Shown: positions 1-64,000 of the stretch, piece by piece
How positions within the stretch are numbered: position 1 is the stretch's first letter
Layout: every line of letters starts with the position of its first letter
Source: Atriophallophorus winterbourni
Taxonomy: Eukaryota; Platyhelminthes; Trematoda; Plagiorchiida; Microphallidae
DNA length: 64,000 bases
Assembly (NCBI GenBank): GCA_013407085.1
Contig: JACCGJ010005287.1
Location: forward strand, 1 to 64,000
Reading direction: 5' to 3'
Notes under the pieces: model-generated
Told to the model about the DNA's origin: nothing
Database searches by the model: none
The model's input: only the letters and a program-made list of their open reading frames with translations
Made by a program: the position numbers and the translations under genes

Positions 1-490
1 ACCAACCAAAGGAGAGAACCGAAAGAAGTCATCGAATTCGAGACAACTTAATCCTTTGACAACCTTAAAGGACTCTATAAGATCACCCCTAAGTTGCCTC
101 CTCCTAAGCGAGAAAAGTCCTAGTGCTAATAGACGATTTTCATAATTGGTGTATGCTTACCCCTCGATCATGCGAGTGGCCAGCTTCTGTACCTTTCCTA
201 GCTGTATGATATCCTTCTGGTAATACGGCTTCCAAGCTTGGATACAGTATTCTAAAATTGGCCTTACTATTGCATTGTAGAGAGGCAGCAGCACCTCAGC
301 TTTTCTGCAAATGAGGGCTGAACATAGTCGAAATAGTTCCCTCCTGGCCCTTTGAGCCGCAGCAGCACATTGGTAAGCCAACTTAAAGTTTGCAGAGACT
401 ACGATTCCTAGGTCCTTAGTAGATTTTACTCTACGGAAACTCCGTGGAGCTGAGGACGTTAGACACAATCATGTTGCCTGCTATGTTAGA
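1..490 (-). pseudogene. LINE reverse-transcriptase C-terminal fragment (family G)
   Basis: The minus strand from about 490 to 1 encodes the part of a CR1/Jockey-type LINE protein that follows the RT core: 'KSTKDLGIVVS', then 'LYNAIVRPILEYCIQAW', then 'RRRQLRGDLIESFKVV'. The open frame runs 468-157, has a stop just after 'ATRMIEG', and resumes in the same style to position 1, where the window cuts it. The wording matches the large minus-strand LINE at 60.2-63.7 kb better than the other CR1 copies here, so I place it in that family. The RT core with the FADD active site is not present in this piece. It is a dead fragment. Confidence 0.75.
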
Positions 491-602
491 GGGGGGAGAG
501 CAAGAGTGACTTTATCTGGTTAAGGGGAAGGTCCACTTACCCGCCCATGCTTGTTACAGCTTCCACATCACTATCAGATCGAGTATCCGACCACTACCGA
601 CA

Positions 603-955
603 ATTTCAAGTTCAAGTTCAAGTTCAAGTTGCACAGGGCTGAAGGTGGCTAAAAGCCAATCAAGCGCCCAGATTTCCTTCGACGGTATGCGGTTGAGCAC
701 CCGGCACTTCGATATCGAGTATACAGTTCGTACTTTTCACACGTTCTTGCTTCCGAATAACTGGAAAGTAGTAAGGTAGGGTTTCTCTTCACCAGCACGG
801 TGAGAGGTCAGCTATTCAGGAAACAATGCAATAATATGCGTGAACAATGTGTGGTGTATGAAATCACTAGCCTAGTTGACGTAAAGTGAAACACAGTCAT
901 AGACTGCATGTGGGCTAATTTACTGTCAGGTTGTCCAGGCCTAGACAGATAAAAC
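603..955 (+). repeat. SINE-like dispersed repeat, copy 1 (CAAGTT-repeat head)
   Basis: It starts with tandem CAAGTT/TTCAAG units, continues through 'GCACAGGGCTGAAGGTGG', 'CGGTTGAGCACCCGGCAC' and 'AATATGCGTGAACAATGT', and ends near 'GTCCAGGCCTAGACAG'. The same ordered blocks recur at 55969-56283, and the first 58 bp recur at 3781-3838. Its last third ('GTATGAAATCACTAGCCT', 'ACTGTCAGGTTGTC') is also found around the DNAJ gene at 45.0, 46.95, 47.95 and 48.5 kb. It has no open reading frame. The size fits a SINE or a short non-autonomous element; I see no convincing tRNA A/B box pair, so the class is inferred. Confidence 0.7.
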
Positions 956-959
956 TAAA

Positions 960-1187
960 AATGTAAAAATACGTTTTTTTGTTTTTTTAAAGTTTTTTAT
1001 TATTCCAGGAGTTTAACTCACGTTTGCTGAAAAAATTCTCACGTACCAGCAGCCTGGGCCTACTCTTGAGAGGTTTCATAAAATTATCCCTTGTAGATAT
1101 CTTAGTGGCAAGTTCAAGTAATCCGGTAATATTAACACCCGTGGGTACCAGATCCAATTCCCAGAAGGAATTTTTGGAAGGCAGACG
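960..1187 (-). pseudogene. LINE family G 3' end with poly(A)-like tail
   Basis: On the minus strand a 75-codon frame reads 'VNITGLLELATKISTRDN', then 'LKSRPRLLVRENFFSKRE'. This matches the last residues of the LINE at 60.3-60.5 kb ('LKSRPRQLVCEHFFS'). Immediately downstream on the same strand comes AATAAAAAAC followed by A-rich sequence (plus-strand 960-1000), like a polyadenylated tail. Its 5' end abuts the 5' end of the plus-strand LINE that begins near 1188. Confidence 0.6.
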
Positions 1188-3330
1188 CGGGTAGGTTACG
1201 GGATGTTGCTTCATCTCTCGATTGGTTTTTCGATCAAGCAGCTAATGTTGAAGATTGTTGGCTGGTGATCCGTAATAACATTTTGACAGTTTTTGAGGTG
1301 GCTGTTCCGTTGTCCACACGTCGTCGTAAGGTGAAAGGTCCACCTTGGTTTGATAAGGAGATAAGTGAACTTTTGCGGCAACGTCAAAAGCTCTGGTCGA
1401 TATTCGTAAGTCGGAAAAACGCCACTGACTATGACAATTATCGGCAAGCTAGAAACCTTTGTACGGCATTAAAACGCAGAAAACGTATGTTGTACGAGCA
1501 GCGATTGGTTGACGAGTCTACTTGTGCACCAAAACGGCTATTCGCATCCATTCGACGCCACCCAAAGGCGTCGCTATCTATTCCTAATTTGATAGATACT
1601 AATGGGGTAGACATTACTGAGGATGGTTTGAAAGCTGAAGCCATGGCTAAGCAGTATGCCTCCGTGTACTGTCTGGAAGACAGTGATCCTCCTTCTGTCT
1701 CTAATAACAGTGAGGTGTTGTCTGATCTTGATGTAGACGTAGAGACTGTTAGACACCTGTTGGAACAGTTAGACACACAATCCGCGCCAGGACCAGACGG
1801 TATTCATCCGGTGGTTTTACGAGCACTATCAGAAGTGTTGTGCGTTCCGCTGGCCAGGTTGTTTACAAAATCTGTAACATTAGGGGTCTTGCCACAAGAA
1901 TGAAGACAGGGTATTATTAAACCTATGTTTAAGAGTGGAGACCCCAGTAGTCCCGCTAATTACAGACCGGTCACATTAACTTCTGTGATCGGTAAAATTT
2001 TAGAGAAGCTGATCAAAAGGAAATTAGAGCATTTTCTTTAGGAGTGTGGGCGTTGGTGTCCACAACAACATGGATTCACCAAAAATCGCTCATGCGTAAG
2101 CAATCTGCTCCTGGCGCGAGAAAGTTGGTGTGCTTTGACTGATTCTGGTCAAGAGGTCGATGTCATTTTTATCGACTTTAGTAAGGCGTTTGACCGCTTG
2201 CCCCACCGCCGATTGCTCGTCAAGCTGGAGGGTTTTGGTATTCAGGGTTGTCTACTTAAATGGATCGAGGCATTCATCTCAGGGCAGTCAAACCGTGTCG
2301 AGGTGAATGGAGTTTTGTCTTCAGCGATGATAGCAGGCTCCTGAGTGCCACAGAGATCTGTCCTTGGCCCATTGTTATTCAAAGTTTCCGTGAATGATAT
2401 TCCGGACGCGGTAGAGATCGATTGTCTTTTATTCGCGGATGATCTGAAACTGTGGGCCTCTGTCAGTTCCTGCGATGGCCATAAGCAACTGCAACAAGCA
2501 GTTGATGACTTAGTCAGCTGGACACATCGCTGGTCACTGCCTATCAATGAGGACAAGACAGTGGTCATGCGCATAAACTCCGATGACACTGGTGGTGAAT
2601 ACTTTATTGGAGGTAAGCCTATTAGAGCGGTGACGGTCGAAAAAGACTTAGGGATTCTGGTTATGGATTCCTTGAAGTCGAAGGCTGACACTTGTCGGAG
2701 AATAGGCAGCGCTACCAGGATGCTCTGGGCGATTCGGCGTTCCTTTGCGTCCATTACCCCGCAAATGTTCCAGACACTTTTCTCTGTGTACATTCGTCCT
2801 CTGTTGGAATATGGGCTACCTGTTGCATTTCCTCAGTCCAAAGGCGAATGCGACTCCTTGGAGAGGGTACAAAGGAGGGGCACTAAGATGGTTTGTGGAA
2901 TGCGCCAACTCGCGTACGAGGATAAGAGGAGCTTGCTGAAACTCTACCCCCTAGAGCTTCGAAGGGAAATATATGACCTGCTCCTGACACGCCGTATTCT
3001 TCTCGGTCAATATGGAGACGAGTTCCTCCAGTACTTCCGATTAGTAGGTGAGTCGAGGACTCGTGGACATGACTTTAAGTTGCAGAAGCCTAGAAGGCTG
3101 AAGCTGAGTAATGCGAGCACGCTATCCACGCGGGTGGTGAACACTTGGAACTCTCTACCGAAAGAGCTCCTGTCTCTACCATCTGAACAGCTATTCAAAA
3201 GCGCGTTGGATCAGCATTTGTTGAGACGGATGGACTTGATCCCCAGGGTGATATAGTGGTATTCCTCTACTTTCAGGGTTTGCCTCGTCAGCAGAAGGCA
3301 CCCATGTCTATTACTGTGATAGCACACACC
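1188..3330 (+). mobile_element. CR1-like LINE, 5'-truncated, RT region (family F)
   Basis: A long decayed RT frame starts near 1188 ('RDVASSLDWFFDQAANV') and runs to a stop at 3254-3256. Ordered motifs are 'SAPGPDGIHPVVLRAL' (about 1781), 'QHGFTKNRSC' (about 2068), 'FIDFSKAFDRLPHR' (about 2167), 'VLGPLLFKVSVNDIP' (about 2360) and the active site 'LLFADDLKLW' (about 2428). It closes with the C-terminal 'VVNTWNSLPKELL'. It is broken by stops near 1901, 2041 and 2342. The endonuclease half is missing, as expected for 5' truncation. A second copy of its 3' part lies at 55385-55945 and shares about 80 bp of sequence past the stop. Confidence 0.88.
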
Positions 3331-3780
3331 AAATGAGAACTCCGGAATTCTGAATACAAAAGTGTATGAGATGATGCACGCGGTACAATAGAACGTTGTA
3401 GACAAGTCCTGTGGTTGATGCGCAGCTGGGTCGCTGGATGATTGAGCACAGGTCCTTGTGTAGATGCGCAGCCGGTTGTCTAGCGGCGACTAAACGGAAA
3501 ACGAACTCCGACGAGCGCGGGGTAGAGTCCGTCAAAACAAAGGGATTGAGAATCAATATAATATAAAATAGAATAACCAACATTATCAATCTCATTCACA
3601 ATAGGAACGTAGAAAGTGTTTGACATCCTTTTTTACGTGTTGTGCGATATGAAAGCAAACGATAATATTGGCGCAAAATACAAAAGATACATAAGAAATG
3701 ACGCTTCGTTACAGTGTCTTTTTTCATATACGGCGCCCAAGATTGAACAATATTCATGGTGAGGCCTCATGACTAACATT

Positions 3781-3838
3781 TTGAAGTTGCACAGGGCTGA
3801 AAGTTGCTAAAAGCCAATAACGCGCCCAGAATTTATTA
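3781..3838 (+). repeat. Truncated SINE-like repeat head
   Basis: About 58 bp from 'GAAGTTGCACAGGGCTGA' to 'CGCGCCCAGA' matches the beginning of the repeats at 603 and 55969, then identity stops abruptly. The retained end is the head rather than the tail. Confidence 0.65.
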
Positions 3839-4120
3839 CAGTCGAAATCTGTGGATAAGCATCAACTACAACCAATACGTTTTTTTTCTCTTTGTCCTTT
3901 TGAAAATTTGGATGATCGTGGAGTCAAGAGATTGTAATGTATAATAAGGAATTATTCGTCAGGTTGCGTGTGTTCTCGTTAATAATTAATAGTCATTAGT
4001 ATATGACGGTACTAAAATCTATGAGCTAAAAAAGATAACCATAAGTTAGTCAATGCAAGGCGTCGGGTGGAGTTCAGTAAGTTTGGCTTCGTTTGCCAAT
4101 GTTCCGTAAATGGAGGGGTT

Positions 4121-4198
4121 ATATATATATCATGACAGTCAATATATATATATCATAATATATATATATATCTATAGATAATAATATTATATATATAT
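4121..4198. repeat. AT-rich microsatellite
   Basis: Several runs of (AT)n, interrupted by a short CATGACAGTC spacer and by ATA/ATT units. Confidence 0.9.
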
Positions 4199-4442
4199 GG
4201 AAAAAGAAGGGGAAAGTGGTTGCAGTATCGAGATGAAGGAAAAGTGAAAATCCATTAAACCTGTTGATAAACATAGAGACACGCGTCAAGCCGCTCTTTA
4301 AAAACGGAGAGTGATGGAAAAGTTACGACTAAAGACGGTAGATCATATCAAACACACTGAGTACGGACAGATAAGAAAAACTTACTGCAGTTCAACCGAC
4401 TGAGCTGATGAAAACATTTTCCCAGTGTCCGAAACTGGGTGC

Positions 4443-4713
4443 CATTATGGTGTTTTTAACATTGTATATTTTATTACAATAACCCTGCATATTTCATTAT
4501 TGTTTTGTTTCAATGATACATGTAAATATGTACACAATTTTGAATATAAGATTCACGCCGCGCTCGTGTTCTGCTTTCGGACAAGCATATCGCGTGTGAC
4601 TGCCTGGGATTTGTATGCTGTTATTCGTTGCGAACTGTGTTTCGGTTTATTGCGTTCAATAATCAGAGACGTACTTTGTTAGGGGTGAAATCTCTGTTGG
4701 ATCAACCGCTACA
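4443..4713 (+). repeat. 5' LTR of the Gypsy element
   Basis: It aligns along its whole length with 9412-9682 with scattered substitutions. The shared part starts at 'ATTATGGTGTTTT' and ends in 'GGATCAACCGCT' plus three bases ending in CA. If the termini are TG...CA, the LTR is 4448-4713, exactly 266 bp like its partner. Confidence 0.9.
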
Positions 4714-4716
4714 AAT

Positions 4717-4732
4717 TGGTAATCCCCGAACA
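4717..4732 (+). other. Primer-binding site (tRNA-Trp-like)
   Basis: TGGTAATCCCCGAACA begins three bases after the 5' LTR. It differs in a few bases from TGGTGACCCCGACA, the kind of tRNA-Trp 3'-end complement used by CsRn1 and Kabuki elements. The assignment rests on memory of those elements. Confidence 0.55.
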
Positions 4733-4814
4733 TTTTTCTTTTTGAAATTTTCGTTCGTACCATATACTCCCATTTATTTTGATTTTGCTGTTATATCTAT
4801 TTTTCATTTACTGA

Positions 4815-5590
4815 ATGGATCTTAAATCAGCATTTTCTGATACGCCATCTGAGGATATTTCTACAGAAGTTATGAAGAACTTTAGTCCTCCATCTTTTGG
4901 TATCTACGATCCTCGACTCTGGTTCGCGCAAATTGAAGCCTCATTCGAGTCTTACAAAGTAAAAACTCAACATGCTCAGTATATCCGTGTGGTTGGTATG
5001 TTGCCCCCTTCAGTCGCAAAAGAGGTTGCTGATTTAATTTAAAATCGCCCTGCCGATAACCCGTACGATGCCATCAAGCATGCTATTATTTCACGTACAT
5101 CTTCAACCGATGAGCAAAACCTCCGAAAGCTTTTGTCAAGTATAGACATGGGTGATCACACTCCTTCACAACGCTTACGACATATGCTGCAGTTACAAGG
5201 AGACAAGCCTGTTGACGACAAAATTATCAGCGAATTGTGGCAACAAGTTTATCAGCAGACGTCCGTAAAGTGTTAGCCATTATGGATGAGAATACTAGTT
5301 TGCAACACTTGGCACGCATAGCGGATGAAGTACATGATATATCGCATGGTAGTACGTTATCTCATGTCCGACACACCACTGACGCGCATCCAGAATGATT
5401 TTGAATAGCTTAAATCGATGTTCCATTCCTTGTCATTGCAAGTACAGAACATCGCACGATCTCGTAGTTCTTCTCGAAATCGTCATTCGCAACAGACCAA
5501 GAAGCGATCGTCGAGTCGTTCTAACGGTTTGAGTTCGTGTTACTATCATCGTCGTTCCGGTGCATAGACCATGCATTGCACGTCACCTTG
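4815..5590 (+). pseudogene. Gypsy gag, interrupted
   Basis: The frame opens with ATG at 4815 and reads 'MDLKSAFSDTPSEDIS', then 'PRLWFAQIEASFESY', typical of CsRn1-like capsid proteins. A TAA at 5040-5042 ends the first open part. The same frame resumes ('NPYDAIKHAIISRTSS', 'LQLQGDKPVDDK') to about 5270, where another frameshift occurs. Near the end (about 5529-5575) lies the CHCC finger 'CYYHRRSGA', a stop, then 'TMHCTSPC'. It would have formed the particle shell and bound element RNA. It cannot be translated as one protein now. Confidence 0.8.
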
Positions 5591-5599
5591 CACATATAA

Positions 5600-6115
5600 T
5601 TGAAATGTGTCCAATCAGGGGAACCACGAAGCCAGACAGTAGACACGGCATCTCTGTATGGCTCCCCTCAACGCCGTCTTTTCTACGTTAACGACCGGGC
5701 CACTAAAATGCGATTCCTCATCGACACTGGTGCTGAGATTAGCGTTATCCCACCATCCAATAAGGAACGCAAGAGCCCGTCGTAAATGACGTTGCAGGCG
5801 GCAAACGCCACGAAAATTTCCGCTTTCGGTCAAAGATCACTTTCTGTCAAATTAGGTCTACGACGCGACTTTCGATGGATTTTCACGATGGCTGATGTCA
5901 GAGTAGCGATTCTAGGAGCAGATTTTCTCCCACATTTTTCAGCTAAACGAAAGCTTATTTATAATTTGACAAAGATTAACTCCTTTGGTAATTCCTGCGA
6001 TTCACCTATTCAAGCCATTCGTGTACTCACCCCTGACATTCCATCTGCGTTCAGTGACTTACTGAAAGAATTTTCGGAAGTTTTCAAACCCTGTACACCA
6101 GCTACGGTCGTTTAA
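5600..6115 (+). pseudogene. Gypsy aspartic protease
   Basis: The active-site motif 'FLIDTGAEISVIP' is at about 5713-5751. The frame ends at a TAA at 5783-5785 and restarts at 5786, where the C-terminal protease signature 'VAILGADFLPHF' appears (about 5905-5940). The protease is therefore split by a stop in the flap region. It continues toward the RT in the frame 5786-6115, which ends with a TAA. Confidence 0.82.
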
Positions 6116-6136
6116 CATAACGTTAAACATTACATT

Positions 6137-7120
6137 GTGACCCGTAGTCCTCCAGTGTTTAGCAAGCCCCGTCGTTTGGCTCCAAAAATGTTCGATGTAG
6201 CGAAACGTGAGTTTGAACATATGCTCGAACTGGGAATCATCCGGCCATCCAAATCACTCTGGGCAAGCCCCCTTCACATGGTGGAGAAAAATAAATCTGA
6301 TGCTTGGCGACCATGCGGTGATTACCGTTTCCTTAACAGAGTTACTGTTCCCGATCGTTACCCCATTCCCCATATTCATCACTTTGCACGTTCATTACAC
6401 GGGAAGACAGTGCTTTCTAAACTAAATTTGATGCGTGCTTATCACCAGATACCTGTCGCCGACAAAGATATCCCTAAAACAGCTATTACCACACCCTTTG
6501 GTCTTTTCGAATTTTTAAAAATGCCCCTTGGTTTACGCAATGCTACTCAAACCATCCAGAGATTCATGGACCAGGTGTTCCTGGGATTATCTTTCGTGCA
6601 TGTCTACATTGATGACGTCCTGATCGCCAGTTCTTCTCAACAGGAACACGCAGAACATCTGCATGCTGTTTTTCAGCGACTTTCACAATTCGGCATTGTG
6701 GTTAACCTGGATAAATGCCTTTTTGCTGTCGCTTTCCGCGAAATCTTAGGACATCATGTCGATCAAAACGGAATCCGCCCTTTGCTTGATAAAATTCCGT
6801 CCATCAATGTTTATCCATGTCCCACCTCGCTTCGACAGTTACGTCGATTCGTCGGGTTAGTTAATTATTACAGAAGATTCGTTCCAAACTGTGCTAACAT
6901 CGCTCAACCGATGACTGATCTGTTACGCGGAACGGATCGACAATTTAAGATGAATGCAGATGCTGTTGAATCGTTTCAGCGATTGAAATCTGCACTGAAA
7001 GAAGCATCTACGTTATCTTACATGTCTAGGAATCACAACGCTTCGCTTTCACTCGCCACCGATGCATCACGAGCAGCAGTCGGCGCTTTCCTGCAGCAAA
7101 GTATTGACTGTGTTACTTAA
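6137..7120 (+). pseudogene. Gypsy reverse transcriptase and start of RNase H
   Basis: A 327-codon open frame covers fingers, palm and connection: '[18 protein letters not shown]', '[14 protein letters not shown]', '[16 protein letters not shown]', '[16 protein letters not shown]' and the catalytic '[12 protein letters not shown]' (about 6598-6633). It ends in the RNase H start '[16 protein letters not shown]'. The first catalytic aspartate, normally in a 'KIDLxRAYHQ' context, reads '[10 protein letters not shown]', so D is replaced by N. Even this longest frame would therefore be inactive. Confidence 0.9.
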
Positions 7121-7560
7121 CCGCATGCTTTCATTTCTCGTCGTCTACAACCCGCCGAAATCCGCTATTGTACATTTGGCCGCGAATTGTTGGCTATATA
7201 TTATGCTGTTCGTCATTTTAGACATTTCCTTGAAGGTCGCGATTTTATTGTTTGGACCGACCACAAACCTCTCACTTTTGCGTTGTCCGCCACAGCTGAT
7301 AGATATTCACCACGTGAGATACGTCACCTTAACTATATTTTTCAATTTACGAGTGACATTCCTATCTATCTGCTTCGTCGTACACAGTTGCCGATGCATT
7401 TTCTCGCATGCATCTCACAGCACTCAGTCTATCAAACTTTGATCTCACGCAGCTATCATAGGCTCAGCAACATGACAGTGACATGCATCACTACTAATCT
7501 TCGTCATCCCTCCGAGTTCAACGTATTCCCATTCGCAACTCCAGTTTGACTGTTTTGTGT
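7121..7560 (+). pseudogene. Gypsy RNase H C-terminal part
   Basis: After the stop at 7118-7120 the RNase H reading resumes in the frame at 7187-7549 with 'LLAIYYAVRHFRHFLEGR' and 'FIVWTDHKPLTFALS', the standard RNase H core of Gypsy elements. The following sequence up to 7676 is the linker and the start of the integrase zinc-binding domain ('HPGIRATRKLI' in a shifted frame). Confidence 0.8.
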
Positions 7561-7676
7561 GATATTTCCAACCAACATCGCCGTCCTCTCGTACCAAAAT
7601 TACTAAGGAAATCCATTTTTTAACATTTTCATTCTTTTTCTCATCCCGGCATTCGTGCTACTCGTAAGTTGATCAC

Positions 7677-8223
7677 TGTAACGTTTCGCACGTAAGTAAC
7701 GCGTTTTCCACCCGTTTTTTAGTTCGACAAATTCAAAACCACAATTCGGATGTTATACGGTACTGTAATTAGCAACAATTACAACAACAATAATTATACA
7801 AACCTCAACTGTATAGGAACGTACAGCAAACAGTGGAGCCGAAATACTCCAGAATCAATTATATCAAATGCAAACAAGTTCAATGACGACCAAAATTGCC
7901 GTCCAAAATGTATATCAAAGACAAGACACCCAAAAGTGGTGTCAAAATACAAGCCAATTTCAAGTGCCCAAAATGGCAACCAAATTCAACAACAATGACC
8001 GACAATTGCCTCAACAATGAATTGGAAGAAAAGCTTCACCAAATATGTGAACAGAAGATTTCTAATAATACAATTACAAAAAGCAAAGTTTAACATCTAA
8101 ATTATAAAGAAATAATTAACAAAACCAAATTCAAGTCACAAAAATCGGTATTTTATAAAAGTAGAAAGTAGAAAGGAAAAAGAAGAATTTCAAAGCTACA
8201 TAACACTTAACATGTCTCTTACA
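7677..8223. mobile_element. Solo LTR nested in the Gypsy integrase
   Basis: A 547-bp AT-rich block starts TGTAACG and ends CTCTTACA, giving the TG...CA ends and short inverted termini (TGTAA/TTACA) of an LTR. The five bases ATCAC occur immediately before (7672-7676) and after it (8224-8228), a 5-bp target duplication. The integrase reading stops exactly at the left copy and resumes at the right copy ('ITDRFAWPNM'). No gag or pol lies inside; the 82-codon frame at 7750-7998 is low complexity (Asn/Gln-rich) and is not believed to be a gene. I interpret it as a solo LTR left after recombination between two LTRs. Confidence 0.75.
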
Positions 8224-9087
8224 ATCACTGATCGATTTGCTTGGCCGAACATGCTTGCGGATAATCAAAATTGGACCAAACCCTATCTCCAATGCCAAAG
8301 CAGTAAAGTTCAACGCCATACTCTTAATGCTCAAGGATTTTTTCCTCCACCAAGCCAACGTTTTCATCACGTTCATCTCGACATTGTCGGTCCTCTGTCT
8401 ATCTCTAATGGTTTCACCCACATTTACCTTGTGTCGACCGTTTTAGCCGCTGGCCTATAGCCATTTCCATTACTGGTATTACAGCTGAGACCGTAGCGAA
8501 AACCTTTCTACAATACTGGATAAGTAATTACGGTGTTCCATCTACTATTACTACTGATCGTGGATCAAAGTTCCAATCTACCCTTTTTCGTGAGTTGACT
8601 ATACTCCTCGGCTCTAACCACATCAAAACCACAGCCTTTCATCCTTGCGCGAACGGACTTGTTGAACGGTTCCGTTGACAGCTGAAAGAAGCATTGATGT
8701 CACATGATAATACCGAAACCTGGGCAGAGAACCTGCCAGTGACCGTTTTTGGTATACGTGCTACCGTCAAAGGAGATCTTGGATGTTCTGCAGCAGAGAT
8801 AGTTTACGGCATACCACTGCGTCTCCTAGGTGAATTGATCGCATCCCCCGACGTTGCAGCTGACATTACTATTCCCCACCATGTCAATCGCTTACGCTCC
8901 TTCATGCGTCAATTACGTGCCACTCATACTCGCCCATACACCCGTAACGTTTACTTACCAAGTTATTTGCATTCATGCTATTTTGTTTTTGTTCAAACTG
9001 ATCATACGCGCAAACCCCTGCAAGCCCCAATAACCGGTCCCTCAAAAGTCGTTAGCCAATGTGACAAATACTTCGTCATCGAATGAA
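8224..9087 (+). pseudogene. Gypsy integrase
   Basis: From the right copy of ATCAC the frame reads 'ITDRFAWPNMLA', then 'YLQCQSSKVQRHTLNA', the second half of the HHCC zinc domain with one Cys changed to Tyr. Next comes the core '[15 protein letters not shown]' (first D, about 8371), '[12 protein letters not shown]' (second D, about 8550) and '[13 protein letters not shown]' (E, about 8636). A stop follows at about 8676, and the C-terminal part continues at 8694-9086. A second frameshift occurs near 8445. All three catalytic acidic residues are still present. Confidence 0.85.
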
Positions 9088-9399
9088 ATGATTCTCGAGA
9101 TACTGTTGCAATTATTCGATTATAAGCAGTTTTTATCGAACCAGTTTGCGATGAAACACCGCTTTCAGACGTTCACACCCCAAGTGGTACCCCGGATGTT
9201 GACCTTTCTCCCTCAACTTCACTTACTTCTCAGTCGACCCAATCAACCCAACCATGTAAACTCTCTCTTGCATCATCTGACTCACCCTCTCCAATTCACA
9301 AAACTCGATTAGGCCGGAGAGTCAGGTAGCCTACAAACCTTGCAGACTAAGAGAATTACCTATATTTCCGTTTCGAGCGTTTCACTCTCTTCTAACGCT

Positions 9400-9411
9400 C
9401 TAGGGAGGGAG
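9400..9411 (+). other. Polypurine tract
   Basis: The AGGGAGGGAG run directly upstream of the 3' LTR is the expected plus-strand primer site. Confidence 0.65.
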
Positions 9412-9682
9412 TATTATGGTGTTTTCATCATTGCATATTTTATTACAATAACCGTGCATATTTCATTATTGTTTTGTTTCAATGATACATGTAAATAAGT
9501 ACACAATTTTGAATATACGATTCACGCTGCGCTCGTGTTCTGCTTTGGGACAAGTATATCGCGTGTGACTGTCTGGGATTTGTATGCTGTTATTCGTTAC
9601 GAACTGTGTTTCGGTTTATTGCGTTCAATAATCAGAGACGTACTTTGTTAGAGGTGAAATCTCCGTTGGATCAACCGCTTCA
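9412..9682 (+). repeat. 3' LTR of the Gypsy element
   Basis: Partner of 4443-4713; it begins after the purine tract with TATTATGGTG and ends CCGCTTCA. Confidence 0.9.
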
Positions 9683-10027
9683 CCATCAAGAGCAATCCAT
9701 GAAATAGAAGTTTGTTCTCCTTGAGAATCTGGAAAACCAGTATTATTCAGACACGCTATTGTGCGGACGTATTTTTCGTCGCTCTGACAATTTTGATCAT
9801 ATCTTCGTTGCATCTGCACGGATTTATACCATTTAAAGAATTCCGAGTATCACTCAACTATATCTATCGAATTTCATACTTTTTGATCGTGCAAGTCAAA
9901 TTATCGCAAAGTTACCAGTTTGACGGGAAAAGAACATTTTGTTCACGCTATCCTAGGGATTTTGCAATCACTGCAAAGACCACATTGAACTACAAGTTTC
10001 GATAACTTATTTCGTGTTTTATCTTCC
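9683..10027. other. Probable CR1 5' UTR or flank; no gene seen
   Basis: This lies between the Gypsy 3' LTR and the CR1 ORF1. Only unconvincing frames occur. Confidence 0.35.
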
Positions 10028-11500
10028 GTGCTTCACGAATTATCGCGGATTAATTGTTCAATGCCGAAATCTCACCAACAAACACTGTCAAACCACTCAA
10101 CGGACAAAACCACCGTTATCGATCAACCGAAAAGCCCTATGCAACCCACAAACATGTGCGAGCGTGTCACGAGATCCACTGCCCGAACCGCGAAAAATAT
10201 CGATCCAGCTGTGACCGTTGGAAGTCTTCAGGCGACGGCGACACTGAATCGTGGTGACCACTGCATCAGGTGTTTAAATCCGGTAAGCGTTGAAACTATT
10301 TCAGTTAAATGTGCTTTCTGTGGGTTTCACCAACACGTGTCATGTGATGAGAATTTAACTGCTGAGTGTGTAAGGCTAGTGAACGATAATGACTATCCAT
10401 CTGTTTGTTAATTCTGTCATGCGTGTAGAAATTCAAATATAAATGGCCATCGCAAGAGTATACATTCATCTGTTGGAAAAGTGTCTAATACAATAGAGAG
10501 TAGACTGTCGCAACTGGAAGAGGAGCTTGCACGAGTGAAAAATGCTGTAGAGCCATTAATCAATCCTAAACCATGTAAACTGAACAAACGAATGCGCTCA
10601 ACTTTACCACCACCAAACCAATCTCTGGAAAAAGTTGAATTGTTGCAGCACAGCACCCAGCAGAGTTTTAAAAACGTCTTAAAGCCGAAACCGTTCACAT
10701 CGAAGGCCCCATTACCGAAAGTTGCCTCGAAAGGAATTTATCTTAGTGTTATCTGCACCAACGTGTCAAAGTCGAGTGAGACGTTATTGTCGAATAGACA
10801 CCAGAGTAATTTGGCTGAATGGTTGAAACTGTGCACTCGCATGAATCTCAAAGCGATCCACCCGGTTTCGTTGATTCGCTTGAGTCGTCCTCCCAAAGCG
10901 CTACACCAAGATAAACCGCGGTTGCTCAAGGTAGTAGTGCAAAATGAGAAGGATTTAGAAGATGTACTTCTGTCGACATACTTGCTACGGGACGGCATGG
11001 AAAATACATCTCGTGTATTTGTTGATGTGCTTTGGTCGGAGCGGGCAAAATCTCCACCGGAAGGTAACCAAAATAAAACAAACGATCGCAACAAGCGCAC
11101 CCTCATTCTCTTAAATGTCCCAGAAGATGCCACCGGTTCAGATACAAAGTGTAAATCCAACCACGACCTACAACAGTGGAGATTTATTAGTAATGCTATC
11201 CAAACCACCAATGTAACGGTTATCGATACGTTCCGAATCCCGAAGTCATCGAATTACGAAGGTAATGGTCCACGACCCCTTAAACTGACACTTTTGACCA
11301 CCACTATGGTGAACACCGTGCTTAACAACTGGAAACAGTATCGATACAAAGTTCCACGAGAGATCAAAATTGTCGGTAAACACCTGAAAACCTGCTCTAT
11401 CGTGGAAGTTGCCGGACCCGTTGGTAATGAGCACAGTGATGCCGGGACTCCTGCTCCAAAAAACGGATGTCGACCAACTCTATCGGAGTCGGTGATGTAA
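10028..11500 (+). CDS. CR1-type LINE ORF1 with PHD-type zinc finger (one stop)
   Basis: The first part (10028-10411) contains a C4HC3-like finger: 'HCIRCLN', 'KCAFCGFHQHVSC' and, just after an in-frame TAA at 10409-10411, 'FCHAC'. The second part (10481-11500, 339 codons) has a short coiled coil 'IESRLSQLEEELARVKNA' and then two regions that look like degenerate RRM-type folds ('RPRLLKVVVQNEKDLEDVL' and 'RPLKLTLLTTTMVNTVL'). CR1 elements with PHD fingers in ORF1 are described in the literature. The product would coat element RNA. The ORF ends with TAA at 11498-11500, overlapping ORF2 by 34 nt. It is unusually intact for this window; only the stop inside the finger breaks it. Confidence 0.82.
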
Positions 11501-11980
11501 TATACCCATTAACACGAGGCCCAACATCTTTGACACGTACTCAACTTACATGCTCAAATACTCATCATCCAACACTTTTATCAAGATCTATCATCAAATG
11601 TTTATACACCAACGCACAATGCTTGATAAATAAGTTACCCGAACTAATCGAGCTTCGTCAAAAATATTCACCACTCCTGATAGCCGTAACGGAAACTTGG
11701 TTTAATCAGCAATTAGTTGAGGAGGAAATTTCCATTCCAAACATGTTTCTTTTTCATCGTACTCGATTGGATCGTGGAGAGGAGGTGTTGCTATTTACTA
11801 CGATCAACACCTCACGTTCAGAGAAATCACGGATAATGATTTGATACTAGAGGATACACTTTGGTGTTCACTTGAATTAGCAACAGGTGAAAACTGTGTT
11901 GTTGGTGTGATTTACCGACCACCGTCAGCAGACGAAGCATACAATGCTAGTTTAATTGAGAAAACCCAGCTGGTTGTTTC
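11467..11980 (+). pseudogene. CR1 ORF2 start (endonuclease), cut by an insertion
   Basis: The ATG at 11467 lies inside ORF1. The frame reads 'IKCLYTNAQCLINKLPEL' and 'LIAVTETWFN', the APE-type endonuclease start. A frameshift occurs near 11780. The other frame continues 'DTLWCSLELATGENC' and 'GVIYRPPSADEAYNAS' to 11980, where sequence identity to CR1 ends and the RTE fragment begins. The RT half does not resume downstream. Confidence 0.85.
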
Positions 11981-12031
11981 CGTGAAATCGATAGGTGATC
12001 GATTTGATTGGCAGTAACACCATCAGGTGAT
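11981..12031 (-). repeat. 51-bp exact internal duplication (partner 12688-12738)
   Basis: The two 51-bp blocks are identical base for base (starting CGTGAAATCGATAGG) and in the same orientation. The upstream copy lies precisely at the junction with the CR1 ORF2. Confidence 0.92.
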
Positions 12032-13290
12032 CCATCGCTTTCTTTGCACCGATTCCTGACTGATAAGGTTACCTTCACCGTCCTTTATTATTTTGCCGTA
12101 AGGTATTTTCCTTCCTGATAAGGTTCTGGTAATGTTGTAGACGGGGTTCAGGTCTCTCTTTTCTGCTGAATTTTCCGCCTCCGTTGCCAGCATTTCATAG
12201 AACCGCCTCTTGTCACTTCTGGCACTTCGTTTCACGTCTTTATTTAGGGAGCCGTATTGTTCGATCAGTTGATTTTTTTCGCTTGGTGTCCTTACACCGG
12301 AGGATCTGTTGTTTCAGCTGCCTTCTCGAGTTGATCAGTGTCCAAGTCTCACTCGAGATCCACTCTTTGTCTTTCTTTACCCGTCTGCCAATTACGTGCT
12401 TACAAGTGTCTTACCAACAGTCTTTAGGAGCGGTCCAGTGTTCATTTATTGGGAGCTCAGGGGTTAAGTTCTTGAGCGATTCGAATCTGTTTTTCAGTGA
12501 GATTGAGAAAATCTCTCTTGTACGCTCTTCCCTTAGTTTCTGCGTGTGGTACTTTACACCAGACCAACTGCCGGTTCCGTAGAAAGCTCTCAAGTTGATT
12601 TTAATTTTGGCCATTACAAGGTAGTGGTCTGCAGCAATATCCGCACCTCGCTTTACGCGTGTATCAAGGAGACTATGTCTCCATTTTCGTGAAATCGATA
12701 GGTGATCGATTTGATTGGCAGTAACACCATCAGGTGATGTCCAGGTGGCCTTGTGGATGTTTCGGTGTTGAAAGATGCTGCCTCTGATGACCAGATCATT
12801 GAGCGCGCAAACATCTGCGAAAAGTTCACCGTTCTCATTCATTTCACCTAGGGCATGCGTACCCATCACAGATTCTCTCCCTGTGTTTTCTGGACCCAAT
12901 TTCGCGTTCATGTCACCCATCAAAATCTTGATATCTCGCTTGGGTGTCTTGTCTAAGACAGACCGCAGACGCACGTAAAATTCTTCTTTCGACTCAAGGC
13001 GAGCATTGTTTGTGGGCACATAACATTGAATTATCGTCACATTTCTCCCCTTGGAGTTAAATCTGGCTGTGATTATCCGTGAGTCAACGGGTTCCCATCC
13101 AATGAGAGCTCCTGGAGCTATTGGGGATAACATGATGGCGACGCCTTCCGAATGACTATGGTTCTCATCTTCATGACCTGAGTAAATAATCCGTTCCCCG
13201 GATGTCTTCGAATCACCTGGTAAATGAATGGAATGATTATGTGGTCGTGCATGAAGAGCACTCAATTCTCGCATCATTGATCGCGAGCGA
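11981..13290 (-). mobile_element. RTE-clade LINE fragment: endonuclease without RT
   Basis: On the minus strand 13277-12411 is an intact 288-codon endonuclease frame: 'SRIITARFNSKGRNVTIIQ', 'ILMGDMNAKLGPENTGRE', 'WTSPDGVTANQIDHLSIS' and 'RGADIAADHYLVMAKIK'. These are the APE-type catalytic blocks as seen in RTE elements such as SR2. After a stop at 12411 the linker continues in other frames (12235-12023, 'RFYEMLATEAENSAEK'). The sequence ends before any RT motif. The last 51 bp (11981-12031) is an exact second copy of the endonuclease segment 12688-12738. Loss of the 3' (RT) side is the opposite of normal LINE 5' truncation. Confidence 0.85.
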
Positions 13291-15060
13291 TTGAAGTAAT
13301 TTGGAATGTTGACATCATCATGTACAATAGAGTAAGCAAAGAGTTCAACAGAAAGGCAAAGATTTGTGCCATATACATATAAAATCTGCTTTTATAAAGG
13401 TACGAATACCAGTACTGTGACTTTCCTTGTGACATTAGGACGGCTTTCGTTTGAATATAAAATTTATCCGCTGGACCGTTGGAGCAAGAATGATACAATG
13501 TAGTCTGTTCCTAGAAACTTATGCAATTAACAGAAAACATGGATTGACATTGCAAGCCACAATCAGTAGTTAAGTAGATGGTACAACTTAATTGTTAATC
13601 CAGTTTTGCGGAAAAATATTTAGAGACAGTTTCCTCTGTGATATCGGTAATAGAAACAGGAATCTCTCAATGTGTATAACGGCAAATACAAGTAAAAAAA
13701 ATATGTGAAATCGCTGGATACAGCAATAGGGCTGCCTGAGTAAATGTGAAAATTTTGAAAACATCCGTGCTCTTAAAGGAAAAGATCCAGAGGTGCTCAT
13801 TGTATGGCACTGGACGTTAATAAATTGACACTGGTTGCATGATTTGGTCCACTGGAATATCTTTCTGCATATTTGGCCAAACTAATGGTCAATGAATAAA
13901 TTTCAGATGGCTCGAATACCAGGGTTGGATAAACCAAGGAACAGGTCAAATACCTGCCATCTGAGTGATGGAGGAATAACGGGACGTGAATCATTTGTTG
14001 AAAAGTAATAAAGTTTGGATTAATTTGAATCTAAGAGAGGAACGTGTTTGATACCGTCAAAACTATCAGGTAGAAACTTTTGTAGTTCATGGTATCTGGG
14101 TTGGACAAGTGCTAATTGCTCGAAATCAAGTATAGGCTGGTTAAATGATTGTATCAGCATTCGAAAATGTGGGTTAGCAACTGTATGAGACGATTCAGAC
14201 GATTCACCAAAACAGGTTTTGTGAAATCTTCACAGCAATAAAATTTTACCAACACTTCTATATTAAGGTGCTGAGCGTTTACCTAAGATTGACAAGCATC
14301 TTTTTGTGTCCATTCGTCTTTCGAGGTTTCGACGCCATGTTCAATATAAATCGATTTCATCCGTAAAACTCAACCCTAAGCCTTGAGCAAGAATTTGGCA
14401 ACATCGATATCTCAGATACGGGTTTCAATTAAATCACAATGCCGAGTGCCATACAATCATGGATATCATGTGTGATAAGATACTTTCACGTTGCCCACTT
14501 CTCCATAAAATGATGAAAATAGCAATTGCACTAAGTAACCAGTGTGTTTTCACAGGAAGCTCATTAAAAGTGGCAAATCAAGTGTAATGAAATGTATTGT
14601 AAAGAATTTGATGAAACTACAAACGAGTGAATTAAAATGAGAATCAACCACGCTCAGTATTCAAATTAGTCGGTATATTTATTAATGTAGATAAGTTGAA
14701 AGATGGGAAAATGAATAACAGTATTAATGATTGTCATTTGAAAAATCACCACATCGGCCGCAGACCCTAATCGTCCTTGGGGTCTTGTAATCTCGAATAG
14801 GTTTGTTACAAAGTCGTTCAGATCGTCAAACAGTTTCACTTGGTGTACTATTTTTGGAAGAAATTAGAAGTGTTGTGTTATGATTGCAAACGCAACCAGT
14901 GTTAGAAAGCAATTGACCTGAATTCTAGGATATGATTCGATATGCAAGACGCTTGTGCAACTTTCGCCTTCCAAATCAAGTATTTTCACCATTGTACTTC
15001 TGATCTTTTTCAATAAGATACCGGTATTTGGACGATAATCTTTCCCACGATAATATGATA
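13291..15060. other. No recognised gene or element
   Basis: AT-rich sequence with only short frames (70 codons or fewer). It may include the degraded 5' flank of the RTE fragment. Confidence 0.4.
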
Positions 15061-15071
15061 ATAAATTAAAA

Positions 15072-15075
<4 letters not shown>

Positions 15076-15120
<45 letters not shown>
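15076..15120. repeat. (TA)n microsatellite
   Basis: About 20 uninterrupted TA units. Confidence 0.95.
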
Positions 15121-15121
<1 letters not shown>

Positions 15122-15144
15122 TATTTAATGAACTTGATGTTTAA

Positions 15145-15696
15145 TTGATAACATTGTGCTTTAACACACCATTCATGTTAATGAAATCGCGATCTTTGAA
15201 AACTAATGCGCTGGAACTTGGATCCGCCGAAATATCAGGTATATATATATATATGTATACCTTATTAATCTACGACTCTATGCGCGCTCATCTCACTAAA
15301 ACTGTCAAAAGTCAAGTGAAGAAAACCAATTCGGAGCTGGCCATCATTCCTGGAGGATTGACCAAAGAACTCCAACCGCTAGATATTGAAGTCAATAGGG
15401 CGTTCAAGGCTAAATTGCGAGCCGCATGGGAGCAATGAATGACAGAAGGTGAGCACACATTTACCAAGACAGGTAGGCAACGCCGGGCTAGTTACGCCAC
15501 TGTCTGCCAATGGATCGTCGACGCCTGGGCTAAAGTATCGGTCTCTACTGTTGTACGAGCTTTCACTAAGGCTGGAATCATTGATGAACAGCCAAGCAAC
15601 AGCAATGAGACTGAATCGGATGATGACGAGAGGGATCCGGGCGTGCTTGATGCAGCTATCGCCCAACTGTTGAATTCTGACACCGAAGACGAGTAA
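15145..15696 (+). pseudogene. pogo/Tigger-like DDE transposase, C-terminal part
   Basis: The frame 15145-15438 reads 'LLIYDSMRAHLTKTVK' (the second catalytic Asp at about 15274) and 'ELAIIPGGLTKELQPLDI' before a TGA at 15436-15438. The same frame continues without a gap at 15439-15696: 'RRASYATVCQWIVDAW' and an acidic tail 'SDDDERDPGVLD'. Such sequences are typical of the catalytic and C-terminal region of pogo/Tigger (DDE_1) transposases and their POGK-like host relatives. The single stop sits where a Trp codon (TGG) is expected after 'AAWEQ'. The N-terminal DNA-binding domains and first catalytic Asp are absent; an AT microsatellite lies just upstream (15240-15256). It would have cut and pasted a DNA transposon. 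Confidence 0.8.
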
Positions 15697-15750
15697 TCTG
15701 ATGGATTCGTATAAGAGGAATGATTGAAATAGTTAGTATAACAGGTCGCA

Positions 15751-16450
15751 ATGAATCAAATTTTTTTCAACATAAGTGAATGTAAAATGGTAAAACTTGG
15801 CCGGCAATACGAGAATACATATAATCTTGGTCATAAAAACTTGACTTGGACTAGTGTTGATAAGGATCTCGGTATCTGGATTACTAATAACCTGAAATCG
15901 AATAGTAATTTCCAGAAAGTATTCAACAGAGTAAGCGGTATCTTGGGTGTGCTGAGAAGAATATTTGGATGGCTCTCTCCTAAAACGCTCCCCCAGATTA
16001 TAATTACTTACATCCATTCAACAATAGGGTACATAATCCCAGATTGAACACCGTGGCGGAGTAAAGACATTCGATTGCTGGATAAAGTCTACCACCGAGC
16101 GACGATGCTAGTTTATGGGATGCAGCTCATACTATACAAACAGCGAATGGCCATGCTGGAATCGACTGATTTTACACAAATAGAGTAAGGAGCGACATGA
16201 CCCTAACATGATATGCTGCGGATGGAAAATCACCCTCTCCGCAATTTGATAAAAGTCAGTTTCCATAAAAATACACGGAGCCATTCAAGTTGTCACTCAA
16301 GACTCGATCGTAGGCGTCATCTCTTCTCTGTGTGTATTGGTTCCTGTGGAATTCACTATGACAGGATATTTTGAGCTCTACCACGATCCGCGATTTCAAA
16401 TCGAAACTGGATGTTTATATCAAAAAGCACTCAGCTATCGGCCCTTTATA
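15751..16450 (+). pseudogene. CR1 LINE RT C-terminal fragment
   Basis: The frame 15751-16047 reads 'VDKDLGIWITNNLKSNSN' and 'LRRIFGWLSPKTLPQII'. After a stop it goes on 'LLDKVYHRATMLVYG', the conserved end of CR1 ORF2. The remainder to about 16450 is decayed 3' sequence. Confidence 0.8.
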
Positions 16451-16725
16451 TTGACTCATACGAACAGACACAAAGCAAAAACATCAATGGAATTTTGATT
16501 AAATCCTCTGTATTTTTTTTTATATGTCATCCAATGGTACATGTAAAGTAATTGCCTTTTTTCACGATGTAATATTGATTCTTGATTTATTGCGGAAAAA
16601 ATCTCGCTATACATGAAAATTGCTAAGCGGATTGGCAGAGCAGCTTTCATTCTGTCCTAATTAAACTCACGTGTCTGGAGCAATAAAAATTTGAATGTGA
16701 GGACAAAGATGATGGTATACAGCAC

Positions 16726-17031
16726 GTGCGTACTAAATGCTTCAGTGTATGGCAGTTAAACCGTGATCATCCACGCAAGACTCGAACGGAGGCTGAATGC
16801 TTTCCGTTTACGAAGCAAAAATATGTGAAAGCTCTTATCATTAAACCCGAGAGTTGGGAAGAACTTGTTCTAGAGCGCACACTTTGGAGGCATTGTGTAA
16901 AGCGTCGTCTGCAGGCTGGGGAGGAGCAGATACAGTTCTTGGCTGCTGAACGCAGTTCGCGTTGCCGGCATGCAACTGACGCTGATCGACCAAGTACTGT
17001 TACTCCCGAATCGGACTCTTTAGTCATTTGA
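16726..17031 (+). pseudogene. Possible LINE or transposon fragment
   Basis: A 101-codon frame contains 'LWRHCVKRRLQAGEEQIQ' and 'RCRHATDADRPSTVTPES'. This kind of wording reminds me of the C-terminal end of some LINE polyproteins, after which a short Cys/His finger often follows. After the stop the text 'KLCSIKNSCDCNVHQ' is compatible with such a finger. The identity is weak; it could also be an unrelated coding remnant. Confidence 0.35.
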
Positions 17032-17259
17032 AAGCTATGTAGCATAAAAAATTCATGCGATTGTAATGTACATCAATGGTCGCCATCAACCAAATTAGGC
17101 TACAATGGCAGAAAAGTGAATTGGTCCAATGCGCCACATAACACGCATCGGAACGCCCAGGAACGCAGATTTGCAAACATCATCCAATTAGTTTCCGGGG
17201 ATTTTCATTTCTGTTCAGGAGTCCATCACAGCTGATGTCTTGCGGAATCACCTTTTGAT

Positions 17260-18240
17260 CAATAAATTAATCTCCGAATCACTGGATGGATTAAGGAAAT
17301 AACGATCTTGCTTGTCAAACTTGCTGTAATAAGAAAAATCCCTGCCTGAGCTAGTAGATGCTGTTAAATTCGTGAACGTGATTTATATTGATTTCTTTTA
17401 AGCATTTGATCGTGTCAATCACGAATTGCTCTTATCAAAACTCCTACGCTACAGAGTAGAAGATAAACTTCATGCAGGTAATAAGAAGTGGTTTATATCT
17501 TTTGAGATGTATGCGCGAGTCATAACGGAGCTATCCGTGTCGATTCAAGTTGCTCCGGTGTCCAACAAGGATCCATCTTCGGACTTCTCTTGTTTCTAAT
17601 ATATAAAAACGACTTGCGTACTATAGTACAGTCGCAGGTGCTTATTCACGCTGATGATGCAAAGCTTTGACGCAAGATAAACTGCAAAGCCGACGCGCAG
17701 CCTGTCACGCGATATCGATATGATTTACGCCTGGTTCCTAGATAAAGAAATTACACTGCATGCGCTGGAAGCAATTTGTGTCTCCTTATAAAATCCCTAG
17801 GCTCGTTTAAGGCCAACATATTCTGCAAATTGATTTCAACCTACATCCGCCATCATATCGAATATGCCATACCGGCATGCATCCTTGGTTGGAAAAAGAC
17901 GGTCAGCTATTGGAAACTCAACAGCGCAGAGCGACAAAGCTCATCCTTGGACTTTCTAATTATCCATACGAAATGCGACTTAGAATATTGAAACCGCATT
18001 CAGCCCAATTCATTTGCACAATGCTTAACCAAGTAAATAATCCTTGCATCTATTTGTTACATCTTTTCCACAACACACATCTGCGTGGTCACAAATCTAA
18101 ACATTACCAACAGCATAGCATGTTGAACTGCCTCAAATACGCATTTTCCGTTCGCAGTATGTAATCGTAAAACAGCTTAACTACTCGTGTGGTATAATCT
18201 GTAACCATTGACACTGTTAAATCACTACTAGATGCCCATA
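17260..18240 (+). pseudogene. CR1 LINE RT fragment, heavily decayed
   Basis: About 17380-17450 encodes 'VIYIDFF' stop 'AFDRVNHELLLSKLL'. About 17530-17680 encodes 'GVQQGSIFGLLLFLIYKND' and 'IHADDAKL', which corresponds to the LFADD active site with F changed to H. About 17776-17990 encodes 'LISTYIRHHIEYAIPACI'. The order fits a CR1 RT with several frameshifts. Confidence 0.8.
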
Positions 18241-18784
18241 TGGAAAATATTGTTTTCACGTTTTACAATAATATTGAACAGTTTTTTTTATAACATTTTT
18301 GTGGCTTTTTTAAAGCAGAAGCTTTTTATCCGTAAATCGTCTATGAATGAATAAATTACCCCTCCAGAAAACATTATGATCTGTGCAACTGACACTTTAT
18401 AAGACTGCATTGACTGACGTGAACTCGAAATTCAACTGGCCATTTGTTTCTTCTCAAGATATTTTACTTATACAAAATACAACAACTTTGACATGGAATT
18501 GCTCTAAATTATCTATCTATTGAACATTTCGTCATACCATTTCGTCAACAATCAACATCAGTTTAATAAGGTACTGAACGCACACCATTGTCATATGAAT
18601 TTCGTGTGTAATTGATTACCTAGACTTCGCAGTAAGCCAAGTGGCTCAAAATTATTTATATATTTTGCACAAATATTCATTAAATTAAAGGAGCCGCAAA
18701 TCAACTATCAGTTCTTTTTTGATAAATATCATGAATGCCATTAATGCTGTTTTGAACCTTTTCACCGAGCTTCCAAATTATGCA

Positions 18785-19585
18785 CTAACCTATTATCATG
18801 CATCGATATGAATTTCATCACAATATTTTACTTGGTCGCACGGAAGAGAAAGAGCTGGGTGAGTGGATTAGCTGTAACTTGAAGTCTTCGCGACAGTGTT
18901 TTGTTGTATACAAAAAGTCATGCCAAAGCTTAGCATTGCTCAGAAGGATCTTCGGCAGTTTCACAAACCAGATACTCCCGCGGATAATTAACACCCATAT
19001 CAGACCAACAATGGAGTACGCTGTTTAAGCATGGTCCCCATGGTTACAGAAGGACATGACTTTGTTGCAACGCGTATACCATCGCGCTACAAAACTGGTG
19101 ACCGGGCTATATAACAGGCCATACGAGGAGAGGATTGCAACTGTAAACCTCTTTGACTTTTAGTACCATCGTCTCAAGGGTGACTTGATCCTGCTGTTCA
19201 ACATTCTTCATACAGTGGATCACCAAATTGAACACCTGTTTCATCGGCAAGATGCACGTGGTAGCAGATCGCTGGGCTACAAGTTAATTATTCCACACTC
19301 CAGATCAAATTGTCGAAGGTTTTTCTTTGCTGTCCGAGTTTGTTTTCTATGGAACTCTCTGCCCCCACATATCACTTGTTCATCAAACCTGAACTTGTCC
19401 AAGGCTGAACTTGACAAGTATATGCTGACTAAACCCAGCTTCGCACCTGAATACACGTGCTGACTTTCCATATTGATAAAACATTAGTGTTGTTTTTACG
19501 CATTCCCTATATTTCAAATTTGTGGTTACTGTTTATTATTTGCTTTTTGGACCATTATAACTTTGAATAACTTTAAATCATATTT
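18785..19585 (+). pseudogene. CR1 LINE 3' end (family A)
   Basis: 18798-19028 reads 'EEKELGEWISCNLKSSRQ' and 'LRRIFGSFTNQILPRI'. After a TAA the same frame continues through 'LLQRVYHRATKLVTGL'. 19185-19463 reads 'GYKLIIPHSRSNCRRFFF' and 'RVCFLWNSLPPHI', ending 'KPSFAPEYTC'. The 3' UTR ends 'GGACCATTATAACTTTGAAT'. The same family occurs at 22005-22535, 30850-31033 and within 31690-32830. Confidence 0.85.
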
Positions 19586-21590
19586 TCAGTTGTGATGTTG
19601 GTACGAATGTGCCCCGTCCGATTGTTTCGAAATCACTTCGATGTTTAGTGGCGTCAACCGTTTCTCCTGCACTGCAGCAGTCCAACCACACGGAAGTTAA
19701 CCTGCACGTTATTTCCAGTTAAAACGGAATACATTGTGCAAAAATCAACCAAATCATGCCTCATTCACTAACTCAACTAATACTTAATCACATGTTTTCC
19801 ACACCCTAGAAAAACACTCATTTTATTCTCGGCTAAATCTCATTTACTTTAAAACAATTGAAAAACTCAAACAAAATTACGTGTTCCATAATGCTCATTT
19901 GCATGCATTTTCATCACACACACCCCACGACCGGCTTCGTTCTGTTTACACTCATCAGGTTGGGACAGTAAGATTTTAATTGATTTCCAACAACATACAT
20001 TTATACACTCGCTATCTATTAGTTATGACCACAATCAACCACAGGAGGCGGAATGGTATATACGCATTGTTTCCATGATTAGTATCAAGGTTCGCTGCAT
20101 TGGATAGCGGAACCACCATTCGTGAATCATGATTCGCCTCCACCCTCTTACGAAACCTCACGGGTGTTCTGCTCTTCACAACACCTGGCTATCATTTACC
20201 ACCCTTGCAGCAATACCACAGTAGAGCGTTTTTATACATAGACAGAAGACACTCTATTATGAATTTCAATACACTGAATAATTTCAATAATTGAATAATA
20301 ATAATTACAATAATTTTAATAAAATGTTCATTATTCTAAATATATGCTTAACTGTCAAAAAATTTTGATTGCAGCTTAATTGATAAGATTATCGGTAATT
20401 ATATTCGGCCCTTATCATAGATCAAACCCTAACTATATTCATTTTGCCTAAATTCACAAATCGCTTGAAACTTTATAAATTGGGCACCACATATGCCAGG
20501 CAGATTCGCTAATATTTCATCATGGATTATGACGTAATTTTAAATATATGTTTCATCGACAGGTCAAAGTTTGCTAATGTTGAATTTAAAATCAATGCGA
20601 CATTTCGCAGCAGATGGATTATTACAACCGCACTTCACTTAACCCACCCGAAAAAGCAAAATGGATTTCGACAAACATACGACTTTCAACACTCTTGGTT
20701 GAAGAGTAATGGTTTTCATCTATTCAACTTATATTTTCCTCATGAATTAATATCATCTTTTTCTCTTTTCTTCCATGTACCAAAAGAAGGTATTTATTTT
20801 ACGAAAAACTGAACAAGGTCAAATATTCTACATTGAATTTTTCAATATAATTATTTCCCTATCCCCCATGCCTTTTATTTTTTTTTAAAATATTGAGCTG
20901 TGCAAAACAAATTACCCACGGTCATGCCTTTTCTGTTAGCACATCTTCTATATTCGTGTAGAGGTCAAAAACCTACTCGATGGTTGAATACGAATAAGAT
21001 ATCCAACAATTAAGATTGATGGTACAGAAAGCAAATCGCTATATAATACCATAGGATATATGTATGAAAGTTAAACAAATCGTTACTTTACTGTTTGCGT
21101 CCATGTGCGTCAAAGGAGGAGCAAATGTAATTCCAACTGAGACATGGAGGGAGGAAACCTCGACCCGAAATATATGTTTGTTTATATTTGTTTTTACAAG
21201 TATGTGCGTACGGAGTAATCACTATGGGATTTCAGTAAACTGGGGCCAACACAGTATTATTCAACCTAAACCATCGCAGCGTTTGCTGGCATATCATTTT
21301 TTCGATGAGAATCAATTTCTGGGGTAAGCTGTTCCACTATATGCATACACGGAATGCGTGAAATTTGCGACGACAGTTTAATAGGGAATATGTTGGTTTT
21401 AAATATTCAGGATGTGACTGCGGGTCGGGAGATTGGAACCAATTGTAAAATGGTGTATGAGTATGTGGGACCTCGTATGGATTATTCGGTATGTTATTAT
21501 TAGGTCAGCTCAGATGCGTCTCCGTTAGAGGGTGCACAATCCAAGTCTAGCCCGTCGCTTTTCAAAGGTTAGATTATGCTATGTAGTAAC
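19586..21590. other. No recognised gene; contains nested inverted repeats
   Basis: No long coding sequence. The 96-codon frame at 20522-20812 has no recognisable motif. 20044-20141 contains nested inverted repeats, described as a separate feature. Confidence 0.4.
20044..20141. repeat. Nested inverted repeats (hairpin-forming)
   Basis: GGAGGCGGAAT (20044-20054) faces ATTCGCCTCC (20132-20141) with one extra base. Inside, GGTTCGCT...AGCGGAACC forms a second stem around a 9-base loop (about 20089-20114). GAATCATGATTC (20124-20135) is a 12-bp palindrome. This could be a MITE or Helitron remnant. Confidence 0.5.
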
Positions 21591-21599
21591 CATTTTGGT

Positions 21600-21835
21600 T
21601 GCTTAATGATAAATCCTATTGATGAGCGAAATGTCTTTTTCCATCCATGATGCCCAAACTTGAACTGTACAGTCAATAACTGGATGTATGTAGATATTGA
21701 GTTCATTTGACATTGAGTGAGGTGGGAAACGTCCGAAAATTCGTCTGAGTAAGCCTAGTACACTGCATGCACGCTTGTAGATGGCCGAGATCTTTCTGCG
21801 ATATACTCCATTCAAGCGTGTGACTACCAAGTATG
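21600..21835 (-). pseudogene. CR1 LINE RT C-terminal fragment
   Basis: The minus-strand frame 21830-21603 reads 'YKRACSVLGLLRRIFGRF' and 'IHPVIDCTVQVWASWMEK', the region after the RT core. Confidence 0.78.
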
Positions 21836-22004
21836 TGTCAGAGAGGGAAGGGTTTCCAAACTTGCAAAATATGGTACTTGCGCAAGCGGAAGGCAGCTTG
21901 TATTGAATTGGCCAAAGAACAATTTACCATCGCACCATTTTCGGTAGATCGTTTATAAATATTTTTAAAAAATCTATTTCACCGAGTACTGGGACGCGGC
22001 TCGT

Positions 22005-22535
22005 GTCTTCAGTAATTCAAAGTAATTCAAAGTTTTAATAGTCCAAAAAGCAAACACTTTACAGTAACCACAGATTAAAAATACAAGGAATGCATAAAAA
22101 CAACACAAATGTTTTATCAATATGGAAAGTCAGCACGTGTATTCAGGTGCGAAGTTGGGTTTAGTCAACATATACTTGTCAAGTTCAGCCTTGAACAAGT
22201 TCAGGATTGATGCGCAAATGATATGTGGGGGCAGAGAGTTCCATATAAGACAAACTCGGACAGCAAAGATAAACCTTCGGCAATTTGATCTGGAGTGTGA
22301 AATAATTAACTTGTAGCCCTGCGATCTGCTACCAATTGCTTTTTGCCGATGAAACGGGTGTTCAAGTGGGTGATATACTGTGTGCAGAATGTTGAATAGC
22401 AGGATCGAGTCACCCCAGAGACGACGGTACGAAAAGTCAAAGAGGTTTAGAGTTGCAATCCTCTCCTCGTATGGCCTGTTATATAGCCTAGTCACCAGTT
22501 TTGGAGCGCGGTGGTATAGGAGTTGCAGTAACATT
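22005..22535 (-). pseudogene. CR1 LINE 3' end (family A), minus strand
   Basis: The frame 22534-22130 reads 'APKLVTRLYNRPYEERIA', 'SRSNCRRFIFAVRVCLIW' and ends 'KPNFAPEYTC', nearly the same as the copy at 18.8-19.5 kb. The tail (22005-22050 on the plus strand) is a repeated AGTAATTCAA unit. Its 5' truncation point touches the start of the plus-strand family B copy at about 22536. Confidence 0.85.
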
Positions 22536-24155
22536 CCGTTTACTGCGGAACAAATTTGTTACCCAAGACAAGTTTTATTTCAAATAAAAAATATCACGCA
22601 TTGTGGAGCTCGACCCCAAAATACTTTATCGTATGGTTAACGATTACGTTAAGATGAAACCTGGAGTTAGGTCAGCTAAACCAACAACAACTGCAGCAGA
22701 AACTGTTGAAGCTTTAATCACGTTTTATTCATGTTTATTCAGCCCGAGAGACCATGCATTTTACATCCAAAATCAAACCATTTCAATCACGGTTGCCATT
22801 AAGTGAAATAAATGTCACGTTGAAACGCGTCGTTGAAGCATCGATTAATCTAAAAATCGGAAAGTCTTATGGGGCCGACGGAATTATATTTAAGCAGTGT
22901 GCACATTTGCTATACAAACTACTCACATATACTTGTTCAAACAAACACTAGCAAATTGAGTGATTCCAAAATATTTGAAACGCGGAATAATTTCTCTTAT
23001 TTATAAAGGTGGAAATCCCTCCGATGTTTCTAATTACCGACTCGCTACTCCGTTACCTGTGATTTCCAAATTACTTGAGAGTTAATCAGTTGATTTCGAG
23101 AAAACAGCGAGGATTTAGACGGAATTATTCCCGTTTATTTAATTTTCTGATAACGCTCGATGATTGGACACAAGCGGTGGATAAAAAGCCATCAATACAC
23201 CCCTGCTACCTAGATATCTCCGAAGCATTTGAATGTGTGATTGATTGTGTTAAACATAGCCTACTACTTCAGAAGCTTGAAAGGCTTGGTATCACTGGAA
23301 AGTTGTTGAATTGGCTAAATGACTACCTAGCAAATCGCACTACCCAGGTACGTGTTGACGGTGCATTATCAAAACCAATCGCAGCAACTAGCGGAGTTCC
23401 CCAAGTTTCAGTCCTTGGTTCGATCCTCTTTCTTGTTAATGTCAATAAAGTACCAGAAATTGTTCGATGTAACATTTCGTTATTTGCGGACGACATAAAG
23501 ATTTGGCGCAGCATTCGTAGTCCAGAAGACTGTCTGCTATTACAAAAGGATATTGATACGCTTCACAGCTTGTCGTTGAAGAACAAACTGCCGTTTAACT
23601 TCAACAAATGCAGGTTCATTAATGTAGGGAATCGAATAGAGTTCACATACCATATAGGTTCACATGTCGTTGAAAATTGCAATGAAGAGAAGATTTGGGT
23701 GCCTGGATATGCTCCAGTTTAAAAACCTCACTTCAAACTATGCCTTTAAAAAGCAACACGTGTCCTAAATCTACTCAAACGGGTATTTTGGAAATTTTCG
23801 CTCGAGATATTCCCAAGGATCATGAATATATACTTACAGGATTTATTCACGCGAAGGGATACGAGAAATTATCGGACCCATGAATATGTGCTGGTCATAC
23901 CCCATTCCTGCCTGAACTATAGAAGGAATTTTTACTCTGTCCGTGTCTGGTTTACTTGGAACAATTTACCATCAACCGTTGCTCTCTCCACTAGCTTGCA
24001 TGAATTTAAAACGAAATTAGACGAATTTTTATTGAATTATTCGTTTCCAGAACCCTTATAATCTATTTCCTTATATTGTTTATATACTTAAATTTTAATT
24101 TTTACCATCCTATGGTTGTTGTTAGGCGCGTTGCTTTTTAGACCATTAAAAACAA
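22536..24155 (+). mobile_element. CR1 LINE, 5'-truncated (family B)
   Basis: Starting near 22536 the frames read 'LDPKILYRMVNDYVKMKPG', 'LKIGKSYGADGIIFKQ' (about 22850), 'QRGFRRNYSRLFNFLIT' (about 23108), 'CYLDISEAFECV' (about 23206), 'SGVPQVSVLGSILFLVN' (about 23390) and the active site 'LFADDIKIWRSIRS' (about 23482). The 215-codon frame at 23075-23722 is the longest intact piece. The C-terminal frame 23822-24061 ends 'EFLLNYSFPEPL'. The 3' UTR closes with 'AGACCATTAAAAACAATGAA'. Same family as 26345-29960. Confidence 0.88.
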
Positions 24156-24174
24156 TGAACGTTGAAACCTTGAG

Positions 24175-24368
24175 ACCAGTCATGGAGTACGGTGCGCAGT
24201 CAGGGTCTCCGTGGCTCAAGAAGGATGTTAAACGTATGCAGCGAATCTATCGCAGCTCAACAATACTAGTTCCTTATATTGTTTTATACACTTAGATATC
24301 AATTTTTACCATTCTACGGTTATTGTTAATGTTGTTGCTTTTAGACTATTAAAAACGTTGAACTTGAG
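24175..24368 (+). mobile_element. Internally deleted CR1 family B mini-copy
   Basis: About 90 bp encodes 'LRPVMEYGAQSGSPWLKK' (the post-RT region) and is joined directly to the family B 3' UTR (CCTTATATTG ... AGACTATTAAAAACGTTGAA). It follows the tail of the previous copy after only about 20 bp. Confidence 0.7.
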
Positions 24369-26335
24369 TGATCAACTCAGTCTAAAGCTTTAGATATATC
24401 TAAGTAACAAGCATGTACGAAACTCATTTCGTCTCGTGCTGGCGTCCAGTCGTTTAAAGTCGTGAGCAAGTTGGACAAGCATGAGCGTGTTTTTCTAAAT
24501 TCATGTTGAGTTTAAGAAAGTATGTCATGGCTTTCGGGGTGCTTGATAAGACTTTCAAACACCAAGCGATCCAATAATTTAGAAACCAATGAAAGGAGCG
24601 TCACAAAGCAGTAATTGTCCGAATCTGAACGGATACAACCTTTGTAGAGTGGTAATCGGTTTTCCAGTCAGCTGATATGATTTCCTTATTAAGTGTGTTT
24701 AAATGATAAATATAGTGGGCCGCAACGATCCAGCTCACATGACTTTAGAATAGCCGGTGTTATTCCTTCTACTCCCGGGGATTTGTTAACGTTTAGCCTA
24801 CGTAGATGCTTTCGCCAAACCATAGGATTCACATTGACATCACTTAAGATTTCCACCTCTATTCAAAGGTTTTGGCATGGGCACATCAAATGGACAAAAA
24901 ACTTGCGCATAAAAATGTTGCTAGGGCATCAGCTGTATCCCTGACATTAACTGTCAAACCGTCTGCTGTCTGAACTGGAAAAACTCATGGTTTAATTTCA
25001 GTCGTGTTGTTTACAATCGTGTAGAGTGTCGAAGGATGTCGTTCCATCTGGTCTATCACCATTTAATGGTGATATTGTTCTCTTCGCGAATTAAGGACGT
25101 CACCTTGTGTTGGACATTTCGAAAATGTTCCCAGGATAAATCTGTTCGGGTGATACTGTGTGTAGCCCCTGCACTTTCGGGTGTGACTGTGGAGTTTGAA
25201 TCAAAATGTTCAAGCATTTCCTTTCAAAGAATAGACTGAGTTTTCGTCTATTTTTATACCGATGTATCTCAAAAGGCTGGAACTGTGAGTTTCTGCATCC
25301 GTAAGATCGATCTGCCAATCTTCTAGCATCTCGAGTGCTTCACGAAGGTCAAATTAATCAACACTTCTGATGAGTTTGACGTCAATAAATGTCCTGTTGT
25401 TGCACACGAATTCGAAGAACAACAAGAGGTGGTCACTTAGCCCCAAAGGACTATGATACTGCGCCGACTCGACTGCTGTTGCTTCGGATGTGAGAATTTA
25501 ATATATGATTGAAAATTCGCCGGGGCCAATCTGTCGAGTGAAGGAATTTATGTGGTTGTAAAGGGTAATGCAACTAATTGTCTGGTGGAATTTATACTCA
25601 AGTGATTGCTACGTGTGCAATCTTTTGGTTTGAGGCTGCAGAAGTTTCAAATTACCCATTTCAAGTAGTTGGGTTCCGCTCAGTTTCCCAGCGTTGTACA
25701 TTATTTCTAGCGTCAGATGAGGTGGGTAAGCGGTAAATTATACCAAGGATGCAGTTCTCTCCCGATTCCAGGAGAAAGCTACAACACATTTTATCCTCCA
25801 GCTTAAATCCTGTATCAGAAACCATTGCTTAGTGAATACGCTCGTAATAATGCACAGCTACTCCGCCACCTGTTCTTGAGCGGTCTCGCCGAAGCAAGAT
25901 CATGTTTGAAATTGCCAGCTCGCAATCATTCACCTGATTATTGAACCACGTCTCGGTTACAGCGATAATGTCAGCAGAAAACTGATTGCTGAAATGAATT
26001 AATTCGGTTATTTTTTCCGCAAACACTACGCATTTGTGTATAAACAGTTAATACCGGTTTTGGTATGTAGCGATGATTTGTGGATGGTGTATATTGGTCC
26101 GACCACTTGGGAGCAGGGCCTTATTTGGTCTTTAGAATCGTCTTCTGAGTTTGAATTTTCACTGTCTTGGCACGACAATGCTTCAGCTTGTGTTTCTGAG
26201 ACAGCCTTAAATTCGCTTAGTCTGACGTCACTAGGGATATAATTTTCCTGTGTACACGCCAAATATGTCTGAAGAAGTCTGTCATTGCACTGGTTAAGAA
26301 AGTGTGTTTCAAGGGAGGTGGTCCATTACCTTTGT
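24365..26335 (-). mobile_element. CR1 LINE (family C), minus strand, decayed
   Basis: At the low end the minus strand encodes 'CYLDISKALD' and the preceding 'LTTLNDWTPARDE' (about 24385-24480). The middle (24700-25800) is badly frameshifted RT and endonuclease sequence. At the high end 26026-25829 encodes 'SADIIAVTETWFNNQVND' and 'MILLRRDRSRTGGGVAV'. Beyond it, 26262-26026 encodes the ORF1 end ('YIPSDVRLSEFKAVSETQ') and the ORF2 start 'INCLYTNA'. The sequence corresponds to the longer plus-strand copy at 56.3-60.1 kb. RT motifs downstream of the YLDISKA block are missing. Confidence 0.82.
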
Positions 26336-26344
26336 AATTTAATG

Positions 26345-29300
26345 ACCAGGGTATCCTTCAAGGTAATTCAAGGTTTTTAATGGTCTAAAAAGCAACATGC
26401 TTAACAACAACCATAGGATGGTAAAAATTAAAATTAAAGTGTATGAACAATATAAGGAAATAGATTAAACAGTATATAAATGTTCTGGAAACGAATAATG
26501 CAATAAAAATTCGTCTAATTACGTTTTAAATTCATGCAAGCTAGTGGCGTGAGCAACGGTTGAAGGTAAACTGTTCCAAGTAAACCAGACACGGACAGAG
26601 TAAAAATACCTTCTATAGTTCAGGCAGGAATGGGGTATGACCAGCACATATTCATGTGTTCGATAATTTCTCGTATCCCTTCGCGTGAATAATTCCTGTA
26701 AGGGATGGTTCTGGGTATGGAATATTTTGTAAAGTAAGATTAGGTCTCCTCTGATTGGTCGATAGGGAAAGTCAAACAGATTCAGTTGAGCTATCCTTTT
26801 TCATATGGTTTGTTTCGGGTGCTGAGAACTAGTTTTGTTGAGCGGTGATAGATTCGCTGCGTAAGTTCCACATGCCTCTTGAGCCACGGAGACCATGACT
26901 GCACACCGTATTCCATGACTGGTCTCAAGTATGTATTCATGATCCTTTGGAATATCTTGGGCGAAAATTTCCTAAATACACGTTTGAGTAGATTTAGAAC
27001 ACGTGTTGCTTTTTTAAAGGCACTGTTAGTTTGAAGTGATGTTTTTAAACTGGAGCATATCCAGACACCCAAATCTTTTTCTTCACTGCAATTTTCAAGG
27101 ACATGCGAACCTATGTGATATATGAACTCTACTCGCTTCCCCACATTCATGATCCTGCATTTGTTGAAGTTAAACGGCAGTTTGTTCTTCAACGTCCAGC
27201 TGTGGAGCGTATCAAGGTTCTTTTGTAATAGAAGACAGCCTTCTGGATTACGAATGCTGCGCCAAATCTTTAGGTCGTCCGCAAATAACGAAATGTTACA
27301 TCGAACAATTTCCGGTATTTCATTGACATAAACCAGAAAGAGGATCGGACCGAGGACTGAACCTTGGGGAACTCCGCTAGTTGCTGCGATTAGTTTGGAT
27401 AATGCACCATCAACACGTACCTGCGATTTTTTAGGTAGTCATTTAGCCAATTCAACAACTTTCGAGTAATACCAAGCCTGTCAAGCTATTGCAGTTGTAT
27501 GGAATGGTCAACACGATCGAATGCTTTTGATATATCTAAGTAGCACGTATGTATTGATTGTCCTTTATCTACCGATTTTGTCCAATCATCTAGCGTTACC
27601 AGTAAATTAGACAAACAGGAATAGTTTCGACTAAATCCATGCTGGTTCCTCGAAAGCAACTGATTATTCTCGAAATGCTTCATTAGATCGTTAACAATTA
27701 GTCGCTCAAGTAATTTTGAAACCACAGGTAACAGAGTGACGAGTCGGTAGTTGGAAATATCGGAGCGATTTCCACCTTTAAAAATAGGAGAAATTATTCC
27801 ACATTTCCAATCTCTGGGAATCACTCCACTTGCCAGTGTTTGCTCGAACAAGTAAGTGAGAGGTTTGTATAGCAAACTCGAAAATTGCTTTAATATTTTC
27901 GGGGTAATTCCGTCCGCCCCGGGAGACTTTCCGGTTTTAAGATTAAATAAATTTTGAAGGACGCGTTTCGAAGTGACACTTATTTCACTTAGGACAACCG
28001 TGTTTGAAGGTGTTGGATTTAGGAGGTTTACAGCATGTTCTATCGGGTTGAATACCGAATAATAAAACGTGGCTGAAGCATCAGCAGTTTCTGCTGCAGT
28101 TGTTGTTGGTCCAGCTGATGTGTTCACGGACGCTACTCCAGGTTTCACCTTAGCTTGATCGTTAACAATACGATAAATTATTTTGGGGTTTCGCTCCATC
28201 ATGCTTGATATTACATCTTGGAAGCACAACTTGTCTTGGATGACGAATTTGTTTACTTTGTTCCGCAGTAAACGGAATGTTTCCCAGATCTCTGATAATG
28301 GGTTTTGCCGATGGTGTCGCCAAGCAATGTTTCGTACCGTTAACCACTTACGAGTTTGGCTTCTTAGTTTAAATTCAAAGTTATTTCTTAAGTTCCTGAG
28401 GAAAAATTCGGAGCTCACTTCGATTGAACTTTTGAGATTAGATATTAGACATGTCCGAAACTCATTTACGTTGCTGGTTTCCGGTTGGCAATTAAACGTG
28501 TTTTTCAGAGCATCACTCAACGCCATAGTGTTGATCCGCCTAACTCTTTTACGGGCATCATTTGTTCTTACAGCTTCAAATAGATAGTTAAACTGGATGA
28601 TGACGTGATCACTTAGTCCCAGTGGACTTTCGTAAGCAACATTACCAATGTCATGCTCATTGCTTGTCAGAACGAGATCTAAGAGTGAGGGTAAATCGTT
28701 TCCGCGGTATCGGGTATTACATGTAATGTTGTTATAAAGAGAGATATCGTCAAACAAATCACTGAATGCGCGCTCGAGGGAGTGTTCTGGGTAAGTGGTA
28801 CTGCTCTGCAGATTCGGTAAATTGAAGTTACCCATAATCGAAAATATACAAGTGAATCTGGAAGTAACCATGAGAATTTTATCCAGTAGGGCCAGATTGT
28901 AAGTTTCCTGTGCAGACGGTGGGCGATATACTACTTCCAAAACACAGTCTTCGCCGTTAGCTAGTCGGACTGAGCACCAGAGTGTATCCAGTAACACGAT
29001 GTCTGGATCCGTAATCTCACGACACAGAAGGTTTTGCCTATAATACAACGCTACTCCTCCTCCTCCTCTGGTTTCACGGTCATGACGAATAAGTGACATT
29101 CTTGGTAATTCTAGTTCACTATTGGTTTGGTGAGTTTGTAGCCACGTTTCCGTTACGGCGATGATGTCTGGTGAACATCTCAGAAAAACTGCACGCAGTT
29201 CACCGATTTTGTTTCCCAGACATTGTGCGTGAGTGTAGATGCATTTCATAGTTGTTTTTCTCAACAAGGATGGACTGTGGGGAAGGAGGCTAGCGGAGCG

Positions 29301-29960
29301 CATAATATCTGTTAGGCCGACTCCTCCAGAGTCGGCATCTGAAGTCTTTTTGCCTGCAAGGATGCTTGATCGTTTTGAAATTGTACTGTTGGAATACAGT
29401 GATCTATAGTATCGGCTGAATTCGTTTCTGACACGTCAACTACTGATTGACTTGGTAGTGTTTCTATTGAACTTCGTGGTTCATCTATCTTTCTAATGTG
29501 AAGTTTCAATGCGCTTAGTCTAATTTCTCGCGGGATTTGTCTGCGGCCATTTTCCCAACGAGTTTTGACCGTGTTCAACATATCATTGCGCAAAAACGTT
29601 ATTTTAATGGGCTTAGGACCGATGCCCTTATAATTTGCAGATTTGGGGATGCGGAACGTGTCCGTCACAGGCTACGTCATGCAAGTCAAGTATATCACTG
29701 AGGAATTCGTAATTGTAGCTGATCGTGTTTGCGTTGCACTGCTTTATCAGTTGCTTCATTAGCTTCTTGGACTCCCAAAAGGATTATACTTCGAGCATCC
29801 ATCTGTTTCGTTTGGTTTTGTTGCTAGTCCTTTCGGGCCCTTTCCCATCAGGGCACATCAGCAAAAATCCTGATGGTACTCACAACAACACCCTTGCGCT
29901 CCTATCATTTATGCGATATAGAGACACAGTTTATAGTCGTGTTGACAGCCTTTGGATTGC
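26345..29960 (-). mobile_element. CR1 LINE (family B), near full length, minus strand
   Basis: The 3' tail at 26350-26390 is the reverse of 'TTAAAAACCTTGAATTACC'. The element extends up through the post-RT region (27192-26791), the 605-codon ORF2 frame (29303-27486) and ORF1 (about 29960-29312). ORF1 includes 'FADVP' followed by a stop, 'SIILLGVQEANEATD' and 'FRIPKSANYKGIGPKPIKI'. It is the counterpart of the shorter family B copy at 22.5-24.1 kb. Confidence 0.88.
27486..29303 (-). pseudogene. CR1 ORF2: endonuclease plus N-terminal RT (605 codons)
   Basis: From the top of the minus strand: 'CIYTHAQCLGNKIGEL', 'IIAVTETWLQTHQTN', 'SIMGNFNLPNLQSS' and 'LGLSDHVIIQFNY' make up an APE-type endonuclease. 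The catalytic GDFN block reads GNFN, so the catalytic Asp is replaced. After a linker come RT blocks 'GKSPGADGITPKILKQ', 'DWKCGIISPIFKGGN', 'RNQHGFSRNYSCLSNLL' and 'CYLDISKAFDRVDHS'. There a frameshift ends the frame at 27486. The 'FADDLKIW' block follows in another frame at about 27260-27290. It is the longest uninterrupted frame in the window but cannot yield an active enzyme. Confidence 0.9.
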
Positions 29961-30849
29961 CTAGAAGGATTAGACTGCGCTCGCTGCTTTTCTTAGAAAC
30001 ACCAAGATTTCCTTATTTTTCCCACTCGGCTTAGATTCCACTATTGCACTCGGGAAAATCACGAAGTAAGTAATAAATTAGTGTCTAGTGTTATTTTTAG
30101 CAGACGTGGTTCACCGAAGTGTGGGGAGCTTGGGGGGTGAATAAAACATGTAACTGCTGTCGGTCCGAGGATTTCCGAACCCATCAACTTACAGAGGTTG
30201 GACCATTAGTCTTGGTCGTGTATTTGGCTATTCGCGAAAAGTGTCTCGCTGGGTTCATGTATGTTAGTATATATTACACTGAGATTTTTTAAAGTCTTTT
30301 GCGCTGCGACCATTGGATTTCAATCAGATGATTTCAGCTGAAAATTGTGAAGGTAACCTAGTTAACACCGAGTTGTTTATGCCAGGCATATAGTTGACGT
30401 TCGGTGTTATAAAGGCTTAATCATTATTAGGAGAACGCTCAGCAAGACACTCTGACAGATTTATAACAGTTGAGCGTTCGCGTAGAATGAACTGCGGAGG
30501 TGTATATGTTGTCTGGTTGGCATTACCGACCGATTTTTCCGACATTATTATTATTATTACCGACATTATTTTCCGATTTTTCGGTAGTTGTACCGACAAA
30601 CCTAGAGAATTTCAAAACTTGCCTTTAATGTTTGTATGCTGTGCTCAAAGCTCAACATGCGTTCATACAGGTTTGATTGCTGGACACTCATTGAAGTACG
30701 CAGACTCTTGTTTGCATTTGTTCAACAATGTTTAGAGACGTAGCTTATGCCAGGAATATTTTCATCTTTGAGGGTCGATATCGCCTCCGTTGTCAATGAT
30801 TTGCCACATTTTGCGTGATCATTTGCGACACGTGACAGATTTAATCATA
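29961..30849. other. No recognised gene; contains a TTA microsatellite
   Basis: Only short frames; (TTA)n occurs at about 30541-30575. Confidence 0.4.
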
Positions 30850-31033
30850 TTATCAAGTATATGACAAGTATATGTTGACCAAACCCAACCTTGCACCTGA
30901 ATACACGTGCTGACTTACCATATGTATAAAATATTTGTGTTGTTTTTATGAATTCCCTATATTTTTAATCTGTGGTTACTGTAAAGTATTTGTTTTTTGG
31001 ACCATTAAAACTTTGAATTACTTTGAATATCAA
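30850..31033 (+). mobile_element. CR1 family A 3' tail only
   Basis: It begins with the last codons of ORF2 ('YMLTKPNLAPEYTC', about 30864-30914) and continues through the family A 3' UTR to 'GACCATTAAAACTTTGAATT'. This is extreme 5' truncation, under 200 bp. Confidence 0.82.
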
Positions 31034-31194
31034 CTACTTTCTCACAGACGACACATGTTTCGCGAGCAGTAGATTGTTTCATTTCAACGGGGTTAACCAA
31101 AAGTACAACCAAGGCGGTAAAAAAAACCCGATACTGCCGAGTTTGGTCAGTAGGGTATTGTGTAGAGTTGGGGCGAAGTGACGAGGTCTAAGTG

Positions 31195-32830
31195 TATTTC
31201 AATTCAATTCAATTAAAGTAAATTAAATTTAATGGTATAAAAAGCACATAGCTTTACAAAAACCACAAAATAATATGCGAATTACAAATAACATAGGCAG
31301 TAAAAACGAAATTTGTTCAGGAATCACGTAAAAATATATAGAGCAGAAATTGTTTTCAACCGGTTGGATGGGGTAAATATGTATAGTTTACTTTGATACA
31401 TGGGTTCAAAGCTTTTGTGATGCAGAATATATTGTTTCAGTGTTTGGATTGGTCGACATGAAGTTGTCCAAGTTCGCTTTGAATATATCCAATTTGGGTG
31501 AATGTGCAACGTTACGAGGTAGGGAGTTCCAAGTAAAACATACACGTACAGAATAAAAATACCTTCGACAGTTCAGCATTGAGTCGGGAATAAGTACTGT
31601 ATAGTTATGACTCCGGTTTGCTCGTAGTGGTAGTCGTGTGAATAGTTGATTCAGGGGATGGTTGGGGTATGTAGTATGTTGAACATAAGAATCAAGTCAC
31701 CCCTGAGACGACGGTACGAAAAGTCAAAGAGGTTTAACGTTGCAATCCTCTCCTCGTATGGCCTGTTATATAGTCCGGTCACCAGTTTTGTAGCGCGGTG
31801 GTATACGCGTTGCAGCAAGGTCATGTCCTTCTGTTACCATGGGACCATGCTTGGACAGCGTACCCCATTGTTGGTCTGATATAGGTGTTCATTATACGTG
31901 GGAGTATCTGCTTTGTGAAACTACCGAAGATTCTTCTGAGCAATGCTAAGATTTGGCAAGACTTTTTGTATGCAAGAGAACACTGACGTGAAGACTTCAC
32001 GTTACTGCTAATCCACATACCCAAGTCTTTCTCTTCCGTAATCTATGAAAGTTGATGAGATCCCAGAGAGTGTGTGAATTCGAATTATTTACCGACTATT
32101 AACATTTTACATTTTTGGATGTTGAATGGTAGGCAGTTTCGCAATAACCACGTATTAAGTGCTTCGAGATCTTTTTGTAGAATTTGGCAATCTTCTATGG
32201 TGCGTACGCTAGTCCGGACTTTGATGTCATCCGCAAATAAAATCATTTTGCTGCGTACGATTTTACGTATATCGTTAGCGTAAACCAGGAAGAGTATTGG
32301 CCCCAATACTGAACCCTGAGGTACGCCGCTTGTAACTTCTTCAACTCTAACCCTGAAAACTCTACCAGTCAAGTAATCCGGTATCCAGGCCAATAATCTG
32401 TCGCAAACCTCGAGGTGCTCCAATTTTGTAGCAGTATCCTGTGGTTAACACAGTCAAAAGCTTTAGACATATCCAAGTAACAAGCATGGATAGAATATCC
32501 ATTATCCACGGCTCGAGTCCAGTTATCAAGATTTATGAGAAGATTGGTGAGGCAGGAGTGTCTTGTCCTGAATCCGTGCTGTGTGATGGAAAAATCTTAT
32601 TTTGTTCCAAATGTTTGATACAGCTACAAATCGTTCAAGAACTTTAGAGACCGCTGGCAACAACGTGACTGGTCTGTAGTTAGACACATCTGATCGGTTA
32701 ACTCCTTTGTATATCGGAGTGATTAATCCACTTTTCTAGTCAGTAGCAACATTGCTGCAACTCAGTGACAGGTTGAAATGATCCGGCAGGATTTGTTACA
32801 CAGTTCGGCAATGAGGTCCGAGCTTAAGGA
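31195..32830 (-). mobile_element. CR1 LINE, minus strand, possibly composite (family A-like)
   Basis: The tail at 31200-31260 is the reverse of a TTAATTGAATTG repeat. The C-terminus (31600-31380) reads 'WNSLPRNVAHSPKLDIFK'. Upstream, 31800-31690 reads 'YNRPYEERIATLNLFDFS', and 32024-31821 reads 'MGMWISSNVKSSRQCSLA'. 32423-32085 reads 'EEVTSGVPQGSVLGPILF' and the active site 'ILFADDIKVRTSVRT'. The YLDISKA block is in another frame (about 32480). The 3' end resembles another subfamily more than the body, so two elements may be joined near 31690. Confidence 0.82.
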
Positions 32831-32879
32831 TACACAACACCCAGACATCTACATCGTTTTCAGCGGTAATTCAGAGGAC

Positions 32880-33760
32880 ATCCTGTGTGCTAAGCTGACA
32901 TGAGTGGTGCAGCGATTTGCCAAGCCGATGCATTACACATTTCGCACGATTAAAGGGCAACTCATTTGCTGTGACCAACGAAATAAGGCCCACAGATCCC
33001 GTTGTAATGCCATACAGACGTTGATAGCCCTAACACGTTTTCATATTTTAATATCATTCCACAATATATATGAAATTACACCAAATATCCTTCATTACGT
33101 CATTGATATACACCAAGAACAGAAGAGGAAAAGCTCCGAACCCTGCTGAACTCCACGTGTGACGTCTATTTTTTAGACAGTGTTGACAACGCGCACTTCG
33201 ACGTGTCTATCAGTAAGATAGTTGTTTAACCAATTCAGTAGCACTTCCGTTAATCCATAAACTTCGAGATTTTTGATTACAATTTCATGGTTGACTCAAT
33301 CGGAAGCTTTGGAATAATGATGCATCAAGCGAGTACATCATCAATCGTCTATTGTTATGGCCCAATTCTCGAATATATTAAGTTTTGATAAACAGCAAAG
33401 ATTTTTCCGAAAACCAAGTCGTTCTGCAGTCAAAATATTTTGTTTTTCTTAATGTTCATGCATGTTTGTAGTCACAATGCGCCCTATTACTTTACATATT
33501 ACCGGAAGTAGCGTTACCGGTCTACAGTTTGCTTCATCTGAACGGCTACCACCATTGAAATAGGAATAATCAACTCTGCTTTCCATTTCGGTGCTATTTT
33601 TCCTTCATGTATGCTGAGATTAAACATACGCGTGAGAGTAGCAGTCAGAGAAATGTGACACCTGTGAAGTATTGCGGAGGTAATTTTGTCTACCGCAGGG
33701 GACTTCTTTTCGTTTAGTTTCCAAAGTTCCCGCCTAAGCATGTTTGCATTGACGATTATC
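32880..33760 (-). pseudogene. CR1 LINE RT fragment, minus strand
   Basis: 33762-33514 reads 'LNEKKSPAVDKITSAIL' and 'KIAPKWKAELIIPIS', the start of the RT. 33300-33100 reads 'VNHEIVIKNLEVYGL' and 'GVQQGSELFLFC' in decayed frames. The LFADD block is lost or unrecognisable. Confidence 0.72.
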
Positions 33761-36590
33761 AAGATTCAAAAATTAATGGTCACAAAAAGCACATAGCTTC
33801 ACAATTACCATAACATAGTAAATATTCGATAATGAAATAGAATTATAAATAATTATGTAATGTCAAGTATAGTCCAGTTGAATCCTTACCGTAAGTCAAT
33901 ACGCAGTTTTGGTGAAATGTTTATACAACAAATAAGTGTGCAAATTTGGACGTTGGGAGCGATGACAATTGTTTCGGGGAGAGCATTCCAAGTGAAACAG
34001 ACACGTACAGAATCAAAATATTGGCGACAGCAGATAGAAGAATGGGGAATTTGTAGTTTTTCTGAGTGGCTGTGTGGATTTTGTGACGAACTCCGAAGTC
34101 ATTTTGAATAGGAGTAAGGAGTCTCAGTTTTTGTAATCGTTCCTCGTACGTTATTTTCCGGAAACCAATTAAGAGTTTGGTTGCACGATGGTATATTTTA
34201 TCAAGCAATAATTCATCCTTTTTTAACCACGGATTCCAAGCTTGTGGTGGTTGGAATTAAGTAGGCTTTCTTGATAGTGGGCAACGTTCCAGGCAAGAAG
34301 GTTTTGAAAATCCGTCGCAGCATACCTAGAAGCTTGGAGGCACGCTTGTAGTTGACCTCACAATGCAGGCTCCCGCATACCCAGACTCGGAGATCCCTAT
34401 CCGACTCTGTCCAGCTCAAATTCTTCTGGTCAAAGTGATATTGGTATTAGCATGGCTTACATTGCATTTCGGTAAATTGAATGCAACCTTATTCCGTACT
34501 GACCATTCGTAGAGAGCATATAATTCACTTTACAGATGTACACAGTTCGCATTTTATTTTATCCGTGTCCAAAGTTTATCAGATGATCACTCCGGCCGAA
34601 GGGGGCAACGTAGTCAACATGCTCAACTGCTGTAGTCTCGGAAGCAAGGATCAAATCCAAAACGGAGGGCAACTCTGATCCTCTTTTCAGAGTAAAGTCG
34701 GACACATGTGGATGCAGTCGAAACGTGTCGATCAGCTCACGGAATTTCTGATCGAGTGTGTGAAGAGGATGATCAGATCTGGCAAAGAGATGAGAAAGGT
34801 TGAAATACCATATGGTCAGTAATTGAAAGAGTCGCATCTCTACGGTAGAGTTTAGAGTCTCCAATAACCTGTCGTTTGAGCATCCGTCGTGGCCGGAGGG
34901 CGATATATTATGCCAATGATGTTGTGTAAGGCTAACCAGAGGTTACCTTCTGATTCGAGGTTGGGATCGTGATTCTTCATGCACTGAAGACGTTCGTGAC
35001 AGTATAGAGCCAAACCACCATCTTTTCGTGGGAAATCGTTCAGTAATAGTATCATGTCGGGGATCGACAATTCGCTTTCAGTCATACAAAATTGGAGCCC
35101 AGTTTCAATTACAACTTCGAGGACAGGTGAGTATAGTTTGCAGAACTCTGTTAGTTCAGCCAATTTATTGAACAAACTTTGGGTAATCGTAAAGATGCAT
35201 TCTAGTGAGCTTTTAGCATGTAACTATGAGTCAGTAACAGTGCTTATTAATCCGACGCTATTGACGTCCGTTCTTTGTTGTTTTTTGAAAGAAGTTGAGT
35301 TATTTTTAATAGTGACTTTGTGTCAGTCTCGGATGATTTTGCAATGGAATTCTGCAATTTGACCTGAGCACCAGCTCCGGGATTGCACAGTCTAACAATT
35401 TCAGGCAATCTGTTTCTGTACAGTTTTAGTTTGAAAAAATGTAAACTAAAGTGGATTTGAGCCTTTTCCTTGATAGTTCGGCGGACAAGGTATTCTGTAT
35501 GCGTCGACGACTACAGAATTTTGGGAACCGATAATCTCGGCAATAAATGACCACTATTTACGATCGTGCTCTTTTTTCATAAACCGTTGTGGCCCCTGTA
35601 TTTTCTGGAACGTCGAGCAGAATAATACTCCTTGATGCTGCTTGATCCTGACCATTTGGTGTTAGTTGTCTTTCCAACCAAGGTACGTCAGCATATATAT
35701 GGTGGTGTGAGTCACTTTGTGCTCGCAGCAAATACGAATTTAGCAGGGCATTTTGCGTATCCTTTTTGTTGGCAAATTGATCATAAGCTAACATGGTTTG
35801 TCTTGATTCGGGGAAAGAGCGAGCCGCGTTACCGACACCGGGTGTATATCATGTAAGCCACTTCGATTGCAAAAACCGTAACAATTTTCAAGGTCATGTT
35901 TTTGCCTTGCTTGAAATAGTGTGACTTCTGATTCAGGAATATTTGTGCAGAATCGGCCTAAAGTCTTTCTGTAGTTTATAGAGATTTTTGGCTCAATATG
36001 ATGTGACGGTTTTGCAAAGAACTTCATCTTTGCGTGAAGTTCAGGTGTCAGTGGAGCCGTCGAACACTTACCTACACACGTTGGTTTGTTTGAGAGTGAC
36101 GCATGCAATAAGGGCTCCTTGGTAATAACCTTGAGTCTGGAATCAAAGTTAAATTAATGACGTTTATTAACACATCGGTCAATTAACGAATTCCTGATTC
36201 CAGTCCATTTAAACTGGGTTCAAACAGCCAGAAACCGATAGTGGTGTGTAAGGGATGGGGATGTGAGCAACACATTACTTGAGTTCAATTTCATTGTCAG
36301 CAGTGTTTGTCTCAGAGGATGTCACTGTCGGTCTGGCCTTGCATGCCTGACAGACGTAACAAACACCGGGACAAATATCTCCATTAATAATCGATACCAA
36401 ATCTGAGGTCAGCGATTTGTCGCATTTTGCTTGCACTTTTGACACGCAAGCGTAACACGCGACAGACCTGGCCTTAGGACTTACCGCCTTTTGGCAAACC
36501 GTACACATGTAGCCCGATGCGCTTTTTTTTCTTTTCGGGGTCATCCGATCAGTGTTGTGAGCAGCACTGTTCAGTGGTGTCTGCACAAGC
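33750..36590 (-). mobile_element. CR1 LINE with ORF1, RT core deleted, minus strand
   Basis: The tail lies at 33755-33785 (reverse of 'TTAATTTTTGAATCTTG'). The C-terminal RT region is at 34419-33921 ('DRDLRVWVCGSLHCEVNY', 'MLDKIYHRATKLLIGF'). The endonuclease is at 35175-34559 ('RKDGGLALYCHERLQ', 'APFGRSDHLINFG'). ORF1 is at 36586-35558. Between about 34440 and 34560 the endonuclease is joined almost directly to the C-terminal region, so the whole RT catalytic core is missing. This is an internal deletion rather than 5' truncation. Confidence 0.82.
35558..36586 (-). pseudogene. CR1 ORF1 with PHD-type finger
   Basis: 36586-36275 (103 codons) contains 'MCTVCQKAVSP', 'VACYACVSKVQAKC' and 'CYVCQAC', a C4HC3-like finger in which the usual His position is not obvious. 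After a stop, 36108-35788 and 35794-35558 continue the body: 'FCTNIPESEVTLFQARQKH', 'LLNSYLLRAQSDSHHH' and 'ADVPWLERQLTPNGQ'. The N-terminal basic stretch KRKKS may be a nuclear signal. Confidence 0.75.
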
Positions 36591-36714
36591 AGTGGTTCAG
36601 TCGAGCGATCGATGATGAATAACGTGAGCGTGACAAAAAGCGGTGTTCACGAATAAGACCAAAATAAGAATGGAATCTTGCGATACGCTTCGGTAGTTGA
36701 TCACACGATGTTGA

Positions 36715-37740
36715 AAATTATATCCAGTCATTGACGATGAATAAGATCTTTCCCGTAACGTTAATTCTTTTCAGGACTTGAAGAGTATTAACAGCGTTGC
36801 AAGCGTAGATCCAATATAGGAAAATCCCGAAAAATCCGAATGTGTTCGTATTATCGAATACCGCTACGAGGGTGGTATATCCAGAAAGCTGAATTTGAGG
36901 GGATACCAAAAGGTATAATATACCCGCGTACGTGTAAGACCAGTATATCCAGATAATCAGCAGCTCAAAATAATGCGACCGCATAGCCCTATGCGAATTG
37001 TTTTCATGAAAGTCGTTTCACTCAATAAATCGAAATGCGGCAAATTTGGTGAAACTTAATACTCGATACAACGGTGAAACGTTGCAAAGGCATCGGCGGT
37101 ATCTTAGGCAGAATGAGACAATCCGTTGTTAGTTTATACGGAGAGTACGTATGGTTTAACCCTTGATCGCTCATTTACTGTCTTGTAAAGAAGCTTAGGA
37201 TTCTTTTCCATGTTCGTAAGCAAGTTCCATTGGAACTGCATGCGATATTCTCTTACACGAGACGTGACATGATTCCATATTATACAGAATCGCTTCCTTA
37301 CCGAGATTCGTATGAGCTGCCCATGACTCCCTTTTTATAGCTATGGATAACAAAATGGTTGTTGTGATGGCATCTGCGTGGTACATAATTCAAGTTTTCT
37401 TCAACTTTCGAATTCAACTGTATTGTAATACGATCAAGAATCCATGCCATCAAACTCGTGAATGTGTTCATCCAGGAAACTATTATTTAAGGATTAAAAG
37501 TTTATTTTGCGTAAAACTTTTGTCTGGTCGCTCGACCAGATTAAGTTGATGTCGAACATGAAGTTACGCCAAAAGCGCATAAGGATTTCATGTTCCAAGC
37601 GTTTCAAATGACTCAACATTCGGATTCGGAACAATTTCTCCTGCATTGTTCGCCGTGATAGCAAAAAACTTGATCGATCAGCGGCACTTGCACGCTGTCT
37701 CTTTAATCGACGTTCAGCGACCAAGAGCACTATTTAATTT
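36715..37740 (-). pseudogene. CR1 LINE RT and linker fragment, minus strand
   Basis: 36800-36718 reads 'LQVLKRINVTGKILFIVND', aligning with the 'LLQKLERLGITGKLLNWLND' block that follows the first RT aspartate. 37230-37090 reads 'SKLLYKTVNERSRVKP' and 'DTADAFATFHRCIE', the linker before the RT. Upstream to 37730 the linker is basic and decayed. The stretch between is out of frame. Confidence 0.65.
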
Positions 37741-38500
37741 ACGCCAACTTGGATATTGCACTTCACAGTGTGCATTCGGAGTTAGCAATCTAGTGGGTAC
37801 TGTTTAAATGATGGTTGGTGCTTTTCGATGTCGTATATATTGGGAATTAATCACAAAGCCTAGTCTTGCAAGTGAGCTGTAACCACCACTTAAAACATTC
37901 AGCAATCACGAAATGAATCACTCCCTCCCAACTCAATACAACCACTCTCCGCGCAACTGACAAGTAGTCAAACAGAATGGAAGTTTTAAATTAACGAAAT
38001 ATATGTATGAGCTGGGACAGAAGAGTTCAAACAAGAAAATTATCAAGGAGATATGGAACAAAGATCTCACCATAATTTACAGTAATCTCAGTGAATCAAC
38101 AGCGCTGCTGCTAAAGCAACACGAGGCAGATTGCATGAAACAATGGAATCATCTTTACCACAGCTCAGGTAACACTGTTTCACCTGCTTGGTAGAACCGA
38201 TTATTTAGACCAGAACACTGTGTGTAGCACTAACGTCTGTACAAAATGTATAAAATATGTATTGTAGTGCACACATCCCAATCCCTTAGAAAATATCTTA
38301 TTCGCTTCATCCCAAATAGTTGAGAAAGCATCCGCTGTACGAATATTTCCGATGTTCCGTGGGAAAAACGACAACTTTGTTGCGGCAATCCGGAAAAAGC
38401 AAAAAGCTATGAAACGCCAAGCTTTTGTCGTTCATGGTGTACAGTTTGAACGAGTAAGAGTCAAGTAAACGACTGCGATTGATGGATATTTTAAGCGATT
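37741..38500. other. No recognised gene
   Basis: Short frames only. The 63-codon frame at 38003-38194 ('IKEIWNKDLTIIYSN') has no recognised motif. Confidence 0.35.
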
Positions 38501-38504
38501 TTAG

Positions 38505-41500
38505 GTTTAAACAGTATAACAACGACTCATGATGTGCATAGTAAGGTCGGAATGGACAAAAGGGAAACGAACATTACCCAAGGATGTTAGACTTAGCCCA
38601 CCCAAACCAAGTCAAACACTCTCCCGTTTGGAGATAGCGGATAGCAGCGTTTCCATCCAAATGGAGGAAATCAATGCATCAAAAAACGTCGTAGGTCCGG
38701 CTCAAATCGAGTCGGACTGAGCAATTCACACCGAAAACTAATTGTCGATTCAAGCCGTCGGCGACCAATAAGATGCACACATGTTTTACCATCCAAAGAA
38801 GCCGGACCAATAACTTCGGTTTACACCCCGTCATTACTCACGAAAAATACGATTAAGTGCATCTATACAAACGCGAACAGCCTTTTCAACAAATTAATCG
38901 AATTGTCCGAGATTTGTAATGAAACGGCGCCAGACATAGTTGCAGTAACAGAAACGTGGTTCCATGCCTCATTGTCTGATAATGAACTCTCTTTGCCCAA
39001 CATGTCTCTATTCCGGCGGGACCGTTTAGGCGATGGCGGAGGAGCAGCACTCTACTTCAAACAATCGTTTATCTGTAGAGCTATGAACGACGTGATCCTT
39101 GATATCACTGACACACTTTGGTGTTCTCTGACTCTTACTTCAGGAGACCAATGCATTATTGGAGTGATCTATCGTTCTCCAACAGCAACTCTCGATTTAA
39201 ACAATAAACTGATTAATGCTTTGCGCTATGTAACAACGCGATACAATACTCAACTATTAATAATGGGGGATTTCAACTTTCCCCAGCTCTATAGCCGAAA
39301 TGATCATCCATCAGAGGCACTTGAAAATGAACTTCGAGCCGTTTTGGATTACGCACCCCTTTATAACCACGTTTTTGGATTTACTCGTATGAGAGGATCA
39401 GACCAGCCGTCTAACTTGGACCTTAAACTTACATCAGATCCCACAGCTGTTGAGAATATCGTTTATAAACCGCCGATCGGACGAAGCGATCACGTTGTCC
39501 TAGAATTCGAGTACGTTTGTAGCGCTAGACGCAATAATGACGGGACAAAATGCGACAGAATGGTGAACTACCGTGCTCTGTGTGCCGAGTTACAAAGCAC
39601 TTGTTTCGCACAACTGGATTACTCCGATCCGGATAGTCATTGGCGATCTCTCTTACAGCACCTTAAATCTATATTGGAGGAACATTCAATGTTTGCTTTA
39701 AAGAAAACGTCTCAACGAAATAAATTTTTATTACGAAGTAGGACTAAAAAGTGGATGAAACAAAGGGCAGTAGCGTGGGAGTTTCACAAGGCTACCAACA
39801 CAGCTGATTCTTGGGCACAATTTACACGACTGAGAAACAAAGTTATCAGCTTATTTCGAGATGATAAACAAGAGTTCCAATCGCAATTGATTACTCAGAT
39901 GCACCAGAATCCGAAGCTCTTGTATAGACTTGTAAACGATAGAACAAATATTAAACCAGGAGTCTTTGCCCTGAAAACTTCGTCTGGCTTCACAGAATCC
40001 ATAAATCAGACCGCTGACCTGTTAGCAGACTTTTATGCCGGAGTTTTTGCGCCGAAATCCATGGAGCCTGATCAGGAACCAATCGTTTGACTTGACCGAC
40101 CGACCTTGAGTGAAGTATTGATTACTCCGATGGTGGTAGCGCAGTACTTACCAAAATTAAACGTAAAGAAATCTCCAGGACCAGACGAGATAACTCCAAA
40201 GCTGCTCAAAACCTGCCATGCGCAGCTATCTGAACCTCTATCTTGCATGTTTAATAATTTGCTTCAAGCTGGCGTAGTGCCACAAGACTGGAAACTGGGA
40301 CAAATAATACCCGTTTACAAAGGTGGTTGCCGTTCTGATGCTAAAAATTACAGGCCGGTGACCTTGCTGTCTTCGGTATCAAAAGTTTTTGAGCGAATAA
40401 TAACCGCAGAAATCGTGCGACATCTTGAAACGAATCAACTTTTGGCAGTTGCCCAACATGGATTTCGCAGAAATCGCTCTTGTCTAACAAATTTGCTGAC
40501 AAGCTTAGACGATTGGACGAGGATTGTAGATGCGGGGGGCTGTGTCCATGCGTGCTACCTGGACATTTCTAAAGCGTTCGACAGAGTTGATCACAATTTA
40601 CTCTTGAACAAGCTAAAGAAACACGGTGTTGTTGGAATACTATACGAATTGTTTAGAGATTACCTCAGCAACAGACACATCCGAGTTCGTGTGGACAGCC
40701 TATTGTCGAAGAACATCGATGTCACTAGCGGAGTTCCACAAGGCTCAGTGCTTGGACCAATACTGTTTCTAGTCTATATGAACGATATACCACTACCAAA
40801 TGATAGTAAAATGGTTTTGTTTGCTGACGATATAAAAGTATGGAGGCAAATCAGAAATGCTGACGATTGTATCTTGCTGCAAAACGATTTGAGTGCTTTG
40901 TTCAACTGGTCATCTTAAAATAAACTGTCATTGAATATGCAAAAGTCGAAGATGATTCAGATTGGTCGTGACCTTGGCTTTTCCTATCCATACAAGCTCG
41001 GCGATATAAACCTGGAGTACACCGAAGAAGAAAAGGACCTCGGTGTCTGGATTTGCGGCAGTTTGAAAAATGGTCTACAATGCGAAACCGTTTACAAAAG
41101 CGCGTCTCGGCTGCTTGACATGCTACGGCGGATATTTGGACGTTTTCACCGGGGTGTTTTCCTCTCATGATGAATACATATATACACTTGGTTCTAGATT
41201 ATGCCGCACAAGCGTGGACACCATGGCTCCAAAAGACATCTTACTCCTGGATCGCATATACCGGAGAGCTTCTAAGCTTGTCATTGGTCTCGAAAATATG
41301 TCACTCGCCAGGCGACTCAGACAACTGGAAATGAGGACACTTGCACAAAGGAGAATGCGAGGTGATCTCATCCTCGCATACAAAATACTAACTACTGTTT
41401 CCCACCCCCTGGATATATTATTACACCTTCGAACTTCCAGCAACAGCCGTGGCCATGGTTGCAAATTGGAAATCCCACATTCCAAACGGAACTGCCGCAG

Positions 41501-41785
41501 GTATTTTTATTCCGTACGTGTGTGCTTTGCTTGGAATTCCCTACCTTCCGATTTGGTAAGCTCAAACAGTTTATCTATTATCAAATCAAAACTTGACGAT
41601 TATATGAGAGCTAATCCGAATTTTTCCCCAAACTATTAATAAGCTATCATTGTTCCATTGATTTTGATTTTATTTATACTTATATATATACATTTGTACC
41701 TATATTTCCACCCTGTGGTTATTGTAAAGTTAATTGCTTTTTCAACCATAAATCTTGAATCTTGAAAATCTTGAATAGTTGTGTC
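38505..41785 (+). mobile_element. CR1 LINE (family D), best-preserved copy
   Basis: It starts inside ORF1 (38529-38720, 'LPKDVRLSPPKPSQTLSR'), contains all of ORF2 and ends in the 3' tail CTTGAATCTTGAAAATCTTGAA (in two pieces, about 41752-41777). Only a few mutations interrupt ORF2. The tail unit is shared with the family C copy at 60.1 kb. It is 5'-truncated within ORF1. Confidence 0.92.
38830..41639 (+). pseudogene. CR1 ORF2: endonuclease-RT polyprotein, three disablements
   Basis: The endonuclease starts 'IKCIYTNANSLFNKLIEL', then 'DIVAVTETWFHASLSD', 'LLIMGDFNFPQLYSRN' (catalytic Asp intact) and 'GRSDHVVLEFEYV'. RT blocks are 'KKSPGPDEITPKLLK', 'AQHGFRRNRSCLTNLL', 'CYLDISKAFDRVDHN', 'SGVPQGSVLGPILFLVY' and the active site 'MVLFADDIKVWRQ' (about 40810-40848). 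It closes with 'FAWNSLPSDLVSS'. In-frame stops are at 40088-40090 and 40916-40918, and there is one frameshift around 41110-41165. Frames are 38903-40090, 40106-40918, 40931-41170 and 41070-41639. It would nick DNA and reverse transcribe its own RNA at the nick. Confidence 0.93.
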
Positions 41786-41789
41786 GGTG

Positions 41790-44700
41790 TTCTCATAAGG
41801 GTGTACATCTATTTTATGAAATTTCATTAAAATCTGCTAAACATGAAGAATGTTAAATAAAAACGTTTGATAAGTTTTAGCGAAAAGAAAGTTAACATAT
41901 GAATAACGGCGAGTTATTGACTTTCGAAAGTTGTAAAATCGTAGCGACACATTGTTACCTGCAGTTTGTTTATTTCTTCCTATAACAATGCAGACGACCA
42001 AATATATTAGTGTTTGCTCCTTTGTGAACGTTAGCATGACCTTGATATTTATAGTCACCTGAGCTAAGCTGCGTCACCCTTCTCATTTTTCTTCTTTGCG
42101 TTAACATTCCTGCATTGACTGATGGCTCCCGCTGTGTTTCGTGTGCCTTTCTCGTGCCGTTACTTTTGGTCGACATCGACCGAGGCCAAAAACTTTTGTT
42201 TTTTATGTGATACATTCTTATCTTAAATATCACACGCAGCCTAATGACGATTACTATTTAACTGCTCTATTTTGAAAATGCATTATAGACGGCACAAGTA
42301 TGATCGTTTGCCATCCAATCGTTATTTTCCCACAACTTCATTCTGATTGGTTGCGCTATAGTGATACTTTCGGTGGTCGATCAACCATACTCTGGCTTTG
42401 ATTACATAGCATATTCCTGGAGTGGATTGATCCCTCGGAACTCAGAAATAGTATGGTAGAAAAAAGCAATCATTTTATCCTCTACAGGATGACGCGGTGT
42501 TTGGAGTAAGCGCGTATAAACATTTTAAAGCCAATGGGTGATACAATAGATGGCTTTATGTATATTCTCAGAAAAACAAATTTAGCACAAACGCCAGCAA
42601 ATAAAAATGTATCAACACGCTAGCAACAGTGCTTAGAGAAATATTAAAAAGGTCAATTGCTACAGTAAGTTATACTTCTCGAACAAACTCGAGATTTGAA
42701 GAAGCATTCACCTAACGTCCATTTTGAAACCGATAACCTCTCTCGTCTCAGTTGCAATTATAAATTCAAATCATACCAATATTCATTTAAATGAGGAAGA
42801 CGTTATAGATGTCACAATTAAGGTCGAGTAACGTCCGAAAATCGGACCCATATCATGTCATGCACCTCCGTTCTGATGGTTCCAAATATATATCTAATTA
42901 TTTTGTCGTAGATCCTTGCCAGATATCCGTGTTTTCAGACTATCTGGGCCATATCATGCAGCTGAACACATATTTCAAAGTCGCAAAGGAAACCACATCA
43001 AAAGCGTTTGAAAATACACGTGGAAAGTTGTTTGAAAACAATGACTGAAATATTTTGACGAAATTCCAAGATGGGAATATGCTAATAATAACATTAAACT
43101 ATTTTATCTATAATCTATCTAAACGATTTTTCAGTTCTTCAATTTTATCGAACTCAGTTTCTTTTGCTTTTCGCACTTCTTTCTTCGTTAGGGACTTTGT
43201 CATGTAGAGTTCTGTCACTACCACTGCCAACACCAACATAGCGCACTTAATTGCCGGGATAGCACTCAAAGATATCAAAGTTTTCTCTGTCACGAATCTC
43301 ATGGATTTTATTGTTAAAGAAATACACGCTCGGTGATTGATTGACCTTTTGAGAGCAAGAGTATTTTAGTAACCGTTAACGGTTTTGCACACTGACAAGC
43401 TTCAGACGTGGAGTTTTCATCTAAAAATTCCATAACCTTCCACGACCAGAAACAACTCCATGACTTTTAATACCTGAAAAACGAATACCCATGACTTTCC
43501 AACTTTTTTGTTTTCAAATTAGTTAATAGTTGAAAACCGCATTTGCGCGTTGTTCACGGATTTGGACATTGTGATCAAGTTCTTTATCGGGAATGGAGCA
43601 CACAATTAAACCAAGAAACTATCGTTGTCTAAGATTAGCAGTGACAACAAGATCACGTATCTCTATTGAAACCGTTTCTATTGAACAAAATGGCCTGACA
43701 TCTGTTATTTCGTATACAGCTGACTCGATTATTGCAATGATTTCTGAGTAGTCAGAATAGTGTCTCATGACTGCACTAAAAATGAACATGGTGCGCGAGT
43801 CACAATTTGTTTTAGCATGCTTTATGATTAAGAGATGATAAGGTTGATTGTGAATGCATATTGTACCGTCATGAAAACAAAAAAATAAATGTATTGTGGT
43901 GCTCAAGTCTCCCTAGATGGAGCACTAGCCTTGATTCAGGGAGGGACTAGAACAGCTGCTAACCGATGATTAGGAATCGCGCGGGCAGCAGAAATGATGA
44001 ACCCGTGAGAAAATGAACCTAAACATTATCAGCTGAGAATAACGTACCTGTCCCGCTGAAGTAAAGCCAAGAGCAAAAACTGAAAAAATCGATATATGGA
44101 GACTAGTCTGTAAAGTACTTTATGGGCGTAGGAAAATCCAGACGACTACGACAGTGATTCACCGTAGCCAAATAATCAGTAGCGAGAAGAGAAGGCATAA
44201 GGAAATTTAAGAAAAGGCTAACAGATGACGCTATAATTTCTTGTAAGGAAGTGTTGCTCTATCACTTGATATCTGGGCTCAATATTCTAGCAACCCTAAT
44301 AGCGCGTCACTGCTAGAAAACAGTTTGCACAAAATACAACCTGGAAAATGCAACAGAAAACTGTAAAGTATAGCATTCTTTAAAAATTGCGCACATGTAC
44401 AGAGTAAAATGAAGAAATAAGTGACCGATGCAGTCCCTAACGGCAACCTGACAAGTGTGAGCGTGCTTCTTCACACGGTTGAATGGTCTGTATATGATTA
44501 AAAGATGCCTATTCATCAAATTGCTTCACATGGGATGCATAAATCACAAAAGATAACAAATTTTCTGACGTGCGGACTAGGTCTTCCTAAAATCCCTTGT
44601 ATCGTTCTTTCTGATCAATAAGCAAGTACGCTTGATGTTCGGCCTGAGATATTTTTAAGATGCTTATCTTACAATGAAGTACTTTGAAGAAATAGCAGAG

Positions 44701-45000
44701 TTCACATTCAACCAATGTCCAGAATTTCGGTTTTACCGACGGTGGTCTCTTATCAGCCATTTGCCGTTTTTTAAATAAATTGTAAGTATACCTGGGAATT
44801 AAAAATTATAGCGCCCTAAAAAGCAACATAGTCACCGAGAATACGATTGAACGTTGAATGGAAATGACTAGGATCTAAATCAGTTGTCACCGAATAGAAC
44901 ACTGAATATCGATAAATGAATTAGAAAATATAAAAATTTAAGTAAGATAATCAACCCAATACATCGATAAATGAACCAAGCTTCTTTTTAACCAGGAGCT
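41790..45000. other. LINE-poor interval; mostly no recognised gene
   Basis: Apart from the candidate micropeptide at 43108-43302, I see only unconvincing frames: 41970-42233 minus (very basic), 42809-43048 plus (79 codons, no motif) and 43619-43906 minus. Around 44790-44860 the text 'CCCTAAAAAGCAACATAG' may be a worn CR1 3' tail. Confidence 0.4.
43108..43302 (-). CDS. Candidate 64-aa single-pass membrane micropeptide
   Basis: I do not recognise this protein. The frame starts with a true ATG at 43302-43300. It has a short N-terminus (MRFVTEKT), one hydrophobic segment at about residues 9-34 containing 'AIKCAMLVLAVVVTELYM', and then a very charged, helical tail (about residues 36-64: 'KKEVRKAKETEFDKIEEL') ending KNRLDRL and a TAG. 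This layout, membrane helix followed by a charged helix, is seen in several mitochondrial or ER micropeptides. It lies in the LINE-poor interval 2 kb downstream of the DNAJ gene. No intron or clear poly(A) signal was seen. It could be chance: a 64-codon frame is not rare at this length. Confidence 0.35.
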   Translation of the reverse strand: MRFVTEKTLISLSAIPAIKCAMLVLAVVVTELYMTKSLTKKEVRKAKETEFDKIEELKNRLDRL

Positions 45001-45205
45001 AGCATGACATAGATGTGCAATCGTGTAGTATTTTTTGCTGTGCACCTAACACCGTGCTAAATTGATTTGTCACCGGTAGTGAGCTGTATGCTAAAACACT
45101 CTGCAGTCTCACTGACATTTCATATCTTATATCAGTCTCGACAAGCGTAACCTGACAGTATCCTAGCCCACACACCGGCTATACCTGTGCGGCACATTGC
45201 TTTCA
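45000..45205 (-). repeat. SINE-like repeat, partial, minus strand
   Basis: 'GTGCACCTAACACCGTGC', 'CACCGGTAGTGAGCTG', 'CCTGACAGTATCCTAGCCC' and 'TGCGGCACATTGCTTTCAT' match, in this order, the reverse of the repeat at 47950-48095 and the copy at 48475-48700. It begins about 135 bp after the DNAJ stop codon, so it probably lies in or just past the 3' UTR. Confidence 0.6.
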
Positions 45206-45289
45206 TACATACACGACACGACAACTGATTGAAAATGAAAAACGAGTAAGATGAAATTTTACTTCCAATTTAGCGAAAGACGGGTTTCG

Positions 45290-45295
45290 TTTAAT
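45290..45295 (-). terminator. Possible poly(A) signal ATTAAA of the DNAJ gene
   Basis: ATTAAA on the minus strand starts 44 nt after the stop codon. It is the commonest variant of AATAAA; no AATAAA is nearer. Confidence 0.4.
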
Positions 45296-45338
45296 TCTCA
45301 AGAAAAAATTACACGGGTCTACAACAAACACTGAAGTG

Positions 45339-46661
45339 TTATGCCGATGCACACTGGACACGGGGATTATGTCCTTCATGCTCCCCATCTTCGTCGTACG
45401 CCTCCGAACGTCCATAGTAACCATGTTCTTGATGAGCGTCATGTTGCGGATTAAATTCATGTAGAGCCACCTCTTCGACATCCATCGGGATAGGATCTCG
45501 TCGCGATGGAGTAGGCAAAAGAGAACGCAGTTTGCCCAAAAGTTCTGGTGACAAAAAGTGATCTGGAGGGAAAGTGACTTCAAACTGAACGATTAGTAGA
45601 CCTCGTTCAAACGGATTCTTGTAATGAGGCATCCCTTCGCCTTCTATTGCTCTGAATTCACCATCTTTAAAAACTTCACCTGAGAAATAAAAATCGGAGT
45701 AAAATACGAAGTCCAAGTATAACACCATTTTTATTTGGCAGAATGTCAAATGTGCTTACCGGGTTTAGAAGTTAAGACAAGCGTGCGCTTATCTAGCGTT
45801 TCAATCGTGCGTTTAAAACCACATATGGCTTCCGATAATGTTAAATTCATTGTATACAAGAGATCATTCTGGTTCCGACGGAACCGATCGTGGCGCTGTT
45901 GATTAATAACGATTGCAATATCACCGGGTTCGATACCTGGTTCACGATCACCTTCCCCAGTCAATCTAATAGTCCGTCCATCTTCCATTCCCTTCAGAAT
46001 GTTAACTTCAACAACTTTCTTTCCCCGTACAACCTTCTCGCCATTACATGTTTTGCAACAATGCTTTGGGTCAATGATTTCCCGTCGCCCGTTACAAGAA
46101 GAGCACTTATTTTGGATTTGCTGTACATACCCAATACCAAGTTGCCGAATGACAGTTTCAATGCCGGTGCCACGACACGTACGACAAGGCTGTACCGCTC
46201 CAGCTTCTCCCCCAAGACCATCGCACTTAGGACAGAGATCATTCCGATTAATCGCCAATTTTCGGACGGCTCCATTGTATAGATCTTCCAGTTTTACAGG
46301 CAATTGGTAAACTGTATCTTTACCACGAGGTGGACCCCTGGGGCGACGACTGCCTCCAAAGAACATCTGGAAAATGTCCGACGGATCGTGGAAGGTGTCT
46401 GGTCCACTGCCCTCTTTAATGGCTTCTTCACCGCCCGCATCATAAATACGTCGCTTTTTCGGGTCGCTCAAAACTTCGAAAGCACGCGAAATCTCTTTGA
46501 ACTGGAAATAGAAGATATTACATAGTTACCTTTTCGCCATCACTCCCGCTTTTGTCCGGATGATGCTGCAAAGCCATTTTCTTATATGCCTTTTTAATTT
46601 CTTCTTGAGTTGCATTAGGAGAAATCCCGAGGATATCGTAATACTTTGATTCTACGACCAT
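45339..46661 (-). CDS. DNAJA: DnaJ homolog subfamily A (type I Hsp40 co-chaperone), 404 aa
   Basis: The coding sequence joins 46661-46530, 46501-45760 and 45679-45339. Both introns (28 nt and 80 nt) have GT-AG ends, and the join gives 404 residues, close to the roughly 400 of human DNAJA1/2/4. The J domain (about 5-67) has HPD at 34-36. A short Gly/Phe-type region (about 87-104) follows. Next come four CxxCxGxG-type zinc motifs at C134/C137, C150/C153, C177/C180 and C193/C196. The client-binding domains end with '[14 protein letters not shown]'. The C-terminus is CASA, a CaaX box for prenylation as in DNAJA1/A2. It would stimulate Hsp70 ATPase and deliver unfolded clients in the cytosol. The start was chosen because '[12 protein letters not shown]' is the usual type I beginning. 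Which of A1, A2 or A4 it corresponds to is not resolved. Confidence 0.96.
45680..45759 (-). other. 80-nt intron 2 of the DNAJ gene
   Basis: It starts GTAAGCACA and ends TTATTTCTCAG, splitting the Gly codon before 'EVFKDGEF' (phase 1). Confidence 0.93.
46502..46529 (-). other. 28-nt intron 1 of the DNAJ gene
   Basis: It starts GTAACTATG and ends ATTTCCAG, with phase 0 between Lys44 and Phe45. It contains an in-frame TAA and 28 is not a multiple of three, so it must be removed. Confidence 0.9.
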
Positions 46662-46669
46662 GGTGAAAA

Positions 46670-46690
46670 CCTAACAAAAAACAGAACTGA
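46670..46690 (-). promoter_or_regulatory. Splice acceptor just upstream of the DNAJ ATG (5' UTR intron or trans-splicing)
   Basis: On the minus strand a T-rich stretch ending TTTTTTGTTAG lies 9 nt before the ATG. Such a near acceptor could serve a 5' UTR intron or spliced-leader addition, which occurs in flukes. No donor was identified. Confidence 0.4.
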
Positions 46691-46930
46691 AATGTAATCC
46701 AACAATGAAAAAACAAAATATCGATGGCATCAATTTCGAAGCTCACAGTAAAGAATTCTACTGCCTCTACCTGGTGACAGTAAACAGTTAGAAATTGGTG
46801 ATGAAGTGGAAGTACGTGATGCGAGGACTTCGAAAACCTTGCATCAAAACAACGCCGATCGGATTGTTAATTTATCAGATAGGTTTTTATATTTTCGTAA
46901 CACGTGGATGAGATTTCATTCGCAACTTAA
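46691..46930. other. Upstream flank of the DNAJ gene
   Basis: No coding sequence. The promoter must lie here or further up; no TATA box is convincing. Confidence 0.3.
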
Positions 46931-47210
46931 CATCCATGAACGTACAGAACACTATCTCAGCCCACGTAGTCTCTGACTGTGCGGCACTTTGCTTGGATCA
47001 GGCTTGTGCTTTCGCATCACACACACATCACAAAACAATATAAGCCAAACGATTTTCGCATACTGTACCAATTGCATCGTATAGTACTAATTCTAATGCT
47101 ATAAATGACAACGCGCTGTAGCCTCAGTTGCATTCGCTCTTGTTAGATGGTGTATGCCTGGGTAAAATCAAGTTGGACCTATGACTGCGGTACTTTGCCT
47201 ACCCACACAA
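46931..47210 (-). repeat. SINE-like repeat pieces, minus strand
   Basis: 46945-47025 reads 'ATCTCAGCCCACGTAGTC', 'TGCGGCACTTTGCTTGG' and 'ATCAGGCTTGTG', the reverse of 47965-48010. A second similar piece lies at about 47175-47215 ('GACTGCGGTACTTTGCC'). Confidence 0.55.
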
Positions 47211-47940
47211 AGCACGAAACTGCTGTTAGCTGAAGTTCAGGTAACGAAGTCAGGATATTCAAAAGCAAAATCAGCCATCCAGATTAAGCAGTGAATACAC
47301 ACGCAAACATGTTATTTACACGATTTCTACACCACTGAATCTTAATATCGCAATTAAATTAATCAAATGGGCAGTTGTGTACAGTTTGAATAAACCTATG
47401 GATTGAGATACTGCCGTTGTCGATAGTGAGAATGACATGCTGCTGCGATTTTTACCAGTTATTAACTAACGACACACGAGACTCAAATTAAGCAATTATT
47501 AAATAGCTGCGGCTCGAAAAACAAAATCAGGTGTTGTTGAACTTTGCTTTTAATTTTTCGTTTTCAAGTTATTTGCACACAAACTAGATTTTTTTTATCA
47601 TCATACATCTGCAAATAAAACATTTTATCGGGCGTGTGACATCACGCAATGCTTCCATTACGGGTCGCTGCCATTGTTTTATATGATGGGTAGGCGGTGT
47701 TGTAGTTCGTTTTACATTCGTACCTACACCTAGGTTATTTAGCGTTGAGTGTTAGGTATATTACAAAACAGGTCTACCTTACGGGTGGCAAGTACATTAG
47801 TTCGTTAAATTTAAAACAAAGTAAATTCCAAGCCTGAAATAAACGAAACGGCCGCAGTCATGCAATGCATGTGGGATGTAAAACTATAATGTTGTTGAAG
47901 ACTATCGAAATATAAGAAAAGAAAAATGACAGTGAGACTA
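47211..47940. other. No recognised gene
   Basis: Upstream of the DNAJ gene; AT-rich, with short frames only. Confidence 0.35.
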
Positions 47941-47949
47941 CAGGGTATG

Positions 47950-48095
47950 TATGCATGATGTATGAAATCACAAGCCTGATCCAGGCAAAGTGCCGCAAAG
48001 CCAGGGACTGCACTACAGGGTGGATCAGCATGAGCACATTACCGGTGCATATCAATCTAGCACGGTTACCTGCGCAGTACAAAAATATTGGGCGA
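47950..48095 (+). repeat. SINE-like repeat, partial, plus strand
   Basis: 'GTATGAAATCACAAGCCTG' followed by 'AGGCAAAGTGCCGCAAAG' and 'ATTACCGGTGCATATC'. The first block matches the end of the repeats at 603-955 and 55969-56283. Confidence 0.6.
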
Positions 48096-48474
48096 GTGCT
48101 ACATGTGGACGAACTTAGACCCATGAGCTTGAAACAAAATACATATTTATACGTATTCCCATCACACAGAAATCACACGACAGATTTCAAGTAGGCTCAA
48201 TAAAACCAAGTTCTGTGAACCATGAAACAGAGGATGAACGGTAAAAAAATTATATTTGAAGTCACTTTTGGACAAGGCTACCACGCACATTCGGGTGGCG
48301 TTAAACGGTTCAGATGGCAGCTTTTTGCTACAGTAAACATTGCACGCATAATGAAATGACTACCTATTTAAAAGCGATATATCACCTGTTCCCGTGCCGG
48401 ACGAACCCCAAACTCCTCTACATATAATTTTCCAAAGCCTTTGATAGAGTTCACCTCACGATACTTCTTTACAA

Positions 48475-48700
48475 GCAACATGTGCGCCTAACACCGCGCT
48501 GAAATGATTGGCCACCGGTAATGAGCTGCATGCTGAAATACGCTGGAGTTTCACTACCATTTCCATTTACATTTTGTTTCTCATATCTGTTTAGGTCCTG
48601 ACAACCTGACAGTATCTAAGCCCACGTGTAGTATATGACAGTGCAGGCTGTTGCTTTGATTCGTGAGCGACCTGGCAGTACCTCAGCCTACATACCACCA
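48475..48700 (-). repeat. SINE-like repeat, partial, minus strand
   Basis: 'GTGCGCCTAACACCGCGC', 'CACCGGTAATGAGCTGC' and 'AACCTGACAGTATCTAAGC' parallel the copy at 45000-45205. A second 'CCTGGCAGTACCTCAGCC' unit lies at about 48670. Confidence 0.6.
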
Positions 48701-48739
48701 TGACAATCACAAATAAATCAAAATAATAAATCAAATAAA

Positions 48740-49330
48740 CCCAAAAGTTGTCATAGCCGAGGGTGGCAGTAGGGATAAGTTCCCACTGTTTATAAAATGC
48801 TCCCATATAGCATGCGTCTCAAATAGCCTCTGACAACCAAGTCCAGCTACTGGCCTGCACGAGTGGCTCTCCGAGCCCGGCGGAACTGCTTCTACCAACA
48901 GAAGGGGCGAGGGCGAGTGACTGGCGCCTGAAAACCAGTTTGCTTCGGGCAGATGTAGCTCATTAGCCTGGGAGGGCGTTTCATCTAAGGGATGGAAAAC
49001 CCTGATTTTAAACCTCCGCTGCCTTGCGAGATACCCGATCGCGGAAAAGGCTTCAGGAGAAAACCCTGAGGAAAAACCTGGAACAGAGTCTGGTAGCCAC
49101 CTCTTTCTGTCAACTCCCTGCTGCCTTGCAGGTCGCACTTGGTTTTGCAAAGGCTAGAGAAGCTGACTCGAACAAACGCCGAGTGGTGCTAGGGACGCCA
49201 CTTTGTACCCAAATTCCCAAGAATCTTCATTGAAGCCGACTCATCCTCCAAGAGATTGTCGCACAAAAGTAAAAGTAAAGTAAATAAATCAAATCCACGG
49301 CGCATCGGCTGTCGCGAACGATAATCGGGT
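48740..49330. other. GC-richer block, possible 5' part of the RTE LINE
   Basis: Its composition is clearly richer in G+C than the surroundings, and a 139-codon minus-strand frame is open (49150-48731) without recognised motifs. Its position directly before the RTE coding remnant suggests it is the 5' region of that element, but the endonuclease N-terminal blocks are not readable in it. Confidence 0.35.
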
Positions 49331-49539
49331 AGCTTTGCCAGCTGCATTCAGCGGCACGGGTAAGCAAAAACTTTTGACCCTACCCTTCATCCTGTTTTTA
49401 CCCCTCACCCTCCCACTTTTTAAGTATCCTTCAGCATCCAGTGTGATAAGCCGCCGACCTGAACCTTTTCGAAGGTCAGCATATTTTCAAGCCAAAACAT
49501 TTTATAAAACCGTGCACGTCAGTGTGCAACTTGGCGTCC

Positions 49540-51480
49540 GCCTAAAGATGATCTGACATGGACACAAATTGACCATCTCACCATAAACGCTAGATGGAAG
49601 GGCTGCGTTAAAGACTGTCAGTCCTAATGGAACACTTGCATAGATTCCGATCACGGGCTCATTCGATCAAAATTTACATTAAATTTCACTCGTCTAAATA
49701 CAGTCATCTCTAAACGCATACCCTTCGAGAAGCTTTCGAAGCCTAAAATTCAGCAAGCTTACCGCGGTGGGTTAGCAGATAATCTTTTCACCGTGATGTC
49801 TGAAAATATCACACAGAAATGGAATGCAATTGCTACTATAATACACGATGTCTCTGAGTCGGCATATGACAGTCTCGTTTCTGACAGGAGGTCCAACCGG
49901 ATCTACTAGGCTACCCTTAGATTACTAATAGAAAGGCGAAGGATTCCTTCTGGTTCTCGATATAACGCACAATGGAGAGGCGTCAGAAATAATCTCAAGC
50001 ATAGCATTCGATCATACAGGGAAGCGTGGTGGCTGCAAAAAATTTAAAACATGGAAGCAGTCAACAATTCAGTTAGCGTCCGAAGACTGTTCCAGTTAAG
50101 TCAATCTACAGGTTCTAAAACCATTGGGGTCAGCGCGAAAAATCGCAGATAAGGATGGCGCCTAAATCGCTAACAAAGAGCGCCGCTTGTCTTGCTAAGC
50201 GGAGCATTATCACGAGCAATTTATCTGGAAAATAGCAAATAGTACATTGGTCAGTTGATTTGACACCTCCGAGCGAAGCAGAAGTCAAGCTCATTTAGTC
50301 AATAAAAATATTCAAGACAGCTGGTCCTGATGGACTGGTCCCGGGTCTTTTCAAGCAGGGTTGAGATAAATTATTATGCACACTAGATGACAATTTTGTC
50401 AGGTATGGGATGCGGAAACTATTACCCAGTTTTGGGGAGAATCTATAACCATACCTATTTTTAAAAATGTGCATATTTCTTGCTCTAACCACTGGAGAAT
50501 AAGCCTTACGTCATTACACAGCTTCTCTTTTCAATGTCTCGGGCGCCTTATATTACACACAGAATCATAGAGTCCTGAACATCAAGCTGGATTTTGTTTC
50601 GGTAGAGATGTCTATCACATATTCGCTCTTCTGCAAGATCTAAACCATCGATATACTAATAGGCATCCCCCCGTAGCGATCTTTCTTGATTTTAAGGGAG
50701 CCTTTGTTTCCGCCGATAGGAACGCATTATTTAATACCTTATTACACAAAGGTGTTCCGCAAAAATACGCGAACATATTACAGGCGCTCTATTCCTATAG
50801 TTTTGTTCGCGTTAAGGCGTACAGTAGCCTGTCAACCAACTTTCTTACGGTTAGTGGTGCCCAAAAAAGGTGTCCAATTTCTCTATTTTTGTATAATTTT
50901 GTGATTGACGGTATAATGGATGCATGAAATGCAAGCATACCGACGCCGGGCATTCAAATAAGGTTGCAATAATGAACTTTCCGGTTTAGAATAGGCTGGT
51001 GACTTAGTTTGCCTTATCGATTCGTATATGAAGGATCAAGCTACTTTAAACTATTCGGTATGCGCTGTTTGTTACAGGATAATGATCCGAGTGAAACCGC
51101 GCTCAGCCTCAACAATTAGGAACTTGCGAGTGTAGACTGTTTTACATATTTAGGTAGTTGCATTACTAGTGACGCGTCTTTATATAAAAGGATTTCAGTT
51201 AGCGCCAAAGAGGTTTGTTTCTAAAGCCTAACGCTAGAATTTGCGCTGTTTTGCTGTACGGATGTGAAACCTGGCGAGTGAAAAAAGAAGAAATGAGACT
51301 ATTACAGTTCTTCAACAATCACTGTCTCCGCACGATCGGAAACGTAACGCAACTATTCGTAATAGAATCTTTGGTAACGAAGTTGATATCGAAAAACAAG
51401 TTAACATGTATAGACTATGCTAGTTGGGCCACGTATTGCGAGTGAGAAATAATCGTTTTTCTAACGCGGTTTTGATTACC
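49540..51480 (+). mobile_element. RTE-clade LINE remnant
   Basis: The end of the endonuclease reads 'LTWTQIDHLTINARWKG' and, after a stop, 'NTCIDSDHGLIRSKF' (about 49553-49670). RT blocks in scattered frames are 'TAGPDGLVPGLF' (about 50322), 'PVAIFLDFKGAFVSADRN' (about 50671), 'LFLYNFVIDGIMDA' (about 50882) and the late motif 'VLLYGCETWRVKKEEMR' (51242-51300). The YADD block is not readable. This LLYGCETW ending is usual for RTE elements and distinct from all CR1 copies here. It has many stops and is old. Confidence 0.75.
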
Positions 51481-51869
51481 ACTCCTAACTCGGAAAAAGC
51501 TTTCGTTGTCTCGAGCAGATGAGGACTTTGACCGTCAGACCAGCTGCAGTTGGTGCGACTCGTCTCCTAGGTATAGTGTTGAGTGGCTGTCATATTCTTG
51601 GAGTTTGATTAATCTTTTATGTTTTCAAGTGAAGTGGCGAGGATAGCTTGTTATGATGCATTACAGTGAAAGCCGGAAGAATCTGTCATGCTGATGTCGC
51701 TCTACTCGTTCACAACACTTACTTGAATGCACGTTTGATTCGAGCTGTAGGCACTTTATCCCAGTGTCTGTGCCAAATGCCTTATAGATTCGGTAGCTTT
51801 TTAAGTCCCATCGTTCCCTATCTTTTTAGAATTTTTACCATGCCAACGGTGTAGTGCTGTCCATACTGA

Positions 51870-52340
51870 TGATGATGACCTCAGTTGAATATGGTATACC
51901 AAAAGGATCGATTCTCGGACCACACCTATTTCTTTGTTTCATTAATGAAGGGATAAAATCATAATTTTTAATGCTAGCTGATGACACTAAAATATGGCGC
52001 GAGAAAACCTGCACTAACGACATAAACGACTTGCCTGTTCTTTGTCGAACCGCTTGCCGTTTAATAACGGGAAAATGTCGTGCACTTCGGATCCAACAAC
52101 AGGGTAACTCTACATATACCTTGGGCGATACACCCACAGATCATTAGCCACCAAGAGAGAAACTTTTGGGTGTTGCTATAGAACGACAGGATGTCCAAAT
52201 CAATGCTTCAAGGCAACAAATGTCGAATCACAAAGTTAGTCTGATGACTATATTAAACGGTGCTAAGGTAGAAATCCAGAAGAAGGCGGTTGTACAGTAC
52301 ACAAGAATTCCGACTAACAAGCATATACAGTTCACATAAC
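51870..52340 (+). pseudogene. CR1 LINE RT fragment
   Basis: 'VEYGIPKGSILGPHLFLCF' (about 51880) and 'MLADDTKIWREKTC' (about 51970), where LFADD reads MLADD, are followed by 'REKLLGVAIERQDVQINAS'. The frame is broken by several stops. Confidence 0.75.
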
Positions 52341-52599
52341 GCAATGTCGAGCAATGAGAATGAAAAATAACTGCATAAGCTTAGCGCCATGCCTCGTTGG
52401 TAAAATCACATAAACTGTAGATTTTTAGAGGCTGAAAATCGACAGCGAGCACTGATAATAACGGATTAACTAGCATAGATGGGAGTTTTACAAAATTCTG
52501 TTGAAAACAAAAAATTCACTTACCAGAAGCAAATCAACCGCCAAGTGAACAGCCAGAAAGTTCCAACATGATTTGCCTATTAAAACATTTGTGACAATT
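52341..52599. other. No recognised gene
   Basis: Flank between the CR1 fragment and the LTR element. Confidence 0.4.
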
Positions 52600-52774
52600 T
52601 GTGATGATTGTTTGAATAGCAACCAATACTAATCGATAATTTTTGTAATCAAAATTCTCGTTGTTAGTTACGTTAATTGATACAAGCTATGTGATTCAAG
52701 TAACTGTGGTTAATTCTCACTTCTATTCCTGTGTTGGTTATTTCGCTCAATTCAATACAATTCAATTCATTACA
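52600..52774 (+). repeat. 5' LTR of the BRC-carrying element
   Basis: 175 bp, from TGTGATGATTG to ATTCATTACA; followed after two bases by TGGCGTCGCGATC, a plausible tRNA primer site. Confidence 0.9.
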
Positions 52775-52776
52775 AT

Positions 52777-52790
52777 TGGCGTCGCGATCA
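52777..52790 (+). other. Primer-binding site of the BRC-carrying element
   Basis: TGGCGTCGCGATC starts with TGG, the complement of the CCA end of tRNAs, two bases after the 5' LTR. The tRNA is not identified. Confidence 0.5.
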
Positions 52791-52793
52791 GCT

Positions 52794-53068
52794 ATGTCGT
52801 TCGGACCTCTCAATGTTCATGGAACCCCAGAGAAATTGAAGATTACCTGAAACGTTTTGAACTTTGGTGTCTCACCTCGGGTGAAATGCCTGATTCAATT
52901 TTCACTGCGCATTTTCTTACTTCAGCAGAAGAAGATGTTTATGATTTGCTAAAACATTTATCATTTCCTATCCTACCTGCTAAGAAGACTTTCGATGAAT
53001 TGAAATCAGTTCTATTAGGGCATGTCACTACGAAAAATTTCGAAATTGCTGAACGTGCACGCTTGTGA
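52794..53068 (+). pseudogene. Gag N-terminal part of the BRC-carrying element
   Basis: ATG at 52794 gives 'MSFGPLNVHGTP', the common start of Gypsy gag proteins in flukes. A one-base shift near 52830 moves the frame, which then reads 'DYLKRFELWCLTSGEMPD', 'AHFLTSAEEDVYDLLKHL' and 'TTKNFEIAERAR' until a CR1 insertion ends it at 53066-53068. Confidence 0.8.
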
Positions 53069-53350
53069 ACTCACCAAACCAGCAAACTTTCAAGAGAAGC
53101 CTTGATGCCTATTTGACCCTAAACCCATGCATTGAAGAAAACTATACATCTTAACACCATACACCTACATTTGTTATCCCACCAATCGAAAACAATTTCT
53201 GCCCTTGGATATTTACTTGATTTTTGAACTGCCCAGTAAGCAATCTAATCCCATTTTTGCTTGTTATATTATTCGTTGTTGTCATATTATTCTGTGGTTT
53301 TTTGTAAAGCTATATGATTTTTAGACCATTAAAATTGAATTGAATTGAAT
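53066..53350 (+). mobile_element. CR1 3' end inserted in gag
   Basis: The last codons of a CR1 ORF2 ('LDAYLTLNPCIEENYTS') and its 3' UTR ('CTGTGGTTTTTTGTAAAG', 'TTAGACCATTAAAATTGAAT') end in a repeated TTGAA unit. The gag frame is interrupted at CGCTT and resumes directly after the tail at 53347. Confidence 0.82.
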
Positions 53351-53358
53351 TCAATACA

Positions 53359-53845
53359 ATGCGAAGACAAGAAAACCAGTCTATTCGTCAATTTATTTTG
53401 GAATTGCAAATACAGGGTACAGGTTGTGCATTCGAAGATAAACTATATGATCATTTAAGAGATCGTTTAATTGCTGGTAATAATGAACCCGATTTATATC
53501 ACCAGTTATTGATGTTGAATAATCCAACTTATGAAAATGTCAAGAGAATATGCGATCAATATGAAGATGTTTCAAAAGAAATTAATCATCAAATTAATGC
53601 TGACACTCAAACCGACCATAGCGACAAAGTGATTCTGATGTCAAACCAGACAGAGTAAGCGAATTCGGCAAAAGAAAGTCTAATTTTGACAATCAGAAGT
53701 TTGGAAAATCTGCATCTTGCGGCAAGTTACATTCTCGATTTACTTGTCCATTTCGTAATGCTAAATGTTTTAAGTGTGGTAAACTTGGACATATTCAGTC
53801 AGTTTGTCGAAATTCTAAGACATGTTATGTGCATAGTAATGGTAC
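53359..53845 (+). pseudogene. Gag C-terminal part and zinc knuckles of the BRC-carrying element
   Basis: 53359-53658 reads 'QENQSIRQFILELQIQG' and 'LYDHLRDRLIAGNNEPD', the conserved gag region of Gypsy elements in flukes. After a stop at 53656-53658 another frame has 'CGKLHSRFTC' and a full CCHC knuckle 'CFKCGKLGHIQSVC' (about 53768-53809). It would bind element RNA. Confidence 0.85.
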
Positions 53846-54245
53846 AAAAGTCATCAATGTTGAAAATCAAATCAGCTCACTATCTTTATCAGTGTCACCA
53901 TCCATAGTGTCTCATACTCGTAAACGTATATTCAGTAGTTATGGTTCCAAAGAATTTATACTTGATACAGGAAGTGTGGAATCATTGATTTCATTGAATG
54001 ATTTGAAACATTTTGCCCCTGATGCTCAAATTCATCAATCTGACATTTCGATTCACGGCGTTACAGGACATTCTGTACCTGTTGTCGGAGTTTGCTCTAT
54101 TCCAATCAGATACGGTACTGCAAAACCAGTTGAGTGTTCATTCATTTTTACGAAATCTGGTCTACCTATTCTTGGCTTACAATCGCTGAAGTTACTCAAT
54201 ATTGACTTTTCCTTTTTTGTCTACAAGTTCATTAACAAAAAATGA
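53829..54245 (+). CDS. Retroviral-type aspartic protease of the BRC-carrying element
   Basis: The 138-codon frame has the catalytic motif 'FILDTGSVESLISL' (about 53956-53997) and the later 'FIFTKSGLPILGLQSLKLL', corresponding to the ILG block near the end of the protease. It starts directly after the zinc knuckle in the same frame. A frameshift in the T-rich stretch near 54215 leads to the stop at 54243-54245; the pol reading continues in the other frames. The domain itself is unbroken and has its catalytic Asp. Confidence 0.82.
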   Translation: MHSNGTKVINVENQISSLSLSVSPSIVSHTRKRIFSSYGSKEFILDTGSVESLISLNDLKHFAPDAQIHQSDISIHGVTGHSVPVVGVCSIPIRYGTAKPVECSFIFTKSGLPILGLQSLKLLNIDFSFFVYKFINKK

Positions 54246-54268
54246 CTCTCATGCAATGAAATATTTAA

Positions 54269-55081
54269 CTCGTCAGTGTGCATTCCGGTGGCATGAACAT
54301 AAAACCTGTTCATTCAGAAATAACTGGTCATCATATATTTTTGAAACGTCGCCTGATTACACATGGTCTAGGAGAACCTGTCGGAAAAGCCAAGGCTCTA
54401 TTGCATACAAACGATGATGATACCTTAACTATGCCGCCTAGCGAAAAACGAAACGATGACTTTCATACATCCTATCATAGTATGGACAACGCTCCAGTTA
54501 CTCTGGATATTCAAACTGCATCTGGAAAGACAGTTCGACCGATTTCTAACAGTGCCATTGGTCGTACTAAAGCTCTTTTGTTTGATGATGAAAATTTGAC
54601 TTCCGTATCAACTAACTCAAGCGCTACTCCTGTCAACACGTCCACATCCGCCCGTATCATTGATTCAAACGGAAAATCCAGTTTCCATTACCAAGAAAAA
54701 GGCTTCAAAGTTAGCAAACTCCAGCATTCATCAGATACCATTTCAAATAAATCACCAAACTCATCTTATCAAGCGAATTCAGCACTGCCTTCTAGCTCAT
54801 CTAAACGATCATCAGATAATGTACTTTTTAAAACCGCAAGAGGAAAAGCGTTAATCGTACCTTCGACTACTGCTATTGATAAAGCGAGAGAATTGTTGGC
54901 AACTGTGGATGACGTTTTGGGTTCGCTGGGACCTCCGTGTGTTCAATCAATTCAACCTGCAGACACTGGACAAGCTTCTGATGAAAAAGCAACAAACTTG
55001 TCACATAATTTGTCTTCTGAGAATACTGAATTATGTGAACCTGTCAGAGAATCGGAAAGACTGACGAACAAACCTATTTAA
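54269..55081 (+). CDS. RT stub fused in frame to BRCA2-like BRC repeats
   Basis: The frame is open from 54269 to the TAA at 55079-55081; the first ATG is at 54293. The first part, 'NIKPVHSEITGHHIFLKRR' to 'GLGEPV' (54296-54382), is the N-terminal edge of a Gypsy RT. From 54383 the text is unlike pol. 'GKAKALLHTNDDD' resembles the end of a BRC repeat. Then comes a nearly complete BRC repeat, 'IQTASGKTVRPISNSAIG' (from 54509) followed by 'RTKALLFDDEN' (to 54595). Another is 'FKTARGKALIVPSTTAID' (from 54827) followed by 'KARELLA' (to 54901). Both keep the TAxGK core; the second keeps the FxxA motif and the first the LFDE-like motif (LFDD) that BRC repeats use to bind RAD51. Spacers are Ser/Thr-rich. 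BRC repeats otherwise belong to BRCA2. I infer capture of a host BRCA2-like fragment. Expression is unknown. Confidence 0.82.
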   Translation, partial: LVSVHSGGMNIKPVHSEITGHHIFLKRRLITHGLGEPVGKAKALLHTNDDDTLTMPPSEKRNDDFHTSYHSMDNAPVTLDIQTASGKTVRPISNSAIGRTKALLFDDENLTSVSTNSSATPVNTSTSARIIDSNGKSSFHYQEKGFKVSKLQHSSDTISNKSPNSSYQANSALPSSSSKRSSDNVLFKTARGKALIVPSTTAIDKARELLATVDDVLGSLGPPCVQSIQPADTGQASDEKATNLSHNLSSENTELCEPVRESERLTNKPI

Positions 55082-55120
55082 GATTACGAAAATCCGAGGA
55101 CGATTAGGAGCTGCAGTGGT

Positions 55121-55295
55121 TGTAATGATTGTTTTGAACAGCAATCGATACTAATCGATAATTCTGTAATTCAAATTCTCGTTGTTAGTTACGTTAATTA
55201 ATACAAGCTGTGTGATTCAAGTAACTGTGGTTAATTCTCAGTTCTATTCCTTGGTTGGTTATTTCGCTCAATTCAATACAATTCAATTCATTACA
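55121..55295 (+). repeat. 3' LTR of the BRC-carrying element
   Basis: 175 bp, TGTAATGATTG to ATTCATTACA; partner of 52600-52774. The preceding stretch 'CCGAGGACGATTAGGAG' is purine-rich. Confidence 0.9.
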
Positions 55296-55384
55296 CTATT
55301 TTAATGTATTTTGATCTTCCTCAAACGTAAGTGTGTAAATCAGTTAATCACCATAACTTTTATAAAATAGACGGCAACAATCAA

Positions 55385-55945
55385 ACTATTTCAAACACTT
55401 TTCTCTGCGTATGTCCGTCCTCTGTTGGAATATGGGCTACCTGTTGCATTTCCTCTTTCTAAAGGCGAATACGGCTCCTTTCAGAGGGTACAAAGGAGGA
55501 AGACTTAGATACGCTAACTCGAGTACGAGGATATAAGGAGCTTACTGAAACTTTATCCCCTAGAACTTCGAAGGCAAAGATTTGACCAGCTCCTGACACG
55601 CTGTATTCTAATCGGTCAACATGGAGACGAGTTCCTCCGGTACTTCTGATTAGTATGTGAGTCCATGACTCGCGGGTATGACCTAAAGTTTCAGAAGCCT
55701 AGAAGGCTAAAGCTGAGTAATGCGAGCAATTGGAACTCTACTGAAAGTGCTCCTGTCTCTCCTATCAGAACAGCTATTCAAAAGTGCATTGGACATCATC
55801 CCCAGAGTGATATAGTGGTGTTCCGCTACTTTCAGGGCTCGGCTTGTCACCAGAAGTCACCCATGTTTATTGCTATGATGAATCTTAAACGGGATTTTAT
55901 CCCTACAGCTTCCGATTCAGAAGAAGAATAAGAAAACGCCTTAAT
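55385..55945 (+). pseudogene. CR1 family F 3' fragment
   Basis: It is nearly the same sequence as 2760-3330: 'VRPLLEYGLPVAFPLSKGE', 'LKFQKPRRLKLSNAS', then 'GATATAGTGGT'. It is broken by several frameshifts. Two copies of this family end show where the 3' end of the family lies. Confidence 0.85.
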
Positions 55946-55968
55946 GATCGCACATTATTATGTTAACA

Positions 55969-56283
55969 CAAGTTCAAGTCCATGTTCAAGTTCAAGTTAC
56001 ACGGAGCTGAAGGTGGTTAAAAGCCAATTACGCGCCCAGATTTCCTTCTTCGGTATGCGGTTGAGCACCCGGCACTTCGATATTGAGTATAAAGTTCGTA
56101 CGTTTCCCAAGTTCTTGTTTCCGGATATCTGGAAAGTAAGGTAGGGGTTCTCTTCACCAGCACGATGAGAAGTTATCTATTCCAGAAACAATGAAATAAT
56201 ATGCGTGAACAATGTATGATGTATGGAATCACTAGCCTAGTCGAGGAAAAGTGAGGCACAGTCATAGACTGCAAGTGGGCTAG
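55969..56283 (+). repeat. SINE-like repeat, copy 2
   Basis: It matches 603-910 block by block ('GGTTGAGCACCCGGCACTT', 'ATATGCGTGAACAATGTATG', 'AGTCATAGACTGCAAGTGG'), with the same TTCAAG head. It is cut at GTGGGCTAGG, where the CR1 element begins. Confidence 0.75.
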
Positions 56284-56290
56284 GAAAAAG

Positions 56291-57180
56291 GTGATGATCA
56301 ACCTGTACACAAGCGCCCACATAATTCGAAACACTCTTGTGACGCAAACTCCTCTGGTTACGAAGACCAAGATGCCTGCTCATCTGGAGGTTCCGATCAA
56401 ACAATCGGTTTTAACTCCTAATGTTGCCGCCCCAAAATCGCAAAAACTCTCTGTAATCTGTACCAACATACAGGAATCTAGCGAGACACTTCTGGCGAAT
56501 AGACAACAATACGACCTAGAACAATGGTCCAAACTTTTTACGTTGATGGGGTTGGAAACGATAAAACCTTCAGCTGCTACTCGTTTGGTTCGCCACCAAA
56601 GCTCCCGACACTTCGGCGAAGCGCGGTTACTGAAAGTAACAGTAAACAGTGAGAGGGATATGGAGATTGTTCTTTTGAATTCTTACTTGTTACGTGGCAA
56701 ACCTACGTGCAATACTCGAATCTACGCCGATATACCCTGATGGGAAAGAAAAGGAGGCGGAGACTTTCGTAAGAAAATCAATGAGCGCAGTCTGATCCTT
56801 CTAGGCGTTCCAGAGGCTACCACTACAACAGAAGCCGTGAAACAACAACAACACGACTATAACCAGTGGTTATACGTTGCAGAAGCGATTTGATCACGCG
56901 AAAGTGTTGTCGCGATTACCTTTAGGATACCGAGGTCATCAAACTACAAATGCGATGGCCACCCCCTTTAAAACTCACTTTCTTAACTTCTGCTATGACA
57001 GCCTTTGCCAGACAAAATTGAAAAATACACAGGATGAATATCCCCAATGACCTCAGACTCAGCATACCGAAGGCTCCCTCCGAAACACAAGCTGCAGCAA
57101 CGCTGTGCGAAGACACGGACATACTAAACTCTGAAATTGTTTCAAAAAACTGCAATGGTCCGGCTCTCAGGGGGTCGGAC
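56291..57180 (+). pseudogene. CR1 ORF1 (family C), interrupted
   Basis: 56291-56740 reads 'KLSVICTNIQESSETLL', 'LFTLMGLETIKPSAATR', 'LLKVTVNSERDMEIVLLNS' and 'RIYADIP' before a TGA. The same frame resumes 'RSLILLGVPEATTTTEA' to about 56890, then is frameshifted; the end is 'IPNDLRLSIPKAPSETQ' in another frame. The layout matches the ORF1 at 10.5-11.5 kb without its finger. Confidence 0.82.
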
Positions 57181-57229
57181 ATACAAATATCATCCGCGTA
57201 GGCTCGCTACACACAAAAACCACTGTTAA

Positions 57230-60117
57230 ATGCCTATACACAAATACACAGTGCTTCCGGAAAAAAATCGCCGAATTGTCCCATTTTAACGCTCAGATTT
57301 CTGCTGACATCATTGCTGTTACCGAAATATGGTTTTACGATCAGGTGAACGATTGCGAGCTAGCACTTCCTAACATGATCCTACTTCGACGAGACCGTTC
57401 AAGATCAGGTGGTGGAGTTGCTTTGTATTATAACGAACGTCTTTAATGGACAGCTGTACCTGACCCAAGGTTTGAGCTAGAAGAAACCATGTGGTGTAGC
57501 CTTTGCTTGAAAACTGGAGAGAACTGTATACTTCGTGTGATCTACCGCTCGCCCAACTCTCCCGATGCCCACAATGAAACGTTGTTACAAATGATGAGCA
57601 ACGCTGGAAACCTTAGAGGATGCCAATTGTTAATAATGAGTGATTTTAACCTCCCACATCTCTACATCAAAAGTGTGCATACTCAGCAATCCCTTGAGTA
57701 CAGATTCCGTGAGATAATTACTTTCACTCCCCTATGCAACCATGTCCATTCATTCACTCGACAAAGGGTCTCAATGAATCATCAATTCTAGATATAGTTT
57801 CAACATTCGAAGCAACAACAGTAGAGTCAGTGCAGTATCATAGTCCTTTGGGGCTAAGTGACCATCTTGTGTTGTCCTTCGAAATCTTGTGCAACGCCAG
57901 AAGGGCGTCGGACGACGTTAAGTTCATCAGGAGAGTCGATTACTTCGGCCTTCGTGGTGCCATTACGATTATGGAGGAAAAACATCTCGATCTTACGAAT
58001 GCAGAAACTCATTGTTCTAGTCTGTCAGGTTATATCGGTGAAAAACTATACGAAAATTCTACCTGTGTTCCCATAGGGAAATCAAGAACATTTTGCTTCA
58101 AACTCTGAAGCCGCACTCGGAAGTGGATAGCCATGCGAAATTCCGCATGAGCTGCACACAAAATAACACTAACAGACGCATCTTGGGAACACTTTCGTAG
58201 TTTTCGTAACAGGGTGACGTCCTTAATCCAAAAAGACAAGCAATATCACCATTGGAAGCTGATCGACCAGATGGAACGACATCATAAGTTGCTGTACAAC
58301 ATCGTAAACACCGCGACCAAGGTTGAACCAGGTGTATTTCCTATCCAGACAGAGAACGGACTGGCTGATAATGTCAAAGATACAGCTGATGCCCTAATAT
58401 CATTTTATGCGCAAGTATTTTGTCCAAAGAACGTCTTAGCCGCGCACACTACAGGTCGAATGCCCTAGTAACATCTAGGTAAATCCTACGGTTGTGCGAA
58501 AGCATTTACGCGAGTTAAACGTTCGCAAATCACCAGGAGAGGATGGAATAACGCATGCTGTTCTGACGTCATGCGAGCTGGAGCTTTGTGGCCGACTATG
58601 TGGTCTATTAAGGCACTCATTGAATACGGAAACCGTACCAACTCAATGGAAAACCGGTGTTATCACACCAATCTACAAAGGGGGCAGTCGTTCTGATCCG
58701 GCAAATTACCGCCTCGTGACGAATCTTTCAGCGGTTTCTAAAATTTTGGAACGCCTGGTGTGTGAACGATCTGTTGAACATCTCGAGAACCATCAGCTAA
58801 TAACTTTCACACAACACGGATTTAGGAAAACATATTCATGCATGTCTAACTTGCTCACGACTCTAAATGACTGGACGCAAGCACTAGACCAAGGGGGTTC
58901 GGTCCATGCCGCTTACTTTCATATATATTTGAAGCATTCGACAGAGTGAATCACACCTTACTGCTTCATAAGCTGCAGAATCGTATCGTCATCGGAAACT
59001 TACTAACATGGTTCACAAGTTACCTGTCTGGACGCAAAGTAAAAGTCAGAATAGATAGTGAAACCTCTCGAAAAATTGAAGCCACGAGCGGAGTCCCTCA
59101 GGGTTCAGTTCTCGGTCCGATACTGTCTCTCATATTTATAAACGATCTACCGAACTTACTAGCATGTAAGCTTGTTTTATTCGCAGACGATTTAAAAATC
59201 TGGACGAAGGTCAACTCTTTCGAGGACTGTCAAGTTCTGCAAGGAGATTTGAATCAGCTGTCATTTAATTTCCGCAAGTGCCAAATGTTACAAGTCGAAA
59301 AACTCTTTTCCTCTAGCTATACACTTGGCAGCCATCCGCTTAAATGGAGTACATCACAAAAGGTTCTCGGAATCTGGGTGTCTGGCACTTCAAAGAACAG
59401 CCTACAGTGCGAAGCCGTCTACAAGCGTGCATACAGCTTGCTCGGTTTACTGAAACGCATTTTCGGACGTTTCTCACCACACTCACTCGCGAAAATAATA
59501 AACTCTTACATACATTCTGTCGTTGACTACGCTGTACAAGCTTGGACGCCATGGATGTAAAAAACATTTCGCTCCTCGAACGAATTTATCACAAGGCAAC
59601 CAAAATGGTTACTGGATTGAATAATTTACCCTTTGACCAGCGACTGACCAGACTTGGACTGTGCACCCTCGAGCGCAGACGTATCCCACACGACCTAACT
59701 CTGACATATCGAATCATCTACGCAAAATCTCACCCTCTCAAACATCTCTTCAAGTTTGGTTCCGTTGTCCCCACACGCAGCCACCCTTTGACCTTTCAAA
59801 TCCCACACTCACGATTAAATGGTCGTCGCCACTTCTACGCTGTTCGTGTATGCTTCTTGTGGAATAGCTTGCTGACAGATATTGTTACCTCAGCGAACGA
59901 GCACATCTTTAAACAAAGGTTACGAAACCTTTTTAACGCACGGAACTACCGTCCATCCACATATTCTCATCCCTCGGTCTGTGTCGCCATTGGGGATTAT
60001 TTTTGCTCCACCTATGAAGAACATGGATATGATCATACAAGCAACGATTTTTTTAATTTTTATACGTATGTCCTATGGTACTGTAACGCAATTTGCTTTT
60101 TTAACCATAAATCTTGA
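57230..60117 (+). pseudogene. CR1 ORF2 (family C): endonuclease-RT, interrupted
   Basis: Endonuclease blocks are 'IIAVTEIWFYDQVND', 'RSRSGGGVALYYNERL' (then two stops at 57445), 'LLIMSDFNLPHLYIKS' and 'LGLSDHLVLSFEI'. RT blocks are 'RKSPGEDGITHAVLTS' (58524), 'TQHGFRKTYSCMSNLL', 'YFHIYLKHSTE' (the first Asp block, frameshifted at about 58930), 'SGVPQGSVLGPILSLIF' and the active site 'LVLFADDLKIWTK' (about 59170-59208). C-terminal frames run 59542-60117 with 'RVCFLWNSLLTDIV'. About six lesions break it. Confidence 0.88.
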
Positions 60118-60189
60118 ATCTTGAATCTTGTCAGGTTGCTCATGCTTAGATAGATACGAGATGGAAAATGTAACAATATGTTTTTGTTG

Positions 60190-63100
60190 CTTTTCAAGTT
60201 TCTTTTATTAGACAATGCGCGTAAATATGGGAGGCCATTTAGCGTCTAATTCACTTTAAAAGCTTAACACATTTTGGAAATTTACCATACTATGTTTGAG
60301 CTTGTTCCGGAAGTAGATCACACCGTTGCTGAAAAAGTGCTCACAAACCAGCTGTCTGGGTCTACTCTTAAGAAGTTTTATAGAATTAGTCTTTGTAGAT
60401 GTTTTAAGGGCAAGTTTAAGGAGCTCGGTAATATTATCACCCGTTAGACACTTTAATATCTCAAAGGGTTCTATTAGGTCTCCTCGCAGCCACCGTCTCT
60501 TTTGTTGGTCCTTGAGTCTTGACTCATAGGTTATACCTGTCTAACCTTCAATTATCCTAGTTGCAGGGCGGTGCCCATATTTGAACACAGTATTCTAATT
60601 GAGGCCGCATGACACCTTTGTATAATGGAATGATGATTAAAGATTTTCGGCATGACAACTCTGAACGCAGTCTGAACAATTGTTTGCTGCTACGGCACAT
60701 TGAGTAGCCCAGGTAAAATCTCCTGTTATAGTAATACCGAGATTTTTCACTTTCTGAGCAGCAGCTATTCTGATAGTTCCTCCGACGATTTTTAGTTGTG
60801 TTGTCGCCAAATCAGTCGTCAGTACGCAAATCTTCTTCACGTTTAGTGGCAAGCCCCATGTTTTTGTCCACTCAATTACTTTTTTCAAAATCAGAGTTAA
60901 GTCTATCTCTACTGTCGGTTCCTAGGATCTCAACATTATCATCAAAGGAGTTTACAAAAATAAGAATAATTAGTGCACATGTCACTGAGCCTTGAGACAC
61001 TCAACCGGATATCATTGTTTCCTCCGAGCACGCTCCTGCAATTCTAACATAGTTAGTGCGATTAGCTGAAAAGCTGTCTAACCATCGATGTAGTTTACCA
61101 GTGACGCCACACATCCTTAGCTTTTGCAGGAGGTATCTATGGTTCACCGAGTCAAAGTCCTTTTGAAAATCAAGGTAGCATAGATAGACTATTCTCCCTT
61201 CATGGAGCCGTAATGTCACTTCATCAAGTAAACTCAGGAGATTGGTTATGCGGGAATTTTTTCCAGAATCCGTGCTGGGCATCGGATAGTGAGGAATTTT
61301 TGTACAAAATTTTTACATATCTGTTGCCGAATGATTTTTCGAAGCAACTGTAAAGAATGCTAATCAGGCTTACTGGCCTATAGTTGCGTACATCCGAAAT
61401 AGGACCCTTTTGTATATAGCTACTACCGTAGCTCTTTCCCATTCATCCGGTAGTATACCCTGGAGTAAGGTAGCTGCAAAAACATTGCTGATTGCAAGGC
61501 TAAGTATATTCGTGAGCGGTTAAAGTAAAGCCGGTTGTATTCCGTCGAAGCCAGCCGACTTAGTTTTTTTCAGTTTTATTCAAAACTGTGGTGACCATAT
61601 CCTAGTTAACCTCCACAGAGAGAAAAACAGAGGTGCTCTGCACTCGTGAGTTTATAATCGGATACCAGAATCGAACTGACGAACACTGCAGAAGAAGGAA
61701 TGCAAAGCATCGGCTTTTTCCTGTGCATTCAAAGCCATGTTGCCATCATACAGCGCTGACGTACCTATTTCTTCTCTTAAAGATCGTTTGGAGTGAACAT
61801 AGCCATAAAAGCTTTCAAGTTATTCTTTCCTTTTCGGCAAGTCTGGATTCGAATTTCCTTTTAGTTTTTCTGTGTGGCGCAACAGCTGAATTTCTGGTCT
61901 GTATGTCCTTCAGTCTAGATCTGTAAGTTACAGAGAATTTGTTACCCCTCCAGGTACGATCACGCCATCTAATAGCCTCGCGAATAGACGCGCTCGACCA
62001 TTGGGATTTTAATGGCGTTCTCACTTGTTGTAGAAGAGCACAACTGTCCTGTAGTTGTAAAAGCTGTCATCATATAATATCCCACCTGATTTATACACTA
62101 GGTTTTAATGCGTTGAGTTCCCAACTTAGATTCATTTCTTGAGTTTGTAGTTGGAAGATGTCCATTCGACCAAAGTTGCGAACATCATCACTTGCTGACT
62201 AGGGTGCACTAAGGCCCAGACAAGAAGAATCACAGAGTGGTCGCTCTCGCCTAGTGTCAAAAGGTATTTGATCCCATAAATATATCTTTCATGAGACGAT
62301 AGAACCAAATCTCAAGTGGACGAAGTGTGTCCTGACTAGAAGATTTTAGGTTTCCTGACATGTTGATAAAAGGCCCCGACATAAAACCAGTAAAGATATT
62401 TCGACTCATCTGACTCTGGTGAAGAAATTTCGCTACACCAATCAATGCCACGGAGATTGAAGTCTCCAACAATTAGATTTGCGTTGCCATTTCAGTAGTT
62501 CCAATGCGTCCCTCATTGATTGATCGTCTAATGGTGACGCAGTCGGGCTGGTATAAGCACATGCTAGTGCCACTCTCCTCCTTGCAAGAGCAAGAAATAC
62601 CGATGTTAGTTGGATTGTGTGAGAAGCAATCTTTATCGATGTCTCACTGTGGTTAAAGTCTTTAATTATCATAATTGCCACACCCCCGTAGCACTAGTAT
62701 CCATATCCTGACGATAGATGGCATACTTAGTTGATGCAAATGACGATACATGATCATCTGATTTTAACCATGATTCGGAGATGACAATTTTGTCGACCTG
62801 GTTTTCTAGTGCAGCTCTTCCCACTTATTACGCAAACTGCGAGCATTTGTGTACCGTACACGGGTATTTCTATGCTGCCCACATTTTAATCCACTTTTAT
62901 TTGGGGTTTAAGCACCCTCGTTCATACCCCGTTTTTTGAGACCGAAGCAGTAGATAACTGGTTGGACTGCGCTTGAGAACGAGCTTGTACCGACCTAATG
63001 GCAGTTGTACATAGATTTTCCTCGTTCAGGAGACTACTGAAAAGATAATCTTGCTTGTTTTCTGGCATAGTGACTTGAACCCCTGAGAGGCGTTCGATTG

Positions 63101-63670
63101 CCAACGAGTTTTCCCCGCACTCGGATTCTACTAGCAGGCCATTTTGGAGAACTTCTTCGATGACTTAAAAAAATTATGTTGGCTAATGTTTATCACTTTC
63201 ACTGCATTTTAGGCCTCTCATGTGCATTTTGCACGCTGTCCATGAAAGTGTTGTTAAGGCCCGTATCCTGGACAACATTGCAACGTCCATTTGTGTAGCG
63301 TTCAAGGTAAACACTTTTCGAAAGAAGCGTTTCCCTGTCCAGCTGGTTTAGAAATTCTACCAAAATCGGGCGAGCGCTAATCACAGTTGGGTTTCACCGG
63401 CCTACACGATGGACTCTTTTTTTACTGACAGTTAATTAGGCCCGCATGCGCAAAACATCCTGAACCCTGGAACGGTCGATTTACCGCCGGATTTGCTTTC
63501 GCGAATCAGAGGCTTTACCCTATTTAGAATGAGCAGATTACGAGTTGGCCTCGTTTCTGCCATTCAATCGGGTCAGAAAAGCTTACTAACCTGCTCAGCC
63601 ATGGTATTGATTTGCCTTTCTAAAGCAACGTCATTAGATTGCTGCGATTTACTGGACACTTATCATTAGC
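60190..63670 (-). mobile_element. LINE (family G), near full length, minus strand, decayed
   Basis: From the high end, ORF1-like sequence (63600-62922) includes 'ISARPILVEFLNQLDRETLL', as in ORF1 proteins with an RRM-like fold. The endonuclease (62870-62000) shows 'AIMIIKDFNHSETSI' and 'WFYRLMKDIFMGSN'. RT blocks are 'DVRNYRPVSLISILYSCFEK' (61400), 'CYLDFQKDFDSVNHRYLL' (61180) and 'LLDEVTLRLHEGR'. The end shows 'VKNLGITITGDFTWATQC' (60750) and 'LKSRPRQLVCEHFFS' (60340). The FADD block is missing or beyond recognition near 60900-61000. It is distinct in wording from the CR1 families A-D and may belong to another CR1/Jockey-superfamily lineage. Confidence 0.78.
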
Positions 63671-64000
63671 GTCGGCTTTCTTTATACGGTTCTTTGTACC
63701 TCCCTGTCGTGCTTGTTCATCCATACCAATCGTACTATGGATATGAACCGATTATATTGATGGTGGTGTTTTCTTTCGAACCTTTTCGGCGTATGACAAT
63801 GGAGAATTTGTACCTTCTGATACACATACAAAATGAATTTTAGTATTAAATTTACTTCGTAGAGTTTGGAATAGTTTTTTTCATACACAGAATATCGTGA
63901 ACCTCAGGTTTTATTGACGAGATACAATTTTGAACCCGACTTCTTTAATCAATATAAGTTTCACATTATGATATTAAATCAAATCGAAACGAGTGACCTT
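63671..64000. other. No recognised gene
   Basis: Short frames only up to the window edge. Confidence 0.35.

Follow-up and report, generated by a model that had tools for sequence, protein, structure and literature searches.

The first 64,000 nucleotides of Atriophallophorus winterbourni contig JACCGJ010005287.1 (the window) contain a segment coding for BRC repeats that lies between two long terminal repeats (LTRs). BRC repeats are the RAD51-binding units of BRCA2, and the locus raises the question of how such repeats came to lie within a mobile element and whether the element makes use of them. An initial annotation had proposed either the capture of a host gene fragment or an element that exploits the host recombination machinery.

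The ORF at 54269-55081 (+) was found to score 21.8 bits (E = 1.3e-4) against the Pfam BRCA2 repeat profile (PF00634), whose curated cut-off of 20.3 it thereby passes. Scored singly, each of the two repeats falls below the cut-off (Table 1), with both jointly exceeding it. The real frame is open over 54385-55030, and none of 20,000 mononucleotide shuffles was open over the same stretch. A chance BRC match is ruled out by these scores and shuffles together with the donor exon described below, and the BRC-repeat segment between the two LTRs is real. The two repeats of the initial annotation were thus upheld, as was the end of a third, an entire repeat being present at that point in the host exon. 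With the BRC ORF as query, the protein database returned nothing at E <= 1. In the PDB, neither this ORF nor either repeat gave a BRC match, the single match being an unrelated one (E 1.2).

The features of the element are collected in Table 1. As had been described, the two LTRs match each other, and reverse transcriptase (RT), RNase H and integrase are absent from the element, there being no room for them and none being identified in its ORFs by Pfam. The Pfam matches for zf-CCHC (19.4 bits, cut-off 20.8) and RVP (13.5 bits, cut-off 20.7) are both below cut-off, as is that of Retrotrans_gag in the gag of another copy, L046 (17.8 bits, cut-off 24.1). Both extremities of the ORF, outside approximately 54385-55027, are pol sequence of the element and not captured sequence. 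The stretch ahead of the 3' LTR (55031-55120) matches at 66% a related pol tail with LTR at 14839-14581 (-); this second place is a degenerate relative at which no remaining element parts were recognised. Tails resembling the end of the insertion within gag are present in the window at 31406-31202, 30965-31033 and 26419-26357.

Table 1. Features of the BRC-carrying element, with positions given in the window
Feature	Position	Strand	Remarks
5' flank CAATT	52595-52599	.	possible target-site duplication; 4/5 bases shared with CTATT at 55296-55300
5' LTR (TGTGAT...ATTACA)	52600-52774	+	162/176 alignment columns identical to 3' LTR
TGGCGTCGCGATC	3' of 5' LTR		candidate primer-binding-site position
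Gag, first part	52794-53064	+	ATG at 52794; 88-93% to gag of other mapped copies
Insertion within gag	53065-53355	.	missing between gag pieces of other mapped class A copies; probably a LINE 3' end
Gag, second part	53356-53660	+	by alignment with other copies
Zinc knuckle and aspartyl protease region	53661-54245	+	zf-CCHC and RVP matches; homology to fluke Gag-PR proteins
pol stretch before RT (...GLGEPVGKA)	54269-54384	+	homology of relatives into RT stops at BRC start
5' junction AAAAGCC	54385-54391	+	common to donor exon and element
Putatively captured BRCA2-like fragment	54385-55027	+	86% identity to host exon L044:4221-4876; 3' end +/- few bases
End of third BRC repeat	~54386-54415		complete in host exon at same place: FSTAKGDSIHLSSVSLQKAMALMETND
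BRC repeat 1	54497-54595	+	VTLDIQTASGKTVRPISNSAIGRTKALLFDDEN; IQTA where host has FQTA; 7.9 bits
BRC repeat 2	54818-54913	+	NVLFKTARGKALIVPSTTAIDKARELLATVDD; FKTA kept, host LF changed to LL; 15.3 bits
pol C-terminus remnant and pre-LTR stretch (...EPVRESERLTNKPI)	55031-55120	+	kept in other class A copies
3' LTR (TGTAAT...ATTACA)	55121-55295	+	paired with 5' LTR
3' flank CTATT	55296-55300	.	4/5 bases shared with 5' flank CAATT

A search with the Gag-protease (Gag-PR) part identified 22 homologues with E values as low as 5e-124, among which are several Gag-PR-RT proteins; the 16 that carry organism names all belong to flukes (Dicrocoelium, Schistosoma, Echinostoma and Clonorchis). The BRC part starts at ORF residue 509. 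Eight of the 22 alignments, the two best included, stop at residues 509-510, and three continue beyond the start of BRC, reaching residues 527, 531 and 584. The remaining relatives, many of which are fragments, end before residue 509. Four relatives that were scanned continue into RT (RVT_1, 77.7-101.5 bits). Judged by these alignments, the BRC part begins where fluke relatives run on into RT. Searching the genome with the Gag-PR-preRT part of L046 revealed places with frames of 919-1289 aa, against a maximum of 816 aa in the BRC matches listed. A Dicrocoelium Gag-PR-RT protein aligned through RT without a stop at six places (C14348, C424, C2066, C11667, C11536 and C11213), and the Gag-PR of these six sister copies is 91-97% identical to that of L046. 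As BRC takes the RT start position here and RT is present in sister copies, the element was categorized as a non-autonomous Ty3/gypsy derivative.

A protein search of the genome of A. winterbourni (537 Mb, 15,840 contigs; counts are lower bounds) gave at least 152 matches, with at least 142 places scored among 1269 candidates; one of the 142 is the host exon, and equal scores in some pairs suggest duplicate haplotype contigs. A single odd copy is ruled out by a family of this size, and the BRC-carrying family is present at well over 100 places in the assembly. Profile searches with PF00634 and PF09103 (the latter for the OB domain) gave no match in this genome, nor in control genomes, and so carry no information; copies known from the protein search escaped the one with PF00634.

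Fifty loci, a few of them overlapping, were retrieved, their parts were mapped by blastn, and layouts were obtained from 29. The class A layout is LTR-Gag-zf/PR-preRT-BRC-pol tail-LTR, with a single 761-aa frame in L046, for example. Class B is shorter, with BRC up to position 613, and class C carries BRC up to position 555; the LTRs of both are approximately 75% like that of the window. The 3' ends of the captured piece are nested, C inside B inside A, and the class B end falls at AACAAAC, a motif that recurs further on in class A, which fits a deletion between short repeats. In several class B and C copies Gag was found to be joined directly to BRC in frame, with loss of the protease. This join would be a secondary deletion, since L040, L045 and L050 retain other sequence after Gag, followed by the pre-RT piece and then BRC. 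In two class A copies (L042, L048) the BRC insert was observed to have lost its first ~100 bases, with both full repeats kept.

An exact 5-bp target-site duplication was found in 15 of the 28 testable copies with TG...CA edges (L009 and L039, which have none, are among the 28), compared to 6 of 756 mismatched flank pairs. Of 40 LTR rows, 13 had been excluded as locus duplicates, tandem arrays, one non-LTR pair or loci ending inside an LTR. Identity between the two LTRs reaches at least 97% in 15 of 23 class A pairs, so that many insertions are younger than the window copy. With RT missing from the BRC copies and LTR pairs this young, mobilisation in trans by the sister copies appears likely.

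Sequence comparison strongly supports the host's own BRCA2-like exon (L044, contig C1431) as donor of the captured piece. The exon is open over 538 aa and codes for three BRC repeats (PF00634, 48.5 bits, E 5.6e-13). For its 5' flank a single place in the genome was found, and the 8.9 kb read around it showed no match to the LTR or gag of the window copy. The label 'BRCA2-like' refers solely to the BRC repeats, exon 2 of the host gene giving no Pfam match above cut-off, and a protein database search with the host exon gave none at E <= 0.1. A match to the BRC profile and a resemblance to a gene of the host, the absence of which would have told against the initial annotation, were thus found; the copy in the window is not unique but belongs to a large family.

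The explanation considered to be probable is that a host BRCA2-like mRNA was captured by a Ty3/gypsy element, replacing RT-RNase H-integrase, and was then amplified in trans as near-neutral cargo. A Ty3/gypsy-type LTR retrotransposon would have taken up at least ~1.07 kb of spliced BRCA2-like host mRNA, the joining step presumably being template switching at the seven-base match AAAAGCC, as proposed for retroviral oncogenes, with the captured piece replacing the RT-RNase H-integrase part. Three long copies and the common subfamilies would trace to this one capture. Full-length sisters would then have copied the Gag-protease-BRC product in trans, spreading it over well more than 100 places, its BRC part carried as near-neutral cargo with no function. 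Subfamilies would have arisen via deletions inside the captured piece, some of which also removed the protease and so created the direct Gag-BRC frame.

Selection was investigated by parsimony on trees of the copies, with amino-acid changes compared to the expectation from synonymous changes. Copies were picked by best score, and duplicates and rows with less than 80% (BRC) or 90% (Gag and zinc knuckle-protease, zf-PR) coverage were dropped, leaving 51 of 64 rows for BRC (the host plus 50 element rows), 21 of 64 for Gag and 31 of 46 for zf-PR. On internal branches the ratio to neutral was 0.21 for Gag (95% codon bootstrap 0.09-0.44) and 0.33 for zf-PR (0.16-0.59), against 0.99 for BRC (0.68-1.53; 50 element rows). 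Over all branches these values were 0.54, 0.56 and 0.99 (0.75-1.29 for BRC), respectively. Codon models gave omega of 0.32 for Gag, 0.27 for zf-PR and 0.79 for BRC (class A 0.99, classes B/C 0.66, with both L043 rows, although of class A layout, grouped with B/C here and in the stop counts below); the BRC values of 0.79 and 0.66 lie below 1 and count against pure cargo. Gag and protease are shown to be constrained, whereas the BRC amino acids are without clear constraint.

This contrast is weaker in matched sets of copies. The 19 BRC rows from copies that also gave Gag rows had an internal ratio of 0.72 (0.41-1.32). Among the 20 copies with all three parts, placed on one tree, the ratios over all branches were 1.21 for BRC, 0.50 for Gag and 0.60 for zf-PR, and 4 of 5000 bootstraps had BRC no higher than Gag+PR; on internal branches they were 0.85 (0.47-2.02), 0.18 and 0.60, and 182 of 5000 had BRC no higher. 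In BRC, 16 stop codons were counted in the 50 element rows, where neutrality predicts 26.8, and 4 in class A, where it predicts 12.4. Maintenance of an open frame, which would speak against pure cargo, is therefore possible, though the copies were chosen by protein score; in classes B/C there were 10 against 13.1, with no clear deficit. Protein change near the neutral rate indicates that the BRC piece is likely to be cargo and not a working RAD51-binding tool, and selection on the captured coding sequence is not required for the capture itself.

Use of RAD51 by the element was weighed against this. A Gag-BRC protein could bind host RAD51 via repeat 2 and use it to protect cDNA, to repair integration sites or to recombine cDNA into the genome, which is considered unlikely; the probability is judged to be similarly low that a Gag-BRC fusion takes RAD51 into the particle, loads it on the cDNA or sequesters it, via this same repeat. 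Were it true, a mobile element would have made a BRCA2 piece into a tool that steers break repair to its own benefit. The FxxA motif, which contacts the RAD51 pocket, is intact in repeat 2 in 48 of 50 element rows (Phe kept in 50, Ala in 48), and the F of LFDDE in repeat 1 is kept in all 47 rows with a residue there. The class A stops below the neutral number, as well as an omega slightly lower in the repeats (0.77) than in the linkers (0.86), also speak for this use. Against it, the BRC amino acids change at approximately the neutral rate, and by parsimony the repeats are no slower than the linkers (1.12 and 0.92 on all branches, 0.96 and 0.97 on internal ones). Presumed RAD51-contact sites make up 18 of the 65 codons, took 26 of the 133 changes and are not significantly slower (permutation 0.09). 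Moreover, one canonical aromatic is lost per repeat in 50 of 50 element rows: the FxxA Phe of repeat 1, which is F in the host, is replaced by I in 48 and N in two, and the F of the host LF in repeat 2 has become L in all 50. A precedent in yeasts, where Rad51 and Rad52 affect transposition of Tf1 and Ty1 (PMC5741268), speaks for such use. From the comparison of copies, RAD51 binding by the BRC part of the element is not favoured, and the proposal that the element exploits RAD51 is not supported, BRC changing at approximately the neutral rate next to a constrained Gag and protease.

The captured stretch could also have been kept for a reason independent of its amino acids, as a packaging spacer, an open C-terminal extension or a source of small RNAs matching host BRCA2. 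This is given a low probability as well. The class A stop deficit with amino acids free to change would suit such a role, as would the persistence of BRC in class B and C copies that have no protease. In classes B and C, however, stops show no clear deficit, and the piece is shortened at its 3' end, which indicates that a fixed length of the captured piece is not maintained. Carriage as near-neutral cargo is retained as the preferred reading.

At the 5' junction, the same seven bases occur in the host (...CGCTGCA/AAAAGCC...) and in the element (...CCTGTCGG/AAAAGCC...). All 11 element copies examined begin at AAAAGCC, in the middle of the first host repeat, some with one base changed; upstream of the junction is the EPVG stretch of the element in seven and Gag in four. 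Loss of the first 25 to 100 bases of the insert was noted in L039, L042 and L048. Separate captures for each subfamily were rejected on the basis of the common 5' junction and shared derived residues.

A route through DNA, in which genomic BRCA2 sequence was joined to the element through ectopic repair, would be compatible with the common subfamilies, which hold the first 550-650 bases of the longer insert, a single exon, and so are by themselves silent on RNA versus DNA. Host DNA spanning the exon end (L044:4700-6900) was searched against the genome, and five places besides the host matched up to query 551. At two of them (C14769, C1326) there was no match past query 551, the exon end; at C15326, C9047 and C6011 the match resumed directly at query 1461-1501 (to 1499 in C6011). 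The stretch absent from these three is L044:5250-6162, a GT-AG intron of 913 bases (GTAAGT...TTTTAG), across the splice of which the host frame is open. Among the matches listed, the pre-RT stretch of the element was seen at the long copies C14769 and C6011, the other three not being among them. As three copies are without the host intron, precisely, capture most likely took place from spliced mRNA; the longer insert, of ~1.07 kb if starting at the common 5' junction, is most likely derived from such a message. With both host exons fused exactly in these copies, insertion at the DNA level is already refuted, unless the three intron-less copies represent a separate event, and is regarded as very improbable. 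The reverse direction, in which the host gene acquired its BRC repeats from the element, has nothing beyond the similarity in its favour and is almost entirely discounted, given a host exon with three full repeats and a single-place 5' flank, and elements that begin mid first repeat, three of them without the intron.

Capture of a host gene fragment by the element is thus strongly supported by the donor exon, the microhomology junction and the intron missing in three copies; it was neither a lone nor a very recent event, having founded a multicopy family with subfamilies. Retroviruses are known to transduce oncogenes, a capture of host mRNAs by LTR elements. In crocodilians, endogenous retroviruses (ERVs) captured the mRNA of KIT-ligand and nectin3 (PMC4299795). 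These cases are alike in that a host message was joined into an LTR element and later multiplied as copies; they differ in that the present one would pair a Ty3/gypsy element with a BRCA2-like fragment. The crocodilian KIT-ligand capture reportedly lost no ERV domain (PMC4299795), whereas the present element lost everything from RT on. Template switching as a route of capture has been reviewed for plants (PMC13317346).

The family can also be set beside elements that have lost pol. The TR-GAG elements of plants retain LTRs and gag, with pol absent, and are most likely moved in trans. Gag-only non-autonomous LTR elements are described from plants (PMC8704663, PMC6022998). The present copies are similar in having LTRs and gag with pol gone and movement in trans most likely, but are from an animal and hold, in frame with Gag-protease, a piece that can be recognised as host protein. 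In bdelloid rotifers, LTR retrotransposons bear extra ORFs (PMC5408684), and so are likewise invertebrate elements with an added ORF; here pol was replaced, and the putative donor gene was identified in the same genome. Compared to BRCA2 itself, the two full repeats and partial third, jointly above the PF00634 cut-off, lie inside a mobile element and have partly lost the canonical aromatics. Among titles and abstract beginnings of the open-licence literature, no report was apparent that places BRC repeats within a mobile element.

The family provides a clear example, in an animal, of an LTR retrotransposon outside the retroviruses which most likely acquired and spread a host mRNA; a single genome shows the donor, the breakpoint, the loss of the intron, the sister copies and the deletions that followed. 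Since the cargo is a RAD51-binding module in BRCA2, the functional question is directly testable. For annotation, BRCA2-like matches in genomes of this kind may be transposon copies.

Several further observations were made at these loci. Tandem LTR-BRC-LTR-BRC arrays with a period near 1.76 kb were identified in L032 (C9917:1-10000), L033 and L034 (C11725), with five BRC copies inside 10 kb on C9917 and one gap larger; arrays of this form match the expectation of unequal exchange between LTRs. A second, different Gypsy family, with pieces of RT, RNase H and integrase, is apparent at 5786-9086 (+) of the window and at L042:620-3037, its RT in L042 being 90% identical and lying just upstream of the BRC element. 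Elsewhere in the window, exons at 45746-46525 (-) read by eye like a DnaJ (Hsp40) gene.
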